Under the pieces are notes generated by a model. The model was not told where the DNA came from, ran no database searches, and saw nothing but the letters and a program-made list of their open reading frames with translations. Shown here in pieces: positions 1-37,865 of a stretch of 37,865 bases of DNA. Each line of letters opens with the position of its first letter. Position 1 is the stretch's first letter. Made by a program: the position numbers and the translations under genes. Source of the DNA: Verrucomicrobiota bacterium (lineage in GTDB: Bacteria > Verrucomicrobiota > Verrucomicrobiia > Palsa-1439); the NCBI GenBank assembly GCA_003152315.1, contig PLZV01000059.1, positions 1 to 37,865 of the forward strand. The letters run 5' to 3'.

Positions 1-55
1 ATTGACAACCAAGACGGTATCTACAGGGCGGGAATACTGCGGGCGATCCGCTGTT

Positions 56-114
56 GCCAAGGCTATGGCGGACGAGGGGGGCGCATCAAACATGCCATTC
101 TGCGAAACGAACCC
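56..114 (-). repeat. composite dispersed repeat, copy 1
   Basis: On the minus strand this reads GGGTTCGTTTCGCAGAA (98-114) followed by GCCATAGCCTTGGC (56-69). The 17-mer recurs exactly at 22864-22880, and a near copy of the second block recurs at 22920-22932, in the same order and orientation. The spacing is 28 nt here and 39 nt in the other copy. Two copies in two intergenic gaps of one 38-kb window indicate a dispersed family. Similar elements are, from memory, common in Pedosphaera-type genomes; that was not checked. Confidence 0.7.
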
Positions 115-188
115 ATTTTGAGGGGTGTTTCGGTGGGTTTTCGGCGGTTGAGATGATGTTTCCGTCAGATTATGTGGAAAGACACGCG

Positions 189-223
189 TCAGGGGACGCG
201 GTTGGCTTCGCTCAGTCCCCTGA
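189..223. repeat. inverted repeat, 9-bp arms
   Basis: TCAGGGGAC (189-197) and GTCCCCTGA (215-223) are perfect reverse complements around a 17-nt loop. No T-run follows, so it is not a classical terminator. It lies in the non-coding region before prs and may be part of a repeat element or a folded RNA. Confidence 0.5.
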
Positions 224-348
224 GCTAGGCGCTTCGGGCGTCGACACGACGCGACGCGGTTTGCCGCGAACGACAGCGGCGTCTCGTCCAACTCGGCTTG
301 GCGCTACCCTCGCGCCTCGGCTTACAAAAGCGCAGCAACAAGGTGGGT

Positions 349-367
349 GGCAAGCGGGCCGCTTGCC
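349..367. repeat. near-perfect palindrome GGCAAGCGG-G-CCGCTTGCC
   Basis: Nine-base arms (349-357 and 359-367) flank one central G. It sits about 130 bp before prs. It could be an operator, or a fragment of a mobile intergenic palindrome. The sequence alone does not decide between these. Confidence 0.5.
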
Positions 368-500
368 CTACAATTGCGGAGGGATTGGGGTTGGAAAGAT
401 TCGGGTTGCAATGCGGGGGGCGAAACGGTAGAAGGAACGACGCTTTTGAGGCCACAAGTTGCGGGCGTGCCTTGATTTTTGGGCTAAAACAACCTGAGTC

Positions 501-1466
501 GTGGAGTCGCAAGTCCAGTTGAAGATTTTTTCTGGTAATGCAAATCGACCTCTCGCACAGCGGATTGCCGATTCGATCGGGGTACCGCTGGGTGATGCAA
601 CGGTCACGGCGTTTCCTGATGAGGAGACGTTCGTTAAGATCAATGAGAACGTCCGCGGGCGGGATATTTTCATCGTGCAGCCGACGTGTCCGCCCGCGAA
701 CCAGTATTTGATGGAGTTGTTGATCATGATCGATGCGGCGCGGCGGGCCAGCGCCAAGCGCATCACGGCAGTGTTACCGTTCTTTGGATATGCGCGGCAG
801 GACCGCAAGGACCAGCCGCGAGTGCCGATCACGGCGAAGCTGGTGGCGAACCTGATCACCGCCGCGGGCGCGAACCGGGTGCTGACGATGGACCTGCACG
901 CGCAGCAGATCATGGGATTTTTCGATATTCCCGTCGACCATCTGTACGCGGCGCCGGTGATGTACCGATATTTTATCGGGAAGAAGCTGAAGGATTTGGT
1001 GGTGGTTTCGCCCGACATCGGCGGCGTCAAGATGGTGCACGCGTACGCGAACCTCTTCCAGGCGCCGCTGGCGATCGTCGACAAGAAGCGCAAATCGGCT
1101 ACGGACGTCGAGATGCTCAGCGTCATCGGCGACGTGGACGGCAAGACCGTGTTGCTCGTGGATGACCTGACGGAGACGGCGGGCACGGTGACGCGGGCGG
1201 CGGAAATTTTGAAGAAGAAGGGCGCGAAGAAGGTGTACGCGTCCGTGAGTCATGCGGTATTGAATCCCGCGGCGCTGGATCGGTTGAAAGCGTCGGAGTT
1301 GGAGGAATTGGTCACCACCGACACGGTGCCGCACTCGAAGGTCAGCGGGTTCAAGCTGACCGAGTTGACCGTGGCGCCGCTGTTGGGCGAAGCGATCAAG
1401 CGGATTCACAATTCCGAGTCGGTGTCGTCGCTGTTCGACATCAATGGGAAACGTCCGGAAAGTTGA
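501..1466 (+). CDS. prs: ribose-phosphate pyrophosphokinase
   Basis: This cytosolic enzyme makes PRPP from ribose 5-phosphate and ATP, feeding purine, pyrimidine, His, Trp and NAD synthesis. The 321-aa product matches the family's usual 310-320 residues. It has the FPDEE and FGYARQDRK nucleotide-binding segments, TMDLHAQQIMGFFDIPVDHL, and the PRPP loop VVSPDIGG. Near the C-terminus, VLLVDDLTETAGT is the ribose-5-phosphate loop, where many relatives read DDxxDTxGT, so one Asp is replaced by Glu. The GTG at 501 has no Shine-Dalgarno sequence. A TTG at 519 would give MKIFSGNA, matching the usual family N-terminus, and is a plausible alternative start. rplY follows 52 nt later, an arrangement (prs-rplY-pth) seen in many bacteria. 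Confidence 0.96.
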   Translation: MESQVQLKIFSGNANRPLAQRIADSIGVPLGDATVTAFPDEETFVKINENVRGRDIFIVQPTCPPANQYLMELLIMIDAARRASAKRITAVLPFFGYARQDRKDQPRVPITAKLVANLITAAGANRVLTMDLHAQQIMGFFDIPVDHLYAAPVMYRYFIGKKLKDLVVVSPDIGGVKMVHAYANLFQAPLAIVDKKRKSATDVEMLSVIGDVDGKTVLLVDDLTETAGTVTRAAEILKKKGAKKVYASVSHAVLNPAALDRLKASELEELVTTDTVPHSKVSGFKLTELTVAPLLGEAIKRIHNSESVSSLFDINGKRPES

Positions 1467-1518
1467 GCGGTGAGGGAAAGACAATTTTAGAGTCGAATGT
1501 TTTGAGGAGAAAGTTGCC

Positions 1519-2394
1519 ATGGCACAGAAAGTACAATTAAAAGCGAAATCCCGGGCCGAGATCGGCAAGGGCGCGGTGAAACGGATGCGGGACCAGGGCA
1601 CTGTCCCGGGGGTTGTTTACGGCGCGCATATGAAGCCGATCAACATCACGGTCGGCATCGAGGAGTTGGAGAGGGCGCTGCATGGCGCCACCAGCGAGAA
1701 CGTGTTGGTGGACCTGCAACTCGAAGAGGGTGGCAAGACGAACAACCGCCTGGCGCTGATCCAGGAAGTGCAACATCACCCTTACAAGGATACGATTCTG
1801 CACATTGATCTCCACGAAGTGCTGGCAACGGAGAAACTGCGCGCGAGCGTACCGGTCCGGCCGATTGGCGAGCCGGCCGGCGTGAAGAACGGCGGCGGCG
1901 TGCTTGAATTCGTCATGCGCGAATTGCATGTGGAATGCTTGCCGCAAGATTTGCCCGCCCTGCTCGAAGTCAATGTCGAGAAATTGGAGATCGGCCAGAG
2001 CATTCACGTTGGCGATATTGCGGTACCCCATGGCGTGGCTTTGCTTGACGACAAGGGGCAGACGGTGTTCCTGGTCGCGGCGCCGATTACCGAGGAAGAG
2101 TTGGCGGCGATGACCGAGGCGGCAGCGGCCCCGTCGGCCGAGCCCGAAGTCCTCACGGCGAAGAAGGAAGAAGGCGTGGAAGGCGCGGTGGTCGAAGGCG
2201 AGGCGAAGCCGGAGGCCGGCAAAGCCGACGCCAAGGCGCCCGCAGCAGCGGGCAAGGCCGATGCCAAAGCGCCGGTGGCCGGCAAAGCCCCCGTGGCCGG
2301 CAAAGCTCCGGCGGGTGGCAAGGCCCCTGCGGCAGGCGCGCCTGGGAAGCCCGAGGCCAAGCCGGCCGGCGGCAAACCCGAAGCGAAGAAGTAG
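1519..2394 (+). CDS. rplY: 50S ribosomal protein L25/Ctc with extended tail
   Basis: This protein binds 5S rRNA in the large ribosomal subunit. It is the long CTC/TL5 form: an N-terminal L25 beta-barrel (about residues 4-95, containing GxVPGVVYG), then the all-beta TL5-type domain (about 100-195, with VxCLPQDLP and VGDI). From about residue 200 there is a low-complexity tail of Ala, Lys, Pro, Gly and Glu, including repeated GKAP(V/A) units, to residue 291. Such tails are common in large-phylum ribosomal proteins and are probably disordered. The ATG follows a good GAGGAGA site at 1504-1510. It precedes pth, its usual neighbour. Confidence 0.95.
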   Translation: MAQKVQLKAKSRAEIGKGAVKRMRDQGTVPGVVYGAHMKPINITVGIEELERALHGATSENVLVDLQLEEGGKTNNRLALIQEVQHHPYKDTILHIDLHEVLATEKLRASVPVRPIGEPAGVKNGGGVLEFVMRELHVECLPQDLPALLEVNVEKLEIGQSIHVGDIAVPHGVALLDDKGQTVFLVAAPITEEELAAMTEAAAAPSAEPEVLTAKKEEGVEGAVVEGEAKPEAGKADAKAPAAAGKADAKAPVAGKAPVAGKAPAGGKAPAAGAPGKPEAKPAGGKPEAKK

Positions 2395-2415
2395 CGGAAG
2401 CAGGACGACACCACT

Positions 2416-3015
2416 GTGTCGGCCAGGCCAAAGCTGGTGGTGGGGCTGGGGAATCCCGGCAAGGAGTACGAAGGCACGCGCCACAACATTGGCTTTGCGG
2501 TGCTGGATCGGCTCGCGGAGAAGTTCGGTTGTTCTTTTCGAAGCAAGTGGCGGTTCTCGGCGAAGATCGCGGAAGCCGCGGCTGGCGATGCCGGCAAAGT
2601 GGTGCTGGCCAAGCCGCAGACGTTCATGAATCGCAGCGGCTCGGCGGTGAATACACTATTGAAATGGCTCAAGGTCGAGCCGGGGCAGTTGTTGGTCATC
2701 GTGGACGACGCGGATTTGCCGCTTGGACAGATTCGGTTGCGCGTGGCGGGCGGCAGTGGCGGCCACAACGGATTGCGCTCGATCATCGAGACGCTCGGCG
2801 GCAACGAGGAATTCGCGAGGTTGCGGGTCGGGATCGGACGCAGCGCGCCCCTGGGGGCGGATATTTCGGGCCACGTGCTCGGCAGGTTTGCCCCGCCGGA
2901 ACGCGAGTTGGCCGGGCAGGCGGTCGCGGCCGCCGTGGAGGCGGTTGATTGCTGCCTGCGCGAGGGCCTCACGGAGGCGATGAATCAGTTTAATCGGAAA
3001 AAGTCCGCGGATTGA
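2416..3015 (+). CDS. pth: peptidyl-tRNA hydrolase
   Basis: It releases peptides from prematurely dropped peptidyl-tRNAs in the cytosol. The 199-aa product has the family signature from its start: VVGLGNPGKEYEGTRHN with the catalytic His at about residue 20, then KPQTFMNRSG, and VIVDDADLPLGQIRLR followed by GGSGGHNGLRSI. The start is GTG at 2416, 21 nt after rplY. The AGGA at 2402-2405 is weakly placed, so the start is probable rather than certain. It is cotranscribed with rplY and rpsF by spacing. Confidence 0.95.
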   Translation: MSARPKLVVGLGNPGKEYEGTRHNIGFAVLDRLAEKFGCSFRSKWRFSAKIAEAAAGDAGKVVLAKPQTFMNRSGSAVNTLLKWLKVEPGQLLVIVDDADLPLGQIRLRVAGGSGGHNGLRSIIETLGGNEEFARLRVGIGRSAPLGADISGHVLGRFAPPERELAGQAVAAAVEAVDCCLREGLTEAMNQFNRKKSAD

Positions 3016-3040
3016 CGCGGGAACGAGAAGGAGAGGGACG

Positions 3041-3382
3041 TTGAAGACATACGAAGGATTGTTTATTTTGGACGCCGCTGGTAAGGAAGAGGTGTCGAAG
3101 GAACTCGTGGACAAGATCCAGAAGAACATCGAGCACGCGGGCGGGCGGGTGGACAAGGTGCAGCGCATGGGCGCGCGCCAGTTTGCCCGCGACACGAACA
3201 AGCGCAGCTCCGGGTTCTATGTGAATTTTGTTTTCAACGCGCCACCGACGGCGATTGCCGAGCTGGACGCGAAGTTTCATTTGGATCCCGAAGTGTTCCG
3301 CTGGCAGCTTTCCGTGGCACCGCCCGAGCCGCCACCGCGCAAACCGCGCCGGATTCCGACGACGGGCGTGGTTGAGAAATAA
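3041..3382 (+). CDS. rpsF: 30S ribosomal protein S6
   Basis: A small-subunit protein that pairs with S18 on the central domain of 16S rRNA. The 113-aa product begins MKTYEGLFIL and contains the characteristic RRVDKVQRMGARQFAR-type segment and a strand with FYVNFVF. The start is TTG at 3041, supported by an AAGGAGAGGG Shine-Dalgarno run (3028-3037) and by the family N-terminus. It opens the classical rpsF-ssb-rpsR-rplI-dnaB block. ssb starts 5 nt after its stop codon. Confidence 0.95.
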   Translation: MKTYEGLFILDAAGKEEVSKELVDKIQKNIEHAGGRVDKVQRMGARQFARDTNKRSSGFYVNFVFNAPPTAIAELDAKFHLDPEVFRWQLSVAPPEPPPRKPRRIPTTGVVEK

Positions 3383-3387
3383 GTCGC

Positions 3388-3873
3388 ATGGCCTCCTACA
3401 ACAAAGTGCTGTTGATGGGCAACCTGACGCGTGATCCGGAAGTGAAGTACACGCCCAAAGGCACAGCGCTGGCGAATCTTGGGCTGGCGGTCAACCGCCG
3501 CTGGACGACGGAGACCGGCGAGCAGAAAGAGGAAGTCACTTTCGTGGACGTGGAAGTCTGGGGGCGGCAGGCGGAAACGGCCGGCCAGTATCTTTCAAAA
3601 GGCCGACCGGTGTTCGTGGAAGGGCGCTTGAAACTGGATAGCTGGGAGGACAAGGAATCCGGCCAGAAGCGCAACAAGTTAAAAGTGGTGGCTGAACGCG
3701 TGCAATTTCTGGGCGCACCGAGTGGCCGGACCGAAGTCAAGGACGAATCGCCGGCGGATCAAGCGCCCGCGCGACCGGCCGGTCGGGGCGCGCGGCCCGC
3801 AGCGCCACCGGCGCGTGACGCCGGGGAATCGGAGGCGCCACCGCCAGCCGAGGACGACAACATCCCTTTTTAA
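3388..3873 (+). CDS. ssb: single-stranded DNA-binding protein
   Basis: It binds and protects single-stranded DNA during replication, repair and recombination. An N-terminal OB fold spans about residues 1-110 (YNKVLLMGNLTRDPEVKYTP, then FVDVEVWGRQAE and GRPVFVEGRLKLDSW). A Pro/Ala/Gly-rich linker follows, and the protein ends in the acidic tip EDDNIPF, which recruits partner proteins. Length is 161 aa, normal for the family. The ATG lies 5 nt after rpsF with no clear Shine-Dalgarno, so translation is probably coupled. Confidence 0.97.
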   Translation: MASYNKVLLMGNLTRDPEVKYTPKGTALANLGLAVNRRWTTETGEQKEEVTFVDVEVWGRQAETAGQYLSKGRPVFVEGRLKLDSWEDKESGQKRNKLKVVAERVQFLGAPSGRTEVKDESPADQAPARPAGRGARPAAPPARDAGESEAPPPAEDDNIPF

Positions 3874-3922
3874 GCGGGCGGCAGGAATCGTAATCATTCA
3901 TTCAGGATAGGAAGACCAACAA

Positions 3923-4198
3923 ATGATGGAAAGAAGTTTTGATAGCCGTGACAGCCGTGACAGCCGTGAAGGCGGTCCGGAAGGCCGAAGGAACAAGCGC
4001 GATATCATTGTTAAGCGCGACTGCAAGTTGTGCATGGACCAAATCGATATCGACTTCAAACAGGCGGACCTGCTGAAGAAGTTCATGACGGAGCGCGGCA
4101 AGATTTTGCCGCGACGAATTTCGGGCAATTGCGCCAAACACCAGCGTCAGCTCGCGACCGCGATCAAGCGCGCGCGCGTGATGTTGCTGGTACGATAG
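3923..4198 (+). CDS. rpsR: 30S ribosomal protein S18, zinc-binding type
   Basis: The S6 partner in the small subunit. Length is 91 aa. It carries CxxC at residues 34 and 37 plus a later CxxH in NCAKH, so it is the zinc-containing (C+) form rather than the Cys-less form. The N-terminal extension contains a threefold 9-nt tandem repeat (3941-3967) that encodes DSR DSR DSR; this probably arose by slippage in an unstructured tail. AGGAAG at 3905-3913 serves as the ribosome binding site. rplI starts 18 nt downstream. Confidence 0.94.
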
Positions 4199-4216
4199 GA
4201 CGGAGTCACAAACACC

Positions 4217-4750
4217 ATGAGCACCCAGATCATTTTGACCGCTCCCGTTGACAACCTCGGGGCCGAAGGGGACACGATTACGGTCGCCGACGGCTACGCG
4301 AGAAACTTTCTATTCCCCAAAGGGTTGGCCATGCCGGCAACGGCGGGCAACCTGCGTCGCGTCGGATCGCTGCGCAAGAAGCGCGAGGCCAGCCTGGCCG
4401 CGCAACTGGATGACGCGAAGGCCATCGTCACCAAACTGACGAAGCAGTCATATACGATTACCGCCGCGGCGGGCGCGGACGGCAAGCTTTACGGTTCCGT
4501 GACTTCCGCCGATATTTCGGATGCGTTGAAAGCGGAGGGCATCGAGGTGGATCGGCGCAAGATTGTGATTGAGCATCCGATTCGCGAGTTGGGTGTCTAC
4601 GACGTGGATGTGAAGTTGCATGCGGAAGTCGTGACGAAGGTGAAGATTTGGGTGGTCGGCCCCGATGGGGGTGGCGCACCGTCCGCGAAATCCACGGGTC
4701 CGGACGAAAAAGCTGGCCGGAAGCCGCCGAAAGCCGATAAGAAGAAATAG
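4217..4750 (+). CDS. rplI: 50S ribosomal protein L9
   Basis: A large-subunit protein with two globular domains joined by a long helix. The N-terminal domain shows VDNLGAEGDTITVADGYARNFLFPKGLA. The helix (about 45-75) is rich in Lys, Arg, Glu and Ala. The C-terminal domain reads KLYGSVTSADISDAL with IEHPIRELGVYDVDVKLHAEV, and then a Lys/Pro-rich tail of about 25 residues extends it to 177 aa (usual about 150). It sits between rpsR and dnaB as in many bacteria. GGAG at 4201-4204 precedes the ATG by a longish spacer. Confidence 0.96.
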   Translation: MSTQIILTAPVDNLGAEGDTITVADGYARNFLFPKGLAMPATAGNLRRVGSLRKKREASLAAQLDDAKAIVTKLTKQSYTITAAAGADGKLYGSVTSADISDALKAEGIEVDRRKIVIEHPIRELGVYDVDVKLHAEVVTKVKIWVVGPDGGGAPSAKSTGPDEKAGRKPPKADKKK

Positions 4751-4776
4751 CCGAAGGAGTTTGCAGGGACGGCTCT

Positions 4777-6279
4777 ATGGCTTCGACCAACCCTCGCGCA
4801 TCTGAAAACGCCGGCCAAACTGGAGGGGCTGGCGCTACGCGGAGCCATGGTCCCGAAAAGGCCCAACCTTTTGGGAAATCCAAATCGGCGGTGCGGGACG
4901 TCCTCGACCGTGTACTCCCCAATAGCTTGGATGCCGAGATGGCCGTACTCGGCGCGATGTTGCTCAGCCCGGCGGAAGCAGGATCTCTGGTTCGAGATCG
5001 TCTGAGTGAAAACCATTTTTACTACACTGCCCATATTGTCATCTTTCGCGAGATCGCCGCACTGCAGGACGCCTTACATGCAGTTGATCTTCTCACGTTA
5101 ACGCAGCGGCTGCAGGACAAGAACCAACTCGAAGAGATCGGTGGTCCCGTCTACCTGGGCGATTTGGTTACACACGTGCCAACCGTTGCCAACGTTGAGT
5201 ATTACGTTGACATAGTGTGGGACAAATACCTGCTAAGGCAGCTCATCAGTGCGGCCCACGACGTCATTTTTCGCTCATTTGAGCAGCAGGACGATGTCAA
5301 GGGATGGATTGACGAAGTTGAGCAGCAGATTTTTGAGATCACGGCGGAGAAGTCGACTGACATAATCAAGCTCGCCAAGCCTCTGGTCATGGACGCTATG
5401 GCTAGCATTGAGCGGATGTACGAAAAGCGCGGTGAGGTCATGGGCCTTGCCACCGGTTTCCGCGATTTGGACAGGAAGACCTCTGGGCTGCATAACGGTA
5501 ACCTTTTCATTATCGCGGGTCGCCCCTCGATGGGCAAGACGGCGCTGGCAATGAACATCGCAGAGAATGTATCCGTCGATCGGAATATCCCTGTTGGGGT
5601 GTTCAGCTTGGAGATGTCGGGACAGGAGCTAGTGATACGCATGCTTTGCTCTCGGGCGCGGGTGAATCTGCGCATGCTGCACGACGGCTTTCCGAAAGAG
5701 GAGCATCATCACAAGCTGACTGTGGCAGCCAGCCAGTTGATGAAATCCCCGCTATACATCGACGACTCAGCGGGTCTGACAGTGAATCAAGTGCGTGCAC
5801 GTGCCCGACGGATGAAACAGCAGTTTAATATCCAATTGTTGATCATTGACTATATGCAGTTGATGCGCGCGCCGTCGCGTCGCGCGGAGAGTAGTCGACA
5901 GGCTGAGGTGGCCGACATCTCGGCGGGTGTGAAAGCTTTGGCCAAGGAATTGAACATTCCGATCATCGTTCTCAGTCAGCTGAACCGGCAGCCTGAATCA
6001 AGAGACGAAGGAAAGCCAAGACTGTCGGACCTTCGTGAATCTGGAGCAATTGAGCAGGATGCGGACGTGGTCGGTCTATTGGTTAGACCGGAGATATACG
6101 AGGATGACATCGACAAGAGGGAGAAACTGAAGGGTGAGGCACAATTGGTCATTGCCAAGCAACGAAACGGCCCGACAGGCGAGATTGATCTGACTTTTAT
6201 AGGTGATTACACTCGCTTTGAGGATCGAGCAAGGGTTGAAGAAGGAGACATTCCAAGGTTTGAAGGGGGCGAAGAATGA
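4777..6279 (+). CDS. dnaB: replicative DNA helicase
   Basis: This hexameric 5'-3' helicase unwinds the fork and interacts with primase. Residues 1-45 are a low-complexity extension. The N-terminal DnaB domain begins around LPNSLDAEMAVLGAMLLS. The RecA-like domain has Walker A GRPSMGKT at about 248, then FSLEMS, Walker B LLIIDYMQLM at about 354, LSQLNR and the DLRESGAIEQDAD segment. Length is 500 aa. The ATG is preceded by AGGGA at 4765-4769. The gene appears less GC-biased at third positions than its neighbours, but its place after rplI is the ancestral one. Its TGA overlaps the bamA ATG (ATGA), so bamA is translationally coupled to it. Confidence 0.96.
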   Translation: MASTNPRASENAGQTGGAGATRSHGPEKAQPFGKSKSAVRDVLDRVLPNSLDAEMAVLGAMLLSPAEAGSLVRDRLSENHFYYTAHIVIFREIAALQDALHAVDLLTLTQRLQDKNQLEEIGGPVYLGDLVTHVPTVANVEYYVDIVWDKYLLRQLISAAHDVIFRSFEQQDDVKGWIDEVEQQIFEITAEKSTDIIKLAKPLVMDAMASIERMYEKRGEVMGLATGFRDLDRKTSGLHNGNLFIIAGRPSMGKTALAMNIAENVSVDRNIPVGVFSLEMSGQELVIRMLCSRARVNLRMLHDGFPKEEHHHKLTVAASQLMKSPLYIDDSAGLTVNQVRARARRMKQQFNIQLLIIDYMQLMRAPSRRAESSRQAEVADISAGVKALAKELNIPIIVLSQLNRQPESRDEGKPRLSDLRESGAIEQDADVVGLLVRPEIYEDDIDKREKLKGEAQLVIAKQRNGPTGEIDLTFIGDYTRFEDRARVEEGDIPRFEGGEE

Positions 6280-8645
6280 GGCGGCTGCTTTGGGCGCTGC
6301 TCACGTTCTTCGCCGCCATTGTTCCGAGTGCGTCTTCCTGGGCCCAGGAGCCCGAAGAGGTCATTGTCCGCGAGATCGAAGTACGGTTCAGCGGCCCCGA
6401 GACGGTCAACCGCTCGGTGGTGATGGCCAATATCCAGACGGCGGTCGGCAAATCGCGCACCCGGGAAATGATCGAGCAGGACGTTCGCAACCTGATCAAT
6501 ACCGGCTACTTCTACGATGTACGGGTGCTGGAAGAACCGATGGTGGACGGTGTGCGGATTGTTTTCCAAGTGCAGGGCAAGGCGACGATCAAGGAAATCA
6601 TCATGGAGGGGAATAAGCGATTCAAGGAGGAACGCCTGAAGCGCGAGTACAGCCAGAAAGTGGGGGACAGCCTGGACGAGCGCAAGGCCCATGATGACGC
6701 CCGCAAGATGGAGGAGCTCTACCAGAAGTCAGGTTACCCCGATATCAAGGTCATCTACGAAGTCAGCATCGACAAGGACACGGGCAAGGCCATCCTGAAG
6801 TTCACGGTGCATGAAGGCGAACGAGTGTTCATTAAGCAGATCAAGTTTACCGGCAACAAGGCTTTCCCGGACGGCCGCCTGCTGAAGATTCTGAAGACGC
6901 GGCGTCATTGGTGGGGTTCGTGGCTGGCCGGCACGGGCGTGCTAAAGCAAGAGGACTTCAAGGAAGACCTCGATAAACTTCGCGATTACTACGATTCCAA
7001 CGGTTACATCGACATGGAGATCCGCGGCACGCGCACCGAGCGGGTTGGCCCCAAGTGGATGGTGATCACCATCGATCTTTACGAAGGCACGCAGTACAAG
7101 GTGGGCACTGTCACAATTGATGGGAATAAACTTTTCCCAACGCCGGACCTGGAGAAGCATCTCAAGATGACCTCGGGGAAAACCTTCACGCCCACCGCGA
7201 TGTCGGCCGACCAGAAGGCGCTCGAAGACTATTACGGCGCGCGTGGTTATCTGGATACGAGCGCGCGCCCGATTCGCGCGCCCAACGTCGAGACTGGCCG
7301 CATCGACATGACCTACTCCATTCACGAAGGTGAACTGACCTACATTGAGAAGATCGAGATTCGCGGCAATACCAAGACGAAGGACAAGGTCATCCGCCGT
7401 GAGTTGGCGGTCAATCCGGGGGAGATCTACGATACCGTGCGGGTGGACCGCAGCGTCGACCGCCTCAAGAACCTGGGCTATTTCTCAAAGGTCGAGGCAA
7501 CTCCCGAGCCGACCGACGTGCCGAATCGAAAAGATTTGGTACTCAATCTGGAAGAGCAGCGCACCGGTTCAGTCACGTTTGGCGCGGGATTCAGTTCGAT
7601 CGACAGCCTGCTCGGTTTCGTCGAAATCACCCAGGGTAATTTTGATCTCTTCAATTGGCCGAGCTTCACGGGTGGGGGCGAGAAGCTGCGTTTGCGCCTG
7701 CAAGTTGGTTTCAAACGGCAGGACGAGGTCCTTTCGTTCGTCGAGCCATGGTTCCTGGACCAGAAGCTATCGCTGGGTTTCGACGCGTTTCACCATAACA
7801 GTAACTATTTGAGCACGGAATATAGCGAACAACGAACCGGCATCGATTTGTGGCTCGAAAAAGCCTTGAACGAGTTTATCCGGGGACGGATTGAATATGG
7901 CATTCAGGACATCGATTTAACTGTGGATCACCTGGCTTCCCAGGAACTGCAGTCGCAGAACGGATCCCACACGCGCAGTTCGGTCACCGGGACGCTGGTT
8001 TATGACACCCGGGACAGTGTGTTCCTGACGACACGGGGCAATCGCACGGAAGTAAGCGCGGAAGTGGCTGGTGGGCCGATGGGGGGCAATGTTTCTGATT
8101 ACAAGCTGAACGCGAAGACCTCGTTCTACTTTCCGTTCTTTGACAAACAGGTGTTGCAATTGGTCGGCGCGGCGGGCGTGGTGGATGCCTTTGGCTCCAG
8201 CCGGAGCGGGGGTTCGAATGTGATCGAGACCGTGGTCAGCGGCGGAGTGACCAGCACGGTCGCGCGCGCGATTGATCCCGTGCCGATTTTCGACCGCTAC
8301 TTTCTCGGCGGCGCAAATACGCTACGCGGCTTCGCTTTCCGCAAGGTCAGCCCGAAAGACGGCAACAATGAGCCCATTGGCGGGAACACGTTTGTGAACG
8401 CGACGGCAGAGTACAGTTACCCGATCGTCGAGCGCGTGCGTGGCGCCTTCTTTTTTGATATCGGCAATGTGTACCAGAACGCGTATGATTTCACTTTTAG
8501 CGATTTGAAATCAGATGCTGGTATCGGCGTGCGGCTTAATCTGCCAATTGGGCCACTGCGGCTGGATTACGCCTATCCGATCATGTCGGACAAATTCACC
8601 GGAAGAACCGGGAAAATTCAGTTTAGTGTCGGCTACCAGTTCTGA
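6276..8645 (+). CDS. bamA: outer membrane protein assembly factor BamA
   Basis: The core of the BAM machine, which folds beta-barrel proteins into the outer membrane. A signal peptide (about residues 1-24, ending SSWAQ) is followed by five POTRA-type repeats (about 28-425) containing segments such as FKEERLKREY and GNTKTKDKVIRREL. The C-terminal 16-strand barrel carries LRGF (the family's conserved (V/L)RGF loop motif) near residue 680 and ends in the aromatic SVGYQF insertion signal. The 789-aa length is typical. It overlaps dnaB by 4 nt and leads a bamA-skp-lpxD group, the usual envelope cluster. Confidence 0.96.
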   Translation: MRRLLWALLTFFAAIVPSASSWAQEPEEVIVREIEVRFSGPETVNRSVVMANIQTAVGKSRTREMIEQDVRNLINTGYFYDVRVLEEPMVDGVRIVFQVQGKATIKEIIMEGNKRFKEERLKREYSQKVGDSLDERKAHDDARKMEELYQKSGYPDIKVIYEVSIDKDTGKAILKFTVHEGERVFIKQIKFTGNKAFPDGRLLKILKTRRHWWGSWLAGTGVLKQEDFKEDLDKLRDYYDSNGYIDMEIRGTRTERVGPKWMVITIDLYEGTQYKVGTVTIDGNKLFPTPDLEKHLKMTSGKTFTPTAMSADQKALEDYYGARGYLDTSARPIRAPNVETGRIDMTYSIHEGELTYIEKIEIRGNTKTKDKVIRRELAVNPGEIYDTVRVDRSVDRLKNLGYFSKVEATPEPTDVPNRKDLVLNLEEQRTGSVTFGAGFSSIDSLLGFVEITQGNFDLFNWPSFTGGGEKLRLRLQVGFKRQDEVLSFVEPWFLDQKLSLGFDAFHHNSNYLSTEYSEQRTGIDLWLEKALNEFIRGRIEYGIQDIDLTVDHLASQELQSQNGSHTRSSVTGTLVYDTRDSVFLTTRGNRTEVSAEVAGGPMGGNVSDYKLNAKTSFYFPFFDKQVLQLVGAAGVVDAFGSSRSGGSNVIETVVSGGVTSTVARAIDPVPIFDRYFLGGANTLRGFAFRKVSPKDGNNEPIGGNTFVNATAEYSYPIVERVRGAFFFDIGNVYQNAYDFTFSDLKSDAGIGVRLNLPIGPLRLDYAYPIMSDKFTGRTGKIQFSVGYQF

Positions 8646-8697
8646 TATGCTGGGAGCCACAAAATCGAAGAGAATAAAGGAAAGGTTGCGTGAATAA

Positions 8698-9324
8698 ATG
8701 AAAAACACAATTATCGCATTCGTTGCCATGAGTTCCGTCGCGCTGGCGTTCACCGCGGCGGCACAGGCACCAGCGGGGCGCATCGTCACCGTTGATCTGA
8801 ACAAAGTCTTCACCGATTACTACAAGACGCCCATCGCGTCGGCCAAGATCAAGGATACGGCCGAGTCCTTCAATAAGGAACTCAATGAAATGGTCGACAA
8901 TTACAAGAAGGAGATCGAAGAACTGAACAAGTTGCGGGAGGACCAGGACAAGCCCGAGTACACCGCCGAGGTCCGCGAGCAAAAGCGCAAGGCTGTCTCG
9001 GAGAAGCTCGCCGAAACTCAGAAAATCCAGCGGGACCTCGAGGAATACCGCACCAGTCACGGCAAGATTCTCCAGGATCAGCAACTGCGGATGCGCCAAA
9101 CGATTGTCAAGGAGATCCAGGACGTCATCGACAAGGAAGCGCGGGACGCCGGGTACCAACTCGTGCTGGACAAGTCGGGCACTACGGCCAATGCTGTTCC
9201 CACTGTTTTGTTCAGCCAGGACACACTGGATATCACCGACGATCTCATCAAGGTCTTGAACAAGAACCAGCCGAAGACGACGGAAGCACCCAAGCGCACC
9301 GAGAAGAAGGACGACAAGAAGTAA
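8698..9324 (+). CDS. skp: OmpH/Skp family periplasmic chaperone
   Basis: A periplasmic holdase that escorts unfolded outer-membrane proteins to BamA. Residues 1-22 form a signal peptide (hydrophobic core then AAAQA). A short segment [15 protein letters not shown] follows, then a long charged coiled coil (about 50-150), then [21 protein letters not shown], the conserved Skp body strand. The tail is Lys/Asp-rich. Length is 208 aa. The 52-nt gap after bamA contains AAGGAAAGG, rather far from the ATG. lpxD starts 2 nt after the stop codon. Confidence 0.93.
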
Positions 9325-9326
9325 GT

Positions 9327-10370
9327 GTGCAGCTAAGGGCACATGAAATTGCGCACATGGTGGGGGGTGCGCTTACGGGCGACCCCGAGCAGTTGGTGAC
9401 TGGTCTCGCGGGTATTCGCGAGGCTATGCCCGGCGATGTCAGCTTCGTCGCCAACCCGAAATACCAGACCGCTGTCAAGACGACGCGTGCCTCTGTCCTG
9501 ATCATTGACAAGGACATGGATGTTGCGTTCGGCGGTACGCTTATTCGTGTTGAAAATCCTTCGGAAGCCTTTGTCAAACTGGCCTCGCAGGTTGCACCAC
9601 ACCCGGTGTCATATAAGCCCGGCGCTCATCCAACGGCAATTATCGGTCCCACCGCGAGACTTGGCAAAGACGTGTCTGTTCAACCTCACGCCGTGATCGA
9701 AGACGGTGCTGTCATTGGCGATCGCACCGTCATTGGGGCGGGTAGCTACATCGGTCACGAGAGCCGTCTGGGTGCGGATTGCCTGCTGTACGCCCGGGTG
9801 AGCCTGCGGGAGCGGACGATGGTGGGCGACCGCGTGATTCTGCACTGCGGCGTTGTGCTGGGTGCGGACGGTTTCGGCTTTGAAACCGTTGGGGGCAAGC
9901 ACCAGAAGATTCCCCAAGTCGGTCACGTCGAGATTGGCGACGACGTTGAGATCGGCGCCAACACGACCATCGACCGCGGTCGCTTCGGTCGAACCCGCGT
10001 AGGCCAGGGCACGAAGATCGACAACCTCGTCCAGATCGGCCACAACTGCGTCATCGGCGATCATTGCATAATCTGCGCGCTGGTGGGCATCGCCGGCAGC
10101 AGCATCATTGGCAACCAGGTAACCATCGCGGGCCAGGTTGGCGTTGCCGGGCATCTCACCGTCGGTGACCGGAGCATCATCATGGCGCAAGCCGGCGTTA
10201 CGAAGGATGTGCCCGCCGGCGGGATGGTGCTCGGGGCGCCCGCCGTACCCCATAAGGAATTCAAGCGCGTTAATGCCGCCGTCCAACGTCTTCCCGAAAC
10301 GCTCGCCAAGGTCCACGAGTTGGAGCAACAACTCGCCGAACTGCGGGCGCGCCTGACCACCGCTTCCTAG
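9327..10370 (+). CDS. lpxD: UDP-3-O-acylglucosamine N-acyltransferase
   Basis: The third step of lipid A synthesis: it transfers a hydroxyacyl chain from acyl-ACP to UDP-3-O-acylglucosamine. An N-terminal uridine-binding domain (about 1-95) leads into a left-handed beta-helix built of many hexapeptide repeats (about 100-315), with [10 protein letters not shown] and the catalytic His in VQIGHN. A C-terminal helix follows. The 347-aa length is typical. The start is GTG at 9327, 2 nt after the skp stop. Its presence implies a lipopolysaccharide-bearing outer membrane, matching bamA and skp. No other lpx gene follows here. Confidence 0.95.
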
Positions 10371-10504
10371 TGTGTCAACCTGGCAGGCTGGACTGTGACA
10401 CCCGTTGCCGGTTGGGACAGTGTGCGCCAGTGCACTTCATGAAAACCAGCACCGGTGGAACTTTTTGCACACTGGCACCCCGGGTGCTAAAGTGATTTCA
10501 ACGG
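10371..10504. promoter_or_regulatory. palindrome-rich clpB upstream region
   Basis: A candidate promoter is TTGCAC (10465-10470), 17 nt, TAAAGT (10488-10493), placing the start of transcription only a few bases before the clpB ATG at 10505. The spacer contains the palindrome GCACCC-C-GGGTGC (10475-10487). Other symmetric elements are CACCGGTG (10450-10457), GCCAGTG/CACTGGC (10426-10432 with 10470-10476) and GTGTCA/TGACAC (10372-10377 with 10396-10401). None matches CIRCE. The layout suggests repressor-type heat-shock control, but that is inference. Confidence 0.45.
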
Positions 10505-13090
10505 ATGATTCGCTTCGATAAGCTGACCATCAAGGCCCAGGAGGCTTTGCAATCGGCGCAGGAGATGGCGCAGAAGCTCAACCATCAAGAGGTTGACTGC
10601 GAGCATATGCTTTCTGCGCTGATCGAGCAGCCTGACGGACTCGTGCGTCCATTGCTTGACAAACTTGGGGCGAATCCCGATGCAGTCCTGCGCGCTCTGG
10701 ACGATCCGCTGAACCGGCGCCCGCAAGTACACGGGATCGATTCAACCCAGGTTTATCTCAGCAAAGCGCTGCGTACCGCGCTCGATGCCGCTTTCGCACA
10801 GGCCGACAAACTCAAGGACCAGTTCGTCAGCACGGAGCACATCCTGCTCGGCATCGCCGACACGACGAATCTTCTCAAACCGTACGGCGTGACCACCACG
10901 ACCATCTTAAAGGCGCTACGCGAAGTCCGGGGCACCGCGCAGGTTACGGATCAGAATCCGGAAGACAAATACCAGGCGCTCACCAAGTACGGGCGCGACC
11001 TGACCGAGGAAGCGCGGCGCGGCAAGCTCGATCCCGTTATTGGCCGCGACGCGGAGATCCGTCGCGTTATGCAGGTGCTCTCTCGTCGCACCAAGAACAA
11101 CCCGGTGCTCATCGGCGACCCCGGCGTCGGCAAGACGGCCATCGCGGAGGGTTTGGCGCGGCGGATCGTGAGCGGCGATGTGCCGGAGGGTCTTAAGGGG
11201 AAGCTGCTGATCGCGATGGACATTGGCGCGATGCTTGCGGGCGCGAAATACCGCGGCGAGTTTGAAGATCGGCTAAAGGCGTTCCTGAAGGAAGTCATCG
11301 CGAGCGAAGGCAAGATCATCCTGTTCATCGACGAGTTGCACACAATTGTCGGCGCGGGCAAGGCCGAGGGCGCACCCGTGGACGCGGCCAACATGCTCAA
11401 GCCGTCACTCGCTCGCGGCGAACTTCATACCATCGGCGCAACGACCCTAGACGAGTACCGCAAGCACATCGAGAAAGATCCAGCTTTGGAACGGCGGTTC
11501 CAGCCGGTTTTCGTGGGTGAACCGTCGGTGGAAGACACGATTGCGATTTTGCGCGGGTTGAAAGAGCGTTACGAGGTGCACCACGGTGTGCGCATCCAGG
11601 ACAGCGCCCTCGTGAGCGCCGCGGTCCTCTCGCAACGCTACATTGCGGACCGCTTCCTGCCCGACAAGGCTATTGACTTGATGGATGAGGCGGCCTCGCG
11701 GTTGCGGATCGAGTTGGATTCTCTCCCGGCCGAGATTGACCAAATCGAGCGTCGCGTAATGCAATTGGAGATCGAACGCGCGGCCTTGAAGAAGGAGAGT
11801 GACAAGGCCAGCAGGGAGCGCTTGCAGAAACTGGAAAAAGACCTTGCCGATCTGCAGGAGCAGGGCAAGAAGCTGAAAACGCAATGGCAGAATGAGAAGG
11901 GCGTGGTCGATGAGATTCGCAACCTGAAATCGGCGCTTGAGATGTCGAAGGAACAGATCGAGCAGGCGAAACGCGAGGGGAACCTGGGAAAGGCCAGCGA
12001 GATCCAATATGGGCGGCTGCCGGACTTGGAGAAGAAACTGGAGGCGGCCGATGCGAAGTTGGCGAAGCTCCAGAAGAATTCAAAGATGCTGACCGAAGAG
12101 GTCACGGAGAACGACATTGCCGAGGTTGTGGCAACGTGGACGGGCATTCCTGTCTCGCGATTGGTCGAAGGCGAGCGCGAGAAGCTGGTGCACATGGAAG
12201 AGCGGCTGCGACTGCGGGTGGTGGGGCAGGAAGACGCGATTGTCGCCGTGTCGAACGCGGTGCGCCGCGCGCGTAGCGGGCTGCAGGACCCCCATCGGCC
12301 CGTCGGCTCGTTCATTTTCCTTGGGCCAACCGGCGTGGGCAAGACGGAGTTGGCCCGTGCGCTCGCGGAGTTTCTATTTGACGACGAAAACGCCATGGTG
12401 CGCATCGACATGAGTGAGTACATGGAGAAGCATACGGTTGCGCGGCTGATTGGCGCGCCGCCAGGCTACGTTGGCTATGAAGAAGGCGGCCAGTTGACGG
12501 AAGCGGTGCGGCGCCGGCCCTACTCCGTGGTGCTCTTCGACGAGATTGAGAAGGCGCACCATGCCGTGTTCAATGTGATGCTGCAGGTTCTCGATGACGG
12601 ACGACTGACAGACGGGCAGGGGCGCATCGTGGATTTCAAGAATACGGTTATTATCATGACCAGCAACCTCGGCTCGCGATATTTCGCCGAGGGGCGAGCG
12701 GATAGCGAGGCGGTGCCGCAACAAGTCATGGATGAGTTGCGGGCGCATTTTCGCCCTGAGTTTCTCAACCGCGTGGACGAGGTCGTGCTGTTTCATCAGC
12801 TGACTAGGGAGGACATCAAGCGGATAGTGGAGATCCAACTCGTGCGCGTCCAGAACCGGCTCGCCGACCAGAACATAACGCTCCAGGTTAGCGACGCGGC
12901 GAAAGAGCTAATCGCACGCGAGGGTTACGATCCGGTTTTTGGCGCCCGGCCTATCAAGCGCGTCATCCAAAAGAGGATTCTTGATGCCCTTTCGATGGAG
13001 ATTCTTTCCGGCAGATTCAAGGAAGGCGACAAGATCACGGTGGATGTGGACAAGAAGAAGGGCGGGGCACTGGTCTTCGAACGCGCTTAA
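10505..13090 (+). CDS. clpB: ATP-dependent disaggregase ClpB
   Basis: A hexameric AAA+ chaperone that pulls polypeptides out of aggregates together with DnaK. The 861-aa protein has two Clp_N repeats (about 1-150), AAA1 with Walker [10 protein letters not shown] at about 204 and Walker [10 protein letters not shown], a coiled-coil M-domain (about 410-530, rich in Glu, Lys, Leu), and AAA2 with Walker [10 protein letters not shown] at about 607 and [11 protein letters not shown]. The M-domain and length separate it from ClpA and ClpC. It stands alone after a 134-bp gap with symmetric elements, which suggests its own stress-responsive promoter. Confidence 0.97.
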
Positions 13091-13181
13091 GCGCAGGCAG
13101 GAAAGGGAGAGCATGTCCAAACCATGGATGTGTCTTGAAATCTGCCGCGGACGCGTGAGAATACGAGCGAGGTGACAAGCC

Positions 13182-13595
13182 ATGCCGAACTATTGGTTGT
13201 TAAAGACAGAGCCAAGCACGTATTCGTTTGCTGATCTAGAGCGCGAGAAGCGCGCGGTCTGGGATGGCGTCGCGAACGCTCTAGCCCTGAAACATCTGCG
13301 ACTGATGAAACGCGGCGACCTGTCGTTTATCTACCACACCGGCGACGAGAAGCAAATCGTCGGAATTGCGGAGGTGACAAGCAATCCTTATCCCGATCCG
13401 AAGAAGAATGACCCGAAACTGGCCGTCGTTGATCTGAAACCACGGGAGCGATTGCCACGGCCGGTCACGCTGGCGGAGATCAAGGCCAGCCGGGAATTTC
13501 AGGGTTTTGAGCTGGTTCGGATGGGGCGACTCAGCGTGATGCCGGTCGGGGATTCACGATGGAAAAGACTATGTAAAATGGCTGCCCGCTCGTAA
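13182..13595 (+). CDS. EVE domain-containing protein
   Basis: EVE domains are PUA-like folds that bind modified bases in DNA or RNA; the bacterial members are mostly uncharacterised. The 137-aa product starts YWLLKTEPSTYSFADL and has WDGV, then MKRGDLSFIYHTGDEKQIVGIAEV, YPDP and a C-terminal EFQGFELVRMGRLSVMPV, all typical. The usual WDGVRNYQAR segment is altered here to WDGVANALALKH, so the pocket may differ. GAGG at 13169-13172 precedes the ATG at a suitable distance. It follows clpB by 91 nt with no restriction or defence gene nearby. Confidence 0.88.
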   Translation: MPNYWLLKTEPSTYSFADLEREKRAVWDGVANALALKHLRLMKRGDLSFIYHTGDEKQIVGIAEVTSNPYPDPKKNDPKLAVVDLKPRERLPRPVTLAEIKASREFQGFELVRMGRLSVMPVGDSRWKRLCKMAARS

Positions 13596-13725
13596 TATTT
13601 CTTGCCTTGGGTGGCATCATACTTGCTCGTTGAGAATGAGGGCAAAATATTGGGCCCTAGGCCATTAGTGCTAATCTGTCATGAGGGTTCCTGAGAGTTG
13701 TTTCCAGAAGAATCAATCAAAGCCG

Positions 13726-13754
13726 TTGGCAGTTTTTGAGAAAGGCTGTATAAT
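13726..13754 (+). promoter_or_regulatory. strong sigma70-type promoter for the Flp-like pilin
   Basis: TTGGCA (13726-13731) and TATAAT (13749-13754) are separated by exactly 17 nt and match the consensus at 5 of 6 and 6 of 6 positions. Transcription would begin near 13761, giving a leader of about 30 nt with AGGGA just before the ATG at 13793. This is the closest match to the sigma70 consensus found in the window. Confidence 0.75.
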
Positions 13755-13792
13755 TACAACGGCTTTTGGACAGACTGTTGACAAGGGATCAA

Positions 13793-13969
13793 ATGAACAG
13801 AAGACAACAGAAGTTGCTCAGAAAACTGGGGACGAAGTCGGGCGCAACTCTTACGGAGTACGCCGTTATCCTCTTCATCATCTCGATTGTAGCGATAGCT
13901 ATTCTACAAGGCATCGGTGGCAAGACGAACAACATGGTTTCGAGCGTCAATGACGGATTCGGGCCGTAG
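13793..13969 (+). CDS. Flp/Fap-type class IVb prepilin
   Basis: A 58-residue pilin subunit of the Flp family. A positively charged leader (residues 1-17, ending KSG) precedes ATLTEYAVILFIIS: cleavage after Gly17 would give Ala at +1, Glu at +5 (E22) and Tyr at +6, the hallmarks of class IVb prepilins. A 20-residue hydrophobic helix follows and a short polar tail ends at NDGFGP. The start at ATG 13793 is chosen because AGGGA (13784-13788) precedes it and the leader is of normal length. No tad/cpa secretion genes or prepilin peptidase are in the window, so it is an orphan here. It converges on aguA 15 nt downstream. Confidence 0.85.
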   Translation: MNRRQQKLLRKLGTKSGATLTEYAVILFIISIVAIAILQGIGGKTNNMVSSVNDGFGP

Positions 13970-13984
13970 TTTCGGAGCCGATCG

Positions 13985-15016
13985 CTAGATTGCAGGCTGT
14001 TGCTGCGTCAGGCAGTGGAAAGACCCAAGCCCCCAAATCAGGTTGGTGCTGTCGATACCCACCACGCGTCGATCCTCAAAGAGCTTTTGTAGTGTTTCCA
14101 TTGCAGCCGCGTCGGTTTTCTGATTACGATAGGTTGGCAGCAGCACCGCCCCATTTGCGACATAGAAATTGGCATAGCTTGCCGGCAATCGTTGACCGTC
14201 GTATTCGATCACACCGGGCATCGGCAGCTCGACAACCTGCAGGGGGTTTCCATCCTGATCGCGCATCGCCCGCAGCCGTTTCCGATTCTCTTGCAGGGAC
14301 CAGTAATTGTCGTCTTGTGGATCCTGCTCGACGACCGTGACAACCGTGGTTGGGTTGACGAACCGCGCGAGATCGTCAACGTGTCCATCCGTGTCATCAC
14401 CGTCGATCCCGTCCCCAAGCCACAGGATGTTGGTGACCCCGAGATAATCGCGAAGATGTTGCTCGATTTGTTGCTGGTTGAGATGCGGGTTGCGATTTGG
14501 ATTGAGCAGGCAGGACTCCGTGGTCAGTAATGTTCCCTCGCCATTCACGTCGAGTGCGCCGCCCTCCATCACAATACCGGGGCTGAAAACTGGCAAACCC
14601 AATAACTCAGCGACGCGCCGTGGTACCGCATCGTCATCGTCGTACGGTGGGTATTTGCTGCCCCAGGCGTTGTAGTCCCAGTCCACGATGGCGAGTTCAT
14701 GGCCGTGCTTCACGAAAATCGGCCCATGGTCGCGGCACCAGGGTTCGTACGAGGGAATGTAATGGTAGAAGACGTTTCCGGTATCACCGATAGCCTGGCG
14801 AGCAACGGCTTCAACTTCTTCATCGCGGACATTGATGTCGACGCGTTCATACGGCGCCAGTGTCCGGACCATCTCGCCCAGCGTCGGGAGTGTCTCCGCA
14901 TAGCGGTCGGGAAAACTGATACCCTCGGGCCGCGGCCAACTCAGCCAGGTTGCCGCGTGCGGCTGCCATTCAGCGGGCATACGGTAGCCAAGTCCGCGTG
15001 GAGTTTTCGCGGCCAT
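13985..15016 (-). CDS. aguA: agmatine deiminase
   Basis: It hydrolyses agmatine to N-carbamoylputrescine and ammonia. The 343-aa product begins MAAKTPRGLGYRMPAEW and contains the family landmarks HAATWLSWP, PWCRDHGPIF, WDYNAWG, MEGGALDVNG, GDDTDGHVDD and, near the end, GLGSFHCLTQQQP with the nucleophilic Cys at about residue 335. A start further upstream is possible but would run into aguB. The chosen ATG at 15016 overlaps the aguB stop in TGATG, so the two are translationally coupled. With aguB and the decarboxylase it completes arginine-to-putrescine synthesis. Confidence 0.96.
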   Translation of the reverse strand: MAAKTPRGLGYRMPAEWQPHAATWLSWPRPEGISFPDRYAETLPTLGEMVRTLAPYERVDINVRDEEVEAVARQAIGDTGNVFYHYIPSYEPWCRDHGPIFVKHGHELAIVDWDYNAWGSKYPPYDDDDAVPRRVAELLGLPVFSPGIVMEGGALDVNGEGTLLTTESCLLNPNRNPHLNQQQIEQHLRDYLGVTNILWLGDGIDGDDTDGHVDDLARFVNPTTVVTVVEQDPQDDNYWSLQENRKRLRAMRDQDGNPLQVVELPMPGVIEYDGQRLPASYANFYVANGAVLLPTYRNQKTDAAAMETLQKLFEDRRVVGIDSTNLIWGLGSFHCLTQQQPAI

Positions 15017-15891
15017 CAGTCGAGCAGACGCTGAGTGATACCGCCGTACGCATCGATGCGGCGATCCCGGAGGAACGGCCAATGTTGGCGTGTTTCCTCA
15101 ATTTTGCGGAGATCGCATTTCGTGACGAGCACTTCCTCCTGGTCGTGACTCGCTTCAGCGATCACCTCGCCGAATGGGTCGCAAACGAACGAGCCGCCCC
15201 AGAACTGCACCGTGCCTTCCATTCCGATGCGGTTAGGCGCGGCCACGAACACGCCATTGGCGATGGCGTGGGAACGCTGGATCGTGACCCAGGCTTCGTG
15301 CTGTTTCTGTCCAAATTGTTTCTTCTCCTTCCGGTGCCAGCCGATGGCGGTCGGATAGAAAAGGATTTGTGCGCCTTTCAGCGCGGTAAGCCGTGCGCCC
15401 TCTGGATACCACTGGTCCCAGCAAACGAGCGTGCCGATGTTGGCATGCTTCGTCGCGAACGATTGAAAACCGAGGTCGCCTGGCGCGAAATAGAATTTCT
15501 CGTAATACAGCGGATCATCGGGAATGTGCATCTTACGGTACTTGCCCACGAGTTTCCCCTGAGCGTCGAGAATGACGACGGCGTTGTGGTAAACGCCCGC
15601 CGAGCGCTTCTCGAAGATCGAGCCCACGATGGTGACGCGGTGTTGGCGCGCGGCTTTCGCGAGCGCCGTGGTCGTTGGACCGGGAATCGGTTCGGCGAGT
15701 GCGAACTGGCGATGGTCTTCCGTTTGACAGAAGTAGAGCGAACGAAAGAGCTCCGGGAGACAAATTATCTGGGCGCCGCGTTCGGCGGCTTTCTTGACGA
15801 GGGCAAGCCCTTTCCGCAGATTCGCCTGCGGCTGCGACGTGCAGCGCATCTGGATGAGTCCGATAGTGACGATATTGGCGTTGGTAGCCAT
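15016..15891 (-). CDS. aguB: N-carbamoylputrescine amidase
   Basis: A nitrilase-superfamily enzyme that converts N-carbamoylputrescine to putrescine, CO2 and ammonia. The 291-aa product carries the Glu-Lys-Cys triad: E47 in LPELF, K120 in GKYRKMHIPDDP and C157 in TLVCWDQWYPE. FYFAPGD and WGGSFVCDPFG agree with the AguB subgroup rather than general nitrilases. It is the first gene of the minus-strand pair aguB-aguA and is divergent from the arginine decarboxylase, with a palindrome in the shared upstream region (15918-15943). Confidence 0.96.
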   Translation of the reverse strand: MATNANIVTIGLIQMRCTSQPQANLRKGLALVKKAAERGAQIICLPELFRSLYFCQTEDHRQFALAEPIPGPTTTALAKAARQHRVTIVGSIFEKRSAGVYHNAVVILDAQGKLVGKYRKMHIPDDPLYYEKFYFAPGDLGFQSFATKHANIGTLVCWDQWYPEGARLTALKGAQILFYPTAIGWHRKEKKQFGQKQHEAWVTIQRSHAIANGVFVAAPNRIGMEGTVQFWGGSFVCDPFGEVIAEASHDQEEVLVTKCDLRKIEETRQHWPFLRDRRIDAYGGITQRLLD

Positions 15892-15917
15892 GTGAAAAAT
15901 CCGTCAGAACCATGATG

Positions 15918-15943
15918 AATTTCTTGCATTGCTGCAAGAAATT
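15918..15943. promoter_or_regulatory. perfect inverted repeat in the putrescine divergon
   Basis: AATTTCTTGCA (15918-15928) and TGCAAGAAATT (15933-15943) are exact reverse complements around TTGC. The element is 26 nt after the aguB start and 35 nt before the decarboxylase start, inside the only intergenic space of the cluster. A weaker second inverted repeat, GTTTCTC/GAGAAAC (15945-15951 with 15966-15972), lies between it and the decarboxylase and encloses CCGCGCGG. The symmetry and AT-rich core suit an operator for a dimeric regulator acting on both directions. A hairpin in either leader is the alternative. Confidence 0.6.
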
Positions 15944-15978
15944 TGTTTCTCTTCCGCGCGGAGGCGAGAAACAACCAC

Positions 15979-16527
15979 ATGCATTTTGTTCCATCCAAGA
16001 TATTTTTGACCAAAGGTGTTGGGACCCACAAGCACGAGTTGCGCAGTTTCGAGTTGGCGTTGCGCGATGCGGGTATCGAGAAGTGCAACCTCGTGACCGT
16101 CTCGAGCATCCTGCCGCCGCGCTGCAAGATCATCTCCCGCAAGCAGGGCGAGCAATTGTTGCAGCCGGGGCAAATTACCTTTGCCGTCATCGCGCGCCTT
16201 TCCACCAATGAACCGCATCGGCTTATCGCCGCGTCGATCGGCGTGGCCCAGCCCGCCGACGAGGATGCGTATGGCTACCTGAGCGAATTGCACGCCTATG
16301 GCATGAACGACACCACCGCGGGCAATTTCTCCGAGGACATGGCGGCGGCCATGCTGGGGACGACGCTGGGTGTGGATTTCAATGAGGATGCCAGTTGGGA
16401 TGAAAAGGAGCAGGTTTTCCGGATGAGCGGCAAGATCGTTCGCACCAGCAATTGCACACAGACAGCGGTCGGCCATCCCCAGGGCCAATATTCCACGGTG
16501 ATCACCGCCGCGATTTGCCTCTTCTAA
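15979..16527 (+). CDS. pdaD: pyruvoyl-dependent arginine decarboxylase
   Basis: It decarboxylates arginine to agmatine using a covalent pyruvoyl group rather than PLP. The proenzyme self-cleaves between the two serines of VSSIL (S42/S43), giving a beta chain and a pyruvoyl-capped alpha chain. Other family features are [10 protein letters not shown] at the N-terminus, LPPRCKI, and [15 protein letters not shown] containing the active-site Glu. Length is 182 aa from ATG 15979. A start 12 codons upstream would overlap the palindrome and adds an atypical N-terminus. CGGAGG (15959-15964) is the likely, rather distant, ribosome binding site. It is divergent from aguB-aguA, which act on its product. 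Confidence 0.94.
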
Positions 16528-16543
16528 TCCGGATTCGCACAGT

Positions 16544-16572
16544 TTGCCTTTCGACGAAAAGGCATTTAGGAT
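16544..16572 (+). promoter_or_regulatory. candidate leaderless promoter with internal hairpin
   Basis: TTGCCT (16544-16549), 17 nt, TAGGAT (16567-16572), ending 6 nt before the GTG start at 16579, so the transcript would begin at or next to the start codon. The spacer contains a 7-bp inverted repeat, TGCCTTT/AAAGGCA (16545-16551 with 16558-16564), followed by TTTAGG. It may be an operator, or a weak terminator for the upstream decarboxylase gene. Confidence 0.45.
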
Positions 16573-16578
16573 AGCTCC

Positions 16579-17061
16579 GTGAAAAACGACGTCGTTGAGG
16601 TACAAGTAAAGGGTGTGCTGCCGACAACCAACGGCTGCGCGGTCTTTGTGGGCAACGACGAGAAGACGTTCGTCATCTACGTCGATCACAGCGTTGGCGC
16701 GGCGATCACGATGTTCCTGCGCAGCACGCCGAAAGAGCGTCCGCTCACCCACGACCTCATCGGTCACATTTTCACCGGGCTGGGTGTGAAAGTTGAGCGC
16801 ATCGTCATTAACGACCTCAAGAACAGCACGTACTACGCGCGGCTCGTGCTGCGCGCGGAAAACGAACTCGGCAAGAAAATCCTGGAGATTGATTCCCGCC
16901 CCAGCGACTGCATCGCATTGGCGGTCCAACAGAAGAGCCCCATCTACGTCGCGACCAAGGTCTTCAGCGCAGTCGAAGACATGTCGGAAGTGCTTAAGCG
17001 CATGAAGCAGGAGGGTGGGGACGAGTTCACCGAGCAGGGTGAAGAAGGACAGAACGAGTAA
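16579..17061 (+). CDS. bifunctional nuclease family protein (DUF151)
   Basis: A member of the BFN/DUF151 family; some members have been reported as nucleases acting on DNA and RNA, but the bacterial role is not settled. The 160-aa product shows VFVGNDEKTFVIYVDHSVGAAI, RPLTHDLI, ERIVINDLKNSTYYARL and IDSRPSDCIALAV, the last being the most conserved family motif. An acidic tail ends the protein. The start is GTG at 16579, directly after a candidate -10 with no Shine-Dalgarno, which fits leaderless translation. Its stop codon shares the palindrome TAAGCGCTTA (17059-17068) with the stop of the convergent glycosyltransferase gene. Confidence 0.9.
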   Translation: MKNDVVEVQVKGVLPTTNGCAVFVGNDEKTFVIYVDHSVGAAITMFLRSTPKERPLTHDLIGHIFTGLGVKVERIVINDLKNSTYYARLVLRAENELGKKILEIDSRPSDCIALAVQQKSPIYVATKVFSAVEDMSEVLKRMKQEGGDEFTEQGEEGQNE

Positions 17062-17065
17062 GCGC

Positions 17066-18832
17066 TTATTGCCACCACGGACGCTCGACCCGGTACACGT
17101 AGATTGAGTAACCAATAATCGCGACCGGTTCCCTCTCCAGCAGTCGCTGGTAAATGTTGCGCGAGCCTTCCGAAAAATAAACACCCCGCAGGTTGGTTGC
17201 ACTCACGGCGACGAAGCCGGGTAATTGTGGAGCCTTCACCAATGGCTCGTCAAAGAAAGCACCACCGGGAAGGTAGGTGCAATCGATTTTGTAATAGGTT
17301 GGATCGGCGGTGCCGAAGTAGCTCAGATTGATGTGTTGCACTTCGTGCTGGTCCATCCAGCTCTTCAGCCCCTTCAAATCCTGTCCCCAATCGAGGTTGG
17401 AATCGACGAGATATTTGTGTCCGTTCTGTGGGCCGCCGCCGAATTGGTTGAAGAATGCGAGATAGTGTGGGCAGACGAGCGCAAACTCCATGACGGCCAG
17501 GAGGTAGATGGCGCCCAGCAACACGCGAAAGGGCTTCCGCTGGCTGGCGTATAATTCCGCGATGGCATTGCCCGCCAGCAGCAACACGAACGGATGGATT
17601 GGCAGGATGTGCCGCACCCCAATATTCAGCTTCATCATCATCGCCGCTCCCAGAAATGCCGCCAGCGGGAAGAACACGTAGATGTTCTGGTCGAGGAAGC
17701 GTCGCCAGCGCAAGGCGCAGAGCACGACGCCCGTGAGAAAGAGCAGGATCACGGAGATGGGAGTTTTGATGAGAAATGCCAGCGGGAAGAAGTACCACCA
17801 ACCCTCGACGCTGTAATTGCCTGCGAGGAATCCACTGCGTTTCTGTGCTTTGACCTGCCCGAGCAGGAAGCCCTGGCTATACGCGTTCGGCAGCAACCGA
17901 TGTTGGTCGGCCCACCCGACAGCCTTCGTGAGCAGGGGAGCACGTTGAAGAATGACCGGGTCCTGCTGGAAATCCCAACGCCAGGTGGTGGATGCGGAAG
18001 GGAGATAGCGGAAGTTGTAGACGGCCCAAATCGCCAACCACGTCCCGGCGGCGAGCATGGCGACGATGGACAGCGCCGCCACCAGCTTTTCCAAACGACT
18101 GCGCACGTCCGATTGCCGGCCAAGGCTCATCGGCCAGGATTTTTTCTGGCAAACACGCACCACGAGCAGTGCCAGGACGATCGGCCCCAGTAAGAGCGCC
18201 GAGAACTTGCTAACCTGCGCCAGCACAAAGAACCCGGCGAGACCGCATAAGTTACCCAAGCTCAGAAGTCGCGCCGTTCGCCAGAGGAAATACATCGTGC
18301 CAAAAGTAAAACACGTCACACCGAAATCGGTTGTGACCAGCCGCGCATGCGCCAATAGATTCGGTTCAATGGTGTACAAACCCAGTGCTATCACAGCGGG
18401 CCAGAACCCGAGTAGTTCGCGCGCCCAACAGAAGAGCAACATGCCCAGCAACACACCCAGCAGCACGATCATGAATCGCGCCGCATACAAGAGGCGGTCC
18501 GCATCGTTCGCGACGTAGAGCACGTCGTGACAGAAGAAGAACTGACCTCCGGTCACCCACGAAAAGGGATCAGTTTGGTCGATCTTCCAGAGGTCCACTT
18601 TGATGTCGCCCATCGCGAGCAGCGGTAACGCGGCCCACATGCGGAGGAAGGGCGGATGCTCCGGATCGGTGCGATAGTCATGGAATCGGAGCGCGTTGTA
18701 CCCCGTGACCACGTGTTGCGGCTCATCCCAGGTTGCTGACTCGTGCCTGTAGCTGCTAACGGTCAACGTGATGAAAACGGTGGCGAAGACGAGCAAGGTG
18801 ATGGCGGAACGCCACCGTTCGGGAACGTTCAT
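17066..18832 (-). CDS. GT-C type membrane glycosyltransferase, paralogue 1
   Basis: A polytopic membrane protein of the PMT/ArnT-like GT-C superfamily, which transfers sugars from polyprenyl-phosphate donors on the outer face of the membrane. The 588-aa product has one N-terminal membrane helix, then the loop TWDEPQH (acidic pair D36/E37) and TDPEHPPFLRMWAALPLL, then about ten further helices. A C-terminal soluble part contains LVDSNLDWGQDLKGLK and YFGTADPTYY. The ATG at 18832 is chosen because it overlaps the upstream gene's stop (ATGA). It is a close paralogue of its neighbour. The acceptor is unknown. Confidence 0.82.
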   Translation of the reverse strand: MNVPERWRSAITLLVFATVFITLTVSSYRHESATWDEPQHVVTGYNALRFHDYRTDPEHPPFLRMWAALPLLAMGDIKVDLWKIDQTDPFSWVTGGQFFFCHDVLYVANDADRLLYAARFMIVLLGVLLGMLLFCWARELLGFWPAVIALGLYTIEPNLLAHARLVTTDFGVTCFTFGTMYFLWRTARLLSLGNLCGLAGFFVLAQVSKFSALLLGPIVLALLVVRVCQKKSWPMSLGRQSDVRSRLEKLVAALSIVAMLAAGTWLAIWAVYNFRYLPSASTTWRWDFQQDPVILQRAPLLTKAVGWADQHRLLPNAYSQGFLLGQVKAQKRSGFLAGNYSVEGWWYFFPLAFLIKTPISVILLFLTGVVLCALRWRRFLDQNIYVFFPLAAFLGAAMMMKLNIGVRHILPIHPFVLLLAGNAIAELYASQRKPFRVLLGAIYLLAVMEFALVCPHYLAFFNQFGGGPQNGHKYLVDSNLDWGQDLKGLKSWMDQHEVQHINLSYFGTADPTYYKIDCTYLPGGAFFDEPLVKAPQLPGFVAVSATNLRGVYFSEGSRNIYQRLLEREPVAIIGYSIYVYRVERPWWQ

Positions 18833-20577
18833 GGCAGCGAATTGTACCACCAATTGGTTTCGACCCAATAGACGTGAATCGAATAGCCGATGGTGGCGGT
18901 TGGCTCTCGCTCCAAGAGGGGCGCGTAGAATTCGCGCAACGATTCACCCTGCCGGACGCCATGTAGATTCTGTACGCTCACCGCAACATAACCGGGGAGG
19001 TGCGGCTCCGCTATCTGCGCCATCGAAAACGACGGTGAACCAAGCAACTGTGTGCCGCGAATCCCATAGTAGGCGGGATCAGCCGTGCCGAAGTAACTGA
19101 GGTTGATCTGTTCGACATGGTGCGCGTCCATCCAGCGTTTCAAGGGCTTGAGATCCTGGCCCCAATCGAGGTTCGAATCGAGCAACACCAGATGGCCGTT
19201 TCCGGGTCCACGGATGAGTTGGTTGAAGAACGCGAGGCAATGGGGGTAGACCAGGGCAAGTTCGACCGCCGCGAGCGCGATCGGCGCTACGAGCAAAAAG
19301 GGGCGCCACCGGACGCGCATTTCTTCCAGGGTAATTCCGCAGACCAACAGGACCAACGGATAGATGGGCAGGAGGTGGCGCAGACCGATGTTGAGGTGCG
19401 CCATTATCGCCAACCCAAGGTAGATCAGCATCGGCAGTATGATAAATGCGTCCTCACTCTTCCAGCGGGTACGCGTCTTCAAGCTGAGCACCAGACCACA
19501 AGTGAACAGGAAGAGCACCGTTAACGACGTCTTGATCAGGAATGCCACGGGAAAATAGTACCACCAGCCGGTGCGACTGAATTCGCCCGCCAGGTAAGCG
19601 GACCGGCGCTGGGCCTTGACCTGAGCGAGGATCAGACTGCGCGTATAGGTGTCTGGCAAAAGCCGATGTTCGTCGAACCAATTAGCGACGACCCAGGTGG
19701 TATGCACACGGTCGAGGAGTTGGGGGTTCTTCTGCAGGAGGGTGAGGTCAGCGCTGGGGGTTGTCGGGCCGTAGTGGAAGCCGTAAACCGCCCATACGGC
19801 GACGTACGAGGTGACCGCCAGCAGCAGAACGACAGCGGCCATCGTGAGCAACCTGGGTCGAAGCGAGCTGAGTTCGCCCCGACTGCCAAACTGGTAAAGC
19901 CACGCGCCTCCGCGCAGAAGGCGTACCAGCAACAGCAGCACGACAATCGGCCCGAGCACCAGCCCGGAGAATTTGGAAACTTGCGCGAGCGCGAAGAAGA
20001 CGGCCAGGCCCGCGGTGTTGCCGAAGGTCAACATACGCGTCAGACGCCAGAGGAAGTAGAGCGCGCCGAAGATGAAGCACGTCACGCCGAGGTCCGTCGT
20101 TACCAGACCGGAGTGCGCGAGAATATTCGGTTCGAGGCAGTACAGCGCCAGGACCGCGACCGCCGTCCAAAAGCTGAAGAGTTCTTTGGCCCAACTGAAA
20201 ACGAGTACGCCCAACACGATGCCCAGCAGGACGGTCATGAATCGGGCGCGATAGAGCAAGTGGTCGGCATCATTGAGCTCGTAAAGAAAGTGGTGACTGA
20301 AATCCCAACCCTGCCCCGTCGACCACGAGACGGTGTTGGTATCGAGCCGCACGTCTGCCATTGCCAAGAGCGGCAGCGCGGCCCAGAGGCGCAGGAATGG
20401 CGGATGTTCCGGGTCGAGACGGTAGTCGTGCAGGCGGAGCGCCGTGTAGCCGGCGGTCAAATGCTGCGGCTCGTCAATGGTCGCGGATTTCTGCGTGTAA
20501 CTGCCAACCGTCAGCGCGATGAAAACCACGGCGAACGCGCCGAGCACGAGCGTTGTCCGAATCCAGGGCCGATCCAT
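18829..20577 (-). CDS. GT-C type membrane glycosyltransferase, paralogue 2
   Basis: It has the same architecture as the adjacent downstream gene: an N-terminal helix, the loop TIDEPQH (D35/E36) with LDPEHPPFLRLWAALPLL, multiple membrane helices, and a C-terminal part with LLDSNLDWGQDLKPLK and YFGTADPAYY. In the 49-residue window around the first loop, 37 positions are identical to paralogue 1 by hand count. Length is 582 aa from ATG 20577, taken because it begins just before the first helix. TACAAT (minus strand, 20586-20591) ends 8 nt before it. The pair is translationally coupled, and they may act sequentially or as a heteromer on one glycan. Confidence 0.82.
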   Translation of the reverse strand: MDRPWIRTTLVLGAFAVVFIALTVGSYTQKSATIDEPQHLTAGYTALRLHDYRLDPEHPPFLRLWAALPLLAMADVRLDTNTVSWSTGQGWDFSHHFLYELNDADHLLYRARFMTVLLGIVLGVLVFSWAKELFSFWTAVAVLALYCLEPNILAHSGLVTTDLGVTCFIFGALYFLWRLTRMLTFGNTAGLAVFFALAQVSKFSGLVLGPIVVLLLLVRLLRGGAWLYQFGSRGELSSLRPRLLTMAAVVLLLAVTSYVAVWAVYGFHYGPTTPSADLTLLQKNPQLLDRVHTTWVVANWFDEHRLLPDTYTRSLILAQVKAQRRSAYLAGEFSRTGWWYYFPVAFLIKTSLTVLFLFTCGLVLSLKTRTRWKSEDAFIILPMLIYLGLAIMAHLNIGLRHLLPIYPLVLLVCGITLEEMRVRWRPFLLVAPIALAAVELALVYPHCLAFFNQLIRGPGNGHLVLLDSNLDWGQDLKPLKRWMDAHHVEQINLSYFGTADPAYYGIRGTQLLGSPSFSMAQIAEPHLPGYVAVSVQNLHGVRQGESLREFYAPLLEREPTATIGYSIHVYWVETNWWYNSLP

Positions 20578-20646
20578 TGCTGTGGATTGTACAGAGTGCC
20601 GGGAGTCCCGACCACAAAAACCTCGCGCAGTCAGCAAGCTCGGGAG

Positions 20647-22512
20647 CTACAGCCCGAGATTGGTGCCGAGAACGGGTTTGGAGTCCTTTTCGATGATGAT
20701 CTCTTTGACCGTCTTGCCCGCGGGAATCATCGGCAGCACGTGCTCGGTGAACGGGACGATGACATCGAGAACGTACGGCTCCTTCGACTCCAGCATCCGC
20801 TTCATCGCCGCGCGCAATTCGCTCTTCCGTGTCACGCGCTCGGCGGGCACGTTGAAGCCCTTGGCAATCGCGACGTAATCGGGATAAACCTTGTGCGGAT
20901 TTTGCGGGTCGCCGAGATACGTGTGGCCGCGGTTCGAATCATAAAAACGATCTTCCCACTGGACGACCATCCCGAGGTGCTGGTTGTTGAGAACCAGCGC
21001 CTTCGCCGCGATCCGCTCGATGTGCGCCGTCGCCAATTCCTGGATGTTCATCAGGAACGAGCCGTCGCCGTCGATATCCACGACCTCTTTGTCGGGGAAC
21101 GCGACCTTCGCGCCCATCGCCGCTGGATAACCGTAACCCATCGCGCCGAGGCCCGCCGAAGTCAGGAACGAGCGCGGATGCTTGAACTTATAATACTGCC
21201 CCGCCCACATCTGGTGCTGGCCGACGCCTGTCGTGAGAATCGCTTCGCCCTTTGTCAACTCGCTCAGCAACTCGACCACATACTGCGGCATGATGATTTC
21301 GTTAATGTCGCCCTTGAGGAATTCGCGGACGTATTGCGATTTCAAAACCTCGTCGGTGACCCGGTAGCGGAAGGGATACTGCTTCTTCCACTCGGCGATC
21401 TGCGCGTGCCACGCCTTGAACTGCTGCTTGCCTTTGACAACCCGGTTGAGTTGTTGGAGCGCGTACTTGATGTCGCTGACAATCGGCAAATGCGCGACCT
21501 TGTTCTTGTTGATCTCGCTCGGGTCGACGTCAATATGGACAATCGTCCCGTGCTTCGCAAATTCGCTGACCTTGCCGGTGACGCGGTCGTCAAAGCGGAC
21601 GCCGAGCGCGAGCAGCAAATCGGATTTGTCGACCGCGTAATTCGCGGTGACGGTGCCGTGCATGCCGAGCCAGCTCATCGAAAGCTCGTGGTCGGTTGGA
21701 ATCGCGCCGATGCCCATCAAGGTCGTGGCAATCGGGATGCCGGTCTTCTCAACGAACGCAATCAGTTCCTCACTCGCGTTGGATGAAATGATGCCGCCGC
21801 CCGCGTAGATGACGGGGCGCTCGCTCTTTTCGATGAGCCCCGCGATCTCGTTGACCGCGATGTCGCTGATGCGCTTGTCCGGGTTGTAGCCGCGCAGGTT
21901 GATCTTCTCCGGGTAGACGGGCTTGCACATGCTCTGCTGAACGTCCTTCGGTATATCGATCCAGACCGGACCGGGTCGCCCCGTGTTCGCGATATAAAAC
22001 GCCTCTTTGACGACGCGCGGGATGTCCTCGACGTTCATGACGAGGTAGCTGTGCTTGACGATCGGCAGCGCCAAACCAAACACATCCGTCTCCTGGAACG
22101 CGCCCTTGCCGATCATCGCCCGCGGGACCTGGCCCGTGATCAAAATGAGCGGAATCGAATCCATGTAGGCATCGGCAACGCCCGTGACGAGATTCGTCGC
22201 GCCGGGACCGCTGGTCGCGATGGCGACACCGCATTTGCCGCTCGCGCGCGCGTAACCGTCCGCGGCGAAAGCGCCACCCTGTTCATGCCGCGGCAAAATG
22301 GTGCGAATGATCTTCGAGCGGGTCAATGCCTGGTGCATTTCCATGCTCGCACCGCCCGGATAAGCAAACACCGCGTCCACACCCTCGCGTTCGAGACACT
22401 TGACGAGGATATCCGCACCGCGCATGGGCGCGTGCGATTCAGCGCCGAGTTCGACAACCGGCGCGGCGGTTTTCGCCCGGCTCTTGGCCGTGGCATTTGC
22501 GTGTTTATTCAT
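20647..22512 (-). CDS. ilvB: acetolactate synthase, large subunit
   Basis: A ThDP-dependent enzyme that makes 2-acetolactate or 2-aceto-2-hydroxybutyrate for Val, Leu and Ile synthesis. The 621-aa product has [24 protein letters not shown], the catalytic Glu E77 in [16 protein letters not shown], the FAD-region segments, and the ThDP motif [15 protein letters not shown] followed by [17 protein letters not shown] 30-residue low-complexity N-terminus precedes the domain. The regulatory subunit gene ilvN is not adjacent: downstream are the two glycosyltransferases. A candidate promoter is at 22562-22590, with a leader of about 43 nt. Confidence 0.96.
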
Positions 22513-22529
22513 CGGAAATCTCTATCCGT

Positions 22530-22590
22530 CTAGGAACCACTGGTACCCTAGCAGGGAGGGACTTATACCCCAAAACCCTCCCTCGGGCAA
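22530..22590 (-). promoter_or_regulatory. ilvB promoter and leader hairpin
   Basis: On the minus strand, TTGCCC (22585-22590), 17 nt, TATAAG (22562-22567) is a good sigma70-type match. The predicted transcript start is near 22555. The leader begins with an interrupted stem in which CTAGG pairs with CCTAG (22547-22551 with 22530-22534), with an inner ACC/GGT. No leader peptide rich in branched-chain residues is visible, so classical attenuation is not supported. Confidence 0.55.
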
Positions 22591-22756
22591 TCCAAATTGC
22601 GTCGTCTGTCTCGGAGGGCCACGCTCCGTCGTGGCCGCTCGGCTCTGAACGTGGGAGGGACGTTACCGTTGCGACCCCGCCTGCCATCCAAGGCAACACC
22701 AAATATGACCTCAATTCCGTCAAAAAATGACTCCACAAGCCTCCAAAACCCCACTC

Positions 22757-22788
22757 CGGTGGGTTCGTTTTCCAAAACGAACCCACCG
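22757..22788. repeat. 15-bp perfect inverted repeat of the GGGTTCG element
   Basis: CGGTGGGTTCGTTTT (22757-22771) and its exact reverse complement (22774-22788) are separated by CC. The arm core CGGTGGGTTCGTTT occurs again as a single copy at 22860-22873, and a shorter piece CGGTGGGTT occurs at 131-139. It is therefore a head-to-head pair of the dispersed repeat unit, similar in form to REP/BIME elements. It would form a strong hairpin in RNA. Confidence 0.75.
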
Positions 22789-22863
22789 ATTTTCCGCAAA
22801 CTTTTATCGTGTAACCCATTGTATCACTGATGGATAAATGCAGTTTTCCATCAAAAAAACGGT

Positions 22864-22932
22864 GGGTTCGTTTCGCAGAAACGTATATAGGCCCCGAGCT
22901 GCGCACAGCAGCGAGTCGCGCCGTAGCCTGGC
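22864..22932 (+). repeat. composite dispersed repeat, copy 2
   Basis: The 17-mer GGGTTCGTTTCGCAGAA (22864-22880) matches copy 1 exactly (98-114, opposite strand). GCCGTAGCCTGGC (22920-22932) follows it, a variant of GCCATAGCCTTGGC in copy 1 (56-69). Order and orientation are conserved, while the spacer differs in sequence and length. Confidence 0.7.
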
Positions 22933-23100
22933 GAAGGCGGACGTGCTCCGCTCTCTCATTGCAAATGCTCACACCGCGAATCATACCACTATCGGAATAC
23001 GATGTCCAGTGCTTTTGGCAAGAATCGCAGCGCCACATTCTGGATGGACTTCGCTTCTCGGGGCGTGTAAAAGAGCTTCGAATCAGGCCGAGCCGACGAC

Positions 23101-24549
23101 ATGAACGGCCAACCAACACAAGTCTCGCCAAATTGGAAGACGCACCCGCTCACGATCATTGTGTTCCTCCTTGTGGGCCTCATCGCGTTGTACTTCGTTT
23201 ACCGCCACACTCTGTCGCTCGGCGTTCAGGCAAGAATCGATTCAATCCATCACGCAGGATTTCCGGCGACGTGCGCCGAACTCGATAAGTGGTACCCGCA
23301 ACCACCCGCTGGCGAAAATGCCGCCGATGTTTTCCGGGAGGCGTTCGCGCATTATGCGATGTGGACGAACAAAGAAACGCAGTTCTCTGTTCCTGCCGAT
23401 GCCAAGGATACGAACAAATTCACTTCAGTTCCCAGGTCGAAGCGCGATCTGTTGCCCATTGTTGGCATGGCCAAGCTCCCGCCAAGAACGGAACCGTTGA
23501 CTCCCGAGATGCAAAAGCTGCTCGCCGAGTATCTTTCCGAAAACGCCGAGTCGTTGCGGCTCCTTCACCAAGCAGCCTCGATGAAACCCTGCCGCTATCC
23601 GGTCGACCTGACCAACGGCGTGAGTACGCTATTACCCCATTTGAGTTTGGTTCGCCAAGCCGCACGACTGCTCGAACTCGATTCGATTCAATACACGGAG
23701 AAACAGCAACCACAGATGGCAGTCGAATCCGTCGTTGCCTCGCTGGGTGTCTCGCGGTCGTTGAATCAAGAACCGACTATCATTTCCTATCTCGTTCACG
23801 TCGCCTGTCAGGGCATCACCTTGGACAGTCTTGAACGCATCCTCAACCGAACGTCTCCGACAGATGCGCAGTTCTTAAAGCTGGCCGCCGCGATTCAAGA
23901 ATCGGAGAATCAACAGGCGTTTACGCGGGCGCTTGCTGGGGAACGATGTATGCACGCGGATATCTTTCAGGGTCTGCGCAGGGGAAAGATTCCTGTCGAC
24001 GAGATCCCTTTCATGGGGAACGGAGAATCATTTTGGCCTCGATTCCTGATCGCGGGTTACAGATCGACGGGACTACTGCAGCTGGATGAAAGAGAGTACC
24101 TCGACCTCATGGAACGTTATGTGAAGGCAACGCAGCTTCTACCGCCCGAAAGCATAGCAGCCTTCAACGCCGTGAATGATAAGCTGGAACACCTGACCCG
24201 ATGGCGCGTCCTCTCCCGTTTGCTACTCCCTAGTCTCAGTGTGTTAGCGGGTAAAGCCGGCCGATGCGACGCAAAGATCCGTGACGCGCAAGCCGCTCTT
24301 GCTGTCGAACGCTATCGACTCGCCAACAGCAAGCTCCCAAGCCAGCTCAGCGATCTTGTCCCAACGTTTCTTCCGACCGTCCCCAGCGACCCGTTCGATG
24401 GAAAACCGCTCCGCTACAAGACGCTCGCGAAAGGCTATGTGGTCTATAGCGTAGGCGACGACCGCGAAGACAACGGCGGCACAGAGAAGGACAGCAAAGG
24501 ACTAAGCTACGTCCCCGGCACGGATATCACCTTTACCGTCGGACGATAG
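23101..24549 (+). CDS. membrane-anchored hypothetical protein
   Basis: Function is not recognised. The 482-aa product has a single hydrophobic helix at about residues 17-36 and then a long soluble region, probably periplasmic. The region after the helix contains ELDKWYPQPPAGENAADVFREAF. The C-terminal part reads ALAVERYRLANSKLPSQL then LPTVPSDPFDGKPLRY and GYVVYSVGDDREDNGG. That last module resembles the C-terminal portion of type II secretion pseudopilins and is frequent in Verrucomicrobiota and Planctomycetes proteins (known from memory). The ATG at 23101 lacks a clear Shine-Dalgarno. It is followed by a tautomerase gene 23 nt later, perhaps cotranscribed. Confidence 0.8.
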   Translation: MNGQPTQVSPNWKTHPLTIIVFLLVGLIALYFVYRHTLSLGVQARIDSIHHAGFPATCAELDKWYPQPPAGENAADVFREAFAHYAMWTNKETQFSVPADAKDTNKFTSVPRSKRDLLPIVGMAKLPPRTEPLTPEMQKLLAEYLSENAESLRLLHQAASMKPCRYPVDLTNGVSTLLPHLSLVRQAARLLELDSIQYTEKQQPQMAVESVVASLGVSRSLNQEPTIISYLVHVACQGITLDSLERILNRTSPTDAQFLKLAAAIQESENQQAFTRALAGERCMHADIFQGLRRGKIPVDEIPFMGNGESFWPRFLIAGYRSTGLLQLDEREYLDLMERYVKATQLLPPESIAAFNAVNDKLEHLTRWRVLSRLLLPSLSVLAGKAGRCDAKIRDAQAALAVERYRLANSKLPSQLSDLVPTFLPTVPSDPFDGKPLRYKTLAKGYVVYSVGDDREDNGGTEKDSKGLSYVPGTDITFTVGR

Positions 24550-24572
24550 GCATCATAGAAAAGGGAACAATT

Positions 24573-24917
24573 ATGCCATACTTGAAGATCACAACCAGCA
24601 AGTCCATCGACGCAGGACAGAAGCACAACCTGCTGAAGGCGGCGTCCAAGATGGTTGCCTCCGAACTCGGCAAGCCCGAGCAGTATGTGATGGTGTCCGT
24701 CGAATCCCCAGTCCAAATGCAGTTCGCGGGCACGGAGGAGTTGTGCGCCTTCCTTGAGTTGCGTGGCATCGAATTGCCGGAATCGAAGACCGGCCAATTG
24801 TCCAAACTCCTCTGCGGGTTGGTGGAATCCCAAACCGGAATCCGCAAGGACAGGGTTTACATCAACTTCGCCGACATCAAACCAAGCATGTGGGGTTGGA
24901 ACGGCGAAACCTTCTAG
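24573..24917 (+). CDS. MIF/phenylpyruvate tautomerase family protein
   Basis: A small trimeric tautomerase-fold protein related to macrophage migration inhibitory factor. The 114-aa product starts MPYLKITTS, leaving Pro at residue 1 after Met removal, which is the catalytic base in this family. It also has a YVMVSVE strand, the repeat-like QLSKLLCGLVESQTGI, and RVYINFADIKPSMWGWNGETF, the standard MIF C-terminal stretch. The physiological substrate is unknown. AAGGGA (24561-24566) gives a good ribosome binding site. The following 190 bp up to the next gene contain nothing recognisable. Confidence 0.9.
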   Translation: MPYLKITTSKSIDAGQKHNLLKAASKMVASELGKPEQYVMVSVESPVQMQFAGTEELCAFLELRGIELPESKTGQLSKLLCGLVESQTGIRKDRVYINFADIKPSMWGWNGETF

Positions 24918-25106
24918 CGTATACGGCTGACGGAGCGCATCTGGTTTTCCGTGGTGGGGCATTAATTGCGCAGTCCGGCCCATTTCACTTCTGCATCTCG
25001 TTCCGGCAGTTGGCCCTGCAATGAATACGTTTTCATCTAACTTTTACATCGCTTTTGGGGGCAAGGAAGCGTAGTATAACCTCAGGGATCAGGGAATCAG
25101 TTCACG

Positions 25107-26927
25107 ATGACTGCACTACGGGTTTTCGCCTTCTTCTTCGTTCGAAGCAAACGGGTGTTTTTGATTCCGGCCACCGGTGGCCTCTTCCTTCTCGGTTTGC
25201 TCGGGACCGGGACATCGACGACCTACGGCCAAACCTTGTCGCTCGTCTGGAGCGACGAGTTCAACAGCGTCACCAGTTCCAATGTCGATACCACCAAGTG
25301 GACGTTCGATACCGGCAACAATAACGGCTGGGGCAACAATGAGCTGGAGTTCTACACCCGGCGCACCAACAACGCTTACGTCGCCGGCGGCTTGCTCCAC
25401 ATCCACGCGCAAATAGAGAACACCAACTCAGTCTCCCACTCAGTCACCAATACATTCAATTATACCTCCGCCCGCATGAAGACCCAGGGCCTCTTCAATA
25501 CGCTGTATGGGCGCATCGAGTGGCGCGCCAAACTGCCCGCCGGTACCGGTATGTGGCCGGCGCTCTGGATGATGGGGTCGAACAGCGTCTCGGTTCCCTG
25601 GCCGGATTGCGGCGAAATCGATGTCGTGGAGAATGATGGGGCCTATCCCTATTTCGTGCAGGGAAGCATCCACTCCGGAACCGACGCGAGCAATTATTAC
25701 CTTTTTAACATCTACGGCGCGACCACCAACTTCCATGTTTATGATCTGGATTGGACGGCCAACTCGATCACGTGGTCGGTCGATGGCGCGGCTTATGAAA
25801 CCCAAACCAGTTGGGGGACCTCCACGACGAACGCTTATCCGTACCCCTTCAATCAGCCGTTTTACCTGCTGATGAACCTCGCCGTGGGCGGCGATTACGT
25901 TAACAATCCGGACACCAACAGCATCAATCCCAGCCTGCCCAACGAAATGCAGGTGGATTACATCCGCGTTTACCAGTACGTCCTAGTAGTGAACCCCTTG
26001 ATCGTGTCAATCACTCCCGCCAGTGGCTGCGCGAGTGGTGGCACGGCGATCACCATTGGCGGGTTCAACTTTCAGAGCGGCTCAACGATCATCATGAACG
26101 GCGTGAACGCCACAGGTGTCACCTTCGTCAATTCCAACGTTCTAACGGCCGTCACCGGTGCCAACTCTCCCGGGACGTACAGTGTCGTGGTCAAGATTCC
26201 CGGCCACGCTCCGACAACGCTCACCAACGGATTTACGTACACCGGCCCGCCACTTTTCGCGGGACCGGGCAGCATCACGCCAGCGATTGAAGGTGCGACG
26301 TTGACCTGGTCTGCGGCGTCAGGTGTGGCGCCGCTTACCTACGGGGTCTATGAGGCGACCAATAGCGGAGGGGAGATCAATGCCTTGCTGACCACCAATG
26401 CGTTATCCGTATTCATTCCACTGTATCCGGGTAGCAACAGCCCGATCACGTACTTCTTCAAGGTGAATGCGGTGAATGGTTGCGGCACAGACACCAATGC
26501 CGTCGAGCTGTCTGCCCAGCCGCTCCTCGACCCGACCAAGAGTCAGGTCGGCGACGGAATTCCCAACAGTTGGAAACAACAATACGGCTTCAGTCCTTTC
26601 GATCCCACGGTTGCCGCTGCTGACCCGGACGGTGATGGCTTGTCCAACCTTCAGGAATTCCTCCTCGGGACCAACCCGCTGGACAATACTTCTCCGTTCC
26701 ATGTTACGGCGATCACCTTGCAGGGCCCGGATGTGCTGATCACCTGGCTATCAGTGGGCGGAATGACAAATGCCGTCGAGTCAGCGCCCGACTTTGGCGG
26801 CAGCTTTTCCAACATCAGCGGAAACATCGTCATCATGGGCACCGGCGTCACGACGACAAACTATCTCGACGCGGGCGCCGCTACCAATACCCCCGCCAAT
26901 TACTACCGCATCCGTCTGGTGCCTTAG
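25107..26927 (+). CDS. exported GH16 family beta-glucanase with TIG domain
   Basis: A secreted endo-beta-1,3(4)-glucanase/laminarinase-type enzyme. A signal peptide covers about residues 1-44. The GH16 jelly-roll (about 48-290) has LVWSDEFN at its start, GxGMWPALWMMG, and the catalytic EIDVVE (nucleophile E170, D172, acid/base E175), and closes with MQVDYIRVYQ. An IPT/TIG beta-sandwich follows (about 295-385), then a further beta domain, a DPDGDGLSNLQEFLLGTNPLD Ca-binding-like motif, and a C-terminus ending YYRIRLVP, typical of exported Verrucomicrobiota proteins. TATAAC at 25075-25080 and AGGGA at 25091-25095 precede the ATG. The exact glucan substrate cannot be told from sequence alone. Confidence 0.9.
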   Translation: MTALRVFAFFFVRSKRVFLIPATGGLFLLGLLGTGTSTTYGQTLSLVWSDEFNSVTSSNVDTTKWTFDTGNNNGWGNNELEFYTRRTNNAYVAGGLLHIHAQIENTNSVSHSVTNTFNYTSARMKTQGLFNTLYGRIEWRAKLPAGTGMWPALWMMGSNSVSVPWPDCGEIDVVENDGAYPYFVQGSIHSGTDASNYYLFNIYGATTNFHVYDLDWTANSITWSVDGAAYETQTSWGTSTTNAYPYPFNQPFYLLMNLAVGGDYVNNPDTNSINPSLPNEMQVDYIRVYQYVLVVNPLIVSITPASGCASGGTAITIGGFNFQSGSTIIMNGVNATGVTFVNSNVLTAVTGANSPGTYSVVVKIPGHAPTTLTNGFTYTGPPLFAGPGSITPAIEGATLTWSAASGVAPLTYGVYEATNSGGEINALLTTNALSVFIPLYPGSNSPITYFFKVNAVNGCGTDTNAVELSAQPLLDPTKSQVGDGIPNSWKQQYGFSPFDPTVAAADPDGDGLSNLQEFLLGTNPLDNTSPFHVTAITLQGPDVLITWLSVGGMTNAVESAPDFGGSFSNISGNIVIMGTGVTTTNYLDAGAATNTPANYYRIRLVP

Positions 26928-26937
26928 TGATAGCGGC

Positions 26938-26966
26938 TTGATTTCGCCGCGACCGCCCCTTATACC
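26938..26966 (+). promoter_or_regulatory. leaderless-type promoter of the MetX-like gene
   Basis: TTGATT (26938-26943), 17 nt, TATACC (26961-26966), ending 7 nt before the ATG at 26974. The same -35, spacer length and distance to the start occur at 28453-28481 and 29702-29730. Transcription would start at or beside the ATG. Confidence 0.55.
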
Positions 26967-26973
26967 TGCGGCC

Positions 26974-28032
26974 ATGGATCCCCGTTGCCGACGCGTTGTG
27001 ACCAGGAACTCAATCCGTCTCCCCGTTGGCCTTTCTGTATTGCTCTTCTGTCTGACGAGCATCGCTCCTGCACAGACGCTCCAATTCGCCCAACTCGGTG
27101 ACTTCAAGCTGGAGAGCGGGGAGGTCATCCACGACTGTCGCATTGGCTACCGAACGTTTGGCACGCTCAACAGCAATCAGTCAAACGCGGTTCTCTTTCC
27201 CACGTGGGCCCTCGGGACAACCGAGCAACTCATCGGCAGCATCGGCTCCAACAAACTGGTCGACAGCACCAAATATTACGTGATCGCGGTGGACGCGCTG
27301 GCCAATGGCGTCTCGCCATCGCCTTCGACCAGCCAGTCTCAGCCGCGCATGAAATTCCCGAAAATCACCATCCGCGACATGGTCAACACCCAGCACGAAC
27401 TCCTGACCAAGACGCTCCACCTGAATCACGTGATGGCCGTCATGGGCATCTCGATGGGCGGCATGCAGACCTTCCAATGGATCGTTTCGTATCCCGATTT
27501 CATGGACAAGGCGATCCCGATCGTCGGTTCGCCGCAGCCCACGCCCTACGACCTTGTCTTTATCCGCGCGCAACTTCGCGCGATCACCACCGATCCCGAC
27601 TGGAACAACGGGAACTACACCAACAATCCCGCGCGCGTGGCCGAAGCCGAATTCCTGGCATTAATTCTCACCACTCCCGACGAATACAACCGGCACATGA
27701 CTCGCAAGCGACTGGCCGGGGAACTGGACAAGGCGAAGAACACCTCCGGCTTCGATTCAAACGACAAAATCCGCCAGTTGCAAGCCATCACGGCGCTGGA
27801 TGTCTCCGCGCCGTTCGGCGGGGACATGGAGCGCGCCGCTGCTGCGGTAAAGGCCAAAGTGTTGGTCATTTCAGCCACAAGGGACCACGCCGTCAATCCC
27901 ACCCCGGCCCTGGACTTCGCCCATCTCCTCCGCGCGCAGACGCTCGTGCTGGAAGGCGACTGCGGGCACCTCTCTCCCGGTTGCGAAGCCCAGGAAGTCA
28001 ACCAATTGGTAGCTGATTTTCTGGCGCTGTGA
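26974..28032 (+). CDS. exported alpha/beta hydrolase, homoserine O-acetyltransferase-like
   Basis: An alpha/beta-fold protein of the MetX (homoserine acetyltransferase) family by motif, but with an apparent signal peptide (residues about 14-33, ending IAPAQT), so it probably acts outside the cytoplasm and not in methionine synthesis. The nucleophile elbow GISMGGMQ places Ser160, with Asp304 in ATRDHAVNP and His332 in DCGHLSP. IGYRTFGTLN and the FQWIVSYPDFMDKAIPIVGSPQ segment are also family-typical. Length is 352 aa from ATG 26974. This start is chosen because an open frame extending further upstream only overlaps the GH16 gene, and because a promoter abuts this ATG. The substrate is unknown; an esterase is the simplest guess. 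Confidence 0.85.
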   Translation: MDPRCRRVVTRNSIRLPVGLSVLLFCLTSIAPAQTLQFAQLGDFKLESGEVIHDCRIGYRTFGTLNSNQSNAVLFPTWALGTTEQLIGSIGSNKLVDSTKYYVIAVDALANGVSPSPSTSQSQPRMKFPKITIRDMVNTQHELLTKTLHLNHVMAVMGISMGGMQTFQWIVSYPDFMDKAIPIVGSPQPTPYDLVFIRAQLRAITTDPDWNNGNYTNNPARVAEAEFLALILTTPDEYNRHMTRKRLAGELDKAKNTSGFDSNDKIRQLQAITALDVSAPFGGDMERAAAAVKAKVLVISATRDHAVNPTPALDFAHLLRAQTLVLEGDCGHLSPGCEAQEVNQLVADFLAL

Positions 28033-28082
28033 TGTTGCGAGCTTTCGTGAGCTGGTCATAAACATCTGATGCAACGGCGGAC

Positions 28083-28427
28083 ATGAAGAAGCACTTGCCC
28101 TTTATCTCTTCGACTTTAGTCTGTTTGCCGTTCGTTGCGGTTCTAGGCGTTTTTCTATTCACGTTTGTGTTAACTGGGCTCTCGATAGACATTCCAGATG
28201 TAGTGAGCAGAATGTTTTTCTTCATCGCTTGTTGGCTCTCATTGTATCCTGTGATGGTCCTGATTGTTGTTGTTTGTGTCGCGCTGTGCGTCGCAATGGC
28301 TTGGTTTCAGAAATCCAAGTCGAAAGTTGAGGTCATTAGTCTGTCTGTGTATAGCGCCGTGATGCTATTCTATTTCGGACTCACGCTCTGGTGTTGGTTA
28401 ACCGGGTGGAGGGTGGCTGACGGGTAG
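28083..28427 (+). CDS. small membrane protein, unknown function
   Basis: A 114-aa hydrophobic protein with three predicted membrane helices (about residues 11-33, 44-75 and 85-106) and a short Lys-rich loop QKSKSKVE between the second and third. It has no recognisable family. Base composition is visibly more AT-rich than the neighbours, with many T-ending codons, which can reflect membrane bias or recent arrival. A possible -35 TTGCGA and -10 CATAAA lie just upstream. Its reality rests on length, a consistent hydrophobic pattern and the lack of a competing frame. Confidence 0.6.
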   Translation: MKKHLPFISSTLVCLPFVAVLGVFLFTFVLTGLSIDIPDVVSRMFFFIACWLSLYPVMVLIVVVCVALCVAMAWFQKSKSKVEVISLSVYSAVMLFYFGLTLWCWLTGWRVADG

Positions 28428-28449
28428 GGTGTTTCCCATTGATTTGTGA

Positions 28450-28519
28450 GACTTGATTCGCCCCTCATCTGCTGCTAGCCTAAGGGCGTGGATGGCATTT
28501 ACCCGCAACGGGCCGAACT
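28450..28519 (+). repeat. near-duplicate of the xdhC 5' region
   Basis: 28450-28519 aligns without gaps to 29699-29768, with 52 of 70 bases identical by hand count. It spans the -35, the 17-nt spacer, the -10, the start codon and about ten codons. Identity is concentrated at the promoter hexamers and the coding start. Confidence 0.65.
28453..28481 (+). promoter_or_regulatory. leaderless-type promoter before the acyltransferase
   Basis: TTGATT (28453-28458), 17 nt, TAGCCT (28476-28481), ending 6 nt before a GTG at 28488. It is a near copy of the xdhC promoter (29702-29730) and belongs to the duplicated 70-bp segment 28450-28519. Confidence 0.6.
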
Positions 28520-28532
28520 CTTCGCGGCATGA
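28488..28532 (+). CDS. candidate 14-residue leader peptide, xdhC-like start
   Basis: GTG at 28488 opens a frame reading MDGIYPQRAELFAA, whose TGA overlaps the ATG of the acyltransferase gene (ATGA at 28529-28532). The first twelve residues match the XdhC N-terminus (MDPIYQQLAGLL) at seven positions. It may be a remnant of a duplicated xdhC start that now delivers ribosomes to the next gene by coupling. Whether it is translated is inference. Confidence 0.4.
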   Translation: MDGIYPQRAELFAA

Positions 28533-29659
28533 AGCGACTCTCCCAACTCGACGGCATCCGCGGCGTCGCGATGTTCCTGGTTCTCATCTGGCATTATTTT
28601 TGTTGTCAGGTGAACCCCCCATCGGGGAGCGTGTTGGACTATTGCGTTCGCGCGCTGTTTTACACCTGGACCGGAGTGGACCTCTTTTTTGTGCTCTCTG
28701 GCTTTTTGATCGCCGGCATTCTTCTGGATCATCGCAAGAGCTCGAACTACTTTCGCGTCTTCTATCTGCGGCGGATGTGCCGGATTTTTCCGCTCTACTA
28801 TCTCGTGTTGGGATTATTTGTCTGCTTCTCGGCGACCGCGATGTCAACTTCCCCGGCCTTCGCGTGGCTTTTCGACAAACCAATGCCGATCTGGTCGTAC
28901 GCCACATTCACCCAGAACCTTTTTATGGGCCATCGCGGGTACTTCGGTGCGCAATGGCTGGGGCTCACCTGGTCGGTGGCAGTGGAGGAGCAGTTTTACC
29001 TTTTCGTGCCCTTGCTCATTTACTTTCTGCCGCGACGGCCCCTGTTCTGCGTGTTGTTGGCGGGAGTCCTGGCGGCGCCGCTTCTCCGCCAGCTTTCCCC
29101 GGGGCTCCACGCCTACGTCGTTACTCCGTTCCGCGCGGACGACCTTCTTTCGGGGGCGTGCCTGGCGCTGCTCGTGCGATCGCATTCGTTTATTGACGTG
29201 GTCCGGCGGCATCACCGAAGTCTGCTCGTCTTGTTGCTGGTATTGGCGGCGGGAGCCGGCGCTCTTACGTGGTGGCACGCCCGACTTACCGCCTTGATCC
29301 CATTCTGGTTCGCGGGTCTGTATACGGTTTTCGTTCTCATCGCTTTCGCGGACACACAGCCTCTCATCGGGCGCATGCTTCGGTTTCAACCGCTGGTGTG
29401 GTTTGGTCAGCGCTCCTATGGCTTTTACATGTTTCACGAAGTCGTCGACGGTCTGTGTCATGGACTGATCCGTCACGCCACCCGTGAAATGCGCACGCTC
29501 TCCGATGTCGGTGTCACCTTGCTGGCCTTGTTGATTTCGCTGGTTCTGGCAGCGCTCTCTTACCGCTTTTTCGAAGGACCCATCCTGCGCTATTCACACA
29601 AGTTCCAATATCGTCGAGAATCAGAGACAGAACTCTCGCTACAGCCAATACCTGAATAG
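28529..29659 (+). CDS. acyltransferase 3 family membrane protein
   Basis: A member of the OafA/YrhL acyltransferase-3 family, which moves acetyl or other acyl groups across the membrane onto glycans, lipopolysaccharide or antibiotics. The 376-aa product starts with LDGIRGVAMFLVLIWHYF, containing the conserved Arg and His, then FYTWTGVDLFFVLSGFLIAGIL, RRMCRIFPLYY and WSVAVEEQFYLFVPLL. About ten membrane helices follow, with a short basic/polar C-terminus. The acceptor is unknown. The gene has no Shine-Dalgarno, but its ATG overlaps the stop of a 14-codon frame that resembles the start of xdhC, so it may be translated by coupling. It lies directly before xdhC. Confidence 0.9.
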   Translation: MKRLSQLDGIRGVAMFLVLIWHYFCCQVNPPSGSVLDYCVRALFYTWTGVDLFFVLSGFLIAGILLDHRKSSNYFRVFYLRRMCRIFPLYYLVLGLFVCFSATAMSTSPAFAWLFDKPMPIWSYATFTQNLFMGHRGYFGAQWLGLTWSVAVEEQFYLFVPLLIYFLPRRPLFCVLLAGVLAAPLLRQLSPGLHAYVVTPFRADDLLSGACLALLVRSHSFIDVVRRHHRSLLVLLLVLAAGAGALTWWHARLTALIPFWFAGLYTVFVLIAFADTQPLIGRMLRFQPLVWFGQRSYGFYMFHEVVDGLCHGLIRHATREMRTLSDVGVTLLALLISLVLAALSYRFFEGPILRYSHKFQYRRESETELSLQPIPE

Positions 29660-29701
29660 GCTTGAGCACACGGATTGCCTCAGCCGGCTGACCGCCGGGA
29701 C

Positions 29702-29730
29702 TTGATTCGTTCGCCAGATGCCGTTAGCCT
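29702..29730 (+). promoter_or_regulatory. leaderless-type promoter of xdhC
   Basis: TTGATT (29702-29707), 17 nt, TAGCCT (29725-29730), ending 6 nt before the GTG at 29737. This spacing puts the transcript start on the start codon. It would drive the xdhC-mocA-tgt-yajC-secDF-recJ run. Confidence 0.6.
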
Positions 29731-29736
29731 GTGGAC

Positions 29737-30848
29737 GTGGATCCCATTTACCAACAACTGGCCGGGCTTCTGGAACGCAAGGAGCGGCTGGCGTTTGCGG
29801 TGCTCGTTGAAACCAAAGGCTCGACCCCGCAGAAGTGCGGCGCGAAGGCCATCTTCCTGCCTGATGGACGCATCCTCGGGACGCTGGGCGGAGGCTGCCT
29901 CGAGGCCGAGACGCGACAGAAAGCCCTGCGCGCAATCGAAACGGGCGAATCGTTTTCCTTTCGCGCCGTGCTCGACGACGATTTTGGCTGGGATGACGGA
30001 CTGATCTGCGGCGGCTCGGTACAGACTTTCGTGCAGCCCGACCCGCGTAGCGACAAAGTCTGGCAGGCGCTGCTGGCGGAGTCCGCGAAACGACAACGCC
30101 GCGTGCTGGCTACCATCACGACGGGCGATCACGCCGGCAAACGCGCCCTGTTTGCCGGTAGCGAACTCATCGTCGCCGACGATTTGCCAGCCGATTTACT
30201 TTCCGAACTATCCGTCAAGAGCGCGAACTTGCTCGCCGAGTCCGAGCCTGAACCTTCATCCCTCATCCTTCATCCCTCATCCTTTTCCGTCTACCTCGAA
30301 CCCATCCTTCCGCAGCCGGTCCTCGTCATTTGCGGCGGAGGCCACATCGGTTGCGCGGTCGGTAAACTCGCCGCCTGGAGCGGCTTCGATGTGGTGGCCG
30401 TCGATGATCGCGCCTCGTTCGCGAACAAAGAACGGTTCCCGGACGCGAAGCAAATCATTGTCGATGACCCGGCGAAGGTGATGAAGGAGTTCCCGGTCGA
30501 TGCCGACACGTACCTCTGCATCGTCACCCGCGGACACCGGCACGACGCGGTGATCCTCAAGGAGGTCATTCACAAACCGGCAGCCTACATCGGCATGATT
30601 GGCAGCAAACGCAAGGTGCGTACGGTCATGGAAGGTTTCATCGAGGAAGGCGTCGCCACAGCGGAAGACTTTCGGCGCATTCGCACGCCGATGGGACTCG
30701 CCATCCACTCGCTGACGGTCGAGGAGATTGCGGTCAGCGTGCTGGCGGAATTGATCGCCGTACGGCGCGGTGCACGGAACTTCGTGCCGCTCTCAGTGAC
30801 CAATCAGCTTGCCGACAAAATGCTCGGCAAGCCTGTCGGCGAACCGGA

Positions 30849-30852
<4 letters not shown>
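29737..30852 (+). CDS. xdhC: XdhC/CoxI family molybdenum cofactor maturation protein
   Basis: XdhC-type proteins bind molybdenum cofactor, help sulfurate it and insert it into xanthine dehydrogenase-family enzymes. The 371-aa product has the XdhC_CoxI domain (VLVETKGSTPQKCGAKAIFLPDGRI..GTLGGGCLE), and a C-terminal Rossmann domain from about 190 with VICGGGHIGCAVGKLAAW and VAVDDR, then TRGHRHDAVIL and IGMIGSKRK. The linker contains a 14-nt tandem repeat (30253-30284). GTG 29737 is preferred to GTG 29731 because the -10 abuts the latter and the duplicated upstream copy conserves only the former. Its stop overlaps the next ATG (ATGA). No molybdoenzyme is in the window. Confidence 0.9.
30253..30284 (+). 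repeat. 14-bp tandem repeat inside xdhC
   Basis: CCTTCATCCCTCAT occurs twice in direct tandem (30253-30266 and 30267-30280) followed by CCTT. It falls in the linker between the two XdhC domains (about residues 173-183) and encodes Ser/Leu/His/Pro-rich residues without breaking the frame. It looks like a captured intergenic simple repeat. Confidence 0.75.
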
Positions 30853-32912
<2,060 letters not shown>

Positions 32913-32922
32913 CCAAGCCATC

Positions 32923-35211
32923 ATGAAACAGCAATTTCCCTGGAAATCCACTTTGGTCGCCGCGGTCCTCACCCTCGCCGTCTGGTCAATTTTCCAGTAC
33001 GGCATCAAGCAGGGTCTCGACCTCAAGGGCGGCACATCATTCCTGCTGCAAATGGACCTTAGCAAAATCGACTCGCAAGGGCACGCGACGGCGCTGGGAC
33101 AGGCGGAGGACATCATTCGCAAGCGCGTGGATCGCTTCGGCGTGACCGAGCCGGTCATCCAGCAAATCCCACCGAACCGGATTCTGGTCCAGTTGCCGGG
33201 CTTGGACGAAGCCAAACGGATTGAAGCGCGGCAGACCATCGAACGCACGGCCTACCTCGAGTTCCGGCTCGTTCATGAGGACAACGAAAAACTGGTGTCT
33301 GAGTCTCTTTCCGATCCGCGCTTCGAGGAACCGGTTGGGTACAAGAAATTGGTGCACGAAGACAGCCGCAACGGGCAGCCGACCAAGCGCACCTATTATG
33401 TGAAAGTCCGTCCGGAAATGACCGGCAAGCACGTGGCCCGGGCGTTCGTCCAGTATGATGACATCGGGCGACCCTATGTGGCGATGGGCTTCGACCCGGA
33501 AGGAGCGGTGATTTTTGGCCGGGTGACGTCGGCGAACGTCAGCCGACAATTGGCCATCGTGCTGGATGGCGAGCTTTACTCCGCCCCGACGATCCAGGAC
33601 GCGATTATGGGTGGTAACGCGCAGATTACCGGCAACTTCAGCCTCAGCGAGGCGCAGGAGCTGGCCAATGTGCTGGAAAACCCGCTCGAAGCACCCGTCA
33701 AGGTCATCGAAACGCGCAGTGTCGATCCTTCGCTGGGACGGGACTCTGTCAAGAGCGGTGTTCGGGCCGCGTTGATCGGCGCGGGCGCGGTGATTATTTT
33801 CATGGTGGTGTACTATCTCGTGGCGGGCGTGGTCGCGAACGTGGCGCTGTTACTGAATATTCTCATCACGATGGGCGTGCTGGCGATGTTCAAGTTCACG
33901 CTGACGTTGCCCGGCATCGCCGGCATCGTCCTGACCATCGGCATGGCGGTGGATACCAACGTGCTGATCTATGAGCGCGTCCGCGAGGAACTCGCCAGCG
34001 GCAAGCCGTTGCGCGCCGCCATCGCGGCGGCCTATTCCCGTGCGTTTCGCGTGATCTTCGACGCGCACTTCACCGCGATCCTGACGGCCGCCATCTTGAT
34101 CTCCCTGGGCAGCGGCCCGGTCAAGGGTTTTGGCGTCACGCTGGTGATCGGCTTGCTGGCCAACCTTTTCTCGGGCGTGTTCGTGACCCGAATGATCTTC
34201 GATTGGCTGGTGGCGAAGGGCTGGCTGAAGTCGTTCCAGATGCTCCACGTGTTTCGTCACCTGCCGCACGTCAACTTCCTCGGGGTGTGGAAAATCGCCT
34301 TCGCGCTTTCCTGGGCGCTGATTATCACCGGCATGGTTGTGTTCGTGAATCGTGGCGGCATGAAAGTTGGCGTTGGAGAAGTCTACGGAATCGACTTCAA
34401 GGGCGGCGATACGGCGACGCTGGGCTTCACCCAACGCATGAATGTGGATGAAATCCGGAAAAATCTGGAGCAGAACCATTTCGATGAGGCCTACATCCAA
34501 TATGAACGCGATTTGGCGGGCGGCTCCGAAGCCTTGCAACTGAGACTTCCCGAGGGCAAGACGGAAGAGGTGGTCAAACATCTCCAGGATGAATATCCCC
34601 AGGCTCAGTTCAAGGTGCTCAGCACGGAACGCGTGGGGGCAATCGTTGGCAAGGAATTGCTCAACCAGGCACTGTGGGCCGTGGCGGTCTCGCTTATCGC
34701 CATCATGATCTACATCGCTGCGCGGTTCGGTGAATTGTCATACGGATTGGGGGCGCTGGTTTCGTTGATCCACGACGTGCTGATGACAGTGGGCCTGTTC
34801 TGCCTCTGGCCGTGGCCCCATCGCACGTTCTCGATGCCCGTCGTCGCTGCGGTGTTGACGCTGATCGGCTATTCGATCAATGACACCATCGTCGTGTTCG
34901 ACCGGATTCGGGAAAACAAGAAGCTCACGGGCGGCAAGCTCAACTATTTTGACCTGATCAACCGCAGCGTGAACGAAACCCTGTCACGAACGATCCTGAC
35001 GGCCGGCACGGTATTCCTCTGCTCGATCGCGCTGTATGGTTTTGGCGGTCGCGTGCTCAATGACTTTGCCTTCTGCTTCGTCGTGGGCGTGTTGACGGGC
35101 ACGTATTCCTCCATCTACATCGCCAGCCCGGTCGTGCTCTGGTTCCACCGCAAGGAAGCGACTCGCACGAGCCAGGCTGCCATGAAGAAGCCGGAACCCG
35201 CGAAAGCGTAA
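32923..35211 (+). CDS. secDF: SecD-SecF fusion protein translocase subunit
   Basis: An inner-membrane, proton-motive-force-driven partner of SecYEG that pulls exported proteins into the periplasm. The 762-aa product joins SecD and SecF: the SecD half has GLDLKGGTSFLLQ, a large periplasmic domain, then six helices with GMAVDTNVLIYERVREE near residue 340. The SecF half begins near residue 440, has GIDFKGGD, and GYSINDTIVVFDRIRENKKL near 649. The conserved proton-relay Asp/Arg residues are present in both halves. Fusion forms are known in several phyla. It follows yajC directly. Confidence 0.96.
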   Translation: MKQQFPWKSTLVAAVLTLAVWSIFQYGIKQGLDLKGGTSFLLQMDLSKIDSQGHATALGQAEDIIRKRVDRFGVTEPVIQQIPPNRILVQLPGLDEAKRIEARQTIERTAYLEFRLVHEDNEKLVSESLSDPRFEEPVGYKKLVHEDSRNGQPTKRTYYVKVRPEMTGKHVARAFVQYDDIGRPYVAMGFDPEGAVIFGRVTSANVSRQLAIVLDGELYSAPTIQDAIMGGNAQITGNFSLSEAQELANVLENPLEAPVKVIETRSVDPSLGRDSVKSGVRAALIGAGAVIIFMVVYYLVAGVVANVALLLNILITMGVLAMFKFTLTLPGIAGIVLTIGMAVDTNVLIYERVREELASGKPLRAAIAAAYSRAFRVIFDAHFTAILTAAILISLGSGPVKGFGVTLVIGLLANLFSGVFVTRMIFDWLVAKGWLKSFQMLHVFRHLPHVNFLGVWKIAFALSWALIITGMVVFVNRGGMKVGVGEVYGIDFKGGDTATLGFTQRMNVDEIRKNLEQNHFDEAYIQYERDLAGGSEALQLRLPEGKTEEVVKHLQDEYPQAQFKVLSTERVGAIVGKELLNQALWAVAVSLIAIMIYIAARFGELSYGLGALVSLIHDVLMTVGLFCLWPWPHRTFSMPVVAAVLTLIGYSINDTIVVFDRIRENKKLTGGKLNYFDLINRSVNETLSRTILTAGTVFLCSIALYGFGGRVLNDFAFCFVVGVLTGTYSSIYIASPVVLWFHRKEATRTSQAAMKKPEPAKA

Positions 35212-35223
35212 GGCTGCTCGTCA

Positions 35224-36906
35224 ATGAAGCGCTGGGTCATTGCCAAGCCCGAACCAGCGCTGGCGGAAACGCTGGCCCGCGAACTACACCTCGCGTTGCC
35301 CATCACCCAGGTCCTGGTCAACCGCGGCTACCGCACTGCCGAGGCCGCGTCATCTTTCCTGAACCCCCAGCTTCGCCAGCTTGGCGACCCGTTCGAACTG
35401 CCGGACATGGCCGCGGCGGTCGAGCGCATCCTCGCCGCGATTGCGAGCACGGAGCGCATCGTCATTTATGGCGACTACGATGTGGATGGCGTGACTTCCA
35501 GCGCGCTGTTGCAGCGCGTCCTGGAGGCGGCAGGGGCAACGGTCGCGAATTTCCTGCCGCAGCGCGCGGAGGAAGGCTACGGCCTCAGCCCGGACGGTAT
35601 CGCGCGCTGCCTCAAGGAACATAAACCGCAGTTGCTCATCGCGGTGGATTGCGGCACCAGTTCCGCGCGCGAGATCGCGGATCTCCAGAAGCACGGCGTC
35701 GATACGATTGTGCTCGACCATCACGAGCCGCCGGGGGAATTGCCGAAATGCGTCGCGTTGGTGAACCCCAAAAGAATTGACGGGTCAGCGTTGGGCGTGC
35801 TGGCCAGTGTCGGCGTTTCGTTCAAGCTCGCGCACGCGCTCCTGAAACGCGAAAAGCGATTGGCGGAACGGATCGATCTGCGGGAGCATCTGGATCTGGT
35901 CGCCGTCGGGACCGTGGCCGATATCGTGCCGCTGACGGGCGAGAACCGCATCCTGGTGCGGGCCGGCTTGGAGCGCCTGCCGCAAACGCAAAAGATCGGG
36001 TTGCGCGCGTTGATGGAGATAGCGGACGTGCCGGAAAAGGTGAGCCCTTATCACGTTGGCTTTCGCATCGGGCCGCGCCTCAATGCGGCCGGCCGTCTGG
36101 CCGACGCGATGGCCGCGCTGGAATTGCTGTTGACCAACGATGTCGCGCGGGCCACTGACCTGGCCAAACTGCTCAACGAGCACAACGCCAAACGCCAGGG
36201 CATTGAAGGACAAATTGTGGAAGAAGCGATTGCTATGGCGCGGATAAACTCGGGCGACCGGGTGCTCGTGCTGGCAAAGGAGGGTTGGCATGTGGGCGTC
36301 ATCGGCATCGTGGCATCGCGCGTGATGCAGGCCTTCCATCGACCGACCGTGGTGATTGGGATCGAGGAGGGAATGGGAAAGGGGTCCTGCCGAAGCGTGT
36401 CAGGCTTCTCGATTGTCGCCGCGCTGCAACATTGCGCGCCGTTGTTGGAGAAGTTTGGCGGACACGAGATGGCCGCGGGATTGAGTGTGCAGGCCGGCAA
36501 GGTGGACGAGTTGCGGGAGATGCTGAACGAATTTGCGGGAAGAATGCTCAAGGACGAGGATCTTCAGCCGCAGGTACGGATTGACGCCATGGTCAAACTT
36601 GACGATCTGGACGCGGACTTTTTCGAGCAACTGGAGCGGCTGGAGCCGTGCGGGACGGAGAACCCGACGCCCTTATTCGCGGTCGAAGGCGTGCACTTGC
36701 GAGGCAAACCGCGCATCGTCGGCAAGAATCACCTCCGCTTCACCGTGACGGATGGCGATACGACCGTGCAAGCGATTTGGTGGGGAAGGGGCGACTTCGA
36801 GTTTCCCGAAGGCGGATTCGATGTCGCATTCACACCCGAACTAAACGAGTACGGCGGACGGGAAAGCGTCCAGTTGAAAGTGCGGGATGTCCGGGGGGCT
36901 TCGTAG
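35224..36906 (+). CDS. recJ: single-stranded-DNA-specific exonuclease RecJ
   Basis: A 5'-3' exonuclease acting in recombination and mismatch repair. The 560-aa product has the DHH-superfamily motifs: GDYDVDGVTS (D84, D86, D88), AVDCGTSS, LDHHEPPG (D165-H167), and VGTVADIVPLTGENR. The DHHA1 part has KGSCRSVSGFSIVAAL and FGGHEMAAG. A C-terminal OB fold follows. It lies 12 nt after secDF, so it is probably cotranscribed. It converges on rpmB with an 18-nt gap and no visible terminator hairpin. Confidence 0.96.
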   Translation: MKRWVIAKPEPALAETLARELHLALPITQVLVNRGYRTAEAASSFLNPQLRQLGDPFELPDMAAAVERILAAIASTERIVIYGDYDVDGVTSSALLQRVLEAAGATVANFLPQRAEEGYGLSPDGIARCLKEHKPQLLIAVDCGTSSAREIADLQKHGVDTIVLDHHEPPGELPKCVALVNPKRIDGSALGVLASVGVSFKLAHALLKREKRLAERIDLREHLDLVAVGTVADIVPLTGENRILVRAGLERLPQTQKIGLRALMEIADVPEKVSPYHVGFRIGPRLNAAGRLADAMAALELLLTNDVARATDLAKLLNEHNAKRQGIEGQIVEEAIAMARINSGDRVLVLAKEGWHVGVIGIVASRVMQAFHRPTVVIGIEEGMGKGSCRSVSGFSIVAALQHCAPLLEKFGGHEMAAGLSVQAGKVDELREMLNEFAGRMLKDEDLQPQVRIDAMVKLDDLDADFFEQLERLEPCGTENPTPLFAVEGVHLRGKPRIVGKNHLRFTVTDGDTTVQAIWWGRGDFEFPEGGFDVAFTPELNEYGGRESVQLKVRDVRGAS

Positions 36907-36924
36907 GGCGGGAGGCCCGGCGAA

Positions 36925-37176
36925 CTACGCTGCCTGGAGCACGCGAGGACTCTTCCGGACCACGCGACCGCTCTTGATGCAGTTGGCGCAGGCCTTGACC
37001 CGGCGGCGCACGCCATCGACGACGGCATGAACCACCTGGACATTCGGCTTGAATATCCGCGGCGTGACGGCCGTCACGTGCTGACCGATACCGCCGGTTT
37101 TCTTCGCCTGACCACGGCGGAGGATGTGATTGCCGCGGACCTGACCCTTGCCACAAATTTCACAACGTCGAGACAT
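36925..37176 (-). CDS. rpmB: 50S ribosomal protein L28, zinc-ribbon type
   Basis: A small large-subunit protein. The 83-aa product begins MSRRCEICGKG with C5/C8 and later has CANC, so it is the four-cysteine zinc form. GNHILRR, KPNVQ and RRVKACANCIKSGRV are typical of L28. On the minus strand GGAG lies a suitable distance before the ATG, and a promoter is visible at 37211-37239. It stands alone between recJ (convergent) and glyS (same strand, 110 nt upstream). Confidence 0.94.
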   Translation of the reverse strand: MSRRCEICGKGQVRGNHILRRGQAKKTGGIGQHVTAVTPRIFKPNVQVVHAVVDGVRRRVKACANCIKSGRVVRKSPRVLQAA

Positions 37177-37210
37177 AGTAGTTTACTCCATATTCCTGTG
37201 AGAGCCGCAC

Positions 37211-37239
37211 ACCATAGTCAAATCGGGACCCATGCGCAA
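37211..37239 (-). promoter_or_regulatory. candidate rpmB promoter
   Basis: On the minus strand TTGCGC (37234-37239), 17 nt, TATGGT (37211-37216). This predicts a leader of about 28 nt carrying GGAG before the rpmB ATG at 37176. The -35 is weak (three of six); spacing and position are good. Confidence 0.45.
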
Positions 37240-37286
37240 GGGCAAAGTTGTGGGGCTGGAACCGCACACAGAGGGCTCCCCGCACA

Positions 37287-37865
37287 CTACGAGGAGCTTC
37301 GCAGCCGTTGGGAGATCAGCGGCACGAGGTCGGCGATCTTGATGCGCTCCTGCTTCATGGTGTCGCGGTCACGGAGGGTGACGGTGTCCTGAAGTTCGGG
37401 GCCCTTCTCGCCGAGCGTATCAAAGTCGATGGTCACGCACCACGGGGTGCCTTGTTCGTCCTGGTAGCGGTAGCGTTTGCCGATGTTGCCGCGGTCGTCC
37501 CACTCGGTGGTGAAGTGCGGCTGCAAGAGCTTGTAAACGGCCCGCGCTTTCTCGACGAGTGGTGGTTTGTTTCGCAACAGCGGAAACACCGCAACCTTGA
37601 TGGGCGCGACGCGCGGCGCGAAACGCATGACGATGCGGGTCTCCGTCTGGCCCTTCTCATCGGTCGTGGTTTCCTCGGCGTACGCGCTGACCAGAATGGC
37701 GAGGGTGATGCGGTCCACGCCGACGGCCGGTTCGATAACGTGCGGCACGTATTTACGTTTCTTCTCCTCGTCGAAGTACTCCATCGACGCGCCGCTGAAT
37801 TTGGCGTGCTGGGAAAGGTCATAACAACCGCGGGCAGCAATGCCCCACAGTTCCTGCACGCCGAA
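37287..37865 (-). CDS. glyS: glycyl-tRNA synthetase, C-terminal part (partial)
   Basis: The C-terminal 192 residues of a class II, single-chain (alpha2) glycyl-tRNA synthetase; the gene runs off the window. It starts inside FGVQELWGIAARGCYDLSQH, followed by YVPHVIEPAVGVDRITLAIL (the class II motif 3 region) and an anticodon-binding domain with LRFAPRVAPIKVAVFPLL-like residues, KRYRYQDEQGTPWCVTIDFDT and a final VTLRDRDTMKQERI. This is the homodimeric type found in archaea, eukaryotes and many bacteria, not the alpha2beta2 GlyQS form. The stop is TAG at 37287. Confidence 0.92.
   Translation of the reverse strand, partial: FGVQELWGIAARGCYDLSQHAKFSGASMEYFDEEKKRKYVPHVIEPAVGVDRITLAILVSAYAEETTTDEKGQTETRIVMRFAPRVAPIKVAVFPLLRNKPPLVEKARAVYKLLQPHFTTEWDDRGNIGKRYRYQDEQGTPWCVTIDFDTLGEKGPELQDTVTLRDRDTMKQERIKIADLVPLISQRLRSSS

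Follow-up and report, generated by a model that had tools for sequence, protein, structure and literature searches.

The bidirectional promoters of Escherichia coli and Salmonella, as described in the accessible parts of two reports, have a symmetric -10 element in common, with start sites 7-25 bp apart (PMC12825309, PMC10268837). For the agmatine genes of Pseudomonas aeruginosa, the accessible part of the relevant source describes AguR as a TetR-family repressor that binds the aguBA promoter between its -35 and -10 elements (PMC4287709). Here we analyze a 37,865-nucleotide stretch of DNA from a Verrucomicrobiota bacterium (hereafter, the window), in which a perfect palindrome separates aguBA from a divergent pdaD gene. 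The pdaD product makes agmatine and the aguBA products consume it. A literature search returned nothing on pyruvoyl-dependent arginine decarboxylase in Verrucomicrobia, and the named near relatives of this lineage in our data set are metagenome-assembled. We conclude that the palindrome region is real and conserved, a shared control region of an ordinary kind present in a single copy, and that the locus is a candidate for a compact divergent promoter region on the agmatine route to putrescine.

Results

The pdaD gene (positions 15979-16527, plus strand; pyruvoyl-dependent arginine decarboxylase, Pfam PvlArgDC) lies opposite aguB (15016-15891, minus strand; N-carbamoylputrescine amidohydrolase-like, Pfam CN_hydrolase) and aguA (13985-15082, minus strand; agmatine deiminase-like, Pfam PAD_porph), the true start of the latter probably being later than the annotated TTG. 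The gap between the start of aguB (15891) and that of pdaD (15979) measures 87 bp. In agreement with the initial annotation, which reported no adjacent regulator gene, none was recognized when 20 ORFs of the window were scanned with Pfam; two of the 20 matched nothing. A bifunctional nuclease domain (PF02577) is encoded by an ORF that begins 51 bp past pdaD (16579-17061, plus strand), and by eye similar ORFs follow pdaD at loci L007 and L031.

The palindrome, delimited from the sequence and by genome search, occupies positions 15918-15943 (26 bp, no strand) and consists of the 11-bp arms AATTTCTTGCA (15918-15928) and TGCAAGAAATT (15933-15943) around a TTGC loop (15929-15932), letter for letter and position for position as first annotated. 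Its improbability in some 90 bp, asserted at that time, is borne out by dinucleotide shuffling of the 87-bp gap: an inverted repeat with perfect arms of at least 11 bp and a loop of at most 10 arose in 11 of 20,000 shuffles. In the 1.57 Mb scanned of the 4.89-Mb genome, there are 40 perfect inverted repeats with arms of at least 11 bp and 23 with arms of at least 13 bp, 17 of the latter being copies of one unrelated dispersed palindrome. These many dispersed palindromes would favor a chance or mobile-repeat origin for the element between aguB and pdaD, an explanation that we consider extremely improbable, since its letters are unlike those of the dispersed family, it is conserved across the bacterial family and, with up to three mismatches allowed, it occupies a single place in its own genome. 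The scattering over unrelated sites named beforehand as grounds for discarding the palindrome was thus not seen; at the same tolerance it was matched in 7 of the 11 family genomes, always upstream of pdaD.

The window holds one longer perfect inverted repeat, at 22757-22788, with 15-bp arms (CGGTGGGTTCGTTTT-CC-AAAACGAACCCACCG) and a partial copy at 22860-22883. It is a member of a dispersed REP-like family whose pattern, GGGTTCGTT-N2-14-AACGAACCC, occurs at 71 places in the window genome (G000) and 54 in G002, compared to 0 for the reversed control, and at none in the nine other family genomes, the same-genus G001 included; this looks like a recent expansion.

Family and order comprise the same 11 genomes in this data set. 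All 11 carry pdaD, and upstream of it all 11 carry a 45-bp block that holds the palindrome (15909-15953 in the window, plus strand), defined by 11-genome alignment, profile search and identity comparison, and aligning without gaps. Columns 15-20 (CTTGCA), G30, A32, T34, T36, G37 and T39 are invariant. Mean pairwise identity in the block core (columns 15-40) is 0.78, versus 0.43 at fourfold sites of pdaD, with the core ahead in all 55 genome pairs, and versus 0.30 in the 30 bp left of the block; the check proposed with the palindrome, that arms be conserved while flanks drift, is therefore satisfied. Perfect 11-bp arms were seen solely in the window's genus (three genomes), a point against the operator as first annotated. 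The wider symmetric core is approximately CTTGC-N6-GCAAG, exact in seven of the eight genomes with an agu gene divergent from pdaD and off by one mismatch in the eighth (G005), and the outer base pairs that extend the arms from 5-7 to 11 may have arisen by chance. The second inverted repeat reported to follow the palindrome (15945-15972, no strand; GTTTCTC at 15945-15951, GAGAAAC at 15966-15972) is present as described but not conserved in the alignment: it is exact in the window only, with an outer base altered in G002 and the first arm altered in G001, and is not kept in other genera.

A profile built from the 11 block sites (R1), which recovers those sites by construction, found the block once per family genome, except for two occurrences on two contigs of G005, and revealed no comparable second site in the 11 genomes (E of at most 10, 150 candidates scored per genome), the next best match having an E value of 0.106. 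Under strict filters, with 16 candidates per genome scored, R1 gave across 384 genomes of the class seven weak matches outside the family (E 0.0015-0.0095), where about four are expected by chance. The core pattern CTTGCRNNNNYGCAAG was matched 37 times in the 11 genomes, compared to 33 for its reversed control; 12 of the matches fall in G001, 7 of these being copies of one repeat. We rejected a multi-site regulon, as there is no strong second block and the core pattern occurs at about the frequency of its reversed control; a regulator with one single target in the genome is possible. A separate observation concerns CTTGCAGTCGCGCAAG, which, in either orientation, occurs seven times in G001 (contigs C24, C34, C51, C54 and C61) and, among the core-pattern matches listed, is absent from the other family genomes, marking another genome-specific repeat.

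Within the class, pdaD was found in 17 of the 384 genomes, 11 in this family and 6 in a second family (f4), in which four of the six pdaD genes lie 8-17 bp behind a co-directional ORF, these four loci having no such block. Of 80 pdaD loci kept for a search of up to 300 bp upstream, none of the 73 from outside the family contained the palindrome core or the plus-strand element; the seven family loci, which are assemblies already among the 11 genomes and hence not independent, contained the plus-strand element in 7/7 and the exact core in 4/7. An ab initio motif search in 125 upstream regions yielded no clear promoter motif.

The gene divergent from pdaD is aguB in seven family genomes (G000, G001, G002, G005, G006, G007 and G008) and aguA in G010. 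No aguA match was found in G003, G009 or G004, and aguB has only distant matches in G003 (34% and 27% identity) and none in G009 and G004. These three genomes thus retain pdaD without an aguA match, so that their agmatine must be consumed in some other way, perhaps through agmatinase; at the G004 locus, a Clp-like ORF (by eye) runs towards pdaD and stops 97 bp short of it. The left arm, CTTGCA, has 6/6 bases in 11/11 genomes, whereas the right arm (columns 24-29) has 5-6 of 6 bases in all eight genomes where an agu gene is divergent and 0, 0 and 1 in the other three, each half of the palindrome thereby tracking its gene. Columns 1-6 retain 5-6 of 6 bases with the agu gene versus 0, 4 and 2 without it, and columns 30-37, on the pdaD side, 7-8 of 8 versus 6, 7 and 8. 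Because the right arm goes with the agu gene and the pdaD-facing part stays, each arm seems, from the alignment, to serve the gene that it faces. In a PdaD tree, the branches of G003 and G009 are about as long as those of G010 and G005, which makes plain decay a poor account for these two; the G004 branch is long. Support for the tree is weak (3 of 10 inner branches starred), and its separation of G004 from G003 and G009 is not to be leaned on. The genomes without agu genes represent two genera only, and G004 is 75% complete.

We read the palindrome as the core of a shared pdaD/aguBA promoter region, with overlapping divergent sigma70 promoters whose -35 boxes lie in the arms, and give this reading close to even odds, at a probability of about 0.48. 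The left arm would supply the TTGCA-type -35 of pdaD, TTGCAT at 15924-15929 (plus strand, within the invariant CTTGCA), with a weak putative -10, TTCTCT, at 15947-15952 (plus strand), 17 bp from the -35 and directly preceded by the invariant TG. The right arm, on the minus strand, would supply the -35 of aguBA, TTGCAG at 15932-15937, with a predicted -10, CATGGT (CATCGT in other genera), at 15909-15914 (minus strand), again 17 bp away. The predicted start sites fall at about 15959 for pdaD and 15902 for aguBA. RNA polymerase could then occupy only one of the two promoters at once, implying competition, and a regulator binding at the palindrome would act on both pdaD and aguBA; perhaps such a regulator sits on top of the overlapping promoters.

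In the eight agu genomes, the minus-strand -35 reads TTGCAG, TTGCGG, TTGAAG or TTGCAC and the -10 CATCGT or CATGGT; on the plus strand, TTGCAT or TTGCAA is accompanied 17 bp on by TTTTCT-like hexamers, with the TG before the hexamer invariant. A promoter scan ranked the proposed minus promoter as the top minus-strand match in six of the eight agu genomes and second in two. The proposed plus promoter ranked first in 5 and second in 2 of the 11 genomes; in the remaining 4, which include the window, it fell outside the three best plus-strand matches. With about a hundred positions to choose from, a best match at the single-site p values observed (0.001-0.048 plus, 0.004-0.014 minus) is nothing out of the ordinary. 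Such scores are not striking in a stretch of this length, and by itself the scan proves nothing. Both proposed -10 hexamers are poor, that of pdaD lacking the A at -11, and with promoter scores this unremarkable our confidence stays tentative. Clearer promoters, with TTGAC, TTGCG or TTGAA 17-18 bp from a TA-initial hexamer, precede 7 of the 16 tRNA genes of this genome by eye, and TTGCGT is the likely -35 ahead of 2 of the 16, again by eye. In G003 the gene divergent from pdaD is an unrelated one and has TTGACA-18-TATGAT. Sigma54 and Bacteroidetes-type promoters were also considered and, by eye, did not fit. In G008 the gap shortens to 62 bp and in G006 to 66 bp, leaving little space for other elements between the genes. 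The conservation of the block exceeds the need of a weak promoter. With -10 boxes this weak and clearer promoters elsewhere, either these are weak promoters aided by an activator, or the block has another role.

Such conservation also speaks for an operator, as does the dyad itself, which is exact throughout the window's genus and in its core in all agu genomes except one, and so does the binding of AguR within the aguBA promoter of Pseudomonas aeruginosa, according to the accessible part of the source (PMC4287709). A dimeric repressor or activator encoded elsewhere would then bind CTTGC-N6-GCAAG and control the two genes according to the supply of agmatine, putrescine or arginine, in much the way that AguR acts on the Pseudomonas aeruginosa aguBA. 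We regard this as possible but doubtful, as all three genomes without a divergent agu gene keep the left half site and have lost the right, a separate loss that one dimer operator would not predict and on account of which we favor divergent promoters. The half sites are thus not always kept together; neither R1 nor the core pattern, at near-control frequency, located further sites at other polyamine genes in the 11 genomes, and the Pfam-scanned ORFs nearby offered no recognizable regulator. The polyamine operator of the initial annotation accordingly keeps its conserved arms, drifting flanks and unscattered occurrence, but loses ground through the right arm that disappears alone and the second repeat that is not kept. 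Its neighbor genes are all that ties the site to polyamines, as a candidate operator. The promoter and operator readings may both be true together.

The inverted repeat could instead act as RNA, forming an attenuator or riboswitch-like hairpin in the leader of pdaD or of aguBA. Compared with shuffles, the region folds better on each strand (z -3.09 and -3.41), and in nine alignment cells a pair is retained on the plus strand through a one-sided G-U change; against this, none of the 11 pairs shows the two-sided changes that compensation would leave, paired cells amount to 70.9% compared to 70.7% in shuffles, G003, G009 and G004 have no matching stem, and no Rfam family reached its gathering score. 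We therefore rejected the hairpin for want of covariation and rate it very unlikely. Even less credit goes to a short leader peptide whose frame runs through the palindrome ([12 protein letters not shown]...), and we likewise rejected it: in 9 of the 11 genomes its ATG has the same position, and in G004 it lies one codon later, but G009 has a stop codon in the frame, and invariant columns number 4, 3 and 5 of 13 at codon positions 1, 2 and 3, hence no codon pattern. Nor is its end conserved, since the frame stops before pdaD in G007 and G010, is in frame with pdaD in G008 and overlaps pdaD in the window.

Discussion

One arm has been lost together with one operon; this natural experiment allocates either half of the palindrome to one gene, and it cautions against taking every palindrome for a dimer operator. 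A more elaborate arrangement, which we think unlikely, would be a built-in toggle, in which a symmetric -35 within one RNA polymerase footprint makes initiation at pdaD and aguBA mutually exclusive, tuned by a family-specific single-target regulator.

With Pseudomonas aeruginosa, the locus has the same genes in common, and one can imagine a site for a regulator over the aguBA promoter; the comparison covers gene content and the position of the site, and no aguR-like gene was recognized beside the Verrucomicrobiota locus (PMC4287709). Like the bidirectional promoters of E. coli and Salmonella, described in the accessible parts of the two reports, the locus would present symmetric DNA that engages RNA polymerase both ways, with competition possible (PMC12825309, PMC10268837). 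Unlike them, it has its symmetry in the -35 region, its proposed -10 boxes at opposite ends of the block instead of a shared symmetric one, and predicted start sites about 57 bp apart. It differs from the overlapping divergent sigma70 promoters known between back-to-back bacterial operons in its weak -10 boxes and in having starts predicted from sequence, and resembles them in its two opposite genes and short gap and, as proposed, in facing -35-like boxes with 17-bp spacers.
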